Source: Holdemanella biformis DSM 3989 (GTDB lineage: Bacteria > Bacillota_I > Bacilli_A > Erysipelotrichales > Erysipelotrichaceae). Taken from it: a stretch of DNA of 64,000 bases. The stretch spans positions 252,641-316,640 of the forward strand of contig NZ_DS996842.1 of assembly GCF_000156655.1 (NCBI RefSeq), read 5' to 3'. Position numbers and translations under genes: made by a program. The notes below the pieces were generated by a model, which saw only the letters and a program-made list of their open reading frames with translations, ran no database searches and had not been told where the DNA came from. How positions within the stretch are numbered: position 1 is the stretch's first letter; each line of letters starts with the position of its first letter. This document shows, piece after piece, positions 1 to 64,000 of this stretch.

Positions 1-45
1 TTTTATTACCTCACTTACAGGTAAAGTGTACTAGTCTATTTGACA

Positions 46-402
46 TTAATGATGTCTATATCCTGTTTTATTAAATGTGTCTTTTCTATTAAAATAATTC
101 AATATTGCCTTGTGTCCTAAACGAATTTTGACATGTTCAACCTTCCATTCTTCACCACAGACAATTGCTTTAAAACTTAAATAATTCTTTTTTAATTCTT
201 CTTTATCTATCTGCAAATCTGTTGAATACCGAAGATTTTCATAACAAGTTGGACAACAAATAAACTCAAAAATATCTTCACCATCTTTATATTTATAAAG
301 TCTCATCCCTGTTAATTCAGTGTGCACTTTTGCACCACAAAGAGGACACCTTCTGGCATATCCGCCAATTACTTTATCCTTAACGTGTTGTGGTTTACAC
401 AT
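46..402 (-). CDS. Small zinc-ribbon-like protein, unknown function
   Basis: Not recognised as a named family. The 118-residue product has two cysteine pairs of the kind that bind zinc: CPLC near residues 20-23 and CCPTC near residues 50-53, so a small zinc-ribbon or rubredoxin-like fold is likely. The rest is charged and soluble, with no signal peptide or membrane segment. I chose the ATG at 402; an in-frame GTG at 414 would add four residues, and neither has a strong ribosome binding site. It lies downstream of hsdR, separated by about 300 bases holding a decayed reading frame, so it may be transcribed from the restriction operon or be an unrelated neighbour. Confidence 0.6.
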   Translation of the reverse strand: MCKPQHVKDKVIGGYARRCPLCGAKVHTELTGMRLYKYKDGEDIFEFICCPTCYENLRYSTDLQIDKEELKKNYLSFKAIVCGEEWKVEHVKIRLGHKAILNYFNRKDTFNKTGYRHH

Positions 403-510
403 AAAATCTTTCACACTATTAAAATTATTATAATCTAAAGTGCTTGCTTTGTTTGTTACGATACTTTCATCTAGTGAATTATACTCAATTGTATATGTAT
501 ATTCAAAATT

Positions 511-705
511 CTATCTGGTATATTTTTCTGCTGTCCTTGTAATACTCAATGATAATGAGAAATTATCTAAGAAAAATTTCTTTAAGCAATCAACAACATC
601 ATGCTCAGAAGTTATGTTTTCGTTAATTAATAGAACATTTTGGTCTTCTAAACTAAAAGGAATTACTTGTCCTTTTATTGCTACTCCTCCTATAAAGTCA
701 TTTAA
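511..705 (-). pseudogene. Possible gene remnant downstream of hsdR
   Basis: This stretch between hsdR and the zinc-ribbon gene has no convincing complete gene. On the minus strand one frame stays open for about 65 codons (stop at 511-513, preceding in-frame stop at 706-708) and reads like protein (for example DFIGGVAIKGQV, then EDQNVLLINENI), but it has no ATG, GTG or TTG start with a ribosome binding site. It may be the tail of a gene whose 5' end was lost when the restriction locus was inserted or rearranged. An 89-codon plus-strand frame over the same bases looks like its antisense shadow. Low certainty. Confidence 0.25.
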
Positions 706-711
706 TTAACA

Positions 712-3700
712 CTAATTATAATTCGCATTATTATTAATATTATCTATAACGCTCTTAATCTCCATCCAAGTTTGAATATCATTTCCAAACAAATCTGCAA
801 CAGAACCTTTATCTGTAAATGGTGATTGTTGTAAAACACTCATATCTTTCATTAAACCATTTCTTACAATATATTCTACAATTTGATTTACAAAATAGAT
901 TTGTTCAGAATTAAGATTTCTTTCATCTAAATATTTAGAAAAAGCATCTTTGGCAGCATTCATATCCAAGCCAACAATTTCTCGAACAAATTCGCAGATA
1001 GGCTTTTCTCCTACTTCTGAATAATAGTCTTTCTTAGAACCTAATTCTTTCCATAAGATATTTTCTAAAGAAACTAAATCTGTACTACTTAATGGTTTGT
1101 TTTCTTTGATTTTCAAAATCACAGGATTATCTTTTTGATGTTGGCGAATATAATACTCAATTTTAGATTTATAATTCTTTAAATCATCATTCTCTAATTC
1201 TGAATCATTAAATTGAACATCTAAAATATCATCTTCAAAATTAGTTTCATAAGATAATCCTTGTCTTGGAATATATTTAATTAAATCTCTTAATCTTAAA
1301 CGAATATTTTCAAATTCATCTATACCACTATATTCTAAATAATTCGTATTTAAGATAGCATGAATAATTTCGCTTTCCTTTTCAATTGCAGGAATATTCG
1401 ATACTTTAGATAAACCTGTTACCTTTTTTAATAAATCTTTAATTCTACGCTTACTCTGTTTCTCCGCCAAATGAGCTAATTCAATACCATACATTAAAGC
1501 ATCAAATCGCACAGCACTTACCTCATCTTCATCTGGTAAGATTAGTGGTGCTAATTCTTGACGCACCATCAAACAATCTTCATAAGTAAGCATTTGATAA
1601 TGATCTGGATTCGAATAGAGATCCACATATTTTAAATGTTGTCTAACATCAAAACGATTACGATCCAGCTCTTTTACTTTACTAACCATATAATCGACAA
1701 GTTCTTTACGCCATTTTTTTAATTCATCCGTTTGATAATTCAAAGCTTGTAATTTATAAGCAATCTCAAACTTTAATGCAAAAACAGCTCCCTGTACTGC
1801 AAGCATATTCGGTGTTGCACTTCCTGTCTTCATTCTGAAAAATTCAAAATTACCACAGAAATCAAAAATCAAGAACTTATCTTTATCTTTTCCATCTAAA
1901 AGTCCAGGACATAATCTTGTTCCACGACCAATCATTTGCCAAAATTTAGCCTTACTCATTACTTTTTTAAAGAAAATCAGATTCACACATTCAGGCACAT
2001 CAATACCAGTGTCTAACATATCAACTGAAATCGCAATTTGAGGTAATTTTTTTGGATCAGAAAACTGGTCAATTAACGTCTGAGAATAGTTGATTTTATT
2101 ATCAATGACTTCTGCATAACCTTTTAATTCAGGATAATCCTTATTAAAAATTTCTAGAATAAATTCTGCATGCTTATGATTTTTCGCAAAAATAATTGTT
2201 TTACCAATTTTTTGCCCATAATCAATACGAATACCATATTTAAATAAAGTTGCTAATACCTTACGCACTGTATCTTTATTAAAAACATATTGGTTTATAG
2301 CTGAAGCACTAATAACTTCTGGAACATTCCCCTCTTCATCGACAAATGTTTCTTCATACTCTTCTTTTTCATCATTATCCAATTCATCCCAATGAATTCC
2401 GTTCTTCATAAATTCTGTAGAACATTCTATAGATTTATAATCAACTAAAAATTCATCTTTTACAGCCTGAGCTAATTCATAACCATATGTCGGAATTCCA
2501 TTTTCTAATTCAAAAACTTCATATGTATTCTTATCAATTTCATCTTTAGGTGTTGCCGTTAAACCAACTAAAGGTGCATCAAAATATGAAAATATATCTC
2601 TATACTTGTTATAAATAGATCTATGCGCTTCATCACAAATAATCAAATCAAAATGCCCGCAAGTAAATAATTTCTTTCCTTCATCCTTAATCGTATCTAT
2701 ACAACCAATCATTGTTTGGTAAGTCGAAAATACTGCATGTGCATTATAATTTTCCTTATCTTCCACTAAATTTGTAGCCGAGAGGTCCGGCAACAAATTC
2801 ACAAAACTACGTTTTGCCTGTGTAACTAAGGAGTTACGATCTGCCAAGAATAAAATATTCTTTATCCAGCCATTATTTAATAGCACATCAACTAAACTAA
2901 TAACCGTTCTGGTTTTGCCTGATCCAGTAGCCATGACTAATAAAGCTTTTCTTCTATTCCCCTTATCAAAGGCTTCACATACAGCACGAACTGCAGCTTC
3001 CTGATAATAACGACCAGCTATATTCTTATTAATCGCAATATAATTCAAATGAGATTTTGTTCTTCTCAAATTAAAATACTTTTCTAAATCACGTTTTGAA
3101 TAAATACTCGATACTCTTCTTTCAGGATAATCATTATCTATTATGCGTGTTTCAAAGCCATTCGTAATAAAGATTACTGGTCTTCTTTTATATTTCTTCT
3201 CTAATAAATCCGCATACAATTTTGCTTGTTGTCTTCCTACCGCAGGATCTTTACAACTTCTCTTAGCTTCAATTACCGCTAATGGAATATTCATATCATC
3301 ATATAGAACATAATCCGCATAGCCAACTTCTGACTTATTTGGCATACCATCAAGTTCAACTTCATTAATCCAGTCTTTACCTTCAATCCATCCAGCATCC
3401 ATCAACATCGCATCAATATATAATTTACGTGTTTTAAATTCAGATAAATCTAATGGTTTTGAAACATATGTCTCTTGTTGTTGAACACGACGAGAACTCA
3501 ATTCCTCTTTCAAAGATTTATTTTCAGCAATCAAAGCCTCTAAATCAACATCAGGAACCACTTTAACAGGAGTCACTTCCTCTTGTTCTAATAATGATTC
3601 GTCAAATTCTCTTTCTTCGTAATTATCACCATAACAATACGCAATAAAATCAGTAAAATAGAACAAGTTACGTAAACATATTTTGGCAATACTAGCCGTT

Positions 3701-4005
3701 TTTGTCGTTGAAGTATGAACTGCTTCATTTCCATATCGACGGATAAACTCAATTCGTTTCCAAATATCATCATCCATGATTGATTTAAAAGCTCGTGTAT
3801 TCATTAATGTATGCAAATTATCCTGGTATGGAACATCCAAATCTGCATCTACTGAATACATCCACTTAATGCCTGCCTCTAGTGCACGTCTACAGTTGAT
3901 AATACACGTACTAACATCAATCTTATACGTCTTTTCTGCAACAATAGCTATATCTACAAAGCTATCAAAATCTTTTTCTTTCTTTAAATAATCGAAGTTA
4001 GTCAT
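712..4005 (-). CDS. hsdR: Type I restriction enzyme, motor/nuclease subunit HsdR
   Basis: ATP-driven translocase and endonuclease subunit of a type I restriction-modification complex (HsdR2M2S1), cutting unmodified DNA away from the recognition site. Domains in order: an N-terminal DUF4145-like domain (about 1-125); a PD-(D/E)XK nuclease with YADYVLYDD near 231 and VIEAKR near 247; helicase motor with Walker A MATGSGKTRT near 360, DEAH box (CDEAHR) near 459, TATP shortly after, and motif VI QMIGRGTRL near 692; then an EcoEI-type C-terminal region that binds HsdM/HsdS. At 1097 residues it is full length for the EcoEI-like group. Its ATG overlaps the end of the upstream hsdS gene by 8 bases, so the two are translationally coupled. 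All catalytic motifs look intact. Confidence 0.95.
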   Translation of the reverse strand: MTNFDYLKKEKDFDSFVDIAIVAEKTYKIDVSTCIINCRRALEAGIKWMYSVDADLDVPYQDNLHTLMNTRAFKSIMDDDIWKRIEFIRRYGNEAVHTSTTKTASIAKICLRNLFYFTDFIAYCYGDNYEEREFDESLLEQEEVTPVKVVPDVDLEALIAENKSLKEELSSRRVQQQETYVSKPLDLSEFKTRKLYIDAMLMDAGWIEGKDWINEVELDGMPNKSEVGYADYVLYDDMNIPLAVIEAKRSCKDPAVGRQQAKLYADLLEKKYKRRPVIFITNGFETRIIDNDYPERRVSSIYSKRDLEKYFNLRRTKSHLNYIAINKNIAGRYYQEAAVRAVCEAFDKGNRRKALLVMATGSGKTRTVISLVDVLLNNGWIKNILFLADRNSLVTQAKRSFVNLLPDLSATNLVEDKENYNAHAVFSTYQTMIGCIDTIKDEGKKLFTCGHFDLIICDEAHRSIYNKYRDIFSYFDAPLVGLTATPKDEIDKNTYEVFELENGIPTYGYELAQAVKDEFLVDYKSIECSTEFMKNGIHWDELDNDEKEEYEETFVDEEGNVPEVISASAINQYVFNKDTVRKVLATLFKYGIRIDYGQKIGKTIIFAKNHKHAEFILEIFNKDYPELKGYAEVIDNKINYSQTLIDQFSDPKKLPQIAISVDMLDTGIDVPECVNLIFFKKVMSKAKFWQMIGRGTRLCPGLLDGKDKDKFLIFDFCGNFEFFRMKTGSATPNMLAVQGAVFALKFEIAYKLQALNYQTDELKKWRKELVDYMVSKVKELDRNRFDVRQHLKYVDLYSNPDHYQMLTYEDCLMVRQELAPLILPDEDEVSAVRFDALMYGIELAHLAEKQSKRRIKDLLKKVTGLSKVSNIPAIEKESEIIHAILNTNYLEYSGIDEFENIRLRLRDLIKYIPRQGLSYETNFEDDILDVQFNDSELENDDLKNYKSKIEYYIRQHQKDNPVILKIKENKPLSSTDLVSLENILWKELGSKKDYYSEVGEKPICEFVREIVGLDMNAAKDAFSKYLDERNLNSEQIYFVNQIVEYIVRNGLMKDMSVLQQSPFTDKGSVADLFGNDIQTWMEIKSVIDNINNNANYN

Positions 4006-5095
4006 ATACTACCTCTCTTTCTAGTTCTATAATACTCTTCTTAATATCAAACCTTGATTTATCGACTTGTTGGATGAAGTCAGCAAATTGATTTTGTAAA
4101 TCAATCGGTGGTTGATATATATTAAAATCTAATACATCTTTCTGATTAATGCTTGCTTGATTTACTGCTTTTTTTGCATGATTAACAATCTGATCATATA
4201 TAAACTGACTACACAACAATTTACAAATATATACTGAATTATAAGTTTCTGGATCAAAATGCATTCTCATCATATTAGATTCATACACTGTATCTTCCAA
4301 AAGCCCTTTTATATGTGCACATTTTCCTAAATATTCAATACTATTCACTCGATTAATGACAATGTCATCTTCTAAAAGTAGATATTTCTGTTTTTCCGTT
4401 TCAGAACATTTTAGTCTTTTTAATGAAGCAAAATCAGTAACTATTCCATCATAAAATCCATCTATTCTTAAAATTGGAATACCTGATCTATCTGTAACAT
4501 AATCTGACTGTGGTTTATACAATCCATTTTGTGGTTCAACTGTAACAGCATCTTTTATTTTTAGTTTTTCCCATTTCAAAGGATTAGTATATGGATCACC
4601 AAACATCTCTATAAATCGGGCTTTAACTAATGAATCAAGTTTATCTATGGTTTTCTTTCTTAATTCTATTAACTCTAAAGAAATATTCATTAAATTCACA
4701 ATATACTTTTGTTCCACAATAGAAGGCAATTCAACTAGTACATCTGTTAAATTTCCTAATTTAATATACTTAATAACTCCACCGATTGATTGTTTCCTAA
4801 GTTCTCCTATATATCCTTCTAAAAAATGATATAAGTAAGGCATATAAAGCAGGCCATTACTATTATCCTCTATAATATAGGTTCTTTGATAGGCATCAAA
4901 TTTACCATTATAGTACTTAACATTTAAATCACCATTTCCGGCAACTAATACACATTCACAATCATAAGAATAGCTATTTATTCTTAATGGATCCTTCGAG
5001 CAAGTAAAAAAAGGATATTTCCCGTCTGCAGAAGAAGCGTTAGCATCAAGTTTACCTGTTTTTATTTTTGTTATTTCACCAACTTTTACCTTCAT
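3998..5095 (-). CDS. hsdS: Type I restriction specificity subunit HsdS (copy 1, next to hsdR)
   Basis: DNA-sequence specificity subunit with two target recognition domains (TRD1 about 1-130, TRD2 about 170-325) separated by a central conserved helix region ending LVKARFIEMFGDP (near 155-167) and closed by a second conserved region containing QVDKSRFDIKKS. The 365-residue protein has two full TRDs, so it should be functional. Its C-terminus is shorter and different from copy 2: the YDSLMQEYFG tail is absent and the gene ends inside the hsdR start. Its central and terminal conserved regions share 32-bp and 20-bp identical DNA with hsdS copy 2 (4593-4624 with 6792-6823; 4052-4071 with 6266-6285). 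A 13-bp repeat lies 11 bases before its ATG. Confidence 0.93.
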   Translation of the reverse strand: MKVKVGEITKIKTGKLDANASSADGKYPFFTCSKDPLRINSYSYDCECVLVAGNGDLNVKYYNGKFDAYQRTYIIEDNSNGLLYMPYLYHFLEGYIGELRKQSIGGVIKYIKLGNLTDVLVELPSIVEQKYIVNLMNISLELIELRKKTIDKLDSLVKARFIEMFGDPYTNPLKWEKLKIKDAVTVEPQNGLYKPQSDYVTDRSGIPILRIDGFYDGIVTDFASLKRLKCSETEKQKYLLLEDDIVINRVNSIEYLGKCAHIKGLLEDTVYESNMMRMHFDPETYNSVYICKLLCSQFIYDQIVNHAKKAVNQASINQKDVLDFNIYQPPIDLQNQFADFIQQVDKSRFDIKKSIIELEREVVYD

Positions 5096-5106
5096 CTATA
5101 TTCAGT

Positions 5107-5119
5107 AAATCCGAATTTA
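5107..5119. repeat. 13-bp direct repeat upstream of hsdS copy 1 (candidate recombination site)
   Basis: The plus-strand sequence AAATCCGAATTTA occurs here and again, in the same orientation, at 7302-7314. On the coding strand it reads TAAATTCGGATTT and sits 11 bases before the hsdS copy 1 start and 10 bases before the hsdS copy 2 start. It has short inverted arms (AAAT and ATTT), as a tyrosine recombinase core site often has. The two copies exactly bracket hsdS copy 2 plus the integrase gene. That this is the recombinase crossover site is inference. Confidence 0.45.
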
Positions 5120-5147
5120 CCTCTGCAAAGATTATCATACATGACAT

Positions 5148-6143
5148 TTAAGCAACAAATTTTCTATGGGATTCTTTAACATTATTTTGGTTTACCATTG
5201 CATAATGCATTGTAGTATCTATTTGAGAATGTCCTAATAGACTTTGTACTTGTTCTATAGGCATGCCTTTATCAATTGCCTTAGTAGCAACTGTTCGTCT
5301 AAATTTGTGTGGATGCACTTTATTAATGCCAAGTTTTCTACCTAATTGACGAAGTCTTATCTCGACTCCACTAATATTCAATCTGTCATGCGGTGCATCT
5401 AATGAAACAAATAACGCTACATTGTCATCATTTCTAGAATTAATATAGTTTCTTAAATGAATCTTTGTTCTGGCATCAAAATAAACCGGTCTTTCTTTAT
5501 TACCTTTACCAAAGACAACACACTCTCTATTCTCAAAATCAATATCATTTATGTTTAATCTAACTAGTTCACCAACACGCATACCGGTAGATGAAAGAAG
5601 ATCGATAATTGCTAAATCCCTTAGATTATTACAATTATCTCTTAACAATTCTAAAGTTTCATCTGAATATGTTTCTTTAATAACTTTATCAGTTTTTATT
5701 TTATGAATTCTTTTCATTGGACTTTTCAAAATATAATTTTCTTCTTCCAACCAAGAGAAAAAACTACTTAAATTTCTTCTAATGTTATCAATACTTGCTT
5801 TGGAACAATTATTAATCTTCTGATATTCAGTCAAATACATTCTTAGATCATCTGTTGTTAAATGAGTAACATTCTTAGTAATCATCGAATCCATTTTAAT
5901 TAAAGTAGCATAATAATATTTTGTAGTTCTTTCACTGCAACCTTCAATTTCTTTAGCAGCAATAAATTTATTTATAAGTTCTATATTCGTGAATTCACAA
6001 ATATGGATATCCGTATCTTCAACCACTTTTATTTCTACTTTATCTAAGCAACGACATAATACAGTATGTAAAACATCTAACTGAGAATTATCTAAATAAT
6101 TCAATAATGACTGTTCTATTTCTTGTATGATTGTATTTTTCAT
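5148..6143 (-). CDS. Tyrosine recombinase (XerC/XerD-like integrase) in the hsdS locus
   Basis: Site-specific recombinase of the phage-integrase family, 331 residues. An N-terminal SAM-like DNA-binding domain (about 60-155, with NKFIAAKEIEGCS and FFSWLEEENYI) is followed by the catalytic domain. The visible active-site residues are Arg in TGMRVGEL (near 187), Lys in FGKGNKERPV, the HxxR motif in HKFRRT (near 280), His in LLGHSQ and the Tyr nucleophile in MHYAMV (near 315). I chose the ATG at 6143 because GGAGG lies 8 bases upstream; an upstream in-frame ATG at 6179 lacks a site. It lies between two same-strand hsdS genes, 15 bases after hsdS copy 2. Recombinases at such loci switch specificity by recombining hsdS segments. 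Confidence 0.93.
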   Translation of the reverse strand: MKNTIIQEIEQSLLNYLDNSQLDVLHTVLCRCLDKVEIKVVEDTDIHICEFTNIELINKFIAAKEIEGCSERTTKYYYATLIKMDSMITKNVTHLTTDDLRMYLTEYQKINNCSKASIDNIRRNLSSFFSWLEEENYILKSPMKRIHKIKTDKVIKETYSDETLELLRDNCNNLRDLAIIDLLSSTGMRVGELVRLNINDIDFENRECVVFGKGNKERPVYFDARTKIHLRNYINSRNDDNVALFVSLDAPHDRLNISGVEIRLRQLGRKLGINKVHPHKFRRTVATKAIDKGMPIEQVQSLLGHSQIDTTMHYAMVNQNNVKESHRKFVA

Positions 6144-6193
6144 GCTAATAACCTCCATTACCAACATCTCTACAACCATAAATTTTAACTATC

Positions 6194-7291
6194 TTATCCA
6201 AAATATTCTTGCATTAAACTATCATATAATTGCTGTGTCTTTTCTAATGACTTCTTAACTTCTTCCCTTGATTTATCGACTTGTTTAACAAAGTTATCAA
6301 ATTTTCTTTGGATATTTAAATCTGGATTCATCACTTTAATTGTTCTTACTTTTTGTATGCCAAAAGCAGCTTGTGAAGTGGAATTTTTAGCTTCAGCAAA
6401 CTGTCTATCTACGTAACCAGATTCCAATGAATATTTTAAAAAATAAGGACTTACCAAATTGTTATTTGGTTGAACTAAAACAACATTTGCTGATAAAGTA
6501 TAATCATCACGTGGTGGAATAAATACTGGATTACCTATAGTCCCTATCTTTCCAATTACAAAATCACCATCATGTAGCGTATATCTTTTCGATTGTTCTT
6601 CTAAAATTTTCCGACTAACTTTCCGGGCACCTTCAAAATCTATCCTTCCCGTCTTATAGTTACAATCCCTTATGCTAATATAAGGAATTCCACTTTCATC
6701 TATAGGTGGTGTTCTATGGCTCGGTTGCGGATCTATGGTATCAGCAACTTCTCCTACTTGATGAATTGGATATTTAGCAGACCCATCCAAAGGATCACCA
6801 AACATCTCTATAAATCGGGCTTTGGTTAATGAACCAAATAATTCTAATTCTCTATTTAACTTTTCTATGTTTTCCGTTATTGTATCCAGATGAGAAACAA
6901 TTTTTTCTTGAGTGGTTAAGTCTGGAACTTTGCTAACATTTATCTCCTCAATATATTTCTTATTTGTATGTTTCAATCCAGCACCTTTGAATCCAGCTTC
7001 CAACACACTCATATGCGATTTAAAGAAATAGTATAAATATTTACATTTTATTTTAGAATTAGGAAATAGCACTAAGCAATCCGTTGAGACACTAAATTTC
7101 CCATTATAATAATGAAGTGTCGCATTACCACCAGTTCCCATAATAATAGCTTCTTTATCAAATTGAAAATCTGTATAACGTTTATTTTCATCTGCGCTCG
7201 AAGTAAAAAATAAATATTTAGCATTTTCAACAGCTTCTCCAGCTTTTATTCTTGATTTTGGAGCATATGAACATAGGTCCTTAATTTTCAT
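6194..7291 (-). CDS. hsdS: Type I restriction specificity subunit HsdS (copy 2, next to hsdM)
   Basis: Second full-length specificity subunit, 365 residues, with TRD1 (about 1-130), central conserved region ending LTKARFIEMFGDP, TRD2 and a terminal conserved region with QVDKSREEVKKS followed by the usual tail YDSLMQEYFG. Apart from the conserved segments its TRDs are unlike those of copy 1, so the two should recognise different DNA sequences. It starts 23 bases after the hsdM stop, the first hsdS read in the operon. The 13-bp repeat at 7302-7314 lies between the hsdM stop and this start. The ribosome binding site is weak in both hsdS genes. Which copy, or chimera, is assembled with HsdM cannot be told from sequence. 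Confidence 0.93.
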   Translation of the reverse strand: MKIKDLCSYAPKSRIKAGEAVENAKYLFFTSSADENKRYTDFQFDKEAIIMGTGGNATLHYYNGKFSVSTDCLVLFPNSKIKCKYLYYFFKSHMSVLEAGFKGAGLKHTNKKYIEEINVSKVPDLTTQEKIVSHLDTITENIEKLNRELELFGSLTKARFIEMFGDPLDGSAKYPIHQVGEVADTIDPQPSHRTPPIDESGIPYISIRDCNYKTGRIDFEGARKVSRKILEEQSKRYTLHDGDFVIGKIGTIGNPVFIPPRDDYTLSANVVLVQPNNNLVSPYFLKYSLESGYVDRQFAEAKNSTSQAAFGIQKVRTIKVMNPDLNIQRKFDNFVKQVDKSREEVKKSLEKTQQLYDSLMQEYFG

Positions 7292-7301
7292 TCGCTTCTA
7301 C

Positions 7302-7314
7302 AAATCCGAATTTA
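7302..7314. repeat. 13-bp direct repeat upstream of hsdS copy 2 (candidate recombination site)
   Basis: Identical and in the same orientation as the 13-mer at 5107-5119. It begins on the coding strand directly after the hsdM TGA stop (7315-7317). Recombination between the two copies would excise hsdS copy 2 and the integrase as a circle and put hsdS copy 1 directly behind hsdM with the same spacing. The repeat is observed; the recombination is inferred. Confidence 0.45.
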
Positions 7315-8838
7315 TCATTCAGATTCTTCCTCCTTTCCATCATTCAACAAAGCCTTTAACTCTGCCAAATTCTTATCAATTTCTCTATTTAAAGCTTCAA
7401 TATCAGCTAAAATTTCACTTGTTGGTGGATATTCTACCTTTTCATAGACAACTTCTTTATATTTATTGATAGATAGATCATAATCATTATCAATAATCTC
7501 TTGCTTATCAACCAAGAAACTTTGTTCAGTACGCTTTCTTTCTACTTCTTTATCTAAATTCTTGAATCTTTCTAAAATGTCTGGAATATCACTTTCTTTT
7601 ACAGGAGCACGTTTATCATCTAACGAGAATCCATCGGCTTTCATGTCATAGAACCAAACTTTATCAGTTCCACCATGACCGGTCTTTGTGAAAATCAAAA
7701 TACCGGTTGATACACCAGCATATGGTTTAAATACACCTGATGGCATTGAAATAACTGCTACAAGACGATTATCGTCAACAATAGCTTGTCGAATAGCTTT
7801 GTGTGCTTTACTTGAACCAAATAAAACTCCATCCGGAACAATACATGCACATCTTCCACCAACTTTTAACATACGAATAAACAATGCTAAGAATAATAAT
7901 TCAGTTTTCTTAGTTTTCGCAATCTTTAATAAGTCTGTTGAAACAGAATCATAATCTAAAGACCCTTTAAAAGGTGGATTGGCTAAAATCATAGAGTACT
8001 TATTGTTATCTGTATTTTGATCTGATAAACTATCGCGATATTCAATATTTGGAGATTCAACACCATGCGTCATCATATTCATTGCTCCAATACGAAGCAT
8101 AGTTCTATCCATATCAAAACCATTAAACATATGATTCATAAAATGATCACGATTCTGTTTATTCATCAAAATGTCATTTCTATATTTTTCCATTAAATAA
8201 TCACTAGCAACCACCAAAAATCCACTTGTACCACATGCTGGATCACAAATTAATTCTTGAGGTGTTGGATTCATTAATTCAACCATCATACGAATAATAT
8301 GACGAGGCGTTCTGAACTGTCCATTACGTCCTGCTGAAGCAATCTTAGACAATAAGTATTCATATACATCACCACGAATATCCATACTTGTAGTTTTATC
8401 CATTAAGCTATAAATCTCATCCAAAGAATCAATGACCTTAGATAATACTAATGCTGTTGGAATTTTAAAAATTGCATCATCCATATATTTAGAATAGGCA
8501 CTATCCTTATCACTATGTAAAATCTTTATAAATGGAAAAACCCATTCCTGCATAATTTCATATTGTTTATTCGCAGGATAATCATGGAACGTAGACCATT
8601 TCAATTGATTTCCATCAATACTACGCTCACCAATCATTACCTCATCGGCAAATACACTTGTATACGGAATCCCTAGCATATTAGACTCCTTTGCCTTTTT
8701 ATTATCTGCAACATCCAAATCACGAATAAACATCAAATATGTTATTTGCTCAATAACCTCTAATGGATTTGTTAATCCACCTGCCGCAAACACATCCCAA
8801 AGCGCATCAATTTTATTTTTAATTTCTCCTGTAACCAT
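7315..8838 (-). CDS. hsdM: Type I restriction-modification DNA methyltransferase HsdM
   Basis: N6-adenine methyltransferase subunit that modifies host DNA and forms the core of the restriction complex. The 507-residue protein has the HsdM N-terminal helical domain (about 1-135), the AdoMet-binding motif DPACGTSGFLV (near 201-211) and the catalytic NPPF motif in ILANPPFKGS (near 287-291), typical of gamma-class N6 methylases. A charged helical tail (about 440-507) is expected to contact HsdS. GGAGAG lies 5 bases before the ATG, and the gene begins 9 bases after the stop of the small XRE regulator, so the two are one transcription unit. Full length and apparently intact. Confidence 0.95.
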   Translation of the reverse strand: MVTGEIKNKIDALWDVFAAGGLTNPLEVIEQITYLMFIRDLDVADNKKAKESNMLGIPYTSVFADEVMIGERSIDGNQLKWSTFHDYPANKQYEIMQEWVFPFIKILHSDKDSAYSKYMDDAIFKIPTALVLSKVIDSLDEIYSLMDKTTSMDIRGDVYEYLLSKIASAGRNGQFRTPRHIIRMMVELMNPTPQELICDPACGTSGFLVVASDYLMEKYRNDILMNKQNRDHFMNHMFNGFDMDRTMLRIGAMNMMTHGVESPNIEYRDSLSDQNTDNNKYSMILANPPFKGSLDYDSVSTDLLKIAKTKKTELLFLALFIRMLKVGGRCACIVPDGVLFGSSKAHKAIRQAIVDDNRLVAVISMPSGVFKPYAGVSTGILIFTKTGHGGTDKVWFYDMKADGFSLDDKRAPVKESDIPDILERFKNLDKEVERKRTEQSFLVDKQEIIDNDYDLSINKYKEVVYEKVEYPPTSEILADIEALNREIDKNLAELKALLNDGKEEESE

Positions 8839-8847
8839 AACTCTCTC

Positions 8848-9048
8848 CTACTTAATCAATTCCACTACATCATCAAATGAGCAATCCAAACAATCGCAAA
8901 TACGAATCAATGTATCCATAGATACAGTTTCCTGTTTAGATAATTTTGCGAGTGTAGCCGGTGTTAACTTAGCTTCTTTCGCTAAATCCGTCTTTTTCAT
9001 GCCCTTATCAATCAATAATTTAAATAGCTTATTATAACTTATCTGCAT
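8848..9048 (-). CDS. XRE-family HTH regulator heading the restriction operon
   Basis: Cro/C1-type helix-turn-helix protein of 66 residues, essentially one HTH_3 domain: KKTDLAKEAKLTPATLAKLS forms the recognition unit, followed by MDTLIRICDCLDCSFDDVVE. Such small regulators often control the operon they head, here perhaps delaying or damping restriction gene expression in the manner of controller proteins; that role is inference. It is the first gene of the leftward xre-hsdM-hsdS-int-hsdS-hsdR unit, preceded by GAGAGG and a candidate promoter within 60 bases. A tidy operator could not be picked out by eye. Confidence 0.85.
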   Translation of the reverse strand: MQISYNKLFKLLIDKGMKKTDLAKEAKLTPATLAKLSKQETVSMDTLIRICDCLDCSFDDVVELIK

Positions 9049-9071
9049 AAAACGGTCCTCTCTTAGAATCT

Positions 9072-9100
9072 ATTATACGTGAAACGCTTACAGTTATAAA
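9072..9100 (-). promoter_or_regulatory. Candidate promoter of the restriction-modification operon
   Basis: On the minus strand a perfect -10 TATAAT lies at 9072-9077 and a weak -35 TTTATA at 9095-9100 (17-base spacer), placing the start of transcription about 17 bases before the xre ATG. A TTGACA is also present at 9129-9134 but has only a poor -10 at the right distance. Confidence 0.4.
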
Positions 9101-9342
9101 TAACAAATGTTTAGAAATGTGAATATTTTGTCAACAAAAGTTAAGCATTATTAAAAATACACTTTTCTAACAAAAAATAACTAGAACAACCTAGTTACTT
9201 TACAATATGTTCATACACCCTACAACTTGTTATGTGATCATCTAATTTAATGTCTACAGACGTATATTCTTAAATACCTTAAATGTAATCAATCATAAAA
9301 CAGATATCAAATTTCTGTTATTTACTGAATTTTATTTATCAA
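9101..9342. other. Intergenic AT-rich stretch, no gene seen
   Basis: The gap between the restriction operon and the next gene holds only the promoter and terminator listed separately. No frame of convincing composition was found on either strand, and no RNA gene is recognisable. Confidence 0.5.
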
Positions 9343-9373
9343 CAAAAATAAAAAACAGGATTCTAAAACCCTG
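9343..9373 (-). terminator. Intrinsic terminator of the frameshifted gene
   Basis: Minus-strand hairpin of seven pairs (CAGGGTT, loop TTAG, AATCCTG; one G-T pair) followed by a T-rich run (TTTTTTATTTTTG). It lies just after the stop at 9381. Confidence 0.75.
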
Positions 9374-9380
9374 CTTATAA

Positions 9381-10056
9381 TTAATCATTATGTGTATACA
9401 CTTTTGGCGATGAATCTTTTCCATAAATTCTAGGATTATGCTCGTAAATTTTATTACTATCTTTTAGGATATTTTCAATAAATCCGATAAAACTCTCTGC
9501 AACTTCTTCTGAATCACTTTCACAATTAAACTTTGTATTGTATACGATTCGTTTATTTCCAACACAATAATTACCATCACCTTTATTCGGATACATTATG
9601 TGTAAATCGCCATTTGAAGAACGATAATTTAAAGTTTCTAAACGTGGATAGGCTACAAATTGGATCTTATCCAAATAACAATTCAATTTATCTTCATCAA
9701 AACATAATGTCTGAAACTCTAATATAAAGATAATTTGATTAACATCCATTTCAATCCACTTGTGATTTTTAGCACATGTCCTTCCAGATTGTACTCTATT
9801 TAAAAATTTCCAGTCGTTTGATAATTCTTTTTTATTAAGATTTTCACGAATATTTTTCATATACTCTTCAATCTTACGGATTTCTGGAACGATATGATAA
9901 TTAAGTGTCCTCTCATCAAAGCTAATATAAAACGGCTGTGCAATCGCACCATCATATTTATAACAATTTCCTAATTTAACTTTTTTAAAAATAGCTTTTT
10001 TACCCTTTTAAATCATCTAATACATGATTATTATTTATTAATGCATGGTACATCAT
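9381..10056 (-). pseudogene. Unknown protein gene interrupted by a single frameshift
   Basis: The intact downstream part (from an internal ATG at 9860) encodes 159 residues, but the same frame stays open well upstream without a start, reading KKAIFKKVKLGNCYKYDG and then AIAQPFYISFDERTLNY. A proper start, ATGATG at 10056 with GGTGG just before it, opens a frame reading MMYHALINNNHVLDDLKG that stops at TAA 10000-10002. Skipping one base after the GGG codon joins the two frames into one protein of about 226 residues. This is either a disabling mutation, a reversible slip (runs of A flank the spot) or a programmed +1 shift at GGG-TAA. The family is not recognised; no membrane segment or signal peptide is seen. 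It has its own terminator. Confidence 0.6.
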
Positions 10057-10108
10057 TAAACCACCTAATCCTTTCTCTATTCTTTTATTTGTTGCCTTTA
10101 ATATCTCT

Positions 10109-10451
10109 TCATTCTAAGTCCGATAATTTCTTATTTCCCCAGACATATTCTTCGTTATATTTGTTTCTCATAACCTTAAGCAATGCAGCAAGATAATCCA
10201 TATAAAGCTGATATCTCACTACAGGATTTGGACGCTCCGTCCATTCTTCAGCGGAACGATCTTCTACTTTCTCAAGTTTTTCAAAGTTTTGAATATATCT
10301 AATTAATCGTTCACGCTCTTTTATCATTTCTTGATAATAAACATTTTTAAATTTCTCCACATACACCTAAGGTCCAATCATCATAAACGTTATCCTCCAT
10401 CCTTTTTAGAATTTCTTCACAATCATGAAGAAACCTCTCTATAATTAACTC
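10109..10451 (-). pseudogene. Second frameshifted gene of unknown function
   Basis: An 86-codon frame (10109-10366) starts at a poor GTG immediately after an in-frame TAG. Overlapping it, in another frame, a run from 10451 to 10350 reads ERFLHDCEEILKRMEDN then VYDDWTLGVCGEI before stopping. Joined near 10350-10365 they make a continuous charged, helical protein (DDWTLGVCGE then FKNVYYQEMIKERERLI). So this looks like a small gene with one frameshift and perhaps a missing 5' end. It is followed 53 bases later by another gene with the same type of lesion. The alternative is that the 86-codon frame is a real gene using GTG. Family not recognised. Confidence 0.45.
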
Positions 10452-10609
10452 TTATAAGCTATTTCAAGCAAGACTTGCATCACCAAAAAGATTTAATGAA
10501 CATTCTCATTTATTTAATATAATATCGCAAAGACTATTTTTTCAAACTGTATAGGAATATATATCCAACTTTTAAAGCCAATTTTTAGTCATCCCTATTC
10601 AATTGCAGA

Positions 10610-11752
10610 TTACCGTTTTAATGCGTTATGATACTCTTCTACATCATTATAGTCACAAGGATCAATGTTTGTATGTTCATTGTTTGGATCATACTTGTTT
10701 TTCCAAGCTTTTCTTAAATTGATTTGATGCTTATACTGAATTAAATTGTCATAATTAGACGCATCAATTTTAGAATACTTACCTTCTGGATCACATTCTT
10801 TGATCCAATTGAGTCGATCATTTAATTCAACTAAATAATCATCAATAGTAGTGAATTTATCAAAGTTAAAACCATTAAATTGATGCTTAGAATCAAATGT
10901 CTCTTGCCAATCTAGTATTAATGCATTTCTGTAATCTTCTTCAGTATCATAATCATCTACATCAATATTTGTTTTAAAGCTTGGATCATACTTATCTTGC
11001 CAACAAGATCTTAGTGCATCCAAATACTCTTCTTCACAATCATAATCACTAGGATCTAATTTATATACATTATCCTTGTCATATTTATTCATCCAATTCT
11101 TTTTATTTTCAATTGCATTCGAATAATCATCCTTATTTGAATATTCATTTGGATCTATAGAACTAAACTCATTAAAATAATCATACTTACGTTTCCATAA
11201 TTGTCGTAATGCATCTACATACTCATCTTCATCATCAAATTGACTAGGATCTACATTATATTCATCATTTGAATCATGCTCGTCCTTCCACTCTTTACAC
11301 TCATCTATTCGATCCTTATACTCATTTACATCATCAATCAATTCTAAATCAATATATTCAAACTCATCATAAGGATCCAATTCCTTTTTCCAAGCCCGCT
11401 TTAAAGCCTTAACATAATACTCCTCATACTCAAAATCACATGGATTCACTTCAAATTCACAATCACAATCCCATTGATCACGCCATTCTAATCGACTTTT
11501 ATATTCAACCACATCACAAGCATAATCATCATAATTTGAATATTTAGACACATCCACATAGTCTTCAAGCTCACATTCAGGATCTTCTAAATCCTGCCAC
11601 TTTTCACGAAGTGCATTCACATATTCTTTGCTAGTAAAATAATCATATTGATTCACATCAAATTGATGATTCGCATTATACTTCTTTTCCCAACGATCCT
11701 GACGCATCATTGTACCAATCGCAAATCGTATTATTCTTTTTCTACTTATCAT
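10610..11752 (-). CDS. Acidic protein of eleven W-led tandem repeats, unknown function
   Basis: After a basic 20-residue head the whole 380-residue protein consists of eleven back-to-back repeats, each beginning with Trp and mostly 31 or 34 residues long (the second is 38). The common pattern is W-x2-KYDP, an acidic or aromatic stretch with [IV]DP near position 14, then DYD-x-EEYxxAL; for example WMNKYDKDNVYKLDPSDY and WKNKYDPNNEHTNIDPCDY. Repeats 1 to 7 alternate 31-residue units ending ALR with longer ones ending in a helix. It is strongly acidic and rich in Asp, Glu, Tyr and Trp, with no membrane segment or signal peptide. I do not recognise the family. A solenoid or DNA-mimic/scaffold role is possible but unproven. 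It stands alone between a Rpn-type protein and the frameshifted genes. Confidence 0.8.
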   Translation of the reverse strand: MISRKRIIRFAIGTMMRQDRWEKKYNANHQFDVNQYDYFTSKEYVNALREKWQDLEDPECELEDYVDVSKYSNYDDYACDVVEYKSRLEWRDQWDCDCEFEVNPCDFEYEEYYVKALKRAWKKELDPYDEFEYIDLELIDDVNEYKDRIDECKEWKDEHDSNDEYNVDPSQFDDEDEYVDALRQLWKRKYDYFNEFSSIDPNEYSNKDDYSNAIENKKNWMNKYDKDNVYKLDPSDYDCEEEYLDALRSCWQDKYDPSFKTNIDVDDYDTEEDYRNALILDWQETFDSKHQFNGFNFDKFTTIDDYLVELNDRLNWIKECDPEGKYSKIDASNYDNLIQYKHQINLRKAWKNKYDPNNEHTNIDPCDYNDVEEYHNALKR

Positions 11753-11790
11753 ATTCCCAAGTTCCTTTTATACAATTATACACCAATAAA

Positions 11791-11813
11791 GCCGCCTTAT
11801 TATAGGCGACTTA
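11791..11813 (-). terminator. Weak terminator-like hairpin
   Basis: Minus-strand hairpin GTCGCC / GGCGGC with loop TATAATAA followed by the short run TTTATT, between the Rpn-type gene and the repeat-protein gene. The T run is poor. A TATAAT at 11775-11780 just beyond could serve as -10 for the repeat-protein gene. Confidence 0.4.
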
Positions 11814-11861
11814 GACATCAATTTTATTATTCATCATTACTTTGAGATTTCTAGAAAGCGA

Positions 11862-12878
11862 CTATTTCAACAACTCCATAATTTCATCTTCACTCTTAGA
11901 TAATGATTTAGAAACAAACTCTAAACTCATCCCATTTGCAAGCATCGCTTTAATCCCTTGTTTCATTACTTGGTTCATCTGCTCAATTTGTCTATTTGCA
12001 TCTTCTACTTTCTTATCAGCTTCTTCCACTTGTTTTCGAACGTCTTCTTGTGCTTTTCGAACATCTTCTAGCTCTTTTCGAACGTCTTCTTCTGCTTTTC
12101 GAACGTCTTCTTGTGCTTTTCGAACCTTTTCTTTTGCTTTTTGAAGCTCTTCAAGTTCAAGCTGTAGTTCGATTCGTTCTTCATTTTCATGCAGTTTTTG
12201 AAAATCTTCTATTATTTTTTTCCAACGATCATCCGATATAGTTTCTACACGTTTCTCTAACATCTGAATCACCTCATCACTTTCTATCATCATCTTAATC
12301 TTACTATCTTCCATTCCTTTATGGCAATTCAAAAAGTAATAAATCATCTTTTCCTGTTCATTCATGTCTTCTAGCGGCTTATTTAAATCTACTTTTGGCA
12401 TTTCAATTGTACGTAACTTCATACGATCTTCTTTTTCTTCTTTCACAAAAGGTAAGTCACCATCACATTTGTACCTGAATGTATTACATATATTATCGTT
12501 ATCAAAAATATTCACATTAAAGAAAATCATAACTATGGTTTCCTTTAGTTGACTGTAGCTTTTCCCCTCCATATCTTGTGAGCCATGAAGTCTAGCCGAA
12601 TAATAAGGAAAGCGATTCATTAAATTATCTTTGGTTTGTCTTAACTGCATTTCTAAATCTACCATCGTTTGATCATCAAATTCAACTAACAGATCCAAAC
12701 GTGGACTTTTCATTTTACTAAAGTCTTTTACCATTTCTGAATTCTTTACAACAACTTTATTCACACTCCTTTCTAAAAATACCGTAAGTAATGATTTTAA
12801 GGCATCATTAGCCTCTTTACAATCTTCGCCAAACACATACTTAAAGGCGAAATCATTTAATAAATTTGCACTCCTCAT
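11862..12878 (-). CDS. Rpn/PD-(D/E)XK nuclease-family protein with heptad-repeat coiled coil
   Basis: Member of the Rpn group (recombination-promoting nuclease, also called PDDEXK_2 or transposase-like TIGR01784 proteins). The start region LLNDFAFKYVFG and the nuclease core with PRLDLLVEFDD followed by VDLEMQLRQ (D...ExQ) are typical. Family members are DNA endonucleases spread in multiple copies. The C-terminal third is an unusual coiled coil of near-identical heptads (RKAQEDV, RKAEEDV, RKELEDV, RKAQEDV, RKQVEEA), matching a 21-bp tandem repeat in the DNA near 12020-12130. The protein ends with a helical tail (MSLEFVSKSLSKSEDEIMEL). I chose the ATG at 12878 because AGAGG sits 5 bases upstream; an ATG at 12920 adds 14 residues but has no site. 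Confidence 0.85.
   Translation of the reverse strand: MRSANLLNDFAFKYVFGEDCKEANDALKSLLTVFLERSVNKVVVKNSEMVKDFSKMKSPRLDLLVEFDDQTMVDLEMQLRQTKDNLMNRFPYYSARLHGSQDMEGKSYSQLKETIVMIFFNVNIFDNDNICNTFRYKCDGDLPFVKEEKEDRMKLRTIEMPKVDLNKPLEDMNEQEKMIYYFLNCHKGMEDSKIKMMIESDEVIQMLEKRVETISDDRWKKIIEDFQKLHENEERIELQLELEELQKAKEKVRKAQEDVRKAEEDVRKELEDVRKAQEDVRKQVEEADKKVEDANRQIEQMNQVMKQGIKAMLANGMSLEFVSKSLSKSEDEIMELLK
12020..12130. repeat. 21-bp tandem repeat inside the Rpn-type gene
   Basis: Five imperfect copies of a 21-base unit (plus strand roughly CTTCTTGTGCTTTTCGAACG) encode consecutive heptads of a coiled coil. The unit length of 21 keeps the frame on copy-number change, so the arm can lengthen or shorten by 7 residues at a time. 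Confidence 0.75.
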
Positions 12879-13174
12879 GAGCACCTCTTTTCTAGTAGGC
12901 ATTTCATTTAAATCATTCATCTAAAATATTTGAATGTGTATTCGTATATTTACTTGTAGTTTGAACACTTTTTGTAACAATGATTCGTTAGATAAATGAA
13001 CTATTATCACTCACATGTCAAAGACCAAAAAAAATTATACCTTCATTTTTAAAACTTCAAAGCAGGATTTAACGATCGAATCAACTAAGTGTATTAAACA
13101 CCAAATGTTAGATTGCCTACATACTCTTATACGAAAAAAAAGACACTTTTTCGAAAAAAATTTAACTTTTTGCA

Positions 13175-13202
13175 TAAAAAAACTAGAATCCATAGACTCT
13201 AG
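13175..13202 (-). terminator. Terminator of the hybrid sensor kinase gene
   Basis: Minus-strand hairpin CTAGAGTC, loop TATG, GATTCTAG (8 pairs, one G-T) then a run of T. The hairpin includes the kinase stop codon. Its stem is identical to that of the next terminator upstream at 16034-16062. Confidence 0.8.
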
Positions 13203-15976
13203 CTTTTCTGTTTATTCAAAATATCCGTTAATACCACAAACAAATCTTCAATATTAATTGGTTTTGCGATATGACCATCCATACCAACATCTATCGCTTT
13301 TTTCTTGTCTTCCTCAAACGCATTAGCCGTTATTGCCACAATAGGTATGCATGCTTTTGCCTTATCTTGTAAGTTTCTAATTTCACACGTAGCTTTATAT
13401 CCATCCATTTTAGGCATTTGAATATCCATTAAAATGACATCATATGTACCAACCGGATTTTCTATGACCCTATTCACACACTCAATACCATTCTTTACAC
13501 GATCTACAAAAAGTCCTGCACGCTCTAATATGGTTTGTGCAATCTCGGCATTTAAATCATTATCCTCAGCCAAAAGAATATGTTTACCATTAAAAATTGC
13601 ATTATCAACTTCACAATTCTCTTCTTGTTTATCCAAATAATATTTTTCATCCGCCATTTTATATTTCAACGTGACAATAAACGTACTCCCCTTACCAAGA
13701 ACACTCTTCACATCAATCGTACCACCAAGAAGATCCACATATTTCTTTACAATGGCCATACCAAGACCTGTACCACTAATTTTACTAGATATCATTCTTT
13801 CTCTTGAAAAAGATTCAAAAATCTTCTCCAAATACTCCTGACTCATACCAATACCCGTATCCATAATGCTTGTACGAACAATCATATATCCAGGCTCATC
13901 GCATGAAAGCTCATCCACATTCACTTCAACAGAACCATTTGAAGGCGTATACTTAAGGGCATTACTTAAAATATTCACAAAAATTTCTTCAACCTTAGTC
14001 ACATCGGCCATGACATGTTTATGCTCCACATTAAAAGTGTACCTCACATGAATATTCTTTTTCTTCGCCTCATCCTCAAACATCTCAATCAATCTTTGTC
14101 TTATATCCTCAATATTCGCATAGTTTTCATCCAATTCCATATGACCACTTTCTATGCGAGCCATATCTAAAACGTTATTAATAATTGATAGAAGAATATT
14201 CCCCGCCTTTTGAAGTTTATTTAAATGCTCGAAAACCTTAGGCAAATCATTATCCTTCAACTCATTCTTCATAAGTTCAGAATAGCCCAAAATCGCATTC
14301 ATAGGCGTACGAATATCATGCGATACATTATGAAGAAACTGTGTCTTAGCTAAGCTTGCATCCTCAGCACTCTTTAATGCAACCTTAGCACTCGCCTCTG
14401 CTCGTCTTGCCTTTTGTAAAAGTAGAAGAATTACAATAATAACACTAAAGCCTAGAACAAGAACAACAACCAAATGATCTTTTAAAAAACTGTAAAAAGT
14501 CGTTTTATAAGCCGTACTATCATACATCGCAATTGCACTTGTCAACATATCCGAAGGCATAGCCTTTATCGTCTTATTCAATATGGATAATAGTGTTGCC
14601 TGCCCATCTTTAACCGCAAAACAAGCCTCCATTGTCTTAGTCAAAGGAATAATTTTAAAATTCTTTTTACCATCAAAACTCAACACCTGACTCGATCCCA
14701 TGATAAAACAATCTACTTTACCATCATCAACCATATTCGCCCCATCCTCAATCGAATCACAATCCACGAGTTTCCAATGCGGATAGTTATACGCAATATG
14801 TTGTTTTAAAGCCACCTTGTTTTTCGGTACAGCTACCACATATGAATCATTCTCATTAAAACCTTCCTTATTTGTAACGGCAATCAAATTATACGTCCAA
14901 GCCGTATTCGAAAGTGCATATCCCTTCTTTTCGGCAACATTTGAATTTCGACTCGCATAATAAATCACATCAATCTCATTATTCTGTAAAGCCTCAATCA
15001 TTTTGTCGTAATCATCAAAAGCCTGTATATCAAATTTTAATGTATGATTCCCTAAACAATCTTTGGCATACGAAATATATTCAGAAAGTGTACCACGAAT
15101 CTCTCCACTCTTTTTGTCCATAGAAAACACAACAGGATCATTATCTAAAAAACCAATGCGAATACCACCATGCTCTTTGATATATGACTTTTCAACACCT
15201 GTTAAAAATTGCGTATAATCCAAAGTAAAATACTTCTTATACAAATCCGCCTTGAAAAAAGGACTATCACTATCCAATTGACGCATCGCATAATCCAATT
15301 CTTGTTTAATATCACTACGCTCTTTATTGAACACAAAATATATATCAGACTCTCCAATTGTTGTTACACTAGAAATCCCTCTTTCAGACCAAATTGACTC
15401 TTCTAAAGACACGAAACAATCAATCTCATTATTCGCCAATTTCTTTTTTACATCCTCATTACCACTTACATTCACATGCTCAGTATGAATACCATACTTA
15501 TTCTCCCAATTTGTAAGCATATATTCAGAATTTGTACCTTTAAGCACACCAATACATTTTCCATTCAAAGACTTAAAATCCGAAGACACAATATCCATAT
15601 CCGATAAATCCGCATACAAAACATACTTTTCTTCACCCATCGTTTCCTCAGAATAAAGCATTTCTTTAGCACGATCATCCGTATACGCAATATCACCCAT
15701 GATATCAATCTCACCATTTTCAAGCTTATCAAAACAGTTTGACCAATCACACTTTACATACTCAAACTTCCAACCCGTATACCCAGCCAAAGCCTGCATT
15801 AATTCATAACCATAACCACGCCTTGCACCATGTTCATCCACATAATTAAATGTATCTTCAAAAGATCCAACACGAATCGTTTTCTGCGTCTCATCCGCCA
15901 AACAAGGCATGCACATAGATAAAACCACAAAAATGATTGTGCATAACACAGCTAATCTTTTCCCTTTTTTAAACAT
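13199..15976 (-). CDS. Hybrid sensor histidine kinase with two periplasmic-binding-protein-like sensor domains and a receiver
   Basis: Membrane-bound signalling kinase of about 925 residues. Order: signal/anchor helix (about 6-25); two extracellular SBP_bac_3-type domains (about 30-255 and 265-480), each starting with IRVGSF or IRIGFL, expected to bind amino acids or similar small molecules; a membrane helix (about 493-515); HisKA with SHDIRTPMNAILGY (His near 550); HATPase with N box NILSNALKYTP, DTGIGM and GTGLGMAIVKKY; and a C-terminal receiver with the acceptor Asp in LMDIQMPKMDG (near 848). No HPt domain or separate DNA-binding regulator is nearby, so its output partner is unknown. I chose the ATG at 15976 because GGAGAA lies 5 bases upstream and it starts the signal peptide; an upstream ATG at 16051 lacks a site. 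Confidence 0.92.
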   Translation of the reverse strand: MFKKGKRLAVLCTIIFVVLSMCMPCLADETQKTIRVGSFEDTFNYVDEHGARRGYGYELMQALAGYTGWKFEYVKCDWSNCFDKLENGEIDIMGDIAYTDDRAKEMLYSEETMGEEKYVLYADLSDMDIVSSDFKSLNGKCIGVLKGTNSEYMLTNWENKYGIHTEHVNVSGNEDVKKKLANNEIDCFVSLEESIWSERGISSVTTIGESDIYFVFNKERSDIKQELDYAMRQLDSDSPFFKADLYKKYFTLDYTQFLTGVEKSYIKEHGGIRIGFLDNDPVVFSMDKKSGEIRGTLSEYISYAKDCLGNHTLKFDIQAFDDYDKMIEALQNNEIDVIYYASRNSNVAEKKGYALSNTAWTYNLIAVTNKEGFNENDSYVVAVPKNKVALKQHIAYNYPHWKLVDCDSIEDGANMVDDGKVDCFIMGSSQVLSFDGKKNFKIIPLTKTMEACFAVKDGQATLLSILNKTIKAMPSDMLTSAIAMYDSTAYKTTFYSFLKDHLVVVLVLGFSVIIVILLLLQKARRAEASAKVALKSAEDASLAKTQFLHNVSHDIRTPMNAILGYSELMKNELKDNDLPKVFEHLNKLQKAGNILLSIINNVLDMARIESGHMELDENYANIEDIRQRLIEMFEDEAKKKNIHVRYTFNVEHKHVMADVTKVEEIFVNILSNALKYTPSNGSVEVNVDELSCDEPGYMIVRTSIMDTGIGMSQEYLEKIFESFSRERMISSKISGTGLGMAIVKKYVDLLGGTIDVKSVLGKGSTFIVTLKYKMADEKYYLDKQEENCEVDNAIFNGKHILLAEDNDLNAEIAQTILERAGLFVDRVKNGIECVNRVIENPVGTYDVILMDIQMPKMDGYKATCEIRNLQDKAKACIPIVAITANAFEEDKKKAIDVGMDGHIAKPINIEDLFVVLTDILNKQKS

Positions 15977-16003
15977 ATTATTTCTCCATATCCATTTGTT
16001 AAT

Positions 16004-16033
16004 AGTATATTTTATTTCACAAGATTCAGTCAA
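16004..16033 (-). promoter_or_regulatory. Candidate promoter of the hybrid sensor kinase gene
   Basis: Minus-strand -35 TTGACT (16028-16033), 18-base spacer, -10 TATACT (16004-16009), about 30 bases before the chosen kinase start and directly after the terminator of the preceding gene. Confidence 0.55.
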
Positions 16034-16062
16034 TAAAAAAACTAGAATCATAAAGACTCTAG
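16034..16062 (-). terminator. Terminator of the small unknown gene
   Basis: Minus-strand hairpin CTAGAGTC, loop TTTAT, GATTCTAG (16042-16062) followed by TTTTTTTA. The stem is identical to the one at 13183-13202. Confidence 0.8.
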
Positions 16063-16310
16063 CTCTTTGTTTCTATTGGTCCACTATGAAATTCTCTTTC
16101 AATATCTGGACTATACAATTTACTCCACTTTTCTTTACCCAATATCTTCTTTGCCTCACTATTTAAATTAAAAAATATAGCATGTGGCACGCAACAAGAA
16201 ATGTCCAAATTATACTTAAACAATTCAAGTTCAGTGTCCGTGATTGTTTTCTTTAAAATCTTAATATATAAAGAAACCATCTCTTCAAAATTAAGTATTT
16301 TAGGTATCAT
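16059..16310 (-). CDS. Small protein of unknown function
   Basis: An 83-residue soluble product that I do not recognise; it has a helical first half (ILNFEEMVSLYIKILKKT) and a CC pair near residue 40. It is the last gene of a leftward unit with the GH-like gene and the lipoprotein gene. I chose ATG 16310 because GGAG lies 9 bases upstream; the ATG at 16325, adjacent to the lipoprotein stop, is the alternative and adds five residues. A clear terminator overlaps its end, supporting a real gene. Confidence 0.5.
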   Translation of the reverse strand: MIPKILNFEEMVSLYIKILKKTITDTELELFKYNLDISCCVPHAIFFNLNSEAKKILGKEKWSKLYSPDIEREFHSGPIETKS

Positions 16311-16325
16311 AATATAACACTCCAT

Positions 16326-16607
16326 TTAATCCACTAATCTGTCAGGAATTAATTCATTACCTTCATATTTAAAGACATATTGTTTGTTTAAATCTTTATT
16401 TTTTAATGAAAACCACACTTCACTATCTGACTGTTGAGTTATTGAATCCACATAATATGCTTCATCCTCAATTTGATCATTTGCACTTTCAATCAATTCC
16501 TCATCTGAATAAGGGATTGAAGTTTGAACTTCTTTAGTCTCTCTAAGTTCTGGTTGTGCTTGTGTACAACCCGTTAATAATAGTAAAACTAAAACTAATA
16601 TTTTCAT
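16326..16607 (-). CDS. Small lipoprotein
   Basis: A 93-residue secreted lipoprotein: a hydrophobic signal MKILVLVLLLLTGC ends in the lipobox LTGC, so Cys14 should be lipidated and the mature 80 residues anchored on the outer face of the membrane. The mature part is acidic, with a small beta-rich end (VWFSLKNKDLNKQYVFKY). Function unknown. Its start overlaps the end of the upstream GH-like gene by 4 bases, so the two are translationally coupled. Confidence 0.75.
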   Translation of the reverse strand: MKILVLVLLLLTGCTQAQPELRETKEVQTSIPYSDEELIESANDQIEDEAYYVDSITQQSDSEVWFSLKNKDLNKQYVFKYEGNELIPDRLVD

Positions 16608-18328
16608 ACAATTCTATACGTGTTCTCCTTTGTGTTGATTTCAATTGTGATGTTGTTACTATAGGTACATTGTTGGATATGATCATTAATGATTTTATGT
16701 TCTACCATCTCTTCATTTTTAATTTTTTGATAAAAATCAAGGACAATATTGGCTCTAGTAATTTTATCCTCTATGGATAAACCATCTGAACCAAAATTAC
16801 CATCCACATTATCATACGGTGCATTTCTTACGACATATGGAATACCACCATTTAGTAATGCATACAACATGTAGTCTTCTTGTCTTTTTTCCATTGGCCA
16901 AGGCAAAATGAAACAATCATGATACACAAGGTTAAATAATGGTACAGGTATACCCATTCTTTTTTCATTTTCATCTTTCATCATAAACTCATAAGGACCA
17001 TAATGTGAAAACACAAGTTCTCGCATCGCCCAATCGCTACACTCTTCACTTGAAGGAATGATTCCCTTTGAGATCATATATTGAAAACAAGCCCTTCTAT
17101 ATTCCATGCACTCTTTTCTTGTCATCAAATGTTCTAAATTAAAACACTCATCCATTTCATTACAAGAAAAGACATCCAAATATACACAATCCAAATTTAT
17201 ATGTTTTAAGATTTCAGTGTAGTTTCTCTTTACATACTTTGATGCAAGACTAGCACACAAATAGTTTTGTCTTCCACCAGCCCAATTGGCATGTTCAAAC
17301 ACACTACCATCCTCTAATTGAATCGCTTGGTTTTCATCATGTGTTTTAGCCTTATAGTAATAATCACGATACTGATCGTGTAAACCAAATAAATCATTTT
17401 GTGAACTCAAACTTTTTTGAAGATCCTTTAAACCAGACCATCCACCCGCTTCAATACATGCCGGTAAATAATCCGGATGACAATTATCATAACCAGGATC
17501 TGCCCAACCGTCTAAATGAAGATAGAGTTTGTTTGAACCTAATTTATGAAGACTTTGAACCATCTCTTTTACCGAATCAAAAGAATGAATCACATCCTTC
17601 TGACCGGTATAAAACCGAGAATCCTTTTCCGTATGTGCCTTAATACCCGTATGTACAACTGCACATTGTTGAAGATCTGATATTTTAGGAAGTGTGACTT
17701 CTTTTTCTTTTAAAGACTTAAATAAGCCTGTTTCTTTAACATACTCTCGATAAATCTTAGCAGCACGATTATAATCCATATTACTTTCAAAAGAATATCG
17801 AACAATACGCTTATATCGCATCTTACCTAAACTAGTTAACCATACAAATTGAAGTGTTGTACCCTTGTCATCATGATCAATTGTATATTTAGAATCCCAA
17901 GGCGTTTCATTGATTGCGATATACCCTTTTCCATTATTGGTTTGACTAAGCCAAGGCATATAGGCAGCACAACTAGTAAACTGACCATCAAAGGCAATAT
18001 GACTATAATCATACTCATAACGATTGGGAATCAATAATCCTTGCATATAAGGAATCGTTGAATAGCCATTCTTATCTTCACACACAAAACTATCTGGAAA
18101 ATGAACCTCTTTAATATTCTCATCCACTTTTGGAATCCACTCAAAATAATAATGATTTGTGCTATCTTCTTTCCAAATATATGTATCAAAATATTTATAA
18201 GTACTATAAATACCCTTACCTAAGCCTGTTGTTCTTTCTTCGGATGAAATGAAATCATCCCTAAACATTATTTTTTGATCATCCTTCGTTATATAAAACG
18301 AATCTAGATTATGAATCCAATTTTCCAT
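16604..18328 (-). CDS. Putative glycoside hydrolase, GH101/DUF5696-like
   Basis: A 574-residue protein that resembles the DUF5696/GH101-type TIM-barrel enzymes (endo-alpha-N-acetylgalactosaminidase relatives). An N-terminal beta-sandwich part (about 1-200) is followed by a barrel with YLHLDGWADPGYD, FGLHDQYRDYYYKA, VYLDVFSCNEMDEC (candidate nucleophile Asp) and IPSSEECSDWAMRE (candidate acid/base Glu). No signal peptide is seen, so it may act on imported sugar, although a surface lipoprotein gene follows. The substrate is not predictable; the family call rests on motif spacing and is moderate. ATG 18328 was chosen for GAGG 9 bases upstream; an ATG at 18343 adds five residues. It is divergent from an AAA-ATPase gene with a shared palindromic promoter region. 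Confidence 0.65.
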   Translation of the reverse strand: MENWIHNLDSFYITKDDQKIMFRDDFISSEERTTGLGKGIYSTYKYFDTYIWKEDSTNHYYFEWIPKVDENIKEVHFPDSFVCEDKNGYSTIPYMQGLLIPNRYEYDYSHIAFDGQFTSCAAYMPWLSQTNNGKGYIAINETPWDSKYTIDHDDKGTTLQFVWLTSLGKMRYKRIVRYSFESNMDYNRAAKIYREYVKETGLFKSLKEKEVTLPKISDLQQCAVVHTGIKAHTEKDSRFYTGQKDVIHSFDSVKEMVQSLHKLGSNKLYLHLDGWADPGYDNCHPDYLPACIEAGGWSGLKDLQKSLSSQNDLFGLHDQYRDYYYKAKTHDENQAIQLEDGSVFEHANWAGGRQNYLCASLASKYVKRNYTEILKHINLDCVYLDVFSCNEMDECFNLEHLMTRKECMEYRRACFQYMISKGIIPSSEECSDWAMRELVFSHYGPYEFMMKDENEKRMGIPVPLFNLVYHDCFILPWPMEKRQEDYMLYALLNGGIPYVVRNAPYDNVDGNFGSDGLSIEDKITRANIVLDFYQKIKNEEMVEHKIINDHIQQCTYSNNITIEINTKENTYRIV

Positions 18329-18352
18329 ACGCAAATACCTCATGTCTACTTA

Positions 18353-18379
18353 ATTATAACACAATAAATATGTTATAAT
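18353..18379. promoter_or_regulatory. Divergent extended -10 promoters in a perfect inverted repeat
   Basis: ATTATAACA (18353-18361) and its exact reverse complement TGTTATAAT (18371-18379) are separated by 9 bases. Read outward, each arm is an extended -10 (TG-N-TATAAT), one for the leftward GH-like gene and one for the rightward AAA-ATPase gene. Neither has a good -35. The symmetry could also be an operator for a dimeric regulator controlling both genes. Confidence 0.6.
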
Positions 18380-18402
18380 ATTTTAAGAAAGTTGGTGCAA
18401 CT

Positions 18403-19953
18403 ATGGGCATTTATTTAAATCCAGATAGTGATCGATATGAAAGATTGTGTAACAGTCCCATCTTTGTAGATAAATCATTATTGATTGAATACACTAATCA
18501 GATTATCAACACTGAAAACAATTGTATTTGTGTATCTCGTCCAAGACGATTTGGGAAAAGTACAGATGCGAATATGTTGGTAGCTTATTATTCAAAGGGT
18601 ACAAATTCAAAAGACTTGTTTAATACATTAAATATCAGTCACTGTCCTTCTTTTCTTGAACATTTAAACAAGCACAATGTGATTCATTTAAACATACAAG
18701 ACTTTTTAAGTACCACAAATTCAATTGATGAAATGCTTTTTAAAATCACTCGAATGATTTTAAAAGACTTGAAATTTGAATTTAAAGATGTCATAACTGA
18801 AACCGAAATCATCGATGCATTCAATGAAGTCTATGCGTATACAAAAAATAAATTTATCTTTATTATTGATGAATGGGATTGTATCTTTAGAGAATTCAAA
18901 GAAGACAAAACTGCACAAGAAACATATTTAGATTTCTTAAGGAGCCTTTTAAAAGATAAGAATTATATTGAAATGTGTTACATGACAGGAATATTACCAA
19001 TCAAAAAATACGGAACTCACAGTGCCTTAAATATGTTTGATGAAATATCTATGACGCAACCAAAGCCACTGGCAAACTACATGGGATTTACCGAAGAAGA
19101 AGTATCGAATTTATGTCGAAAGCACAATGTAGATTATCAAAAAATGAAAGATTGGTATGATGGATACCATATGACAGACACCATCTCAACTTTTTCACCA
19201 AGATCTGTAGTTGCAGCTATTTCAAAACATGATTTTTCAAATTATTGGACTAAAACAGAGTCTTTTGAAGCTTTAAAAATATATATCGATTTAAACTTTG
19301 ATGGATTAAAAGACAATATTATTCAAATGATGGCAGGAAAAGAAGTGTATATCGACACATCTTCATTTGAAAATGATATGTCGACATTTGGTTCAAAAGA
19401 TGATGTTCTTACATTACTGATTCATTTAGGGTATTTGGGATACAACCAAAAAGATCAAACCTGCTACATTCCAAATAAAGAAGTCATGGACTCATTCTTT
19501 ACATCCATTAAAAATTCAGATTGGAATGCGACCACTAAAGCCATTCAAAATTCACGAAACTTATTAGATGCTACGTTTAATATGGATGAAACAAAAGTAG
19601 CTGATTATATTGAACAAGCCCATCTAGAAACTAGCCACATTCAATATAATGATGAAAATGCTCTAAGCTATACAATTGATCTTGCCTACTATGCCGCAAG
19701 AGATCACTATACTGTGATTCGAGAATTACCAACTGGTAAAGGATTTGCAGATCTAGCCTTCATCCCTAAAACAGATAAGCCAGCCATATTGGTTGAATTA
19801 AAATGGAACCAAGGTGTAAATACAGCCATCACACAAATCAAAGAAAAAAAGTATCCTTCTGTTTTAGAAAAATACAAAGGCAATTTATTGCTCGTTGGTA
19901 TTACTTACGACAAGAAAACAAGAAAACACATATGCAAAATCGAGCGACTTTAA
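18403..19953 (+). CDS. AAA-ATPase/PD-(D/E)XK nuclease-like protein (DUF1703 group)
   Basis: Member of the widespread family pairing an AAA-ATPase_like domain with a C-terminal PD-(D/E)XK nuclease-like domain. Visible: P-loop SRPRRFGKST (near 45-54), Walker B FIIDEWD (near 148), the family motif WYDGYHM (near 252), and the nuclease core FADLAFIP followed by ILVELKWNQ (near 450-467). The 516-residue length is normal. These proteins occur in many copies in gut bacteria and their biological job is not settled; a link to mobile DNA or defence is often suggested. A second paralogue lies at 50092-51891. The start at 18403 follows GTTGGTG, and its stop lies in the loop of a bidirectional terminator shared with the alpha-amylase gene. 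Confidence 0.88.
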   Translation: MGIYLNPDSDRYERLCNSPIFVDKSLLIEYTNQIINTENNCICVSRPRRFGKSTDANMLVAYYSKGTNSKDLFNTLNISHCPSFLEHLNKHNVIHLNIQDFLSTTNSIDEMLFKITRMILKDLKFEFKDVITETEIIDAFNEVYAYTKNKFIFIIDEWDCIFREFKEDKTAQETYLDFLRSLLKDKNYIEMCYMTGILPIKKYGTHSALNMFDEISMTQPKPLANYMGFTEEEVSNLCRKHNVDYQKMKDWYDGYHMTDTISTFSPRSVVAAISKHDFSNYWTKTESFEALKIYIDLNFDGLKDNIIQMMAGKEVYIDTSSFENDMSTFGSKDDVLTLLIHLGYLGYNQKDQTCYIPNKEVMDSFFTSIKNSDWNATTKAIQNSRNLLDATFNMDETKVADYIEQAHLETSHIQYNDENALSYTIDLAYYAARDHYTVIRELPTGKGFADLAFIPKTDKPAILVELKWNQGVNTAITQIKEKKYPSVLEKYKGNLLLVGITYDKKTRKHICKIERL

Positions 19954-19970
19954 TCGCTCGATCTTTTTAA
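19939..19970. terminator. Bidirectional terminator whose loop holds both stop codons
   Basis: Perfect 9-bp stem ATCGAGCGA / TCGCTCGAT (19939-19947 and 19954-19962) with loop CTTTAA, followed by CTTTTT on the plus strand. The TAA of the plus-strand gene (19951-19953) and the TAA of the minus-strand amylase (19950-19952) overlap within the loop. Confidence 0.8.
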
Positions 19971-21251
19971 TATTCTTATTTCATAAGGCTTGAACTCAAG
20001 TGCATTATTAATAGGAAGTTCTTCATTTGTTTCAATGTCGATGAAGTTACCTTGTCCATTAAAACCTAATGTTTGAACTTCATTTTTCATATTCATACAA
20101 ATCCATAGACATTCCTTTTCATCTTGTCTTTGATAGATACAAGCCGTATTTGTGATACCAATCTGTGTATAGTCTCCATAAGATAAAGCGGAATGATTAT
20201 GTTTTAGATGGATTAACTTTTGAATGGTATTCGTTAATTCATTCCATTCAAACACTTTGATTTCTGGTCTAAGATCCGTATCATTCCAGTTCTTTTTCCC
20301 TTCGATTCCCCATTCACTACCATAATAGATACATGGAATACCTGGCATTGTAAATAACATCGTATAAATTAAAGGCAATTGATTTTTATCCTCTAGAATA
20401 GATGCGACCCTTTCAACATCATGATTATCCACAAAGTTAAATAAATGTTTACCCGTATATAAGCACCATGGATCTTTGCCAAATTGACGATTCAATGAAT
20501 ATAGAATTTCATAGAAGTTAGCCGAATTAAAACTTGAATACAACCCCTTATAACACTCATAATTTGTGACAGAATCTAACATATTGTCATTCATCCACTG
20601 ATTGTAGTCTCCATGTAAAGTTTCACCTAAAAGGAAAAAGTCTCTACTTACATGATTGTGTAAAGTTTGAAGGAAGTTTTTATCCAAACAATATGCGACA
20701 TCCAATCTTAAACCATCAATCTTGAATTCTTCTTGCCAAAAATCCACTACGCTTAGAATATAATTTACGACCTCTTGATTTTGAAGATTTAACTTCACCA
20801 AGATATCATTACCTTCCCAATCCTGGTACCAAAAGCCATCATTATAGTGATTGTTTCCATTAAAATCAATATAGAACCAATCCTTATAAGGTGAATCCCA
20901 CTTCTTTTCTAATACATCTTGAAACGCAAAGAAATCACGACCCACATGATTAAATACGGCATCTAATATAATTTTAATGTTGTTGTTGTGGAATTTTTCT
21001 ATGACTTCTTTTAAGTCTTCATTTGTACCAAGACGCGTATCTAACGTTTTAAAATCCGTTGTATCATAGCCATGTGTACGACTTTCAAAAATTGGATTCA
21101 ACATGATACAGTCTATTTTTAATTTCTTTAAATGCGGAATAAATTCCTCTAACTTATGAATTCTATGTTCTAGAACATGGTCATTCTCAAATGGCGCTCC
21201 ACAAGCACCAAAAGGATAGATTTGATAAAATACACTCTCACTTGCCCACAT
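19950..21251 (-). CDS. Alpha-amylase family (GH13) glycosidase
   Basis: Cytoplasmic alpha-glucan hydrolase or transferase of the GH13 family, 433 residues with no signal peptide. The four conserved regions are present: DAVFNHVG (near 102), LRLDVAYC with the Asp nucleophile (near 182), LLGETLH with the Glu acid/base (near 209) and FVDNHDVERV with the transition-state Asp (near 273). A short C-terminal beta domain follows. Likely substrates are maltodextrins or glycogen. GGAG lies 9 bases before the ATG. It begins 7 bases after the ybaK stop, so it is the last gene of the leftward glnA-ANTAR-ybaK-amylase unit, an unusual place for an amylase. Confidence 0.9.
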   Translation of the reverse strand: MWASESVFYQIYPFGACGAPFENDHVLEHRIHKLEEFIPHLKKLKIDCIMLNPIFESRTHGYDTTDFKTLDTRLGTNEDLKEVIEKFHNNNIKIILDAVFNHVGRDFFAFQDVLEKKWDSPYKDWFYIDFNGNNHYNDGFWYQDWEGNDILVKLNLQNQEVVNYILSVVDFWQEEFKIDGLRLDVAYCLDKNFLQTLHNHVSRDFFLLGETLHGDYNQWMNDNMLDSVTNYECYKGLYSSFNSANFYEILYSLNRQFGKDPWCLYTGKHLFNFVDNHDVERVASILEDKNQLPLIYTMLFTMPGIPCIYYGSEWGIEGKKNWNDTDLRPEIKVFEWNELTNTIQKLIHLKHNHSALSYGDYTQIGITNTACIYQRQDEKECLWICMNMKNEVQTLGFNGQGNFIDIETNEELPINNALEFKPYEIRILKRSSD

Positions 21252-21257
21252 GCTATA

Positions 21258-21743
21258 TTACTCCTTTATGATATCTACAGCTTGCACATGAATTAAATCC
21301 ACTAATACTTTAGGATCCATCTCAATCTGCATACCAATCTTACCAGCACTAAAATAGATTGTGTCTTGATTTAAACTGTCCTCATACATAAATGTACGAA
21401 ACTGTTTTTTCATACCTAACGGAGAACATCCACCACGAATATAACCCGTGATCTTATTAATATCCTTTACATGAATCATTTCACAAGATTTAACACCTGC
21501 TACTTTTGCGCACTTCTTTAAATCTAATTCCTTTTCAACTGGAATCATATAGACTAAGTATTCCTTTGTGTTAGCTTGTGTAACCAATGTCTTATATACC
21601 TTTTCAACAGGCTGATTTAACATATTCGCAACATGCACACCATCTACAGAATCCCCATCTTTATGTTCATACGTATGCGCTTTGTATTCCACCTTATGCT
21701 GATCTAAAAAACGCATCGCATTCGTTTTTTGAATCTTTTTCAT
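21258..21743 (-). CDS. ybaK: Cys-tRNA(Pro)/Cys-tRNA(Cys) deacylase YbaK/EbsC family
   Basis: Trans-editing enzyme that removes cysteine wrongly attached to tRNA(Pro), a member of the YbaK/ProRS-INS superfamily. The family signatures are visible: EKVYKTLVT with the conserved Lys (near 50), LKKCAKVAG (near 77-85) and GGCSPLGMKK (near 102-111). The 161-residue length is standard. It overlaps the ANTAR-protein gene by 4 bases (translationally coupled), so it is carried in the glutamine synthetase operon although its role is in translation quality control. Confidence 0.93.
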   Translation of the reverse strand: MKKIQKTNAMRFLDQHKVEYKAHTYEHKDGDSVDGVHVANMLNQPVEKVYKTLVTQANTKEYLVYMIPVEKELDLKKCAKVAGVKSCEMIHVKDINKITGYIRGGCSPLGMKKQFRTFMYEDSLNQDTIYFSAGKIGMQIEMDPKVLVDLIHVQAVDIIKE

Positions 21744-22288
21744 TTTGAAAACTCCTCTAATAATTCTTTAGCCACAAGAAACTTCGTTTTTTGCTGCTCC
21801 ATCGCTATCTTTTCAATGTAGTAATGCGCCTTTTCTTCACTCCAATGATAATTTGAGATCAAAACCAACTTACAATGATCCACCATCTTAAGCTCTAAAT
21901 ATTTCTGCTCAAGCTTATGGATCTTCTTTTCATACATCAAAATCTTCGATTTTAAACTCTTTATCATTTGGAAAGTTTCATACAAAACTTGTTTCTTAAT
22001 GGGATACGACAAAAGTATTATACCACTATCTTTACATTGATATAAAACTTGATCATAGATTTCCTGCTTACACACCATAAGGACTTGCGCATTTAAACTC
22101 TTCGCAAAATTCAAAAGACCACTTTGCGTTTGCGAATATAAGATCACCACAATATCAAATTGAGTATTCCTTAACTTGCTAAAGGCATCATTATATGTTT
22201 TTGAAAGTACATATTGATAATTGGCCGTATTTTTTAATAAAGCTAAGAAATTCTCATTTCCTATTACTAATACTTTACTTGCCTCCAT
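21740..22288 (-). CDS. ANTAR-domain antiterminator protein (AmiR/NasT type)
   Basis: RNA-binding transcription antiterminator of 182 residues. The N-terminal half (about 1-110) is a degenerate receiver-like domain (KVLVIGNENFLALL, then FDIVVILYS) without an obvious phosphoacceptor cluster. A coiled-coil linker (SLKSKILMYEKKIHKLEQ) leads to an ANTAR domain (about 130-175: ELKMVDHCKLVLIS, WSEEKAHYYIEKIAMEQ). ANTAR proteins bind RNA hairpins with A1/G4 hexaloops and prevent terminator formation. It directly follows glnA, and the leader of the divergent GSIII operon carries a matching hairpin over a terminator, so it is the likely regulator of that operon. I chose ATG 22288; a GTG at 22294, directly after the glnA stop, is possible. 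Confidence 0.88.
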   Translation of the reverse strand: MEASKVLVIGNENFLALLKNTANYQYVLSKTYNDAFSKLRNTQFDIVVILYSQTQSGLLNFAKSLNAQVLMVCKQEIYDQVLYQCKDSGIILLSYPIKKQVLYETFQMIKSLKSKILMYEKKIHKLEQKYLELKMVDHCKLVLISNYHWSEEKAHYYIEKIAMEQQKTKFLVAKELLEEFSK

Positions 22289-22294
22289 ACGCAC

Positions 22295-23464
22295 TTACCC
22301 AACATAAATATCCACTATATCGTTCCCTAATATTTCTTTTAACCAAGATGCATTTGAAGCTATTAATTTTGCCTCTTTTAAACTTTGAGGAAGTCTTTTT
22401 GTATCAACACTAACTACATCCGTACAAGGATCTGGAATCATATTCTTTTCAATACCCTCTAAACCAGCATAAATCAATAAGGCATACGCAAGATATATGT
22501 TACAACTACAATCCGGACTTCTTAACTCCATACGATTCGAACTATGCGTAGCCGGAATACGAATCAATTGATTTCGATTTTGGTAGGACCAAGAAATGAA
22601 ACTAGGCGCCTTATCCTTACCCATACGCTTATATGAATCTTTTGATGGATTTAAAAATAAAGTCATCTCCTCAATATGATGTAAGATTCCAGCCATAAAA
22701 GGCATCAACAACTCCTCATGACTTTGCACACTCATATTAATATGCATACCATTACCTGGAGCATTCTCAATTGGTTTTGGCGAAAAGTCCGCCACTAAAC
22801 CTTGCATATTCGCTAAAGCCTCTACAACCCACTTAAAAGTAGCTGCATTATCAGCTGCCTGTAAAGCTTGTGAATAACGAAAATCAATTTCATTTTGACC
22901 CGGACCCATCTCATGATGTGAAACCTCCGGATCAATACCCATCTCAGATAAGGTTAAACAAATTTCACGACGAATATTTTCACCCTTATCTAAAGGGGCA
23001 ATATCCATATATCCACCTTGATCTAAAGGAACAAAGGTATTGTTGCCATTTTCATCTTGTTTAAATAAATAAAATTCAAATTCCGAACCAAAATTAATTG
23101 TGATTCCCTTTTCCTTTGCCTTTTTAACTGCCTTTCTCAATATATACCTTACATCCCTTTCAAAAGGCGTTCCATCCGGATATTGAATATCACAATACAT
23201 ACGAATTACACTGCCATCCATACTTCGCCAAGGAAGAATACTCATCGTATTTGGATCTGGAAATAAGAATAAATCACTATGCACTTCATCTAAAAATCCA
23301 TCAATGGCACTGGCATCAAAACTAATACCTTCCGTAAATGCTCTTTTTAATTCGGTTGGTAAAACGGAAACATTTTTCTGCCTACCATAAATATCAAAAT
23401 AAGAAAGACGAATAAAGCGAACGTCTTGTTCTTCGCAAAAACTCAATACATCTTCATAAGTCAT
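22295..23464 (-). CDS. glnA: Glutamine synthetase type I, short form
   Basis: Makes glutamine from glutamate, ammonia and ATP. The GSI signatures are present: RLSYFDIYGRQKNVSVLP, GSEFEFYLF, the metal site HHEMGPGQNEIDFRY, the loop NAPGNGMHINMS and RIPATHSSNRMELRSPD. At 389 residues it is about 50 shorter than usual GSI: after LKEILGNDIVDIYVG the usual terminal helix (about 30 residues) is missing, and no frameshifted continuation is seen, so the form appears natural. Whether it is catalytic or mainly regulatory is open, especially as a GSIII gene lies next door. ATG 23464 was chosen because GAGG sits 8 bases upstream; the in-frame GTG at 23473 lies within that site. First gene of glnA-ANTAR-ybaK-amylase. 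Confidence 0.93.
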   Translation of the reverse strand: MTYEDVLSFCEEQDVRFIRLSYFDIYGRQKNVSVLPTELKRAFTEGISFDASAIDGFLDEVHSDLFLFPDPNTMSILPWRSMDGSVIRMYCDIQYPDGTPFERDVRYILRKAVKKAKEKGITINFGSEFEFYLFKQDENGNNTFVPLDQGGYMDIAPLDKGENIRREICLTLSEMGIDPEVSHHEMGPGQNEIDFRYSQALQAADNAATFKWVVEALANMQGLVADFSPKPIENAPGNGMHINMSVQSHEELLMPFMAGILHHIEEMTLFLNPSKDSYKRMGKDKAPSFISWSYQNRNQLIRIPATHSSNRMELRSPDCSCNIYLAYALLIYAGLEGIEKNMIPDPCTDVVSVDTKRLPQSLKEAKLIASNASWLKEILGNDIVDIYVG

Positions 23465-23482
23465 AATTTTCACCTCGAATAA

Positions 23483-23511
23483 TTAATACACTATTTTCAT
23501 AATGTTTTCAA
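23483..23511 (-). promoter_or_regulatory. Candidate promoter of the glnA operon
   Basis: Minus-strand -35 TTGAAA (23506-23511), 17-base spacer, -10 TATTAA (23483-23488). The transcript would start about 12 bases before the glnA ATG, leaving no room for a leader hairpin, unlike the divergent GSIII gene. Confidence 0.5.
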
Positions 23512-23530
23512 ATCTTTTTACATTTTTTCA

Positions 23531-23558
23531 TTGACAATACAAAATATCTGTTTATAAT
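23531..23558 (+). promoter_or_regulatory. Strong sigma70 promoter of the GSIII operon
   Basis: Consensus -35 TTGACA (23531-23536) and consensus -10 TATAAT (23553-23558) with a 16-base spacer. Transcription should start near 23565, about 87 bases before the GSIII start codon, just ahead of the leader hairpins. Confidence 0.85.
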
Positions 23559-23564
23559 GAATGC

Positions 23565-23633
23565 ATACATGGCAAGGACGCCAAAAAAAGCAGAGGTTTA
23601 TCCCTCATGTTTTTCGTGTCCTTGCCCTTTTTT
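23565..23633 (+). ncRNA. Leader RNA with ANTAR-type hexaloop hairpin overlapping a terminator
   Basis: Two mutually exclusive structures can form. One is a short hairpin, TGGC-[AAGGAC]-GCCA (23570-23583), whose six-base loop has A at position 1 and G at position 4, the ANTAR recognition pattern. The other is a terminator in which GGCAAGGAC (23571-23579) pairs with GTCCTTGCC (23618-23626) ahead of CTTTTTT. A further small hairpin (GAGG / CCTC, 23593-23606) lies between them, with loop TTTATC that does not match the A1/G4 rule. Binding of the nearby ANTAR protein to the first hairpin should block the terminator. The sequences are observed; the mechanism is inferred from the ANTAR family. Confidence 0.7.
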
Positions 23634-23651
23634 ATGTAAAGGAGAGCCATT

Positions 23652-25742
23652 ATGAAATCAAACGTAGAAGAAATTTTTGGAAGTAAAGTTTTCGATGAAT
23701 CTGTTATGCGAGAAAAACTCGCAAAAGATACTTTCCGCGAATTAGAAAAAACCATTCGCGAAGGTAAACAATTAAATATCAAAATCGCAAATGCGGTAGC
23801 CCACGCCATGAAAGAATGGGCTTTAGAACAAGGTGCAACACACTATACACACTGGTTCCAACCAATGACAGGAGTTACAGCTGAAAAGCATGATGGCTTT
23901 ATTAATCCCGATAAAGATGGCAAAGTCATTATGGAATTTAGTGGTAAAGAATTAATCAAAGGTGAACCTGACGCCTCAAGTTTTCCAAATGGTGGACTAA
24001 GAGCCACATTTGAAGCAAGAGGATATACAGCTTGGGATCCAACAAGCTATGCCTTTATTAAAAATGGCGTACTATGTATTCCAACCGCATTCTGTTCTTA
24101 CTCAGGACATGCCCTAGACAAGAAAACCCCACTACTTAGAAGTATGCAAGCCATTAATAAACAAGCCTTACGTATTGTGAAACTATTTGGCAATGACGAT
24201 GTTCAAACCATTAAAACAACCGTAGGACCTGAACAAGAATATTTCTTAGTTGACCAAAAATATTATGAACAAAGAAAAGACTTGATTTATACAGGACGTA
24301 CACTATTTGGTGCACCATGCCCTAAAGGACAAGAATTGGAAGATCACTATTTTGGAACTATTAAATCGCGTGTACAAGAATTCATGTCGGATTTAAATCA
24401 AGAATTGTGGAAACTTGGCATCTTAGCTAAAACGGAACATAACGAAGTAGCCCCTGCTCAACATGAATTAGCCCCAATTTTTACAACGACAAATATCGCA
24501 ACAGACCATAACCAATTGACGATGGAATTGATTCAAAGAGTTGCCAAAAAGCATGGATTGGTTGCCCTACTTCATGAAAAACCATTTGAAGGCATCAACG
24601 GTAGTGGTAAACACAATAACTTCTCTTTATCTACAGATACAGGAATCAACCTACTAGAACCAGGCGATACACCTCATGAAAACGCTCAATTCTTAGTTTT
24701 CTTAGCTGCCATTATTAAAGCCGTTGATGAACACCAAGACTTATTAAGATTAAGTGTAGCTACTGCAGGAAACGATCACCGATTAGGTGCAAATGAAGCT
24801 CCTCCAGCTATCATCTCCATCTTCTTAGGTGATGAATTAACTGCTGTATTAAAGGCCATTGAAGAAGAGAAGCCATATGATGGAAAAGAAAAAGAATTGA
24901 TGAAGATTGGTGCTACTGTTCTTCCTAAATTCCCTAAAGATTCTACCGATCGTAACCGTACTTCTCCATTCGCATTTACAGGAAATAAATTCGAATTTAG
25001 AATGCCAGGATCAAACGCAAGTATTGCCGGATGCAACATTGTATTAAATACAGTGATTGCGGATGAAATCGAAAAATTTGCGAATATCTTAGAAGCTGCA
25101 GATAATTTTGACACGACATTACACGCATTGATCAAAGATACAATCAAGAACCACAAACGCATTATCTTCAATGGCAATGGCTACGATGATTCTTGGGTTA
25201 AAGAAGCTGAATCGAGAGGTCTATTAAATCTTAAGACAACGCCTGATGCTTTACCATATTTCAAAACAAAAGAAAACATTGAATTATTTGAAAGACAGAA
25301 AGTCTTATCAAAAGAAGAAGTTCAATCTCGTTATGAAATCTTAATGGATGAATATGAAAAACAAATCAACATTGAAGCTTTGACTATGTTAGACATCGCC
25401 AAAAAAGACATTTTACCAGCCGCAAGTAAGTTCTCTAAAGAATTGACAGATACCATCACAAACAAAAAAGCCATTGGCATTGACTTAACATATGAACTTG
25501 AAACAGCTAAAAAGGTCAGTGAATATTTAACCGAAGCTTATCAAGCTTTGATCACATTAGAAAAAGATGTTGAAAAACTACATGAGATCGATGATTTTGA
25601 AAAATCAGCCTTCTATGTAAGAGATTTCATTATCCAAGACATGGCGGCCTTAAGAAAACCTTGTGACAAATTAGAAGTCGTAACATCAAATGAAGATTGG
25701 CCATTCCCAACCTATGGAAAATTATTATTCTCAATTCTATAA
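23652..25742 (+). CDS. glnN: Glutamine synthetase type III (GSIII)
   Basis: Large-type glutamine synthetase that assimilates ammonia into glutamine; 696 residues, normal for GSIII, which forms double hexameric rings. Characteristic stretches are HWFQPMTGVTAEKHDGF, VGPEQEYFLVD, TEHNEVAPAQHELAP (metal site), INGSGKHNNFSLS and NRTSPFAFTGNKFEFRMPGS. The ribosome binding site is AAAGGAGAG. It is the first gene of a rightward nitrogen operon with asnB, gltB and gltD, controlled by a consensus promoter and the leader attenuator described separately. A hairpin at 25744-25762 behind it may trim readthrough into asnB. Confidence 0.95.
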   Translation: MKSNVEEIFGSKVFDESVMREKLAKDTFRELEKTIREGKQLNIKIANAVAHAMKEWALEQGATHYTHWFQPMTGVTAEKHDGFINPDKDGKVIMEFSGKELIKGEPDASSFPNGGLRATFEARGYTAWDPTSYAFIKNGVLCIPTAFCSYSGHALDKKTPLLRSMQAINKQALRIVKLFGNDDVQTIKTTVGPEQEYFLVDQKYYEQRKDLIYTGRTLFGAPCPKGQELEDHYFGTIKSRVQEFMSDLNQELWKLGILAKTEHNEVAPAQHELAPIFTTTNIATDHNQLTMELIQRVAKKHGLVALLHEKPFEGINGSGKHNNFSLSTDTGINLLEPGDTPHENAQFLVFLAAIIKAVDEHQDLLRLSVATAGNDHRLGANEAPPAIISIFLGDELTAVLKAIEEEKPYDGKEKELMKIGATVLPKFPKDSTDRNRTSPFAFTGNKFEFRMPGSNASIAGCNIVLNTVIADEIEKFANILEAADNFDTTLHALIKDTIKNHKRIIFNGNGYDDSWVKEAESRGLLNLKTTPDALPYFKTKENIELFERQKVLSKEEVQSRYEILMDEYEKQINIEALTMLDIAKKDILPAASKFSKELTDTITNKKAIGIDLTYELETAKKVSEYLTEAYQALITLEKDVEKLHEIDDFEKSAFYVRDFIIQDMAALRKPCDKLEVVTSNEDWPFPTYGKLLFSIL

Positions 25743-25743
25743 A

Positions 25744-25762
25744 CCGGCAATTGCCGGCTTTT
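25744..25762 (+). terminator. Hairpin between GSIII and asnB
   Basis: Perfect palindrome CCGGCAATTGCCGG followed by CTTTTCC. It is a strong hairpin but the T run is short, so partial termination or processing is more likely than a full stop, and asnB follows within 25 bases. Confidence 0.5.
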
Positions 25763-25784
25763 CCGTTCTAAGGAGATATTATTT

Positions 25785-27368
25785 ATGTGTACAATTATAG
25801 GATATAAATCATTAAAAATAAGCGAAAACACAATTCATAAAGCATTAGAAAGCACCTATTCTAGAGGACCTGATGATGAAAGAATTCAACAAGTAGGATG
25901 TGGCTATTTAGGCTTTCAAAGACTATCCATTATGGGACTTAGTCCAGAAGGCATGCAGCCATTTGTTAGAAATAACAACCTTGTCGTATGTAATGGTGAA
26001 ATCTATGGCTTTCGAAAATTAAAAGCAGAACTCGAAAAAGATGGCTACACATTTATTTCGCAAAGTGATTGTGAAATTCTTTTACCACTCTATGAAAAAT
26101 ATGGTTTAGACATGTTTAAAAAGCTAGATGCCGAATACGCATGCATTATTTATGATGCCAAGAAAAATGACTTTGTCGCTGCCCGCGACCCCATTGGTAT
26201 TCGTCCCTTGTTCTATGGCTATGATAAAAACCATAATATCGTATTCGCTTCCGAAGCTAAAAATCTTGTTTCAATTGTTGAACAAATCTTTCCCTTCCCT
26301 CCGGGATTCTATTATACCGATGGAAAATTCACTTGTTACTTAGATGTTACTAAAGTGGATAAAGTAATCACTTCAGATCTTGAAACCATCTGTACAAACA
26401 TCCACGATAAATTAGTAGAAGGTGTTAAGAAAAGATTAGATGCCGATGCTCCACTAGGATTCTTATTAAGTGGAGGATTGGATTCAAGTCTAGTATGTGC
26501 CATCAGCCAAAAATTACTAAACAAACCCATCGAAACCTATGCGATTGGAATGGAAGAAGATGCGATTGATTTAAAATACGCCAAAGAAGTCGCTGACTTT
26601 ATTGGTAGCAACCACCATGAAATTATAATTAATAAAGATGATGTTTTACATGCTATTAAACCCGTCATCAAAGCTTTGGCAACCTTTGACATCACCACCA
26701 TTCGCGCCAGCATTGGAATGTATTTAATTTGTAAAGCCATTCATGAACAAAGCGACATTCGCGTATTACTTACCGGAGAAATCAGTGATGAATTATTCGG
26801 CTATAAATATACCGACTTTGCCCCAAGTGCAGATGCATTTCAAGAAGAAAGTGTAAAACGAGTACATGAACTTTATATGTATGATGTATTAAGAGCCGAT
26901 CGTTGTATTTCCACAAACTCCATCGAGGCTCGTGTTCCTTTTGGAGATTTAGACTTTGTCAAATACGTCATGTCCATAGATCCTGAAAAGAAAATGAATA
27001 CATATCATAAAGGAAAATATCTACTTCGTCATGCATTTGAAAAAGATGAAATTCTTCCTTATGACATTTTGATGCGTGAAAAAGCCGCCTTCTCGGATGC
27101 GGTAGGACACTCTTTAAGTGATGACATCAAAGAATATGCCCAAAGCTATTACACAGATGAAGAATTTAAGGAAAAAGTAAAAAAATACAAATACTGTACT
27201 CCATTCACAAAGGAATCCCTATTATATCGAGAGATTTTTGAATCCTACTATCCAAACCAAGCGAGTATGATCAAAGATTTCTGGATGCCAAATAAGAACT
27301 GGGAAGGATGTAACGTCAATGATCCAAGCGCTCGATATTTATCAAACTATGGAGACAGCGGAAAATAG
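25785..27368 (+). CDS. asnB: Asparagine synthase, glutamine-hydrolysing
   Basis: Transfers ammonia from glutamine to aspartate, using ATP, to make asparagine. The N-terminal class II glutaminase domain has Cys2 as nucleophile (MCTIIGYKS), RGPDD and NGEIYGF; the synthetase domain (from about 200) has the PP-loop LLSGGLDSSLVCA (near 226) and TGEISDELFGYKY. The 527-residue length fits the E. coli AsnB type. It lies between GSIII and gltB on the same strand with a 17-base gap to gltB, so glutamine made by GSIII is used by both neighbours. Confidence 0.95.
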   Translation: MCTIIGYKSLKISENTIHKALESTYSRGPDDERIQQVGCGYLGFQRLSIMGLSPEGMQPFVRNNNLVVCNGEIYGFRKLKAELEKDGYTFISQSDCEILLPLYEKYGLDMFKKLDAEYACIIYDAKKNDFVAARDPIGIRPLFYGYDKNHNIVFASEAKNLVSIVEQIFPFPPGFYYTDGKFTCYLDVTKVDKVITSDLETICTNIHDKLVEGVKKRLDADAPLGFLLSGGLDSSLVCAISQKLLNKPIETYAIGMEEDAIDLKYAKEVADFIGSNHHEIIINKDDVLHAIKPVIKALATFDITTIRASIGMYLICKAIHEQSDIRVLLTGEISDELFGYKYTDFAPSADAFQEESVKRVHELYMYDVLRADRCISTNSIEARVPFGDLDFVKYVMSIDPEKKMNTYHKGKYLLRHAFEKDEILPYDILMREKAAFSDAVGHSLSDDIKEYAQSYYTDEEFKEKVKKYKYCTPFTKESLLYREIFESYYPNQASMIKDFWMPNKNWEGCNVNDPSARYLSNYGDSGK

Positions 27369-27385
27369 GAAGGATTGTGTAAACT

Positions 27386-30300
27386 ATGAATTTTGAAATT
27401 GAACATGATGCCTGCGGTATTGGTACCGTAGTCCAAATCGATGGCAAACAAAGCTATGACGTTGTCGATAAGGCATTACACATTGTAGAAAAATTAGAAC
27501 ATAGAGCCGGTAAAGATGCGAGTGGTAAAGTGGGGGATGGTGTTGGAATCTTACTTCAAATTAGTGATGATTTTTTTAGAAAAACATTAAAAAAAGAAAA
27601 TATTAAACTTCCAGAATACTATGGAGTGGGTATGTTTTTCTTGCCAAGAAACAAACTTTTATTAAATCAACATAAAAAGATATTTGAAAAATTTGTAGAA
27701 CAAGAAGGTTGCAAATTTATCACATGGCGAAAAGTTCCTTGTAACGAATCTATCTTAGGTCAAAAGACCAAGGACTGCATGCCAAATATCTATCAAGCTT
27801 TTATTGAAAGACCTCAAAATATTTCGAGTAATGTAGATTTTGACAAAGTCTTATATGTCATTCGTCGTGAATTTGAAAAGAGTTGTAAAGAAACCTATAT
27901 CGCAAGCTTAAGCAGTCGTACTATTGTCTATAAAGGCATGTTTCTAGTATCCCAATTAAGAAACTTTTACCTAGATCTTCAAGATAAAAATTATAAATCT
28001 GCCATTGCGATCGTACACTCTCGTTTCTCTACCAATACCACACCATCTTGGCAAAGAGCGCATCCAAACCGTTTTATTGCGCACAATGGTGAAATCAATA
28101 CCATTCGTGCCAACGTCAATAAGATGTTAGCGCGTGAAGAAAGTATGCACTCTGAATTCTTAGACAAAAATTCAAGTAAGATTCTACCTATCATCAATAC
28201 TTCAGGATCGGATTCTGCCATGCTAGATAATGCCCTTGAGTTTTTAGTTATGAATGGCATGCCACTAGAAAAAGCCGTTATGATCTTAATTCCAGAACCA
28301 TGGAAACACCAAGACATGGACCAAAAGAAAAAAGATTTCTACCACTACTATGCCACAATGATGGAACCATGGGATGGTCCTGCCGCCATTTTATTTAGTG
28401 ATGGTGAAAAAGTCGGAGCTGTCCTTGATCGTAACGGACTAAGACCAAGTCGTTATTATCTAACAAGCGACAACATGTTGATTTTATCAAGTGAAGTCGG
28501 TGTTTTAGATATTGATGAAAAGAAAATCGTAAAAAAATCTAGACTTGAACCAGGCAAAATGTTGCTTGTGGATACAAAGAAAAAAGAATTGATTGAAGAT
28601 TATGATTTAAAGAAAGAATATGCCTCTTCGAATCCATATGGAGAATGGCTAGATACCTATCTATTACACCTTAAAGATTTGCCAGCTCCCGATAAGAAAA
28701 CCCACATCCACTCTCAACATGAAAGAGATATTCTTTATAAGATTTTCGGATATACCTATGAAGATGTAAAAGACATTATTTTACCAATGGCCCGCGTCAA
28801 ACTTGAACCAACAAGTGCGATGGGTACCGATATCCCTTTGGCAATTTATTCCAAAAATCATTTAAGTTTATTCCATTATTTTAAACAACTCTTCGCCCAA
28901 GTAACCAATCCACCAATTGATTCTTTACGTGAAGAAGTTGTTACAGATACAACTATCTATATTGGTAGTGATGGAAACTTATTAAAAGACAAATCCGAAA
29001 ACTGTACAGTCTTAGAGGTTAATAATCCAATCTTAACATCACGTGATATGGATAAGATTCGTCAATTAAATCAGACAGGATTTAAAAACGAAACCATTTC
29101 CCTATTGTTCTATCGTGGTACGTCTTTAAAAGAAGCTTTAGACAACTTATTTATTGAATGTGACAAAGCCTATAGAAATGGTGCAAATATCTTAATTCTT
29201 TCTGATAAAGGTGTAGACGAAGGTCATATGGCTATTCCTAGTCTTTTAGCTGTATCTGCCTTAGAACAACACTTAGTCAAAACCAAAAAGAAAACCGATG
29301 TATCTATCATTGTAGAAAGTGGTGAACCTAGAGATGTTCATCAATTCGCTACATTACTTGGCTATGGGGCAACCGCCATCTATCCATATTTGGCACATGA
29401 ATGCATTGAAGAAATGATTCAATTGAATATGTTAGATAAAGAAGTCAATATTGCGATTGATGATTATAACGAAGCCATTTTAAAAGGCATTGTTAAAATT
29501 GCAGCTAAAATGGGAATCTCTACGCTTCAATCGTATCAAGGAGCCCAAATCTTTGAAGCCATTGGAATTTCAAAAGATGTCATCGATACCTATTTCACAA
29601 ATACCATTAGTGAAGTGGAAGGTATCACTTTAGAAGATATCGAAAAAGATTTGATCTACCATCATGATTGTGCTTATGATCCATTAGGACTTACAACCGA
29701 TACAAGTCTAGATTCCATTGGATTCCATAAGCTAAGAAAGGGAGATGGAAAAGAAGATCACTTATATTCTCCAGAAACGATTGTGAAACTTCAAAGAGCT
29801 ACACAAACCAACGATTATGATTTATTTAAGGAATATTCCAACGAATTAAATTCAAACCGTCAAAAACATCATTTGAGAAGTCAATTGCACTTTAAAAAGA
29901 CAAGAAATTCAAGTCCATTATCGGAAGTGGAAAGTGAATATGAAATCGTAAAACGCTTTAAAACAGGTGCCATGAGTTATGGTTCTATCTCTGAAGAAGC
30001 GCATACTTGCATGGCGATTGCGATGAACCGTTTGGGTGGTAAATCCAATTCGGGCGAAGGTGGTGAAAAACCAGAACGTTTAGGTACAGAAAAGAACTCC
30101 GCTATTAAACAAGTGGCAAGTGGTCGTTTTGGTGTCACCGAAGAATACTTAGTCAGTGCCAAAGAAATTCAAATCAAAATGGCACAAGGCGCAAAACCAG
30201 GTGAAGGTGGACACTTACCAGGCAAAAAAGTCTATCCATGGATTGCAAAAACTCGTTATTCAACGCCAGGCGTATCTTTGATTTCCCCTCCTCCTCACCA

Positions 30301-31843
30301 CGACATCTACTCCATTGAAGACTTAGCTCAATTGATCTACGACTTAAAAAATACCAATCCACAAGCTCGAATCAGTGTCAAATTAGTTAGTGAAGCTGGT
30401 GTTGGTACGATTGCCTCTGGTGTTGCCAAAGCCGGTGCTAGCGTCGTCTTAATTTCTGGCTATGATGGAGGTACAGGGGCGGCTGCACAAAGTAGTATTC
30501 ACCATGCAGGTCTTCCTTGGGAATTAGGTTTAGCCCAAGCCCACCAAAACTTAGTGGAAAATGGCTTAAGAAGTCGTGTTTTAATTGAAACCGACGGAAA
30601 ATTAATGACCGGAAAAGATGTAGCCATTGCCTGCTTATTAGGCGCTGAAGAATTTGGCTTTGCGACTGCACCACTTGTTACTATGGGATGTATGATGATG
30701 CGTGTATGTAATCTAGATACTTGTCCATTTGGTGTGGCAACACAAAACCAAAAATTAAGAAAACGTTTTAAAGGAAAACCGGAATATGTCATGAATTTCA
30801 TGTTGTTTATTGCCCGTGAATTAAGAGAAATTATGGCTGACCTTGGCTATCACACAATCGATGAAATGGTTGGTCATACAGATAATCTTGAGGTTGATGA
30901 AGATGCGAATATGGATTACTCAAACATTTTAATGACTCCACACAACATTCATTATGAACCTAAAGATACATATAACTTTGAACTTGAAAAAACGGTGGAT
31001 ATGAAGACATTACTTCCTAAGTTTGAACCTTACTTCAACGAAAAAAAGCCTCATTCTGAAACAATCTCAATTTCAAGTACGGATCGTACCGTAGGAACTA
31101 TTTTATCCAATGCCGTCACTAAACAATTTAATAACACATTAGAAGATGATACATATACAGTCCATTGTAATGGTGGAGCTGGACAATCTTTTGGTGCCTT
31201 TGCACAAAAAGGAATCACTTTAGATGTTCATGGCGATGCCAATGACTACTTTGGTAAGGGCTTGTCTGGTGGTAAATTGATTATTCAACCTAAAGAAGAA
31301 GCGACTTTTAAGCCAAATGAAAATGTCATTATTGGAAATGTTGCCTTATATGGTGCTACAAGTGGTGAAGCCTATATTCGTGGTATGGCTGGTGAGCGTT
31401 TTGCGGTTCGTAATTCAGGTGCAAGTGCGGTTGTAGAAGGTGTTGGAGATCATGGACTTGAATATATGACAGGTGGTACTGTCGTCATTTTAGGTCAAAC
31501 TGGTAAAAACTTAGCTGCCGGTATGTCTGGTGGTGTTGCATATGTATATGATCCGAATCATGATCTATATATGCGTTTAAATAAACAGTTAGTCAATACA
31601 TATGAAGTAAGTGGAAAAGCGGATAAAGAAGTATTAGAAGAGCTTTTAAACAAGCATTATACATATACAGATTCAGATGTAGCTAAAAAGATTCTTTCAA
31701 ATCTAGATAAAGAATTATCAAACTTTAAAAAGATCGTTCCTAAGGATTATGAAAAGATCACAACATTGATTCAAGAACTTCAGGCAAAAGGCTATCACGA
31801 AGATGAAGCCAGTCTTATGGCTTTTGAACAAGTACACGCATAG
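27386..31843 (+). CDS. gltB: Glutamate synthase large subunit
   Basis: Large (alpha) subunit of glutamate synthase, 1485 residues, producing glutamate from glutamine and 2-oxoglutarate. Order: class II glutaminase with Cys10 exposed after removal of nine residues (MNFEIEHDA, then CGIGTV); a central domain (about 430-720); FMN-binding synthase domain with GAMSYGSISEEAH, NSGEGGEKPER and GYDGGTGAAAQSS; a 3Fe-4S cluster motif CMMMRVCNLDTCPFGVA (near 1102-1118); and the C-terminal GXGXG beta-helix (GLSGGKLIIQ, AAGMSGGVAYVYD). Intact. It pairs with GltD, encoded 17 bases downstream. Confidence 0.97.
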   Translation: MNFEIEHDACGIGTVVQIDGKQSYDVVDKALHIVEKLEHRAGKDASGKVGDGVGILLQISDDFFRKTLKKENIKLPEYYGVGMFFLPRNKLLLNQHKKIFEKFVEQEGCKFITWRKVPCNESILGQKTKDCMPNIYQAFIERPQNISSNVDFDKVLYVIRREFEKSCKETYIASLSSRTIVYKGMFLVSQLRNFYLDLQDKNYKSAIAIVHSRFSTNTTPSWQRAHPNRFIAHNGEINTIRANVNKMLAREESMHSEFLDKNSSKILPIINTSGSDSAMLDNALEFLVMNGMPLEKAVMILIPEPWKHQDMDQKKKDFYHYYATMMEPWDGPAAILFSDGEKVGAVLDRNGLRPSRYYLTSDNMLILSSEVGVLDIDEKKIVKKSRLEPGKMLLVDTKKKELIEDYDLKKEYASSNPYGEWLDTYLLHLKDLPAPDKKTHIHSQHERDILYKIFGYTYEDVKDIILPMARVKLEPTSAMGTDIPLAIYSKNHLSLFHYFKQLFAQVTNPPIDSLREEVVTDTTIYIGSDGNLLKDKSENCTVLEVNNPILTSRDMDKIRQLNQTGFKNETISLLFYRGTSLKEALDNLFIECDKAYRNGANILILSDKGVDEGHMAIPSLLAVSALEQHLVKTKKKTDVSIIVESGEPRDVHQFATLLGYGATAIYPYLAHECIEEMIQLNMLDKEVNIAIDDYNEAILKGIVKIAAKMGISTLQSYQGAQIFEAIGISKDVIDTYFTNTISEVEGITLEDIEKDLIYHHDCAYDPLGLTTDTSLDSIGFHKLRKGDGKEDHLYSPETIVKLQRATQTNDYDLFKEYSNELNSNRQKHHLRSQLHFKKTRNSSPLSEVESEYEIVKRFKTGAMSYGSISEEAHTCMAIAMNRLGGKSNSGEGGEKPERLGTEKNSAIKQVASGRFGVTEEYLVSAKEIQIKMAQGAKPGEGGHLPGKKVYPWIAKTRYSTPGVSLISPPPHHDIYSIEDLAQLIYDLKNTNPQARISVKLVSEAGVGTIASGVAKAGASVVLISGYDGGTGAAAQSSIHHAGLPWELGLAQAHQNLVENGLRSRVLIETDGKLMTGKDVAIACLLGAEEFGFATAPLVTMGCMMMRVCNLDTCPFGVATQNQKLRKRFKGKPEYVMNFMLFIARELREIMADLGYHTIDEMVGHTDNLEVDEDANMDYSNILMTPHNIHYEPKDTYNFELEKTVDMKTLLPKFEPYFNEKKPHSETISISSTDRTVGTILSNAVTKQFNNTLEDDTYTVHCNGGAGQSFGAFAQKGITLDVHGDANDYFGKGLSGGKLIIQPKEEATFKPNENVIIGNVALYGATSGEAYIRGMAGERFAVRNSGASAVVEGVGDHGLEYMTGGTVVILGQTGKNLAAGMSGGVAYVYDPNHDLYMRLNKQLVNTYEVSGKADKEVLEELLNKHYTYTDSDVAKKILSNLDKELSNFKKIVPKDYEKITTLIQELQAKGYHEDEASLMAFEQVHA

Positions 31844-31859
31844 GAAAGGATGAAGGATT

Positions 31860-33314
31860 ATGGGAAAACCAACAGGATTTTTAGATTACAAACGACAAGA
31901 AAATGAAGCGATTGAGCCACTTAGTCGAATCACAAATTTTAATGAATTTCATCCTTTTTTAGATGAAGAAACACGACGCAAACAAGGTGCACGCTGCATG
32001 AATTGTGGCGTTCCCTTTTGTCAGTCCGCTATCAAATTAAAAAACATGGTCACGGGTTGTCCTTTACACAACTTGATTCCGGAATGGAATGATGAAATCT
32101 ATAATGGCAATGATAAACGTGCTTTATCAAGATTATTGAAAACCAATCCATTTCCTGAATTTACAGGTCGTGTATGCCCTGCTCTTTGTGAGAAGGCATG
32201 TTTAAATGGTTTAGATCAAGATCCAGTCACAATTAAAGAAAATGAATTGTATACGATTGAAACGGCCTATACTAACAATTGGATGAAAGCTTTTATTCCT
32301 AGTGTTCGCTCCGATAAAAAAGTAGCCATCATTGGTTCAGGACCTGCAGGTTTAGCTTTGGCTCATGATTTGAATCGTAGAGGACATGCTGTTACAGTCT
32401 TTGAAAAAGAAGATCGTCTTGGTGGTTTATTGATGTATGGTATTCCGAATATGAAACTGGAAAAGAAAGTGATTCAAAGAAGATTAGACATACTTACCGA
32501 AGAAGGAATCGTTTTTAAAACCAATGTCAATGTTGGAAAAGACATCACAAAAAAAGAATTGGAAAAAGAATATGATGCGATCATCTTTGCGACTGGATCC
32601 AAAAAAGCACGAGATTTACATGTAAAGAATCGTGATTGTACAGGCATTTATTTTGCGGTGGACTATCTTACAAAGGCAACGAAACATTTGTTGGATAATA
32701 CCGAAGAAATCTCTGCCAAATATAAACATGTTGTGATTGTTGGTGGTGGTGATACGGGAAATGATTGTGTTGGAACAAGTATTCGTCAGGGGTGTGCAAG
32801 TGTAGTTCAAATTGAAATGATGCCAAAAAGCCCAGATGAAAGACTTGAAAGTAATCCATGGCCCGAATGGCCTAAGATCTGTAAAACAGATTATGGTCAA
32901 GAAGAAGCAATAGCTGTCTTTAAAAAGGATCCTCGTATTTATGAAACAACTATTAAAGAATGTATATTAGATGACAAGAAAAATCTAAAACAGATCAAAA
33001 CGGTAAAAGTACGCTTCAACAATGGAAAGCTTGAAGAAGTGAAAGGTACAGAACAAATCTTGGATTGCGATTTATTATTGATTGCGGCTGGTTTTATTGG
33101 TGTTGAAGATGATTTAAAGAAGAGTTTTAAATTGGAAACAACACAGAGAAATACGATTGTGACACAACCAAATTCTTTTCAAGTCAAAGACAAATACTTT
33201 ACGGCTGGAGATTGTCATAGAGGTCAGTCTTTGGTTGTTTGGGCAATCCATGAAGGTAAAGAGTGTGCTAAAGAAGTGGATGCGTATTTAATGGGTTATA
33301 CAAATATGGAATAA
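31860..33314 (+). CDS. gltD: Glutamate synthase small subunit
   Basis: Small (beta) subunit of glutamate synthase, 484 residues, which passes electrons from NAD(P)H through FAD and 4Fe-4S clusters to GltB. The N-terminal cysteine-rich part has CMNCGVPFCQ (near 46-55) and CPALCEKACLNG (near 102-113) for two 4Fe-4S clusters; the FAD site is AIIGSGPAGLALAHDLNRRG (near 155), and the NAD(P)H site is VVIVGGGDTGNDCVGT. Last gene of the nitrogen operon. A recognisable terminator directly after it was not seen. Confidence 0.97.
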   Translation: MGKPTGFLDYKRQENEAIEPLSRITNFNEFHPFLDEETRRKQGARCMNCGVPFCQSAIKLKNMVTGCPLHNLIPEWNDEIYNGNDKRALSRLLKTNPFPEFTGRVCPALCEKACLNGLDQDPVTIKENELYTIETAYTNNWMKAFIPSVRSDKKVAIIGSGPAGLALAHDLNRRGHAVTVFEKEDRLGGLLMYGIPNMKLEKKVIQRRLDILTEEGIVFKTNVNVGKDITKKELEKEYDAIIFATGSKKARDLHVKNRDCTGIYFAVDYLTKATKHLLDNTEEISAKYKHVVIVGGGDTGNDCVGTSIRQGCASVVQIEMMPKSPDERLESNPWPEWPKICKTDYGQEEAIAVFKKDPRIYETTIKECILDDKKNLKQIKTVKVRFNNGKLEEVKGTEQILDCDLLLIAAGFIGVEDDLKKSFKLETTQRNTIVTQPNSFQVKDKYFTAGDCHRGQSLVVWAIHEGKECAKEVDAYLMGYTNME

Positions 33315-33375
33315 TTTAAACTTGTTTTAAGCTTGTTAATATATCCTTGTATTGTAAACAAGGAGGTATAAGGAC

Positions 33376-34377
33376 ATGAAACAAGAAATGCCAAGAATTC
33401 CAAATTCTAACTATAATTTATTCAAGAAAGGATCAAAATTAATTTTAAGTGCAGCTACATTTGGTGTGGTTGCGGCCGGAAGTTTTCAAGGTGTCAATTA
33501 TGTAGTGAATAACTACAATAAAGAAAATACAACGGTGCAAAGTACAAATGTAGTCAATACTTCAAGTTCATCAACTTCAAATGTAAGTAAAGTCGCTCAA
33601 AATTGTATGCCTAGTATTGTATCAATTACCAATGTTTCCGTTTCGGATGTACAAAATTATTTTAGTATGTATGGAAATAACTCAAGAAGCAATCCGTTTA
33701 CCCAACAAGAAAGTACAAGTGTAGGTAGTGGTGTTATTATCAATAAACAGAATGGTGAAATCGATATTTTGACAAACTATCATGTTATTAAAAATGCCAA
33801 GACCTTGACTTGTACATTAGCGGATAATACAAATGTAAAAGCCACAGTAAAAGGTGTAGATGAAGATCGTGACTTAGCTGTAATTTCCATTAAAACAAGT
33901 GATTTAAGTGAAGATACTTTAAAACAAATTGCGATTGCGACAATTGGAGATAGTGACAAACTTCAAGTTGGTGAACAAGTCGTTGCGATTGGTAATGCGT
34001 TAGGCTATGGTCAAAGTGTTACAACAGGTATTGTATCGGCGACAAATCGTAGTGTTTCTACAAGTTCAGATACAGATAAATCGCAATCTTATATTCAAAC
34101 CGATGCGGCAATCAATCCAGGAAACTCAGGTGGTGCCCTACTAAATATGAAAGGTGAGCTTATTGGCATCAACTCTGCCAAATTAAGTGATACAGATGTA
34201 GAAGGTATGGGCTATGCGATTGCGATCAGCGATGTCAAAGATTCAATCAACACAATGCTTCAAGGAAAAGATGTAAGTAAATCATCTACGCAATCTTCTT
34301 ATTATTCACAGTACAACAATAATGAAGAAGAATATGATGATGATGACTCCACTTCTCCATTTGACTTCTGGAACTAA
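33376..34377 (+). CDS. htrA: HtrA/DegP-like membrane-anchored serine protease without a PDZ domain
   Basis: Extracytoplasmic quality-control protease, 333 residues. An N-terminal membrane anchor (about 20-45) and a Ser/Asn-rich linker precede a trypsin-like domain with the catalytic triad visible as NYHV (His near 137), DRDLAV (Asp near 167) and NPGNSGGALL (Ser near 252). Bacterial HtrA proteins normally carry one or two PDZ domains after the protease; here the protein ends instead with a short tail rich in Ser, Tyr, Asn and acidic residues (EEEYDDDD), so substrate control by PDZ is absent. AGGAGG lies 9 bases before the ATG and can pair with the preceding CCTTGT. A strong terminator follows. 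Confidence 0.92.
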   Translation: MKQEMPRIPNSNYNLFKKGSKLILSAATFGVVAAGSFQGVNYVVNNYNKENTTVQSTNVVNTSSSSTSNVSKVAQNCMPSIVSITNVSVSDVQNYFSMYGNNSRSNPFTQQESTSVGSGVIINKQNGEIDILTNYHVIKNAKTLTCTLADNTNVKATVKGVDEDRDLAVISIKTSDLSEDTLKQIAIATIGDSDKLQVGEQVVAIGNALGYGQSVTTGIVSATNRSVSTSSDTDKSQSYIQTDAAINPGNSGGALLNMKGELIGINSAKLSDTDVEGMGYAIAISDVKDSINTMLQGKDVSKSSTQSSYYSQYNNNEEEYDDDDSTSPFDFWN

Positions 34378-34405
34378 AACAGGGACTTGATTCCTGTTTT
34401 TTTTT
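34378..34405 (+). terminator. Terminator of the HtrA-like gene
   Basis: AACAGG ... CCTGTT hairpin directly after the stop codon followed by nine T. Confidence 0.8.
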
Positions 34406-34420
34406 ATTGTAAACTATTGA

Positions 34421-34476
34421 AGATGTTTTTTTGTGGATATGGATCGCATGACCATAATCTATGTATGAAGACATCT
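34421..34476 (+). ncRNA. Possible structured leader before the ECF S-component gene
   Basis: AGATGT (34421-34426) can pair with ACATCT (34471-34476), enclosing a hairpin TATGG / CCATA (34438-34442 and 34452-34456). The leader of a vitamin-transport S component is a usual place for a riboswitch, but this does not match any consensus I can recall and no terminator follows it. Weak call. Confidence 0.25.
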
Positions 34477-34527
34477 ATTTGATTAGTTACATCGTATTCT
34501 TAAAAAGAAACGAAAGTAGGAGGAAAT

Positions 34528-35163
34528 ATGAACAAATCAAAACTATCAGTACGCCAGATGTGCGTTTTGGCTTTATTTTTAGCCATCGAAATCATCATGT
34601 ATCTAACACCAATTGGATACTTACGTATCAACGCATTAAGTGTTACATTGATGCACGTGCCTGTAATTATTTTGGCTAGTACAATGGGACCGGCAGCCGG
34701 TGCTTTCTTAGGATTCGTATTTGGTTGTACTTCTGTAATTGGAGCTACAATGACACCTGGAATCACAAGCTTTGTCTTCTCTCCATTTATCACAGTTGGT
34801 GGAATTTCTGGTAACTTCTTTAGTTTAGTTATAGCTTTAGTACCACGTATTTTGTTGGGTGTCATTGCTGGTTATGTATTTAAATTTGCGAAAAAATACG
34901 CAAAGAATACGCCAGTCGCTGCAGGTATTGCAGCCGCTGTTGCGACAGTATGCCACACAATCATGGTATTAGGATTGATCGTTATCTTATTCGGTCCTCA
35001 ATACTCACAAGCTTTAGGTATTAGCCAAGCTGCATTGAACGGTGTTATGGCCGGTGTCATTGGAACAAATATGATTCCTGAAGTCATCGTAGCTGTTGTT
35101 TCAAATATGGCTTTAGCGACTGCATTAAGTTCAAGATACGTTGGAATTGCTCAACAAGCATAG
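34528..35163 (+). CDS. ECF transporter S component (vitamin or micronutrient binding)
   Basis: Integral membrane substrate-binding subunit of an energy-coupling factor transporter, 211 residues with about six hydrophobic helices. It starts with the typical MNKSKLSVRQMCVLALFLA and an early helix LTPIGYLRINALSVTLMHVP, characteristic of S components; small residues (AAG, AxxxA) allow docking to the shared EcfT. The EcfA/EcfT module is not in this window. Substrate is not certain: overall layout resembles pantothenate/folate-type S components but no decisive residue can be named. AGGAGG precedes the ATG. It is a single-gene unit, bounded by terminators on both sides. Confidence 0.85.
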   Translation: MNKSKLSVRQMCVLALFLAIEIIMYLTPIGYLRINALSVTLMHVPVIILASTMGPAAGAFLGFVFGCTSVIGATMTPGITSFVFSPFITVGGISGNFFSLVIALVPRILLGVIAGYVFKFAKKYAKNTPVAAGIAAAVATVCHTIMVLGLIVILFGPQYSQALGISQAALNGVMAGVIGTNMIPEVIVAVVSNMALATALSSRYVGIAQQA

Positions 35164-35170
35164 TCAATGA

Positions 35171-35202
35171 ATAGTGTAACTTTGGTTGCACTATTTTTTT
35201 TA
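35171..35202 (+). terminator. Terminator of the ECF S-component gene
   Basis: Ten-pair stem ATAGTGTAAC / GTTGCACTAT (one G-T pair), loop TTTG, then eight T. Confidence 0.88.
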
Positions 35203-35231
35203 AATGGATTATAATATTACGGGTGATAAAA

Positions 35232-35777
35232 ATGGATTTAAATTGGAAATTAAATAAAACAGAACATATTGTACAAGATGAATGGATCGACTTTCGTAAA
35301 GAGTCTTTTATTCTTCCAGATGGAAAGGAATTCTCTCCTTTCTATAACTATTCAAGAAGAAACTTCGTAGTGATTATCGCAAGAACAAAAGATGATAAAT
35401 ATATAACGGTAAAACAATTCAGACATGGTCTAAAAAAAGTAACCACTGAATTTTGTGCTGGTGGCATTGAAGGAAGTGAACATGAAAGTGCGTTACTTGC
35501 AGCTAAACGTGAACTTGAAGAAGAAACGGGCTATATTTCAGATAACTGGAAACATATATATACGATTCCTAGCAATCCGACAATAGCGGATAATCATGCA
35601 TTTTTATATTATGCTGATAATTGTGAAAAAGTATCAAATCAACATCTAGATTCCACTGAATTTTTAGAAGTCAAAGAATATACAGAAGATGAAATCAATG
35701 ATTTAATTAAAAACAATGAATTTGTTCAACCAATTCATCTAATGGGTTGGCTAATGGTGAAAAAAGGCGTATTATAG
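35232..35777 (+). CDS. Nudix hydrolase, ADP-ribose pyrophosphatase type
   Basis: Hydrolase of nucleoside diphosphates linked to another group, most like ADP-sugar (ADP-ribose) pyrophosphatases. The Nudix box GGIEGSEHESALLAAKRELE continuing EETGY (near 77-101) is complete, with the REL-EE-TG core; the N-terminal strand pattern (HIVQDEWIDFRKESF) and the late SNPTIADNHAF fit this subfamily. I chose ATG 35232 (181 residues) because GGTGAT lies 4 bases upstream; an in-frame GTG at 35223 is the alternative. It lies 23 bases before the HU gene and they may be co-transcribed. Confidence 0.9.
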   Translation: MDLNWKLNKTEHIVQDEWIDFRKESFILPDGKEFSPFYNYSRRNFVVIIARTKDDKYITVKQFRHGLKKVTTEFCAGGIEGSEHESALLAAKRELEEETGYISDNWKHIYTIPSNPTIADNHAFLYYADNCEKVSNQHLDSTEFLEVKEYTEDEINDLIKNNEFVQPIHLMGWLMVKKGVL

Positions 35778-35800
35778 GGATGTAAAGGAGACTTATAAAC

Positions 35801-36085
35801 ATGGAAAAATTAACTAAAAAGGACATCATTTCTAACATTGCCGAAGATTCTCACTTAACTAAAAAGGACATCACTGAAGTTGTTGACTTGGCACTTACAC
35901 AAATCTTTGAAGGTTTAAGTGAAGGAAAAACAGTCGATCTTGCAGGATTTGGAAAATTTGAAATCACAGAAAGAAAAGCTAGAGAAGGAATTAATCCTCT
36001 AACGAAAGAAAAGATTCAAATTGAAGCTAGCAAATCTGTTAAGTTCAAAATTGCCAAAGCATTAAAAGAAGCCGTAAATAAATAA
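35801..36085 (+). CDS. hup: HU-family DNA-binding protein
   Basis: Histone-like nucleoid protein of 94 residues that bends and compacts DNA. It has the HU layout: helical dimerisation half (KKDIISNIAEDSHLTKKDI), the signature GFGKFEITERKAREGINP with the DNA-binding arm and conserved Pro, then PLTKEKIQIEASKSVKFK. AAAGGAG lies upstream, and a strong terminator follows, shared with the convergent EIIA gene. Confidence 0.95.
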   Translation: MEKLTKKDIISNIAEDSHLTKKDITEVVDLALTQIFEGLSEGKTVDLAGFGKFEITERKAREGINPLTKEKIQIEASKSVKFKIAKALKEAVNK

Positions 36086-36095
36086 TATCAAAGCA

Positions 36096-36121
36096 AAAAA
36101 GCATCCCTAGAGATGCTTTTT
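36096..36121. terminator. Bidirectional terminator between HU and EIIA genes
   Basis: AAAAAGCATC / GATGCTTTTT stem with loop CCTAGA; A and T runs on both sides serve both convergent genes. Confidence 0.85.
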
Positions 36122-36123
36122 AA

Positions 36124-36621
36124 TTACTTTAACACACTGTCCCCTCGTTTAACAGATTTTGGTTCTGTAAATTGAGCAGGCGTATCTAAATTATTTGTGA
36201 TAATCAACATTGTATTTATATTATATTTTTTTGATAGCTTTTTAAAATCAACTTCAACAATTGGTTGTCCCGCTTTAACAACATCTCCTTGTTTAACATT
36301 CATGACTTTAAAACCATCTCCATCCGCTTCTACTGTGTTAATACCAATATGAACTAATAATTCAATACCATTCTTCATTTGAATACCAAATGCATGTCCA
36401 GTTGGAAACAATACAGATAATATACCATTTGCAGGTGAACAAATTGTTACTTTTTCATTTCCAAAATCAAAAGCTGTTGTCTCTCCCATTAATTTCTGAG
36501 AAAATATATCATCAGGAACTGTACAAATATCAATCAATTCACCATCAGCCATTGCGACAACAGAAATGTCATCAACATTTAATGATTCTAATTTTTCTTT
36601 CTTTTCAAAAAACTTAAACAT
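36124..36621 (-). CDS. PTS EIIA component, glucose/beta-glucoside type
   Basis: Soluble phosphocarrier of the PTS, 165 residues, of the EIIA-Glc (PTS_EIIA_1) family. It passes phosphate from HPr to an EIIB domain. The paired active-site histidines are in FPTGHAFGI (near 77) and LLVHIGINTV (near 92, the phosphorylated one), and the family motifs ADGELIDI and SPANGILSVLFP are clear. It is the last gene of the beta-glucoside locus and probably serves the EIIBC permease at 39031-40401, which lacks its own EIIA domain. It begins 3 bases after bglA. Confidence 0.92.
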   Translation of the reverse strand: MFKFFEKKEKLESLNVDDISVVAMADGELIDICTVPDDIFSQKLMGETTAFDFGNEKVTICSPANGILSVLFPTGHAFGIQMKNGIELLVHIGINTVEADGDGFKVMNVKQGDVVKAGQPIVEVDFKKLSKKYNINTMLIITNNLDTPAQFTEPKSVKRGDSVLK

Positions 36622-36623
36622 AT

Positions 36624-38922
<2,299 letters not shown>

Positions 38923-38940
38923 AAAAAGCTCTCTCCTTTA

Positions 38941-39000
38941 GTTATTATAAACACATCGTAATATTAACTATATTATAGCAAATATAATAACTAGTATTAA
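38941..39000 (-). promoter_or_regulatory. Candidate promoter and operator of the RpiR regulator gene
   Basis: Minus-strand -10 TATAAT (38972-38977) with -35-like TTAATA (38995-39000, 17-base spacer). A 9-bp inverted repeat, GTTATTATA (38941-38949) and TATAATAAC (38983-38991), brackets the start of transcription, as expected of an operator for a dimeric regulator. Confidence 0.4.
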
Positions 39001-39030
39001 GGAGAGAACTTCATTTAATTTATAATAGTT

Positions 39031-40401
39031 TTAATCAAATTCCTTAACTTTTCCACTCTTTAATAAGACCGATGTTGTTATAAATCCAACTAAAATTGCG
39101 GTTACAATTCCAATACAATACATTGGGAAATTTACACATCCTAGCCATCCGCTAAATGCCAGAATTCCTGAAAATGCGAAGTTTGTAGCAGCAACTTTAC
39201 CAATCCCTAAAATCAAACCACCAACAGCTCCTGAAACAATCATAGATCCAATTAGCCATTTACTTCTTAAAATAATACCATAAAGTCCAGGTTCTGTAAT
39301 TCCACATAAAGCATTTGTGAATGCTGCAGATCCAGCAGTTGCTTTGTCACCAGCATTTTTAGCAAATAATGCTACAGCCAAACAAACACCTAACGCAGCA
39401 TAGTTTCCCATACCACCAGCAGCTAGAGCAGGTTCAAATCCTTGTTCTGCCATAACACCTAATAAAATTGGAGTAATGGCCCAATGCATACCAAGTAGAA
39501 TAACCAAGGAGAAGAACGCTCCGAATACAACACCTACTAAAATGGTATTTCCACAAATCAAGTTATAAACAGCTGTAATACCGTTCGCAATCATTCCACC
39601 AATTGGTCCAAACACTAAAATAGTTAACGGAACAAAAACAACTAAACATAATAATGGCAATAGAATAAATTGTGTAATTTCTGGAAGAAGTTTCTTTAAA
39701 GTTTTTTCAAAATAACTCATGAAAAAGATTGCCAATAAAATAGGAATAAATGATCCTGTAAAGTTATATGCTGTAAAATTAATTCCTAATAAAGAAGCTT
39801 TTTCACCTGTCACTAATAAATTTGAAACACCAGGATACATAATAGCAGCACCTAAAGTAACGGCTACATATTGATTACATTTAAAGTGTTTTGCAGCTGT
39901 AAATGCTAATAGGATTGGGAAGAAGTTGATTAATGCATAAAAAATCGCATAGAATGTTTGATATGTTAGTCCTGCACTATCTACAATACCCATATTTGCT
40001 AATAAACCAATAATACCTGATGCGATACCACCAGTTGCTAAAAGAGGAATATATGGTGCATATACGTCAGACATTAATCTAGAAAATCTGTCTAATAAAC
40101 CTACTTTTTCTTTGGAATCAACTTCCTCAGAAACCACCAATCCTTTTTCTTTTAATTCAGGAAGATCCATCAATTGATTATACACATCTGTAACATGAGT
40201 ACCAATCAAAACCTGATAGTATCCAGAACTCACTAAAGTTCCAAGTACTCCCTTCACATTTTTCAATGCTTTCTCATCAAATTTACTACCATCCTTTAAT
40301 GTAAAGCGTAATCGAGTGGCACAATGAATACAATTTTCGATATTACTTGTACCTCCAACTCCTTTAATTATTTCTTGAATCAAAGTTGAATAATCTTTCA
40401 T
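39031..40401 (-). CDS. PTS EIIBC permease, beta-glucoside family
   Basis: Membrane sugar permease with an N-terminal EIIB domain (about 1-85; phosphorylated Cys in NCIHCATRLRF near 25) and an EIIC domain (about 105-450) of about ten membrane helices, including the conserved GITEPGLYGI loop (near 370) and GMHWAITPI. The 456-residue protein lacks the C-terminal EIIA domain of many beta-glucoside permeases; a separate EIIA gene ends the locus. Its neighbours (bglA, rpiR, EIIA) make aryl- or disaccharide beta-glucosides the likely substrate. AAAGGAGAG precedes the ATG. Confidence 0.93.
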   Translation of the reverse strand: MKDYSTLIQEIIKGVGGTSNIENCIHCATRLRFTLKDGSKFDEKALKNVKGVLGTLVSSGYYQVLIGTHVTDVYNQLMDLPELKEKGLVVSEEVDSKEKVGLLDRFSRLMSDVYAPYIPLLATGGIASGIIGLLANMGIVDSAGLTYQTFYAIFYALINFFPILLAFTAAKHFKCNQYVAVTLGAAIMYPGVSNLLVTGEKASLLGINFTAYNFTGSFIPILLAIFFMSYFEKTLKKLLPEITQFILLPLLCLVVFVPLTILVFGPIGGMIANGITAVYNLICGNTILVGVVFGAFFSLVILLGMHWAITPILLGVMAEQGFEPALAAGGMGNYAALGVCLAVALFAKNAGDKATAGSAAFTNALCGITEPGLYGIILRSKWLIGSMIVSGAVGGLILGIGKVAATNFAFSGILAFSGWLGCVNFPMYCIGIVTAILVGFITTSVLLKSGKVKEFD

Positions 40402-40430
40402 TTTCTTCTCTCCTTTACTATTCTAATTTT

Positions 40431-42320
40431 CTAAATATTTAAAGCATTCACAAAACCTTCATAGTTTGCGTTCATAATGCTTGATGGTTTTATACAATCC
40501 CCTATCGCAACTGTATCTCTACATATACCATAGAATTGTTCAACTAAATCAATCTGTGGCAAAAGTCCCGTCGATAAGATTAAATTATCGTATGTAAAAA
40601 TTTGTTCTTGTCCATTTCTATCTTTATACAAAATTTTTTCATCCTCAATCTTTGTACAACTACAACTTAATAAAGAATGAATGTTATCATGAAGTAAGAA
40701 TTTTTGTCTTAATGCCTCGCGATACAATGAATTCGCATTGGCAGCTAATAAGTCTGTTACTTCAATAATAGAAACATCTTTCCCATCTTCTGCAAGCTCT
40801 AAAGCAATCTCACAACCAATACTTCCACCACCAAGAATTGCGACCTTTTGACCTAACATATCAGGATTCATAATCGCATTTGTTGCCAAAACAACTTTTT
40901 TATTGTCAATTCCTGAAATAGGAAGAATTCTTTCTTTTGCCCCAATCGCAATTAAAATGGAGTCTGGATTCAGTGCTTTCACCATTTCTGGAGTAGCTTG
41001 TGTATTTAATAACACTTGAATTGGACGTTTATCAATCTGTGTACGATAATACTTCAATAATCTTTGAACTTCTTCTTTATGTTTCTCACTCGCAATTACT
41101 TTTAATAAGCCACCTAAAGAATTACTTTTTTCAATCAATGTCACATCATGTCCTCGATCTGATGCAGTTATAGCTGCTTTTAATCCTGCTGGACCAGCTC
41201 CAATAATTACAACATGTTTCTTTTCAATAGCTTTTCCAATACATCTATTTGACGGGATAAAATCTTCATTGTGATATCTAGGATTTACAGAGCATCCTAC
41301 ATTCCAATGATCGGTCGCAATATGATAACAATTTGAGCAACGTAAACAAGGTACAATATCTTCTGGATGCCCTTGCATTGCTTTTTTCGGCCAATATGGA
41401 TCAGCTAATAGTGAACGTCCAAATGCCACCATATCCACATATCCCTTCGCAATAATTTCATCCGCCATTTTTGGTGTCAAAATTGCACTTACCATAGAAA
41501 CTGGAATGTCTAGCTCTTCTTTAATTTTCTTCGCATATTTTAGATTTGGCATTACTTCCTCTAAATTTGTTGTAATACAATGAATATTTGACTCAAATAT
41601 TTTATCAATACCTGAAGAAACCTGTACTGTATCTACATAATTTTGAGCCTTTTTCAAAAAGTATAAAACATCTTCAAAATCAATTGAATCATCAATCCAT
41701 TCATATGCACTAATGCGCATATCAATTGGATAATTAGTTCCAACTGCTTTTCGAATGGTTTCTAGAATTCTTAATGGAAAACGACAACGATTTTCAATAC
41801 TTCCTCCATATTCATCTGTTCGATGATTATAATGTGGAGATAAGAATTGAGCTGGTAACCATCCATGACCAAAATGTAAGAAAATACTATCAAAGCCAAT
41901 CTTCTTTGCACCTTGTACTGTTTGTGCAAACCAATCCAATGTTTCCTCCATCATTTCTTCGTCCATTTCTTTAACTTCTACTCCATCTGAACGAACAAAT
42001 CCACTTGGCCCTTTTGCATAGTCATGTACTCGTGCATCTTGACCTCCATGGAAAATTTCAATAGAAGCTTTAGCTCCACCTTTATGAATTTTCAAGACTC
42101 TTTCTCTCGTCTTTTCTCTTTCATATTTCGAAAACAAATATGGCTCATCCGGACTGGCAAAACTTGATTTGCCTGGCTCTACAATTGCATGACCTGCAAT
42201 AACCAAAGCAGCGCCTCCCATTGCCTTTTCTTCAAAGTCATCTCCTGTAGGGGTCGCAATAATTCGATTTTTTAAAATCATTCCATTAATATTAATTGGT
42301 TGAAATAAATGATCGAACAT
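40431..42320 (-). CDS. Old yellow enzyme-type NADH:flavin oxidoreductase with FAD/NAD(P) domain
   Basis: Flavo-iron-sulfur reductase of the 2,4-dienoyl-CoA reductase/BaiCD/enoate reductase group, 630 residues. N-terminal FMN barrel (about 1-340: LFQPININGMILKNRIIATP, FDSIFLHFGHGWLPAQFLSP, EYGGSIENR), cysteine cluster CLRCSNCYHIATDHWNVGC (near 343-361) for one 4Fe-4S, then FAD (VVIIGAGPAGLKAA) and NAD(P)H (VAILGGGSIGCEIALE) domains. Such enzymes reduce C=C bonds next to carbonyls. First gene of the beta-glucoside operon, 29 bases before the PTS gene, so it may act on an aglycone released by the glucosidase (inference). ATG 42320 chosen for GGAG 7 bases upstream; frames extending to 42425 lack a site. 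Confidence 0.9.
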   Translation of the reverse strand: MFDHLFQPININGMILKNRIIATPTGDDFEEKAMGGAALVIAGHAIVEPGKSSFASPDEPYLFSKYEREKTRERVLKIHKGGAKASIEIFHGGQDARVHDYAKGPSGFVRSDGVEVKEMDEEMMEETLDWFAQTVQGAKKIGFDSIFLHFGHGWLPAQFLSPHYNHRTDEYGGSIENRCRFPLRILETIRKAVGTNYPIDMRISAYEWIDDSIDFEDVLYFLKKAQNYVDTVQVSSGIDKIFESNIHCITTNLEEVMPNLKYAKKIKEELDIPVSMVSAILTPKMADEIIAKGYVDMVAFGRSLLADPYWPKKAMQGHPEDIVPCLRCSNCYHIATDHWNVGCSVNPRYHNEDFIPSNRCIGKAIEKKHVVIIGAGPAGLKAAITASDRGHDVTLIEKSNSLGGLLKVIASEKHKEEVQRLLKYYRTQIDKRPIQVLLNTQATPEMVKALNPDSILIAIGAKERILPISGIDNKKVVLATNAIMNPDMLGQKVAILGGGSIGCEIALELAEDGKDVSIIEVTDLLAANANSLYREALRQKFLLHDNIHSLLSCSCTKIEDEKILYKDRNGQEQIFTYDNLILSTGLLPQIDLVEQFYGICRDTVAIGDCIKPSSIMNANYEGFVNALNI

Positions 42321-42435
42321 TTCATTTCTCCTTTCTCTGTCATCACGCAAATTCATCATAAAGTGCATAAAACCCTTTTTCAACATGTCCAGTTTGTTTA
42401 GAAAATTATTTTCTTTGCTTAACAATTCAATCTGT

Positions 42436-42472
42436 ATTTTATGAAAATTTTTACCAATTGTTAGTGCTTACA
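42436..42472 (-). promoter_or_regulatory. Promoter with overlapping cre-like site for the beta-glucoside operon
   Basis: On the minus strand TGTAAGCACTAACA (42459-42472) matches the CcpA operator consensus TGWAARCGNTWNCA at all but one position. A -10 TAAAAT lies at 42436-42441, and the -35 would fall inside the cre-like site. This predicts carbon catabolite repression of the operon. Confidence 0.55.
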
Positions 42473-42486
42473 TAAATAATTTGCCT

Positions 42487-42520
42487 AAAAAAACATCTGT
42501 TTCTAAATTCACAGATGTTT
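42487..42520 (-). terminator. Terminator of the diguanylate cyclase gene
   Basis: Ten-pair stem AAACATCTGT / ACAGATGTTT with loop of ten bases, followed by TTTT on the minus strand. Confidence 0.85.
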
Positions 42521-42541
42521 TATATATATAAAATTAATCAC

Positions 42542-43957
42542 TTATTCATTATGGCTTCTTCTTCGATCATTATCACTTATATTATAATACTCAGATTTAC
42601 TCTTATACATTCGTTCATCAGCTAACTTACTTATTTCATAAACCGAATCAAAAGATTGTTCAGAAGACTTGACGACACCATACGATACAGATATCGAATT
42701 TGAGTACTTACCATGCCAATCCGAAATAGTCGCATCAAATACTTGTAATATAGAATCTATATTCGATACAGATTCTTGAATCAATACGACAAATTCATCT
42801 CCACCAATACGATAAATTTTTCCATAAGAGGCAAACGCAAACTTCATGCAATTGGCAGCCGCACAAATAAGTTCATCCCCAGCACTGTGTCCAAGCGTGT
42901 CATTCGCTTTTTTTAATCCATTTAAATCCAAAGATATATAAGCCCACTTCGTATTTAAATCCAACTTTTGCATATCCGAATCATAGGCACGTCGATTGAA
43001 ACATTTCGTCAATTCATCCGTATTTGAAGTATACATATACTTTTCTTTTTCATACTTCTCTTTTAATACTCTAGAAAGCATTAAAACAAGTAAGCATGAA
43101 GCTAAAGTCAAATAAATACCGACAATCAATATCGCAACAATATTACTTGAAGAATTTACAGATTCTTCCATAGTTACGGCAACCAAATAATTGCCATGTT
43201 TTCTAGATATACATTTACATTTTTTATGATCCAATACGATTCTTTGCATCTTAGATGATGCATTTACATTCGTTAATGTATTTCCAATCTTTGTACGATT
43301 TGTAGCACCCTCAATTTTTTTTGTTGTAGTATTCACGACAAAAATTTCCATCCCTTTATATACAGGCATGTCGGCTATGACATTTGAAATTTGGTTTTGT
43401 TTCAACTCTTTTAAAAGACGCTTTGGCGTAATACCCACTTGAACCATATGCGTTTTCGACTCATTCCAAGTAATCGCATACATCATCTCTTTAGCTTCAG
43501 CCGTATTCGGTGTAACATCCTGACATAATGTTAAATCATAATTGTTTAACATCTGTTTAAAGAAAGCCATTTGTTCACCTGAATCAAAACTATATCCAAA
43601 ATATTTAGGTAACGAACCCGAATAGATCGTTCCCGTATCATCAATAAAATGAATTTCATCAACAGACATTAATCCTGCAATCTTTTGAAGTTCATCGACA
43701 TCATATTCCACTTCCGGCTTAGCATCTACAATATAAGATATGGCCTTAGCACGAACAATATAATCATCTTTTAAAGATTTTACGAATTCACTTTCACTCG
43801 ACTCATTCTTATCTATTACCGCAATCACTCGATCTAATAATACATTGGATGTCGTTTGTGCATTTTTATCGTTCACATATTTAAGAATACACGTTTCAAG
43901 TATAAGAGCTACGGCAACAATGGTGATTGAAAGTATTAAAATTTTTCTCTTTCTCAT
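42542..43957 (-). CDS. Membrane-bound diguanylate cyclase (GGDEF)
   Basis: Makes the second messenger cyclic di-GMP from two GTP. The 471-residue protein has an N-terminal membrane helix (about 5-25), an extracellular sensing part of about 240 residues, probably Cache-like, a second helix (about 275-297) and a GGDEF domain (about 310-460) with intact active-site motif RIGGDEFVVL (near 382-391) and DLNGLKKANDTLGHSAGDE. No RxxD inhibitory site is visible at the usual place just before the active site, so product inhibition may be absent. No EAL domain is fused. It stands as its own unit with a strong terminator; the signal and target are unknown. Confidence 0.93.
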   Translation of the reverse strand: MRKRKILILSITIVAVALILETCILKYVNDKNAQTTSNVLLDRVIAVIDKNESSESEFVKSLKDDYIVRAKAISYIVDAKPEVEYDVDELQKIAGLMSVDEIHFIDDTGTIYSGSLPKYFGYSFDSGEQMAFFKQMLNNYDLTLCQDVTPNTAEAKEMMYAITWNESKTHMVQVGITPKRLLKELKQNQISNVIADMPVYKGMEIFVVNTTTKKIEGATNRTKIGNTLTNVNASSKMQRIVLDHKKCKCISRKHGNYLVAVTMEESVNSSSNIVAILIVGIYLTLASCLLVLMLSRVLKEKYEKEKYMYTSNTDELTKCFNRRAYDSDMQKLDLNTKWAYISLDLNGLKKANDTLGHSAGDELICAAANCMKFAFASYGKIYRIGGDEFVVLIQESVSNIDSILQVFDATISDWHGKYSNSISVSYGVVKSSEQSFDSVYEISKLADERMYKSKSEYYNISDNDRRRSHNE

Positions 43958-44003
43958 ACTTATTATTGTAGGTTATATTTTACAAAAATAAAAGTGGCAT
44001 TTG

Positions 44004-44633
44004 TTATGCCACAATCTTTTGAATCGATTTTTTAAGCTCTTCAGCCGCCTTTTTTGTATCATCCGCATCCATAATAGCCGATACAACACAAACACCTTGA
44101 ATAGGACTCTTTTCTAAAACAGAAAGATTATCTTTATTTAATCCTCCAATCGCACAAACCGGAATATTGACAGACGAACAAATGTCATTCAGTGTTTCGA
44201 CACTTGTAATCTTCGTCTTAACATGCGTCTTTGTCGGATAAATAGCACCACAACCCAAATAGTCAGCCCCATCGGCCTCTGCATTTTTGGCAACTTCTAC
44301 TGTTTTTGCGGTAGCCCCAATAATACAATCTTTTCCCATGATTTTACGCGCTACAGAAATTGGCATATCTTCATTTCCTAAATGAACACCACATCCTACA
44401 GCCATGGCGATATCAATTCGATCATCAATAATTAATGGGATATTATAGGCATCCGTTATATTTTTTACCTTTAATGCCAATTCATAATAGTCTAAAGTCG
44501 ACTTATTTTTTTCACGAAGCTGAATGATTGTTGCACCACCCAAGCAAGCACCTTTTACTTTATTTAAAAATGTTTCTTCATCCATACCATCTGAATTGGT
44601 AATAAAATATAATGTATAATCTACTTTTTTCAT
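44004..44633 (-). CDS. thiE: Thiamine-phosphate synthase
   Basis: Joins HMP-pyrophosphate and hydroxyethylthiazole phosphate into thiamine phosphate. The 209-residue TIM barrel shows GATIIQLREKNKSTLDY, LIIDDRIDIAMAVGCGVHLG, GATAKTVEVAKNAEADGADY and the phosphate loop VCAIGGLNKDN. Last gene of thiW-thiM-thiE, overlapping thiM by 4 bases. No thiC, thiG or thiD lies here, so the operon suits salvage of thiazole rather than full synthesis. Confidence 0.95.
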   Translation of the reverse strand: MKKVDYTLYFITNSDGMDEETFLNKVKGACLGGATIIQLREKNKSTLDYYELALKVKNITDAYNIPLIIDDRIDIAMAVGCGVHLGNEDMPISVARKIMGKDCIIGATAKTVEVAKNAEADGADYLGCGAIYPTKTHVKTKITSVETLNDICSSVNIPVCAIGGLNKDNLSVLEKSPIQGVCVVSAIMDADDTKKAAEELKKSIQKIVA

Positions 44634-45400
44634 CCTAACACCTCAATTTTAAACAAAGATTCATCAAAACTAGTAAGCTTATAAATCTCATCCATAAAAT
44701 GCATATGGAAAGTTCCTGGACCAGAACATTCTGTTTTTTCAGCAGCTACCTCATAATAACAAGTTGCCTTAACACAAGCCAATAATGGAGAATAACTAGC
44801 TAAAAAAGTCGCAATCGCAACATTTAACATACATCCCGTTCCTGTGATTCTTGAAAGCATTTCACAACCATTTGAGATCAAATTAACTTCTTTACCATCT
44901 GTAATGACATCCACCTTGCCGCTACAAACAACTACACAACCTAGATTTAAAGCCATCTCTTTTAGCCACTTACAACTTTCATAGATATTCTCTTCATCTT
45001 GAATATCTGCATCTACGCCATGCGCATGACTTGTCATTCCATAAAAAGCTTTGCATTCACTAATATTACCCTTAATAACGGTTGGACAATATAAAGAAAC
45101 AAGTTCCTTAGCATAATTCAATCGAAGTGTTGAACAAGCCACTCCAACCAAATCTAAAATAAATGGAATTTTATTTTCTTTAGCACATTTAGCACTAATC
45201 ATCATAGACTTAGCTCTTATATCATCAAAGTTACCTAAATTTAATGCCAAAGCACTTGAATTTGAAGTAATCGATTCAACTTCATCCGGATGACAAGCCA
45301 TAATAGGCTTTGCTCCCAAAGCTAATATAAGATTAGCACAATCATTGATTGAAATCGGATTTGTGATACAGTGAATCAAATTATTCGTTTGTTTCAACAA
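44630..45400 (-). CDS. thiM: Hydroxyethylthiazole kinase
   Basis: Phosphorylates the thiazole alcohol taken up from outside, feeding ThiE. The 256-residue ribokinase-like protein shows LIHCITNPISINDCANLILA, GAKPIMACHPDE, LDLVGVACSTLRL and the anion-hole/catalytic motif ITGTGCMLNVAIA (Cys near 199). It overlaps thiW by 20 bases and thiE by 4, indicating tight coupling in the thiamine salvage operon. Confidence 0.95.
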   Translation of the reverse strand: MLKQTNNLIHCITNPISINDCANLILALGAKPIMACHPDEVESITSNSSALALNLGNFDDIRAKSMMISAKCAKENKIPFILDLVGVACSTLRLNYAKELVSLYCPTVIKGNISECKAFYGMTSHAHGVDADIQDEENIYESCKWLKEMALNLGCVVVCSGKVDVITDGKEVNLISNGCEMLSRITGTGCMLNVAIATFLASYSPLLACVKATCYYEVAAEKTECSGPGTFHMHFMDEIYKLTSFDESLFKIEVLG

Positions 45401-45914
45401 ATTTTTGCACTCCTAACTTTCTTTGAATATTTTCTAGGATTCCACTACGAGACATTGACTTCAATAAAACATACGCAATACTTCCACCAATAATTGTACC
45501 CATTAAAAAGCTAGGCACATAGAACATCCAAGTAAGTCCCGTTCTACCCCATAAATATGTCATTACTGGATATGAAAGAACAGAACCAATTAAACCTGTA
45601 CCAATGACTTCACCAAGTACGGCAGCCCAAATCTTTCCTTTACTTACACGATATAAGATTCCAGATAATGTAGCTCCAAAAATAGCGCCAGTTAAAGCTA
45701 ATGGTGGAATTCCCATAACTGTCATACGAATTAAACCAATAGCTAAAGCACAAAGAAATGAATACCAAGGCCCCATAAATACAGCCATTGTGATATTAAT
45801 AAGATGTGCCATAGGACACATTCCTTCCACACGTAATATGGGTGAAATGACCACTCCAACAGCTACCATCATTGAAAAAAAGACTAAGCTTAATAAGTAA
45901 TTGTGTTTATTCAT
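45381..45914 (-). CDS. thiW: Thiazole-specific ECF transporter S component
   Basis: Membrane protein of 177 residues with about five or six hydrophobic segments, the ThiW type of energy-coupling factor S component that imports hydroxyethylthiazole. Segments include VVISPILRVEGMCPMAHLIN, a Pro/Gly-rich conserved loop, and TGLIGSVLSYPVMTYLWG. Its placement directly before thiM and thiE and behind a TPP riboswitch supports the substrate. ATG 45914 was chosen for GGAGG 7 bases upstream; an in-frame ATG at 45965 would start inside the leader structure. Confidence 0.9.
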   Translation of the reverse strand: MNKHNYLLSLVFFSMMVAVGVVISPILRVEGMCPMAHLINITMAVFMGPWYSFLCALAIGLIRMTVMGIPPLALTGAIFGATLSGILYRVSKGKIWAAVLGEVIGTGLIGSVLSYPVMTYLWGRTGLTWMFYVPSFLMGTIIGGSIAYVLLKSMSRSGILENIQRKLGVQKFVETNE

Positions 45915-46065
45915 AATACTACCTCCTACAGATACAGATGGCCTAGAAAACACGCAAAAAACCATCTGTGGTTTCGGTATTAGACAAACAGTCCTCTCTC
46001 ATCCTGTCAATTCAGGCTCCCTCGCTTGTTTTCTATACTCTAGGCGCTCCCCTACAGTAAGGCAA
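45915..46065 (-). ncRNA. Second structured leader segment between the TPP riboswitch and thiW
   Basis: After the TPP terminator the leader runs another 150 bases with clear pairing potential on the minus strand: GCCTAGA (46040-46046) with TCTAGGC, CCTG-AATTGA-CAGG, and two competing 3' elements. One is AACCA-CAGA-TGGTT followed by T (terminator-like). The other is ACAGATGG with CCATCTGT (8 pairs), just upstream of the thiW ribosome binding site. A purine-rich core (GAGGGAGCC, GATGAGAGAGGAC) lies inside. It does not match a riboswitch class I can name. A second regulatory element acting after the TPP switch is inference. Confidence 0.4.
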
Positions 46066-46101
46066 TAAAATAAAAAGACCTGCAACGTAAAAAGACAGGT
46101 C
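46066..46101 (-). terminator. Terminator of the TPP riboswitch
   Basis: Minus-strand hairpin GACCTG / CAGGTC (46077-46101) followed by TTTTTATTTTATT, immediately after the riboswitch aptamer; the expression platform for ligand-dependent termination. Confidence 0.75.
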
Positions 46102-46114
46102 AAAAAAACATCTA

Positions 46115-46192
46115 TACTTCCTACGCCGGCATTATCCGTCAGGTTTAATGGGTCGAAGTCGTACTTCCTCTCAGCAATAGCTCCCCAGATTT
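46115..46192 (-). ncRNA. TPP (thi-box) riboswitch
   Basis: The minus strand reads GGGGAGC, then GCTGAGAGGAAGTACGAC, GACCCATTAAACCTGACGGA and TAATGCCGGCGTAGGAAG: the conserved thi-box elements (CTGAGA, ACCTGA, GGATAATGCC, GTAGGAA) in the right order. It senses thiamine pyrophosphate and controls thiW-thiM-thiE through the following terminator. The remaining bases up to 46348 hold no gene or structure that I can see. Confidence 0.95.
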
Positions 46193-46348
46193 ATTTACTA
46201 CATTTAGAATTTTAGTACAAAACACACTAAAGTGCAAGCCAATATGTAATCAATCATGAAACAATACAAAAATTAATTCTTATCTATCTTCTTATTCTAT
46301 ATGTTGTATTTATTATTCAAAACCATCCTATCTCAAGATAATTAATGC

Positions 46349-47098
46349 TTATTTTAGCTTTTCAACAACTTTTAAAAACTTCTTCTCATTCATAACATCA
46401 TTCGTTACATAATCACCATTGTAAAATAGCGCATATGTGGTGATAGGTGTTGGCGCATTTTGCGCCTTTTCTTTTGTATCTAGATGAATCGCTTTAAATT
46501 CTATATTCATTTCTTTAGACAAATTTTCAATGATTAGAACATATTTCGCATTAAAAGGACATTGGCTTGTATAATATAAGACAAAACCAGATTCAGATAT
46601 ATGACAATTCTTAGCACAAGATTTAAATTTTGGTAAATTAGAATCATTAAAAGCTAAATACCATAATTGAATACCATTATTCGCTTCATCACACACTTTA
46701 AAACCTTTATACGCAAGAAATTTAGGATCGGCAAGATACGATGTTTTCTTTTTGGTAGATAGAATACAAATTCCATCCATACCCTTCTTCTTACTATCCT
46801 CAATACACATATTCAATAATTCACTCGAATAGCCATGACCTTTTAAAGAACCAGCGACCCATAAACAATCAATATACATATAATTATCTGCATCAATTGG
46901 AATCCATGCATTCTTTGCGGGAATATACTCAATAAAACACTTTCCCCTTACACTTGATTTAAGAAAGACAAGTCCACCCTCAAAACGATCACTTAACCAG
47001 TCTTTCTTTGATCTTACTTGAACATCTGAATTACTACTAATGGCGCAACAAATGTGTTCTTGTTCTATATTTTCTTTTGTCACATATACATAATCCAT
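46349..47098 (-). CDS. YoaP-type GNAT acetyltransferase
   Basis: A 249-residue protein of the YoaP family: an N-terminal GNAT acetyltransferase domain (about 1-150; YIDCLWVAGSLKGHGYSSEL is the acetyl-CoA binding strand and loop) joined to a C-terminal YoaP-like domain with a thioredoxin-like look (YYTSQCPFNAKYV, then IHLDTKEKAQNAPTPITTYA). Substrate unknown. ATG 47098 was chosen for GAGGTGG a few bases upstream; an in-frame GTG at 47107 lies in that site. A candidate promoter lies at 47194-47202 with a hairpin between it and the start. Confidence 0.88.
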   Translation of the reverse strand: MDYVYVTKENIEQEHICCAISSNSDVQVRSKKDWLSDRFEGGLVFLKSSVRGKCFIEYIPAKNAWIPIDADNYMYIDCLWVAGSLKGHGYSSELLNMCIEDSKKKGMDGICILSTKKKTSYLADPKFLAYKGFKVCDEANNGIQLWYLAFNDSNLPKFKSCAKNCHISESGFVLYYTSQCPFNAKYVLIIENLSKEMNIEFKAIHLDTKEKAQNAPTPITTYALFYNGDYVTNDVMNEKKFLKVVEKLK

Positions 47099-47124
47099 TT
47101 TAACCACCTCAAAATCAGTATACT

Positions 47125-47149
47125 AAAAGGAGTTGAAATCAATCAACTC
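47125..47149 (-). terminator. Hairpin between yoaP-type gene and its promoter
   Basis: GAGTTGA / TCAACTC stem (47130-47149) followed by CCTTTT on the minus strand, nearly identical to the ppdK terminator 180 bases upstream. It lies downstream of the candidate promoter at 47194 and before the yoaP-type start, so it may attenuate that gene or end a short RNA. Confidence 0.5.
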
Positions 47150-47193
47150 TTTGTTAATATTTAACCAGTTTCATTTTCCTATAATAAGTTGAA

Positions 47194-47202
47194 ATTATAT
47201 CA
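47194..47202 (-). promoter_or_regulatory. Candidate extended -10 promoter
   Basis: TG-A-TATAAT on the minus strand, about 100 bases before the yoaP-type start, with no good -35. Confidence 0.35.
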
Positions 47203-47303
47203 TTACTAGATATTCCTGTAGTTTAGTGTAAAAAAACGTTAAAAATACACCAAAAATTACACGAATATTTTGTAAATAATCACACTAAATGACACGTACT
47301 AAG

Positions 47304-47330
47304 AAAAAGGAGTTGAAATCCATCAACTCC
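47304..47330 (-). terminator. Terminator of ppdK
   Basis: Eight-pair stem GGAGTTGA / TCAACTCC with a six-base loop and five T, directly after the ppdK stop. Confidence 0.8.
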
Positions 47331-47338
47331 TAAGTGTT

Positions 47339-49969
47339 TTATTTATCGAATTTAATAGCAGCCTGTGCAGCAGCAAGTCTTGCGATTGGTACACGATATG
47401 GTGAACAAGAAACGTAGTTCAATCCAACTCTATGACAGAATTCAATGCTTGCTGGATCACCACCATGTTCTCCACAAATACCTAATTTAATATTTGGATG
47501 AGTACTTCTACCAAGTTCTGTAGCCATCTTAACAAGTTTTCCAACACCTCTTTGATCTAAGTGTGCAAATGGATCTTGTTCGAAAATCTTCTTGTCATAG
47601 TAATCTTGTAAGAATCCACCCGCATCATCTCTTGAGAATCCAAATGTCATTTGTGTTAAGTCATTTGTACCAAATGAGAAGAATTCAGCTTCTTTTGCGA
47701 TTTCATCTGCCAATAATGCAGCACGAGGAATTTCAATCATTGTACCAACATGATATTTCATATCGAATTCGGATTCTTGAATCAATTTGTCAGCTACATC
47801 ACATACAACCTTTTTAACATAACGAAGTTCTGCAACATCACCAACTAATGGGATCATAATTTCTGGTTCAATCTTCCAGTCTGGGTGTCTTTCATTAACA
47901 GCTAAAGCAGCCTGAATCACTGCCGTTGTCTGCATTTCAGCAATTTCAGGATATGAAATAGCCAATCGACATCCACGATGACCCATCATAGGGTTGAATT
48001 CGTGTAAGCTAGAAATAACAGATTTCAATTCATCCAAACCAATGTGCATATCCTTAGCTAATTGTGTAATATCATAAGAGTTTGTAGGTAAGAATTCATG
48101 TAAAGGTGGATCCAAGTAACGAATTGTCACTGGTAATCCTTGCATAGCTTCATAGATTCCTTCAAAGTCACTTCTTTGCATAGGCAAGATTTTTTCTAAT
48201 GCGACACGTCTTTGAGCTGCAGTTTTACTAACAATCATTTCACGAACCGCTTTAATACGATCACCTTCAAAGAACATGTGTTCCGTACGAACTAAACCAA
48301 TACCTTGCGCACCAAATTCATGTGCTTGTTTTGCGTCATGTGGTGTATCTGCATTAGTACGAACTTTTAATGTACGTCTTTCATCCGCCCAATTCATGAA
48401 ACGTTCAAAGTCACCTGAAATACTTGCAGGAACGGTTTTAATCGCACTACCATAAATATTTCCTGTTGAACCATCTAAACTGATCCAATCTCCACGGTGA
48501 TATTTCACACCATCAATTTCAAAATATCCTTCATCATCATGCATATTAATATCGCCACAACCACTTACGCAGCAAGCACCCATACCACGAGCTACTACAG
48601 CAGCATGACTTGTCATACCGCCACGTACAGTTAAGATACCTTGAGATACGTGCATGCCTTCAATATCTTCTGGACTTGTTTCTAAACGAACTAAGATTAC
48701 TTTGTGGTTACGACTTGCTTCTTGAATTGCTTCTTCTGCACTAAATACAATTTGTCCACAAGCAGCACCAGGGCTTGCTGGAAGTGCAGTCGCAATTGGT
48801 TCAGCTTTCTTTAATTCATCCGCATCAAACATTGGGTGAAGTAATGAATCCAATTGTTTTGGTTCTACCATCATTAAAGCTTCATCCGTAGTAATCATAC
48901 CTTCATCCACCATGTCACACGCAATCTTTAATGCAGCTTGTGCTGTACGTTTACCATTACGTGTCTGCAACATGAACAATTTACCTTTTTCAATTGTAAA
49001 TTCCATATCTTGCATGTTACGATAGTGAGTTTCCAATTTCTTAGTGATTGCGACAAAATCATCATATGCTCCAGGAGCTACTTCTTTTAATTGGTCGATC
49101 TTTTGAGGTGTACGAATACCCGCCACAACATCTTCACCTTGTGCATTCATTAAGAATTCACCATATAATTTATTTTCACCAGTACTTGGATTACGCGTAA
49201 AGGCAACACCCGTACCACAATCATTACCCATATTACCAAATACCATCATCTGTACGTTAACTGCAGTTCCCCAGCTTGATGGAATATCATTCATCTTACG
49301 ATAATAGATAGCACGAGGATTGTTCCAAGAACGGAATACAGCCTCAATAGCACCCATCAATTGTTCTTTAGGTTCTTCAGGGAATTCTGATTTTAATTCA
49401 TTTTTGTAGAATGCCTTAAACAATTCTACCAATTTTTTCATATCCTCTGCATTTAAATCTAAATCATCCGTAATGCCTCTTTCAGCCTTTACTTCATCAA
49501 TGATCTCTTCAAAACGCTTTTTACTCAACCCCATTACAACATCTGAATACATTTGAATAAAACGACGATATGAATCGTATGCGAAACGCTCATTATTAGT
49601 TAAGTTAGCCACAGTTTCTGCAACTGTTTTGTTCATACCTAAATTTAAAATAGTATCCATCATACCAGGCATACTTGCACGTGCCCCTGAACGAACAGAT
49701 ACTAATAAAGGATTGGCTTCATCCCCTAATTTCTTTCCAGATTTCTTTTCTAATAAATCTAGATACTCCATGATTTGAGTTTTAATACCATCATTGATAG
49801 TTTCATTATCTTCATAATATTGGTTACAAGCTTCTGTAGTAATTGTGAATCCATAAGGTACAGGCATTCCAAGTTTAGACATTCCAGCTAAATTGGCACC
49901 TTTTCCACCTAACAATTCACGCATTGTTTCATCGCCTTCATTAAATTCATAGACATATTTTTTATCCAT
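47339..49969 (-). CDS. ppdK: Pyruvate phosphate dikinase
   Basis: Interconverts pyruvate, ATP and phosphate with PEP, AMP and pyrophosphate; in anaerobes it often runs towards pyruvate in a pyrophosphate-linked glycolysis. The 876-residue protein has the ATP-grasp domain (GGKGANLAGMSKLGMPVPYG; SVRSGARASMPGMMDTILNL), the phosphohistidine domain GGMTSHAAVVARGMGACC (His near 453) and the PEP/pyruvate barrel (FGTNDLTQMTFGFSRDD, GICGEHGGDP with catalytic Cys near 831). A strong ribosome binding site (AAAGGAGG) and an extended -10 promoter with a downstream inverted repeat precede it. Single-gene unit. Confidence 0.97.
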   Translation of the reverse strand: MDKKYVYEFNEGDETMRELLGGKGANLAGMSKLGMPVPYGFTITTEACNQYYEDNETINDGIKTQIMEYLDLLEKKSGKKLGDEANPLLVSVRSGARASMPGMMDTILNLGMNKTVAETVANLTNNERFAYDSYRRFIQMYSDVVMGLSKKRFEEIIDEVKAERGITDDLDLNAEDMKKLVELFKAFYKNELKSEFPEEPKEQLMGAIEAVFRSWNNPRAIYYRKMNDIPSSWGTAVNVQMMVFGNMGNDCGTGVAFTRNPSTGENKLYGEFLMNAQGEDVVAGIRTPQKIDQLKEVAPGAYDDFVAITKKLETHYRNMQDMEFTIEKGKLFMLQTRNGKRTAQAALKIACDMVDEGMITTDEALMMVEPKQLDSLLHPMFDADELKKAEPIATALPASPGAACGQIVFSAEEAIQEASRNHKVILVRLETSPEDIEGMHVSQGILTVRGGMTSHAAVVARGMGACCVSGCGDINMHDDEGYFEIDGVKYHRGDWISLDGSTGNIYGSAIKTVPASISGDFERFMNWADERRTLKVRTNADTPHDAKQAHEFGAQGIGLVRTEHMFFEGDRIKAVREMIVSKTAAQRRVALEKILPMQRSDFEGIYEAMQGLPVTIRYLDPPLHEFLPTNSYDITQLAKDMHIGLDELKSVISSLHEFNPMMGHRGCRLAISYPEIAEMQTTAVIQAALAVNERHPDWKIEPEIMIPLVGDVAELRYVKKVVCDVADKLIQESEFDMKYHVGTMIEIPRAALLADEIAKEAEFFSFGTNDLTQMTFGFSRDDAGGFLQDYYDKKIFEQDPFAHLDQRGVGKLVKMATELGRSTHPNIKLGICGEHGGDPASIEFCHRVGLNYVSCSPYRVPIARLAAAQAAIKFDK

Positions 49970-49994
49970 AATACTTTACCTCCTTTTGTAACCG

Positions 49995-50019
49995 TTTACA
50001 TGTGTAAATTATTATAACA
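49995..50019 (-). promoter_or_regulatory. ppdK promoter with adjacent inverted repeat
   Basis: Extended -10 TGTTATAAT on the minus strand (50011-50019) and, just downstream, the inverted repeat TTTACA-TG-TGTAAA (49995-50008), which would overlap the transcription start and could be an operator. Confidence 0.5.
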
Positions 50020-50060
50020 TACAAAATTACATAATGATAGTTTTTTTTGAAATTTCACAA

Positions 50061-50093
50061 ATAAAAAACCTATCAGTTTTAACCAATAGGTTT
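50061..50093 (-). terminator. Terminator of the HTH/AAA-ATPase gene
   Basis: Minus-strand stem AAACCTAT / ATAGGTTT (50066-50093) followed by a T run; overlaps the stop codon of the gene. Confidence 0.75.
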
Positions 50094-51891
50094 ATCCACG
50101 CTTAACAACCGCACTTTTTTGTCTAAACGCAATACCAATCTTTACAATATTTTTAACTCCAAAATCCTTTAATTCTGTATCATATTTCATATCATCAATC
50201 TGTCTAAGTGCACTATTAGCCAATGAATCTAAATCAACATTTATATCTTTTGTATGTTTAAACTCAAAGATAAAGCCAGGCATTTCCTTCATCATCGGCA
50301 ATAATTCAACATCAAACCGACCTAGTCCTGATTCTCTATTTGATCTTACCTTATATTGACTTCCTAGTACAGCACATAATCCAAGCATCATTCCGTGATA
50401 GAATGCTTCATTAGCCCCATCCATCGTTGATATACTTTTTAACATAAAATCCTCCAATAACGACTGCAGTTTACGTGTATCTTTAGAAAAGATAGCCTGA
50501 TGAATTGAAATTGAAACATTATTTTGATTTGTGCGATTCAGCACTTCCTTTTCATATACATATAAAATTTCTTTATTAGGAATAGCCACATCACACATAT
50601 AATTTCCATCATTTTGCGGATATATCGCCGCCACCTTTAGATAACCCGCAACCAATAAGAAACTATATATACTATAAGGATTAGTTTGAACCTCAGGATA
50701 TATTACACTAGTATCTACATAAGTTGTGATTGTATTTCCACAAAATAATTTATATAAATTCTCAGTAATTTCAGGTGTTGCAGTTCCAATAATTTCACCA
50801 ATAATATCATTACTACCCGTTGATTGCCAAAAAGCTTTTGGAAAACATTGATCCGAAATATAATTGATCACAGACCAAGGATTAAATATCTCCGAACTTC
50901 CAAAACGATATCCATCATACCATTCCAAGATTTCTTGATATTTATCTTCATATTCATAATATGCAAGCATCTCTTTGATTTCTTCATTTGTGAAACCAAA
51001 ATATGAACTATAATTATCATCTAATATCGAGTTGGTTTTTAAATTGTTCATTCCACTAAAGATACTTTCTTTCGCAACTCTTAGAATTCCAGTTAAAAAT
51101 CCAAAAGCCAAATGTGGATTGTCTTTTAGACCACCCGAAAAGAAATTGCGCATAAAATTAACAATTTCGTTATAAAAACAACAAAGATGACCTTGTTGAA
51201 TTGGTGTATCATATTCATCAATAATAATGACACACTCTTTATCATAATGTTTATGAAGCAATAAAGATAAAAGTTGAAGCCCTATTTGACAATCAACCTC
51301 ATTTATACTATTACTCGCAAATCGATGATACTGTTCTTTTTCGTATGAGCTTAGTACAGAACTACTTTCCAATTCATCATGACGCATAAACTCTAGAGAA
51401 ATTAATTTACTAATTTTTTGAAAAGTCTCTTCCCAACTCGAACATTTAACATCTTTAAAAGACAAGAATATCACAGGATATTGACCTTGATGTTTTGTGT
51501 AGTATTCCCCACACTGCCATATATACTTATCCTTAAAATAAACAGATGTATCTTCCGGTGTTTTTTCAAAAAAAACACGCAACATATCCATATTTAATGT
51601 TTTTCCAAAACGCCTAGGACGCGTAAATAAAGACACCATCGGTATCGCATTCAAAAAATCACGAATCAATAAAGTCTTATCTACATAGTAATAATTCGTT
51701 ATTGCCGACTTAAAATCAGATACACCGATGGGCAAAGGCTTTTTCGGACTTAAAATTGCATTATCAGGAATCAGCCAATTGCGTCCATCCTTTATTGCAC
51801 CAACTATTTCTTTTTGTTTACACATCTGCTGAATTCTACGAGTCGATACACCCATCTTTTTAGCAGCAGACTCACAAGATATATAATCCAT
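50092..51891 (-). CDS. AAA-ATPase/PD-(D/E)XK protein with N-terminal helix-turn-helix
   Basis: A 599-residue relative of the protein at 18403-19953 with an extra N-terminal DNA-binding head (about 1-50; YISCESAAKKMGVSTRRIQQ then WLIPDNA, MerR/excisionase-like). The P-loop is FTRPRRFGKTLN (near 90-101), Walker B is CVIIIDEYDTP (near 217-227), the family motif is WYDGYRFG (near 335), and the nuclease-like core is RFDVELLP followed by GFIFEFKHTKD (near 540-560). Biological role unsettled for the family. The fused HTH plus repeats at 51956-51984 upstream suggest self-regulation. ATG 51891 chosen for AGGAGG 6 bases upstream; ATG 51909 is alternative. Confidence 0.88.
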   Translation of the reverse strand: MDYISCESAAKKMGVSTRRIQQMCKQKEIVGAIKDGRNWLIPDNAILSPKKPLPIGVSDFKSAITNYYYVDKTLLIRDFLNAIPMVSLFTRPRRFGKTLNMDMLRVFFEKTPEDTSVYFKDKYIWQCGEYYTKHQGQYPVIFLSFKDVKCSSWEETFQKISKLISLEFMRHDELESSSVLSSYEKEQYHRFASNSINEVDCQIGLQLLSLLLHKHYDKECVIIIDEYDTPIQQGHLCCFYNEIVNFMRNFFSGGLKDNPHLAFGFLTGILRVAKESIFSGMNNLKTNSILDDNYSSYFGFTNEEIKEMLAYYEYEDKYQEILEWYDGYRFGSSEIFNPWSVINYISDQCFPKAFWQSTGSNDIIGEIIGTATPEITENLYKLFCGNTITTYVDTSVIYPEVQTNPYSIYSFLLVAGYLKVAAIYPQNDGNYMCDVAIPNKEILYVYEKEVLNRTNQNNVSISIHQAIFSKDTRKLQSLLEDFMLKSISTMDGANEAFYHGMMLGLCAVLGSQYKVRSNRESGLGRFDVELLPMMKEMPGFIFEFKHTKDINVDLDSLANSALRQIDDMKYDTELKDFGVKNIVKIGIAFRQKSAVVKRG

Positions 51892-51921
51892 AAAGCACCT
51901 CCTAAACATCTTTATATTCTA

Positions 51922-51984
51922 AGTATATCTGTTTAAGCGAAATACATCAACTACATTTCGTTTGTGTTTCGTTTGAAAACGAAA
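51922..51984 (-). promoter_or_regulatory. Promoter and candidate operator of the HTH/AAA-ATPase gene
   Basis: Minus-strand -35 TTGATG (51945-51950), 17-base spacer, -10 TATACT (51922-51927). Just upstream lie two direct copies of TTTCGTTTG (51956-51964, 51967-51975) and one inverted AAACGAAA (51977-51984), possible binding sites for the gene's own HTH head. Confidence 0.55.
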
Positions 51985-52123
51985 AAAATTAGATAATAAA
52001 AATCAAGCCTAATTCATAAAATTTTGTGTCTTTCCATGAAGAACACATTTTTTGATGATTTTCCACGACAAAAAGATTGGATTTCTCCAATTTTTTAAAT
52101 TTTTGTTTATAATGTATTTAAGA

Positions 52124-53446
52124 CTACCTTTCATATGTGGTCTTGTTTTTGCATATACCGTATATTATTTTTAACAGTTTGGCGGTACATGCGGTTTTGG
52201 CAGCTTTCGAATTTAGCGGGTTCGATTGCTGCTTTTTCTTTTGATAGAATCGATTCACTGGATTATCTTTAGCTCCTCTTATAGAACATCCTACAGCCAA
52301 AAACAATAGACACCTTAGATATTTATTTCCTTTTTTGGATATCTTTAAATGTTTTCCATCCTGGTCTCCTGACTGATATATATGCGGATCCAATCCTGCA
52401 TATGCCACAAGTGCTTCTCTTGATTCAAATTCTTCTATATCTCCAATCTCTGCAATGATCCTTGCAGCAAGATTGGTCCCTATTCCATCAATGCTTAAAA
52501 TATATCTATATTCTTCTAAAGTAGAAGCAACTGTTATCATTTCATTCAATGTTTTTTCACATTCCCTCTGTGTTTCGATTACCTTATCAAGTAATATTTT
52601 AAATATTTCAACTTCTACATCATCCTTTTCACATCCGGGATATGTCTTTTTCGCAAATTCTATTATTTTTAATGCATATTCTAAAGATACCTTATGAGTA
52701 TGACATGTATTTTTCTCAAGATATCTGGCAACTGTTTCAGCCTTCTTGTTCTTCAATAAATCCGGATGTGGATATTTCTTTAGGATTGTCATTGGAATAT
52801 CACTGTATCCATCCTTAAATAAATCAAGATATCCCGGAAAACAGATGCTTAACTGATTTTGAAATGTAACCTTGTATTTTCTAAGATGATTCAACTGATC
52901 TTCATACAATCGATTCTTTTTCCTGAGCCAGTTATATGTTTCATCCTTCTTTTTTAGTTCCATCATTTCTTCTTTATCATAATAAACTTTTGAAATAGAT
53001 ATTGGATCAAGCTTATCCGTCTTCTTATTATGTATTTCTTCTTTCCGTTTTCTGGCAGATTCTAAAGGATTGATCATATATGTCTTTATACTGTTCTTAC
53101 TTAGAAATCTTTCTAAAGGTTTTGTATAAACACCGGTTGCTTCAAATACGGCACATACCTTTTCATTGGTTTCAGCTTCCAGCTTTTGAATATCTTCTAG
53201 AAGTCTTTTGAATCCTTCAATATCATGATCAATTTTCTTTACTTTACCAAAACGTTTATTGTTCTTGATAAAACACATGTAATGACTGTTTCCATTGGAA
53301 ACATCAATGCTTACAATTGGACCTTCCATACAATACTTCCTGGTCATTAAACAGTAGAGATAACTTCCAAATTTCTGCTCCATATTGTTTCGTTTTACAT
53401 ACTGACTTGATTCAATTACCGTCTTTTTAGATATAAGCTTATTCAT
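52124..53446 (-). CDS. IS110-family transposase (DEDD recombinase)
   Basis: RNA-guided recombinase of an IS110-type insertion sequence, 440 residues. The N-terminal RuvC-like DEDD domain shows PIVSIDVSNGNSH (Asp near 45), VFEATGVYTKPLERFL and NKKTDKLDPISISK; the C-terminal Transposase_20 domain shows LSIDGIGTNLAARIIAEIGD, ALVAYAGLDPHIYQSG and the serine in VGCSIRGAKD (near 388). All key residues seem present, so it may be active. The ORF is open from 53446; ATG codons at 53383 and 53326 are possible alternative starts. IS110 elements lack terminal inverted repeats, so exact ends cannot be drawn by eye. Confidence 0.9.
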   Translation of the reverse strand: MNKLISKKTVIESSQYVKRNNMEQKFGSYLYCLMTRKYCMEGPIVSIDVSNGNSHYMCFIKNNKRFGKVKKIDHDIEGFKRLLEDIQKLEAETNEKVCAVFEATGVYTKPLERFLSKNSIKTYMINPLESARKRKEEIHNKKTDKLDPISISKVYYDKEEMMELKKKDETYNWLRKKNRLYEDQLNHLRKYKVTFQNQLSICFPGYLDLFKDGYSDIPMTILKKYPHPDLLKNKKAETVARYLEKNTCHTHKVSLEYALKIIEFAKKTYPGCEKDDVEVEIFKILLDKVIETQRECEKTLNEMITVASTLEEYRYILSIDGIGTNLAARIIAEIGDIEEFESREALVAYAGLDPHIYQSGDQDGKHLKISKKGNKYLRCLLFLAVGCSIRGAKDNPVNRFYQKKKQQSNPLNSKAAKTACTAKLLKIIYGICKNKTTYER

Positions 53447-53640
53447 AAACAGAAATAGGAAGAATGACGTTTTTTTTCACTGACTCAAAGGTCTAAAAAG
53501 AACCACGTCATTTCTTCTCTAAGACTTTATTCTCATTACATGCCTGCAAAAAGAAAAAGCCAGGAATATTATATCCTGACTTGAATACCATGAATAACTA
53601 AACAAACAGTTGATTCTCTTTCAATAGAAATGATTCTTGA
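53447..53640 (-). ncRNA. Candidate bridge (guide) RNA region of the IS110 element
   Basis: The 190-base non-coding segment upstream of the transposase start is where IS110-group elements encode their bridge RNA. It has suitable pairing: AATGACG with CGTCATT enclosing about 35 bases, and CAGGA / TCCTG (53555-53575 region). Guide loops cannot be assigned without the element's boundaries and target. The position is established for the family; identity here is inference. Confidence 0.45.
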
Positions 53641-53706
53641 TCTGTTCATCTACATTATACAATTCTATATTAACCAGAATACTTTTCTTCCTGGTTTCAT
53701 AATACG

Positions 53707-53730
53707 AAAAGAACTAGATTCCTCTAGTTC
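53707..53730 (-). terminator. Terminator of the Spx/ArsC-like gene
   Basis: Minus-strand GAACTAGA / TCTAGTTC with loop GGAA, followed by TTTT; overlaps the last codons of the gene. Confidence 0.7.
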
Positions 53731-54164
53731 ATACTTGCCTGTTCTCTACACTTACCACAAACTGAATAATTTGGACAAGCATCTGTACATGCATTGTCGA
53801 CAACCGTTCTTAATTGAGCTGGCATCATTGTCGTGATCTCATCATCATCATATCCAACCACAAGACTTTTTTCAGATAAAAGAATCGGCCTTTTTAAAAT
53901 CGATGGATTTTCCTGAATCAAAGATACAAGTTCTTTCATTGAATAATCATCAATATCCTTTTTTAAAGCCTGAAACGCTTTTGAACGAACCGAAATAATA
54001 TCTTCCGTTCCATTTTCACATCGCGACAATAAATATTTAATTTCACTTTCCTTCAATAATGAAGTAAAAATATTTTTTTCAATAAATTCAATTTGGTTGT
54101 CTTTTAACCATTGTTTTGCCTTACGGCAACTCGCACAACCTGGAGAAGTATATAAAATTACCAT
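53724..54164 (-). CDS. Spx/ArsC-family protein with extra C-terminal cysteine cluster
   Basis: Thioredoxin-fold protein of the ArsC/Spx group, 146 residues. The N-terminal CxxC (SPGCASCRKAKQWL, Cys10 and Cys13) is the redox switch of Spx-type regulators, which bind RNA polymerase alpha under disulfide stress; RPILLSEKSLVVGYDDDEI matches the family middle. Unlike standard Spx (about 130 residues) it ends with four closely spaced cysteines (CTDACPNYSVCGKC), which could bind zinc. Whether it is a true Spx is uncertain. ATG 54164 was chosen for GGAGG 8 bases upstream; ATG 54182 is alternative. No terminator separates it from the IS110 element other than the hairpin listed. Confidence 0.82.
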   Translation of the reverse strand: MVILYTSPGCASCRKAKQWLKDNQIEFIEKNIFTSLLKESEIKYLLSRCENGTEDIISVRSKAFQALKKDIDDYSMKELVSLIQENPSILKRPILLSEKSLVVGYDDDEITTMMPAQLRTVVDNACTDACPNYSVCGKCREQASMN

Positions 54165-54267
54165 AATAATTGCCTCCTTCAACTAATTATATCATATTAC
54201 TAGGTTTAAAATAAATAGTTGTATCTATTATTTATATGTGCTATATTCTTCTCTAGTGAGGTAAAAA

Positions 54268-54825
54268 ATGGAAAAAGCTATTCTATCTAGAATTAATTTA
54301 AAAACATTAGATACAAATATCGCATATGATTATTTTGAAACAATTTCAGATTTAATTGATACAAAAGAAGTTCAAGATTTAAAAAAATGCAGCCAACACT
54401 TAGCTACATCCCGCTTTCAACATTCATTGAATGTTTCCTATTATTCATTTTTGATTTGTAGAAAATTCGGACTCGACGCCTACAGTGCAGCTCGTGCCGG
54501 TCTTTTACACGACCTATATTACTATGATTGGAAAACCAATGACAAACGTCCCTTAGAAGGAAATCACGCCAAGATTCATCCAATCATCGCTCTAGAAAAC
54601 GCAAAAAATATTACAATAACCAATCCAACCATTGATGATGCCATTTTACATCACATGTGGCCACTAAAGACAAGTCATCCAAACACAAGTGTTGGATGGA
54701 TCATTCAAGCTGTAGATAAATTTTGTGCCATTACAGAAATGGGACACCAATCCCTATTTAGAGCAAGTCGTTCAAACAATTTATTAAGCTATTGCATTCT
54801 ATTTACATTCTTATTGACAATATAG
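54268..54825 (+). CDS. HD-domain phosphohydrolase
   Basis: Metal-dependent HD-superfamily protein of 185 residues. Visible: RFQHSLNVSYYSFLI (first His), LLHDLYYYDWK (HD pair near 80), HAKIHPIIALENAK, and IDDAILHHMWPL followed by GWIIQAVDKFCAITEM (last Asp). The pattern fits the YedJ/RelA-like small HD hydrolases that act on nucleotides or phosphates; the substrate is unknown. Weak ribosome binding site GTGAGG. It is alone on the plus strand and convergent with the PHP gene over a shared terminator. Confidence 0.85.
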   Translation: MEKAILSRINLKTLDTNIAYDYFETISDLIDTKEVQDLKKCSQHLATSRFQHSLNVSYYSFLICRKFGLDAYSAARAGLLHDLYYYDWKTNDKRPLEGNHAKIHPIIALENAKNITITNPTIDDAILHHMWPLKTSHPNTSVGWIIQAVDKFCAITEMGHQSLFRASRSNNLLSYCILFTFLLTI

Positions 54826-54853
54826 GCAGCTAGATCATCTAGCTGCCTTTAAT
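54825..54853. terminator. Bidirectional terminator between HD and PHP genes
   Basis: Eleven-base arms GGCAGCTAGAT / ATCTAGCTGCC around one base, then TTTAATTTTT on the plus strand; it begins at the stop of the HD gene and overlaps the last codons of the convergent PHP gene. Confidence 0.85.
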
Positions 54854-55728
54854 TTTTCCTTAAATTGTTCTAACCATAAAGAACCATCTTTTTCTAAACC
54901 ATACTCACCCATTTGAATACTTGGCTTTTTCTCCCCATGAAAGTCACTTCCACAAGTAATCAATAAATGATGTTCTTTGGCAAGATTTTCATAATATACA
55001 TTCTGTTCTGGCGTATGATAATTACTATAAGCTTCAATACCATCCACACCAGATTCCAATAAGATTTTTAACATCTCATCGTTTTTATAAAAAGTAGTAA
55101 AAGGATGTGCAACAATCGCAAGCCCACCTGCTTCATGAATTTTTTGTACCGACTCTAAAAAATCAGGCATAGGTACATATACAAACAAGTCCGATCCATA
55201 TTGACATTTATCCCAAAAGAAATTCACAGGAGCCGGATCACTTCTTTTACCGCCAGGAATATAATCCTTAAAATCTGGAATATCTTGATAACGAGGATCA
55301 TTAAACATATGTGTACACATCACAAACCATGGATTTTTACCATTCGCCTCTTTTAATATCGCCTCTTCATCAATTTCAACCCCATATTTCGCACGCAATC
55401 GATCACAACGAGTTGAAAATGCATTTCTAGACTTTACTTGCGTTTTTTCTAATAAATTTTGAAAATAATCATTATCTAAATCAATACCATACCCAAGTAA
55501 ATGCACATCTGTATAACCAATGCTTGTTGAACACTCAATAGCTGGAATCACTTCTATTCCAGCTTCATTTCCTAAGCGAATCATTTCCTTTACACCACTA
55601 ATACAATCATGATCACTAAGAGCAATGGTCTTTAGCCCTTTTTCTTTAGCGATTTCAATCAATTCTTTTGGCGTGAATTGACCATCGCTCGAATAACAAG
55701 AATGCATATGCAAATCAAATCTATTCAT
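54835..55728 (-). CDS. PHP-domain phosphoesterase (TrpH/YciV-like)
   Basis: Metal-dependent phosphoesterase of 297 residues. The PHP motifs are in order: DLHMHSCYSSDGQFTP (near 5-20), ALSDHDCISG (near 36-45), IPAIECSTSIG (near 61), IVAHPFTTFYK (near 208) and CGSDFHGEKKP (near 263). Relatives hydrolyse 3',5'-nucleoside bisphosphates or RNA ends (RNase AM); the exact substrate is inferred. It is last in the leftward mraY-murD-uppP-PHP unit, 9 bases after uppP. Confidence 0.9.
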   Translation of the reverse strand: MNRFDLHMHSCYSSDGQFTPKELIEIAKEKGLKTIALSDHDCISGVKEMIRLGNEAGIEVIPAIECSTSIGYTDVHLLGYGIDLDNDYFQNLLEKTQVKSRNAFSTRCDRLRAKYGVEIDEEAILKEANGKNPWFVMCTHMFNDPRYQDIPDFKDYIPGGKRSDPAPVNFFWDKCQYGSDLFVYVPMPDFLESVQKIHEAGGLAIVAHPFTTFYKNDEMLKILLESGVDGIEAYSNYHTPEQNVYYENLAKEHHLLITCGSDFHGEKKPSIQMGEYGLEKDGSLWLEQFKEKLKAAR

Positions 55729-55737
55729 ACTTACCTC

Positions 55738-56553
55738 TTATAATATATAGAAAAATAAAATCACAAAAATACCAAGAATAATGCGGTACCATCCAAAAAC
55801 AGTAAAATCATGATTCTTTACATAATTTAATAAAGCTTTTATCGCAAATAAGCTGACCACAAAAGCTACAAAAGTACCTAATACCAATAAGAATAATTGT
55901 CCAAAACTAAACAATCCAACCTTCATCAAATATTTGATGACCTTTAAAAGACTTGCACCAAACATAACAGGAATGGCTAAAAAGAAGGAAAATTCACTTG
56001 CGACTGTTCTTGAACAACCACAATATAAACCGCCCAAAATCGTGGCTCCAGATCTTGATGTACCTGGAATTAAAGCCAAACATTGAAAACAACCAATCTT
56101 TAAAGCCGATTTGTAATCCAAACGCTCGATGGTTTGAATCTTTTCTTTCTTTGGATGTTTTTCTACGAATATAAAGATCATTCCATATAGAATCAAAGTG
56201 ATCGCAATCACAATATTCTTCGATAAATAATCCTCAATGATATTATCCAATAATAAACCAATGATGGCACAAGGAATTACTCCCACAATCACCTTTGACC
56301 ACAGTTGCAATGTCTGTTTCTTCTTCTTTGCTGATTTTCTTGAATCAAACGGATTCAATTTTTGCTCATACAAAACTAAAACTGCCAAAATACTACCAAA
56401 TTGAATGACAACTTTGAACACTTCAAAAAATTTAGCCGGCTCTAAAGGCCATATACTCGAGAACAAAATCAAATGTCCTGTTGAAGAAATAGGTAACCAT
56501 TCGGTAATTCCTTGAATGATACCTAAAAAGATTGTTTTAATAATATCTATCAT
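55738..56553 (-). CDS. uppP: Undecaprenyl-diphosphatase
   Basis: Membrane enzyme that converts undecaprenyl pyrophosphate to the monophosphate, recycling the lipid carrier for peptidoglycan. The 271-residue protein has about eight helices and both BacA/UppP signatures: GIIQGITEWLPISSTGHLIL (near 12-31) and PGTSRSGATILGGLYCG (near 163-179). It confers bacitracin tolerance in other species. Its start overlaps the murD end by 4 bases; MraY, MurD and UppP thus share a unit acting on the same lipid-linked pathway. Confidence 0.96.
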   Translation of the reverse strand: MIDIIKTIFLGIIQGITEWLPISSTGHLILFSSIWPLEPAKFFEVFKVVIQFGSILAVLVLYEQKLNPFDSRKSAKKKKQTLQLWSKVIVGVIPCAIIGLLLDNIIEDYLSKNIVIAITLILYGMIFIFVEKHPKKEKIQTIERLDYKSALKIGCFQCLALIPGTSRSGATILGGLYCGCSRTVASEFSFFLAIPVMFGASLLKVIKYLMKVGLFSFGQLFLLVLGTFVAFVVSLFAIKALLNYVKNHDFTVFGWYRIILGIFVILFFYIL

Positions 56554-57872
56554 TCTTCATTCCTTTTTGATGCATAATCATGAACCATCTCTTTAAAGAT
56601 TTCTCCACGAATCTCATAATTTTTAAATTGATCAAAACTAGAACATGCAGGACACAACAAGACAATATCACCCGGTTTCGCAAACAAGACAGCCTTTTCA
56701 AACGCATCCCTCATTGTTTCAACACTCACTTGATTCGAAAAAATATCTTTAAATTTATCTTTTGTTTGACCAAAAGATATACATTTCTTAACAACCGCAT
56801 CATATTGTTTCAAATCATCAAAAGAAATATGTTTATCTTTACCACCACATAGTAAGATCACATTCTTTTCAAAAGCGGATAATCCAGCACAAGCCGCATG
56901 TGTATTTGTTGCCTTTGAATCATTATAGAAACGCACATTATCGATTGTATCCACATATTCAATACGATGCTCTACACCACTAAATTCACGAATTACTTCT
57001 TGAATATTAAATAGGGAAACACCCATTAAGTAAGCCATACAACTTGCCATCATCGCATTACCACAATTGAATTCTCCAACAATTTTTAAATCGGATAATT
57101 TAAACAATTGTGTATCTTTATAATAGGCATATTGATCATCTTTATATAAGTCAACATCTTTTCTTTTTAAAGAAAAATCAATCACATGACAAGGAATGTT
57201 TTGTGCATACTTCACAACATTTTCATCATCCACATTACGAATAAAATAATCATCCGCATTTGTGTTTTCATAAATACGCATCTTACTTTCAAAATAAGCC
57301 TCTAGACTATCCATATAATCTAAGTGATCTGGCGCTAGATTTGTGACAGTCGATACATGTGGTCTAAATGTTTCAATACCTAACAATTGAAAATTACTCA
57401 ATTCCAAGGCTACATTATAATTTGTATCCGTATATTCCAAAGCCAATTCACATAAAGGCGTACCAATATTTCCAGCAACTAAACTCTTTTTTTGACGATT
57501 CAACATCTCAAATAATAAAGTTGTTACCGTTGTCTTTCCATCTGTACCTGTAACAGCCGCATAATCAAAGTTTTTCGCATAACGATATGCCACTTCAATT
57601 TCCGTATAGATTTTTGCGTTTTGTTCCACAAAATAATGAACGAAAGGAACACGATAAGGAATTCCAGGATTCTTTACAATAAACGCATATTTCTTTTCTT
57701 TTAAACAATCTGGATGACCTTCATCATATACTTCAATACCCAATGATTCTAATTCACTCTTTTCATTCACTTTATTAGAATCTGTTAAAATCACATGATA
57801 CCCATTTTTTAATAATAGTTTACTTACCGCAATACCACTACGAGCCGCACCAATAACCAATACAGTTTCCAT
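56550..57872 (-). CDS. murD: UDP-N-acetylmuramoylalanine--D-glutamate ligase
   Basis: Cytoplasmic Mur ligase adding D-glutamate to UDP-MurNAc-L-Ala with ATP. The 440-residue protein has the N-terminal UDP-binding domain (VLVIGAARSGIAVSKLLLKN), the ATP P-loop VTGTDGKTTVTTLL (near 107-120), NLAPDHLDYM, the conserved RIEYVDTIDNVRFYNDSKAT and CGGKDKHISF. It starts 1 base after the mraY stop, the usual mraY-murD order of the dcw cluster, but instead of ftsW/murG it is followed by uppP. Confidence 0.96.
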   Translation of the reverse strand: METVLVIGAARSGIAVSKLLLKNGYHVILTDSNKVNEKSELESLGIEVYDEGHPDCLKEKKYAFIVKNPGIPYRVPFVHYFVEQNAKIYTEIEVAYRYAKNFDYAAVTGTDGKTTVTTLLFEMLNRQKKSLVAGNIGTPLCELALEYTDTNYNVALELSNFQLLGIETFRPHVSTVTNLAPDHLDYMDSLEAYFESKMRIYENTNADDYFIRNVDDENVVKYAQNIPCHVIDFSLKRKDVDLYKDDQYAYYKDTQLFKLSDLKIVGEFNCGNAMMASCMAYLMGVSLFNIQEVIREFSGVEHRIEYVDTIDNVRFYNDSKATNTHAACAGLSAFEKNVILLCGGKDKHISFDDLKQYDAVVKKCISFGQTKDKFKDIFSNQVSVETMRDAFEKAVLFAKPGDIVLLCPACSSFDQFKNYEIRGEIFKEMVHDYASKRNEE

Positions 57873-57873
57873 T

Positions 57874-58854
57874 CTACATTACCCCCAAAACAAGCCCAAG
57901 AATAGCTAAGATCACACCTACAAGTCTAAAGCGAGTTACAACCTTTTCTTCAGACCAGCCACACATTTCAAAATGGTGATGTAAAGGCGCCATCTTAAAG
58001 ATTCTCTTATGTGTTTTTTTATAATACGTAACCTGTATAATTACACTTAAAACCTCTGCCACAAACACAAATCCAATGACAATCAAAAGGATTTCTTGTT
58101 TTAAAACCATTGCGATGGCCGCTATAAAGCCACCTAATGCCAAAGATCCAGTATCACCCATAAAGATCTTAGCTGGATGCTTATTGAATTTTAAATAGCC
58201 TAGTAACGCAAAGATAACCATACAAATCAAACATGCCACATTATTTAAGTCTTGAATGAATGCGAAAATCGCAAAAGGAACTAATGCGATCACCATTTGA
58301 CCTGCACATAATCCATCCAAACCATCCGTTAAGTTAACGGCATTGGTTTCTGCTGTAAACATTAAGAAAACTAAAATAAAGTAGAACCATGATAAATTGA
58401 TAGTGACATCAAAAATAGGAATCCAAATATCTGTAGTTGAATTTGTTCGGTACAAGAAGAAAAATACAACAGCTAAAATAGATTGAAGTAAAAACTTATG
58501 CGCTGGTTTTAATCCTTCATTGTTCTTTTGAACTACAATAATATAATCATCAATAAATCCAACAACACCATATCCTACAAAGGCCAATAAAATAATCATT
58601 GTGTTCATATCTAATTTGAATGGTGTAAAGAAAGAACCAATCACATACACAAGTGTAGGTACAATAATAAAGGCTAAGCCACCCATAGTCGGCGTACCAT
58701 TTTTCTTTTTATGGCTTGCCAAGCCCTCTTCTCTTTCCGTCTGTCCAAATTTGATTTTATGTAAATAATCAATCAATCCAGGCATGATGACCAACATAAT
58801 AACGAGTGTGATTAAACACATTCCAATAATCCATATATAATTCGAATTCAACAT
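57874..58854 (-). CDS. mraY: Phospho-N-acetylmuramoyl-pentapeptide-transferase
   Basis: Membrane enzyme that makes lipid I by moving phospho-MurNAc-pentapeptide onto undecaprenyl phosphate. The 326-residue protein has about ten helices with GTPTMGGLAFI, GFIDDYIIVVQKNNEGLKP (the Asp-Asp motif), NAVNLTDGLDGLCAG and the signature APLHHHFEMCGWSEEKVV. ATG 58854 was chosen for GAGGAG 8 bases upstream; an ATG at 58875 adds seven residues. First gene of the leftward cell-wall unit. Confidence 0.96.
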   Translation of the reverse strand: MLNSNYIWIIGMCLITLVIMLVIMPGLIDYLHKIKFGQTEREEGLASHKKKNGTPTMGGLAFIIVPTLVYVIGSFFTPFKLDMNTMIILLAFVGYGVVGFIDDYIIVVQKNNEGLKPAHKFLLQSILAVVFFFLYRTNSTTDIWIPIFDVTINLSWFYFILVFLMFTAETNAVNLTDGLDGLCAGQMVIALVPFAIFAFIQDLNNVACLICMVIFALLGYLKFNKHPAKIFMGDTGSLALGGFIAAIAMVLKQEILLIVIGFVFVAEVLSVIIQVTYYKKTHKRIFKMAPLHHHFEMCGWSEEKVVTRFRLVGVILAILGLVLGVM

Positions 58855-58928
58855 TCTATCTACTCCTCTTTTCAAAACACTATCATTATAACATTCTATT
58901 GAATTCCTAACAAATTTTAATTCAGGAC

Positions 58929-58957
58929 TTGAAATACAGGCTTGTTAATGGTATTAT
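58929..58957 (+). promoter_or_regulatory. rpmB promoter
   Basis: -35 TTGAAA (58929-58934), 17-base spacer, -10 TATTAT (58952-58957), 43 bases before the rpmB start, which is preceded by AAAGGAGG. Confidence 0.7.
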
Positions 58958-59000
58958 AGTTAAGCGATTGCGTAAATGAAAGAAAAAGGAGGACATTAAG

Positions 59001-59192
59001 ATGTCAAGAGTATGTGCAGTATCTGGAAAAGGTCCTTTATCTGGAAATAAACGTTCTCACTCAATGCGTGCTTCTCGCCGTAAATGGAACGTGAATCTTC
59101 AAAAAGTTCGTGTTGTAGTTGACGGAAAACCTCAAACTATCCGTGTTTCAGCTAGAACATTAAAAACATTGAAGAAACAAAACGCTATTTAA
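59001..59192 (+). CDS. rpmB: Ribosomal protein L28
   Basis: Large-subunit ribosomal protein, 63 residues, with the L28 start [20 protein letters not shown] and the following [19 protein letters not shown] single Cys remains where some L28 proteins have zinc-binding pairs, so this is the zinc-free form. It is a single-gene unit with its own promoter and a strong terminator. Confidence 0.97.
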
Positions 59193-59233
59193 TTTTAGAT
59201 AATTAGGATCCTTAAAAAAATTATGCATAAGAT

Positions 59234-59263
59234 AAAAAAGAAGAGATAAACTCTTCTTTTTTT
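59234..59263. terminator. Terminator after rpmB, shared with the next convergent gene
   Basis: AAAAAAGAAGAG / CTCTTCTTTTTT stem with loop ATAAA; A and T runs on both sides allow use from both directions. Confidence 0.85.
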
Positions 59264-59614
59264 CTATTTATAGAATTCTTTTAATTTTTCATTCAAACAT
59301 TTGGCAACCTTCAAGTCTTGTTTGAATTGAAAATTATATTGAATGACTGGAGATTTCGAAATATATACATATACCTTATTTCCATTTAATAATTGAATTT
59401 CAATACCCACATATACTTTTTTCATTTCAATGAAAATACTATGATTCAAAGTGCTCACTAATATCCTGTGAAAAAACATAGGTGATTTATCTTTATACTT
59501 TGCGTCTTCATATACAATTTGACTTGAAACAACATCTAAAAACGAATACTTCCCTAAACTTCCATCCAATATAGTAAATTCTTTCTTTTTCTCGTCAAAA
59601 ATAAGACTATTCAT
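59264..59614 (-). CDS. Small protein of unknown function, possibly PH-like
   Basis: A 116-residue soluble, beta-rich protein with alternating hydrophobic strands (FTILDGSLGKYSFLDVV, KVYVGIEIQLLNGNKVYVYI) and a final helix (QDLKVAKCLNEKLKEFY), a layout like a bacterial PH-type domain. I do not recognise the family. ATG 59614 was chosen for GGTGG 8 bases upstream; an in-frame start at 59626 is possible. It lies behind the GH112 operon but is separated from it by a hairpin. Confidence 0.65.
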   Translation of the reverse strand: MNSLIFDEKKKEFTILDGSLGKYSFLDVVSSQIVYEDAKYKDKSPMFFHRILVSTLNHSIFIEMKKVYVGIEIQLLNGNKVYVYISKSPVIQYNFQFKQDLKVAKCLNEKLKEFYK

Positions 59615-59654
59615 GAAAATCACCACCCTATATTTCTATTTTACCATCCACAAT

Positions 59655-59690
59655 AAGCTAAAAGTGCAGATTTCTCTGCACTTTCAGCTT
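59655..59690 (-). terminator. Hairpin ending the GH112 operon
   Basis: Long stem AAAGTGCAGA / TCTGCACTTT (59661-59684, loop of four) extended by AAGCT / AGCTT outside. The T run is short. Confidence 0.6.
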
Positions 59691-59717
59691 GGCTCTATTT
59701 ACTTTTACAGGATATTA

Positions 59718-61862
59718 TTATATTTCAAACCATTGAATTTCGCATTCCGCTAATTCAACTTCAAAACTAGAACCATCACCCTTATAAATTGTTGTAGTTT
59801 GAGGTTCATATGTATTATTTACAACACAGAAACTATTTGTAGAAGGATATACATTGACATCTACATTATAGTTTTCTGAATACCAATGTTTCATCTCATC
59901 TTCCTTATGTGCCGCAAAGAAGATGGCACGATATAAGAGTCGTACATTTTCAAAACTAAAAGGAAGACCATTCATATACACACCGCGCCCTTTTCCATAT
60001 TCATTCACGGCTAGATTTACATGCAGATCTTTTTCAGCCAAGATTTCTGTACCAGGTAGTGCATATACATTATTGATGCATTCTCCCCAGTCTTCATGCT
60101 CTAATTGTTCCGTAATAAAATGATTTGGATGCACTTCCCAATTATACTTATCTGTATGCATAGTGAAACCTAATTCTTTATCCACACCTAATACATCATA
60201 TAATGTAAAATATTTACCATTACGATTTATAGCTGTTGGCTCACCGACACCGATGAATCCACCACCTTGATCAACATAGCGACGAAGTGCTGTAATGATT
60301 GTTTCGTCAAATTCTGCACCACCACTAAAACTTGTATAGGCAGAACCAATATTCATCACAACATCCATATCCTCTAAAATGGATGGATCTTTGCGAATAT
60401 CATCAAAACTAATAAAGCGAACATCAAACGGGAATCCACTCAATGCTTCCATAACACCAGTGTATGAATAAATTTGTTTATACCAAATCGCATGATGAAC
60501 TAAATGCGTTCCCCAACGACGAAGTTCACCCCAACTATTGATAACACCCACTTTTAATAAGTTGTGTGGAACTTGTTGATTTACATGTGAATATAAAGTA
60601 CGGAATTCATCACAAACCTTTTCAATATAATCAATGAATTCTGGGAAATCCAACGCAAGTTTTAAATATCCACCATACCCAATTCGATCCACTGGACTTC
60701 GCAAGATGGCTCTTCTTGCTGTAACCCAATTGACCTTAGCTTCTTTTAATGGATCTCCATTTTCATGGAAAACATCTGGGAAGAAATAAGGTAAGAATCT
60801 TCCTTCTGTATATTTAACACCTTTAATATCTGAAATCAAACGAAGTGTAGTACCTGAACCAACCGAACCTACAACGGCATCTAATCCAATCGATTCAAAA
60901 TATTTACCAAATGGTTCTGTACCAATCCAGTGATCCCCTAAAAACATCATGGCTTCTTTTCCATATTCATGACAAATATCGACAAATTTTTTAGCCAGCT
61001 TACTCACTTCACGCTGTTGGAAATCCATAAAGTCACGATATTCCTTTGTAGGAACACAGAATGTAGAGTTATTGAATCCTTTGTTGATAATATATTCCGC
61101 TCTGAATGGATAGCCTACTTCTTTTTCAAACTGTTCCAAAATGTATGGAGATACAGAAGCACTATATCCAAACCAGTCTACAAATTTTTCTCGAGCAAAC
61201 TCATCAAATTGTAAAGTAAACTGGTGGAAGAATGTTGTAAAACGAACAACATCCACATCATCTCTTTCTTCACAGAATTTTCTGAATTTATCTAAAACAT
61301 ACTTTTGTGTTTTAGGCTGTCTAACATCATAAGTCATCTGATGCTCTTCATCTTTCCAATCATTTGTTAGAGCATTATACATATGTACTGGATCCCAGAT
61401 CACAAAAGCTAAAAAGCTTACAGTATACGCATGATATGGAATAGTTTCATGAATAATCACTTCCATTGTTTCTTCATCATAATCCCAATTTGTGACAACT
61501 TCATCTGTAGTACGATCAATCACTTCCCACCATCTATGATTGTCTTTAATGTTTGGTTTTAATTGATCTGAATAGAAATGCTGCATGATTTGAATCTTTA
61601 ATTCCGTATCACGAGCTGTCACAAAATCACTCATCAAATACATTTGTTGAATTTCATCTGGATTTGCTTTTGCCCAAGCATTATCTTTTCTTGTCGTATA
61701 ATACGTTGCATATTGTTTGATGTCCATTTTACGCAATTCTTCCGGCATATCCGTTCCATCACAGTCACGAATCGCATCGGCTTTCCATCGATTAATGATT
61801 TCAATTGTTGCATCAATTACATCAACATCTGTCGGTACAGTTACTCTGCCTGTTTCAATCAT
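59718..61862 (-). CDS. 1,3-beta-galactosyl-N-acetylhexosamine phosphorylase (GH112)
   Basis: Phosphorolyses lacto-N-biose I or galacto-N-biose into galactose 1-phosphate and GlcNAc/GalNAc, sugars of milk oligosaccharides and mucin. The 714-residue length and motifs fit GH112: GRVTVPTDVDVIDATIEIIN at the N-terminus, VRFTTFFHQFTLQFDEFARE, FMDFQQREV, MFLGDHWIGTEPFGKYF and the C-terminal GVGEPTAINRNGKYF. No signal peptide, as expected for an intracellular phosphorylase acting on imported disaccharide. It follows the ABC transporter ATPase by 17 bases in an uptake-and-cleavage operon. Specificity for LNB versus GNB cannot be read from sequence here. Confidence 0.94.
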   Translation of the reverse strand: MIETGRVTVPTDVDVIDATIEIINRWKADAIRDCDGTDMPEELRKMDIKQYATYYTTRKDNAWAKANPDEIQQMYLMSDFVTARDTELKIQIMQHFYSDQLKPNIKDNHRWWEVIDRTTDEVVTNWDYDEETMEVIIHETIPYHAYTVSFLAFVIWDPVHMYNALTNDWKDEEHQMTYDVRQPKTQKYVLDKFRKFCEERDDVDVVRFTTFFHQFTLQFDEFAREKFVDWFGYSASVSPYILEQFEKEVGYPFRAEYIINKGFNNSTFCVPTKEYRDFMDFQQREVSKLAKKFVDICHEYGKEAMMFLGDHWIGTEPFGKYFESIGLDAVVGSVGSGTTLRLISDIKGVKYTEGRFLPYFFPDVFHENGDPLKEAKVNWVTARRAILRSPVDRIGYGGYLKLALDFPEFIDYIEKVCDEFRTLYSHVNQQVPHNLLKVGVINSWGELRRWGTHLVHHAIWYKQIYSYTGVMEALSGFPFDVRFISFDDIRKDPSILEDMDVVMNIGSAYTSFSGGAEFDETIITALRRYVDQGGGFIGVGEPTAINRNGKYFTLYDVLGVDKELGFTMHTDKYNWEVHPNHFITEQLEHEDWGECINNVYALPGTEILAEKDLHVNLAVNEYGKGRGVYMNGLPFSFENVRLLYRAIFFAAHKEDEMKHWYSENYNVDVNVYPSTNSFCVVNNTYEPQTTTIYKGDGSSFEVELAECEIQWFEI

Positions 61863-61879
61863 TTTAATTCTCTCCTAAA

Positions 61880-62971
61880 CTAATCTATTCTATTTTCTGT
61901 TTCTAAATCAAAGAAATGCACTTTTGATAAATCCATCGTCAACTTAATTGTTGTATGTGCTTCTGGTTCTAAACGTGAATTTACTTTTGCGCACATTTTT
62001 TGCCCATTCAAAGAACCATGTAAAATATATTCATGTCCTAATAATTCAGCCACTTCAATTTCAAAATCAAAGTTTGCACTTGGATACGTATCGGCAACAA
62101 TGCCTTCCCCATGTAGATCTTCTGGACGAATACCCATAATGATTTCTTTTCCTTGGTAGCTAGAAAGTTTTTCGCGATACATCAAAGGAATATCAATCTT
62201 CATATCATCTACATAAAAGAATCCATCTTGATATGTACCTTTAATAAAGTTTGTTGCTGGAGCCCCCAAGAATCCTGCAACAAATAGATTTGCGGGATTA
62301 TTATAAATTTCTTTAGGTGAACCAATCTGTTGAATATATCCACCCTTCATAACAACAATACGATCCGCCATTGTCATAGCTTCTGTTTGATCATGTGTAA
62401 CATAAATTGTAGTAGCACCAATTCTTTCATGTAGCTGAATGATTTCAGAACGCATTTGAACACGCAATTTAGCATCTAGGTTTGAAAGTGGTTCATCCAT
62501 CAAGAATACTTTCGCATTACGTACAATCGCACGTCCTAATGCAACACGTTGTCTTTGTCCACCCGACAATGCCTTTGGTTTACGATCCAAATAAGGTTCG
62601 ATTTCCAAAATACGTGCCGCTTCATGTACACGTTTATCTATTTCTTCCTTGCTGAACTTACGAAGTTTTAAACCAAAAGCCATATTCTCATACACACTCA
62701 TATGTGGATATAAAGCATAGGATTGGAATACCATCGCAATATCACGATCTTTTGGTTCCACATCATTCATTCTTTTTCCATCAATATAGAAATCGCCTGC
62801 ACTAATCTCTTCCAAACCAGCAATCATACGAAGTGTTGTAGACTTACCACATCCACTAGGTCCTACAAACACAATAAATTCTTTATCTTTTACATCTAAA
62901 TTAAAGTCAAATACAGCCTGAACATTGTTGTCATATATTTTATCAACATGCTGCAATGATAATTCTGCCAT
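61880..62971 (-). CDS. Carbohydrate ABC transporter ATPase (MsmX/UgpC/MalK type)
   Basis: Energy-coupling ATPase, 363 residues. Walker A GPSGCGKSTTLRM (near 37-49), Q-loop FQSYALYPHMS, signature LSGGQRQRVALGRA (near 135-148), Walker B VFLMDEPLSNLD, H-loop YVTHDQTEAM, and a C-terminal OB/TOBE regulatory domain (about 240-363). In Bacillota a single such ATPase often serves several sugar importers; here it sits inside the GH112 operon, so it should at least serve the adjacent permeases. It starts 11 bases after the small membrane protein gene. Confidence 0.94.
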   Translation of the reverse strand: MAELSLQHVDKIYDNNVQAVFDFNLDVKDKEFIVFVGPSGCGKSTTLRMIAGLEEISAGDFYIDGKRMNDVEPKDRDIAMVFQSYALYPHMSVYENMAFGLKLRKFSKEEIDKRVHEAARILEIEPYLDRKPKALSGGQRQRVALGRAIVRNAKVFLMDEPLSNLDAKLRVQMRSEIIQLHERIGATTIYVTHDQTEAMTMADRIVVMKGGYIQQIGSPKEIYNNPANLFVAGFLGAPATNFIKGTYQDGFFYVDDMKIDIPLMYREKLSSYQGKEIIMGIRPEDLHGEGIVADTYPSANFDFEIEVAELLGHEYILHGSLNGQKMCAKVNSRLEPEAHTTIKLTMDLSKVHFFDLETENRID

Positions 62972-62982
62972 ACTTCATCCTC

Positions 62983-63156
62983 CTATTTATGTTTCTTGTT
63001 GTATAAAAACAACAATGTAAGCAAACCCGTCAATCCAACAATTTCAATCATTAAATTACGAACACTAACTGTCTTTTGTGCCCAAATGATTAGTCCTAAA
63101 AACACAAAGAATAAAATAATCATAACTATATTCATTACTTTATTATCATCTCTCAT
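62983..63156 (-). CDS. Small two-helix membrane protein
   Basis: A 57-residue protein with two predicted membrane helices (MNIVMIILFFVFLGLIIWAQ and LMIEIVGLTGLLTLLFLY) and a basic tail, NKKHK. It is not a recognised transporter subunit, but it sits between the permease and ATPase genes with gaps of 12 and 11 bases and its own GAGG site, so it is likely translated and perhaps associated with the importer. ATG 63156 chosen; the in-frame GTG at 63165 lies inside the ribosome binding site. Confidence 0.65.
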   Translation of the reverse strand: MRDDNKVMNIVMIILFFVFLGLIIWAQKTVSVRNLMIEIVGLTGLLTLLFLYNKKHK

Positions 63157-63168
63157 ACTAGACACCTC

Positions 63169-64000
63169 TTACTCTTTCATTCCACCAATGCTCATACCTT
63201 GTGTAATCTTCTTTTGAACACAAATATAAAGAATCAGTGTTGGAATCATAACAATTACCAATCCAGCATACATAACGCCAAAATTCGCTTGTGATTTTGC
63301 ATCAGCCATCAAATATTTAACACCAACTGCCAAAGTCGCATTATCTTTATCCATAAATGTAAATGCGATAATATATTCGTTCCAGAATGCTAAAAACTGA
63401 AATAAAATTACAGTAATAATACTAGGTCTAGCCATTGGAATCATAATTTTAGTCATAGTCTTGAAATAGCCACAACCATCAATACGAGCTGCTTCTTCAT
63501 AAGCTTTTGGCAATGTTTTGAAATAACCTGTCAACAAATAAATCGTAAATGGCAAGGCTGTTGCTGCATAAACAACAGAAAGCCAGAATTTACTATTCAA
63601 GAAAAAGTCGACGCCAAGCTTGATATCGGCATTAAATAACATCAAGAAAATAGGTAATACGATGTAATTCACGTTGACAAATAGTCCGGCCATAAACAAT
63701 CCGTTAAAGAATTTCTTTCCAACAAAATCAAAGCGAGCTAATACATACGATGCAGGAAGAGCAACCACCAACAAGATAACTAAGGATAATGCGGTTACAA
63801 TGATCGTATTCAACAAATAATCACCCATTCTTGCCTTCACAAAGGCATCCACAAAGTTTGACCATAACATTTGTTTTGGAAAATCAAATGGATTGCCACT
63901 TACCAATTCTAGTTGCGATTTTAAAGATGCAAGGAAAACCCATGCGATCGGTACAATAATCGAAATAGCCAACGTAATCAATGCTACATAAACAAAGATT
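63169..64000 (-). CDS. Sugar ABC transporter permease, MalG/AraQ type (5' end beyond the window)
   Basis: Inner-membrane permease of a carbohydrate importer. The frame stays open to the right edge (FVYVALITLAISIIVPIAWV), so the true start lies outside the window. About six helices are seen, with the EAA motif EEAARIDGCGYFKTMTKIMI (the loop that contacts the ATPase) near the last third, and the C-terminal GMSIGGMKE typical of MalG-like subunits. The partner permease and binding protein are expected just outside the window. Confidence 0.92.
   Translation of the reverse strand, partial: IFVYVALITLAISIIVPIAWVFLASLKSQLELVSGNPFDFPKQMLWSNFVDAFVKARMGDYLLNTIIVTALSLVILLVVALPASYVLARFDFVGKKFFNGLFMAGLFVNVNYIVLPIFLMLFNADIKLGVDFFLNSKFWLSVVYAATALPFTIYLLTGYFKTLPKAYEEAARIDGCGYFKTMTKIMIPMARPSIITVILFQFLAFWNEYIIAFTFMDKDNATLAVGVKYLMADAKSQANFGVMYAGLVIVMIPTLILYICVQKKITQGMSIGGMKE

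Follow-up and report, generated by a model that had tools for sequence, protein, structure and literature searches.

A single-hexaloop leader before a GSIII glutamine synthetase operon of Holdemanella biformis, predicted to be an ANTAR-controlled attenuator

The leader of the GSIII-asnB-gltB-gltD operon in the window, a 64,000-nucleotide stretch of the Holdemanella biformis DSM 3989 genome, is very probably an ANTAR-controlled transcription attenuator that acts through one hexaloop. A promoter is followed by a hairpin and by a terminator that overlaps it; the hairpin is conserved and covaries among relatives, lacks the upstream P1 partner of dual-hexaloop targets, co-occurs with an ANTAR gene, and is found again at a second target in the same genome. 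A single hairpin probably lets an RNA-binding protein flip the switch in this leader, and, judging from the sequences, ammonia-assimilation genes of many Firmicutes are preceded by the same switch.

We infer ANTAR binding, antitermination, the direction of the signal, and the role of the neighboring type I glutamine synthetase (GSI) as a glutamine/glutamate sensor. By default, the leader RNA would fold into the terminator and transcription would end after ∼65 nt. Under low nitrogen or glutamine, the ANTAR protein would grip the single hexaloop, which lies in the first hairpin to come out of the polymerase; with the hairpin so held, the terminator's 5′ arm would be blocked and the GSIII operon transcribed. 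Unlike EutV, the protein would need no P1 hairpin upstream, and it would control the amtB-PII gene in the same way. The degenerate GSI would sense glutamine/glutamate and hold the ANTAR protein, as AmiC holds AmiR.

Anatomy and conservation of the GSIII leader

The first-pass annotation of this DNA had described a consensus promoter followed by TGGC-AAGGAC-GCCA with A1 and G4 in its loop, and the description holds at every promoter position (Table 1). Between the −10 box (TATAAT, 23553-23558) and the hairpin lie 11 nt, and the start site, which in all leaders was deduced from the promoter sequence, is predicted ∼5 nt 5′ of the hairpin. The stem has four pairs (TGGC, 23570-23573; GCCA, 23580-23583), and the loop AAGGAC (23574-23579) has A at position 1 and G at position 4. 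Such a hairpin at such a place arises in 0.4% of shuffled leaders. The four genes of the operon are separated by gaps of 16 to 42 nt.

Table 1. Features of the GSIII leader and its surroundings (window positions unless another contig is named)
Feature	Position	Strand	Evidence
Sigma-70 promoter of GSIII operon, TTGACA-16-TATAAT (−35 box, 23531-23536)	23531..23558	+	12/12 consensus matches
ANTAR-type hexaloop hairpin (putative antiterminator) TGGC-AAGGAC-GCCA	23570..23583	+	sequence, conservation, covariation
Intrinsic terminator 5′ arm GGCAAGGACGC, bases common to hairpin	23571..23581	+	RNA fold
Inner terminator stem GAGG-TTTATC-CCTC, not an ANTAR hexaloop	23593..23606	+	loop T1/A4
Terminator 3′ arm GTGTCCTTGCC and T run	23616..23633	+	sequence, RNA fold
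GSIII glutamine synthetase, operon gene 1	23652..25742	+	PF12437 3.7e-82 and two further GS domains
Asparagine synthetase asnB	25785..27368	+	PF00733
Glutamate synthase large subunit gltB	27386..31843	+	PF00310, PF04898, PF01645, PF01493
Glutamate synthase small subunit gltD	31860..33314	+	PF14691, PF07992
Degenerate glnA-type GSI	22295..23464	-	PF00120, PF03951
ANTAR RNA-binding protein with pseudo-receiver, predicted antiterminator	21740..22294	-	PF03861 E = 4.5e-7, over cut-off
amtB-PII leader (L205 / L252)	G000:C36, near 50187	-	promoter, single ANTAR hexaloop, terminator

The claim that the hairpin bases double as the 5′ arm of the terminator was also borne out. That arm pairs with a segment at 23616-23626, followed by C-T6 at 23627-23633. 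The entire leader RNA has a folding energy of −29.5 kcal/mol, compared with a mean of −11.2 ± 2.3 for shuffled leaders (z = −7.9; 0 of 200 shuffles were as stable). Given that the hexaloop hairpin by itself, with its flanks, reaches −5.2 kcal/mol, the terminator is the default fold and the hairpin needs help. The two structures are mutually exclusive, as the hairpin's 5′ arm and loop, and some of its 3′ arm, also serve in the terminator.

To place the leader among relatives, 170 GSIII leaders were collected: 80 were retrieved from GTDB through similarity of the protein, and the other 90 came from the family to which the window belongs; part of the set was picked by similarity to the window's GSIII. 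Leaders were scored for a loop AANGNN closed by C-G after a recognizable promoter. Seventy-six, from family relatives and distant Firmicutes, carry a promoter-positioned A1/G4 hexaloop; the first-pass annotation had named a lack of such conservation as grounds for abandoning its reading. In the family leaders the promoter is conserved and its spacing to the hairpin hardly varies; 13 to 18 nt separate the −10 box from the loop-closing C in 65 of the 76. In the minimum free energy folds of 70 of the 76, the hairpin bases pair further downstream with an arm bordered at its end by a T-rich stretch.

Covariation analysis, which the annotation had proposed as a check, was carried out on 67 distinct hairpin windows, for which the loop and the closing C-G were the sole selection criteria. 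The stem covaries: A-T, C-G, and T-A exchange for one another, the third pair is formed in 64 of the 67 windows (shuffled maximum, 60), and the fourth in 47 (shuffled mean, 26.5; maximum, 40). Loop position 5, which like position 6 was not selected for, is a purine in 66/67, and position 6 is mostly C. The invariance of A1, A2, and G4 is not independent evidence, since these letters were set by the search pattern.

Two side observations were made. CodY-box-like sequences lie within 110 nt before the GSIII promoter (leaders L113-L149), where agreement with 12 or more of the 15 positions of AATTTTCWGAAAATT is seen in 10 of 29 leaders (about 1 expected from shuffling); the window's best match is 11/15. 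A TPP riboswitch at 46101-46197 of the window (minus strand) is over its Rfam gathering score.

The ANTAR protein, its further targets, and the neighboring GSI

The strand opposite the GSIII operon carries glnA (GSI), the ANTAR gene, and a tRNA-editing-domain gene. That the ANTAR gene lies right behind the divergent glnA was correctly noted at first pass, and the genome has no other ANTAR match. The tRNA-editing-domain (YbaK-like) gene (window 21258-21743, minus strand) stands 3′ of the ANTAR gene in most family loci. Because the GTG listed as the start of GSI (23473) sits inside the ribosome site, the true start is probably the ATG at 23464, as read from the sequence.

An AlphaFold model of the ANTAR protein (mean pLDDT 94) has a receiver-like domain, a long helix, and an ANTAR domain, and its closest solved structures are EutV and AmiR. 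In all 36 aligned homologues, the position of the phospho-acceptor Asp (50) is I, V, L, or M, which marks the domain as a pseudo-receiver. The EutV RNA-contact positions Lys149, Glu160, and Met172 are invariant in the 36 homologues, and the position of EutV Tyr164, which stacks on G4, is His in all of them, as in AmiR. Two defining features of the AmiR type, an ANTAR domain and a receiver-like fold without the phospho-acceptor Asp, are present; for the third, control by binding to a neighboring sensor protein, the adjacent GSI is the candidate.

Homologues of the window's ANTAR protein (E <= 0.001) occur in 44 of 273 family genomes, 36 of which also had an examined GSIII leader. The hairpin is present in the GSIII leader of 29 of these 36, compared with 3 of 37 family genomes that lack the protein (Fisher p = 1.4e-10, uncorrected for kinship). 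Of the three exceptional genomes, two have a completeness of 66% and 78% and one a contamination of 10%. The seven genomes with the protein but without a hairpin by our rule are four of genus g54, with a weak hairpin or none, and genomes G182, G165, and G220. Second GSIII copies in the same genomes have leaders without the hairpin. The genome of H. biformis has three glutamine synthetase genes, the ANTAR-adjacent GSI and two GSIIIs; the second GSIII (G000:C38:233642, L155), ∼19 kb before the window, has no ANTAR leader, and such copies recur in relatives. An ANTAR protein was found in 47 of the 50 GTDB genomes tested, a figure that shows no more than how common ANTAR proteins are there, because the GTDB set mixes genomes that have the hairpin with others that lack it. 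PF03861 by itself predicts the GSIII hairpin poorly: genus g8 has a second type of ANTAR protein and GSIII leaders without the hairpin.

The 76 leaders, the covariation, the terminator overlap in 70 of them, and the 29/36 versus 3/37 distribution lend comparative support to the proposal, already made at first pass, that an ANTAR protein controls the GSIII leader; binding of the protein there, and glutamine as its signal, would follow the same proposal. Two elements go beyond that annotation, a second target at amtB-PII and the degenerate state of glnA.

A pattern scan of the H. biformis genome returned 8 sites, and only those at GSIII and amtB combine hairpin, terminator, and promoter. At amtB, a promoter, the hairpin AGGC-AAAGGC-GCTT, and a terminator precede the gene for an ammonium transporter with a C-terminal PII domain. 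The element is present at almost all of 15 amtB genes in 14 ANTAR-bearing genomes (H. biformis included), and at several of these genes it stands in tandem. In genus g8, the different, shorter ANTAR type is encoded behind a canonical GSI and before gltB, and a similar promoter-hairpin-terminator element forms the GSI leader (L242, L243, L244, L246, L247), with an imperfect stem in 4 of the 5 (GAGC-AAAGGT-GCCC). From its presence before GSIII and, in g8, before GSI, the leader appears to be placed in front of the glutamine synthetase that is the working one.

The ANTAR gene lies directly behind a GSI gene in nearly all loci that could be read. In the window's GSI, the flap SYKRMGKDKAP replaces SYKRLVPGYEAP, and the Arg62 position is lost. 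The flap of the ANTAR-linked GSIs is one residue shorter than SYKRLVPGYEAP in 45 of 45, and the position of the catalytic flap Glu is Lys in 32 (the window's among them), Glu in 8, and another residue in 5. In the glutamine synthetase of Bacillus subtilis, flap Glu304 is required for catalysis (PMC10799026). All 35 GSIs readable at the position of the feedback arginine (Arg62) lack it, while the five canonical g8 GSIs retain both flap Glu and feedback Arg. Measured against an active class I enzyme, the window's GSI lacks the flap Glu and has the metal-, glutamate-, and ATP-site residues and Asp50, which are kept in nearly all GSI sequences that cover them.

The shortened flap, the replaced Glu, and the adjacency to the ANTAR gene suggest a sensor derived from a glutamine synthetase. 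By analogy with AmiC-AmiR and GS-TnrA, GSI would serve chiefly as a sensor, holding the pseudo-receiver ANTAR protein in response to glutamine/glutamate; alternatively, it may be a ligase that acts on a different substrate. We tentatively suggest, at somewhat less than even chances, a two-part nitrogen sensor, in which a GSI without flap Glu and feedback Arg, its ligand site kept, would sense glutamine or glutamate and capture or release the ANTAR protein, which in turn would govern the working GSIII and amtB through single-hexaloop leaders at the transcription start. If true, this would be a case of an enzyme converted into a receptor for an RNA-binding regulator. Its conserved association with the ANTAR gene makes the flap-altered GSI a candidate nitrogen sensor for these anaerobes.

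One hexaloop and competing explanations

Dual-hexaloop ANTAR targets consist of the hairpins P1 and P2, separated in eut genes by linkers of 5 to 12 nt, and two hairpins are present in every studied ANTAR antiterminator target, those of EutV, NasR, and AmiR (PMC3369931). Antitermination by EutV in vivo requires both hexaloops (PMC3369931, PMC8934654). EutV nevertheless binds one isolated hexaloop roughly as strongly as two together, and Walshe et al. took a single hexaloop as the new minimal binding motif and called for single-loop sites to be surveyed (PMC8934654). Because EutV needs both hexaloops in vivo, antitermination through one hairpin is put forward here as a proposal.

A standard dual-hexaloop target with a hidden P1, owing either to a start further upstream or to the inner GAGG-TTTATC-CCTC acting as second loop, would fit all the studied precedents (PMC3369931), and 14 of the 76 leaders do have another hexaloop further on. 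We consider it improbable. The window hairpin is preceded by 5 nt of RNA, whereas P1 and a 5- to 12-nt linker need ∼17 to 25 nt. None of the 76 leaders has a second A1/G4 hexaloop 5′ of the hairpin within the RNA, and the RNA 5′ of the hairpin is shorter than 12 nt in 70 of them, so the P1 hairpin of the EutV/NasR/AmiR dual motif is absent. Even when the promoter is ignored, A1/G4 hexaloops within 45 nt upstream are not above chance (2/76, with 3.7 expected). The inner loop was ruled out as a second ANTAR loop: it has T1 and A4, in line with the first-pass remark that only the first hairpin fits the A1/G4 rule, and TTTATC is not retained in the sister species (L114). The hexaloops in the 14 leaders lie 48 to 93 nt downstream and, where inspected, belong to a tandem second hairpin-terminator module. 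Two hairpins joined by a 5- to 12-nt linker, as set out by Ramesh et al. in 2012, are not found in the GSIII leaders; an A1/G4 hexaloop and an overlap of hairpin and terminator, also set out there, are both found in the window leader.

The sole hairpin overlaps the terminator and so takes the P2 position of the dual motif. The first-pass annotation had presented it as unusual that one hairpin, and not a second, excludes the terminator. The exclusion stands and the peculiarity does not, since on the sequences of the 76 leaders, none with an upstream partner, a single hairpin that excludes the terminator is the predicted rule of the whole class.

An attenuator that works without ANTAR, through a leader peptide, a riboswitch, or a BglG/RAT-type element, is very unlikely. 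An ATG at the 5′ end of the hairpin does open a 28-codon frame, but it has neither a ribosome site nor a run of Gln/Glu codons. The frame ends after 8 codons in the sister species (L114), and a leader peptide was rejected because it is not kept there. An Rfam search of the window and a lax search of the leader found no family at its gathering score for the leader; the best subthreshold match was bglG-cis-reg, at 22.6 bits (gathering score, 80), and no BglG-type antiterminator is encoded beside the leader. The hairpin also tracks the ANTAR gene.

Equally slim are the chances that the hairpin is the mere inner part of a constitutive terminator trimming GSIII expression and its ANTAR-loop likeness incidental, a view that suits the weakness of the lone hairpin (−5.2 versus −29.5 kcal/mol) but not the retention and covariation of its 5′ arm in many relatives whose terminators use the loop and 3′ arm only, its nearly fixed position after the −10 box, or the same element before amtB and, in g8, the GSI-ANTAR-gltB operon.

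Comparison with known systems

ANTAR control of glutamine synthetase and glutamate synthase genes is already known. ANTAR targets before such genes were described in 2012 by Ramesh et al. (PMC3369931), and, according to a review citing Stutz 2007, NitR, a Clostridium ANTAR protein, induces GS/GOGAT genes on nitrogen limitation (PMC6316151). New, as far as the open-access literature searched goes, are the placing of a single hexaloop at the transcription start, how widespread this layout is, and the pairing with a degenerate GSI; no earlier report of a GSIII-ANTAR or single-hexaloop leader was found in that literature. Structural work on EutV left open why there are two hexaloops when one suffices for binding (PMC8934654). 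The leaders described here are candidates that answer the call of Walshe et al. for a survey of single-loop sites (PMC8934654), and with many one-hairpin attenuators, known targets, and mostly one cognate ANTAR protein per genome, the two-hexaloop question becomes directly testable.

NitR of Clostridium saccharobutylicum, like the protein here, is tied to glutamine synthetase and glutamate synthase genes, and the g8 relatives with a canonical GSI-ANTAR-gltB arrangement (L242, L244, L247) resemble its cluster. The present system differs in that GSIII is the regulated enzyme, the ANTAR gene lies behind a flap-altered GSI, one hexaloop is used, and amtB-PII is a second target. With EutV of Enterococcus faecalis it shares the A1/G4 hexaloop, a P2-like hairpin that overlaps the terminator, the protein fold, and the RNA-contact positions. 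EutV, however, has a phosphorylated receiver and a histidine kinase, whereas the receiver here is without the Asp, and the EutV target has P1 and needs both loops, whereas P1 is absent here.

The amidase operon of Pseudomonas aeruginosa, with AmiC and AmiR, likewise places a pseudo-receiver ANTAR protein beside the gene of a ligand-binding partner; AmiR also has the His in place of EutV Tyr164 and is among the closest folds. AmiC is of the periplasmic-binding type and the AmiR target has two hairpins, while the candidate partner here is a GSI homologue. Lastly, if GSI is a sensor, the system shares with the glutamine synthetase of B. subtilis and its partners GlnR/TnrA the control of a nitrogen regulator by protein contact with a glutamine synthetase. 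In B. subtilis the enzyme is active and the regulators bind DNA; here the regulator is predicted to bind RNA, and the flap Glu is lost in most of the GSIs.
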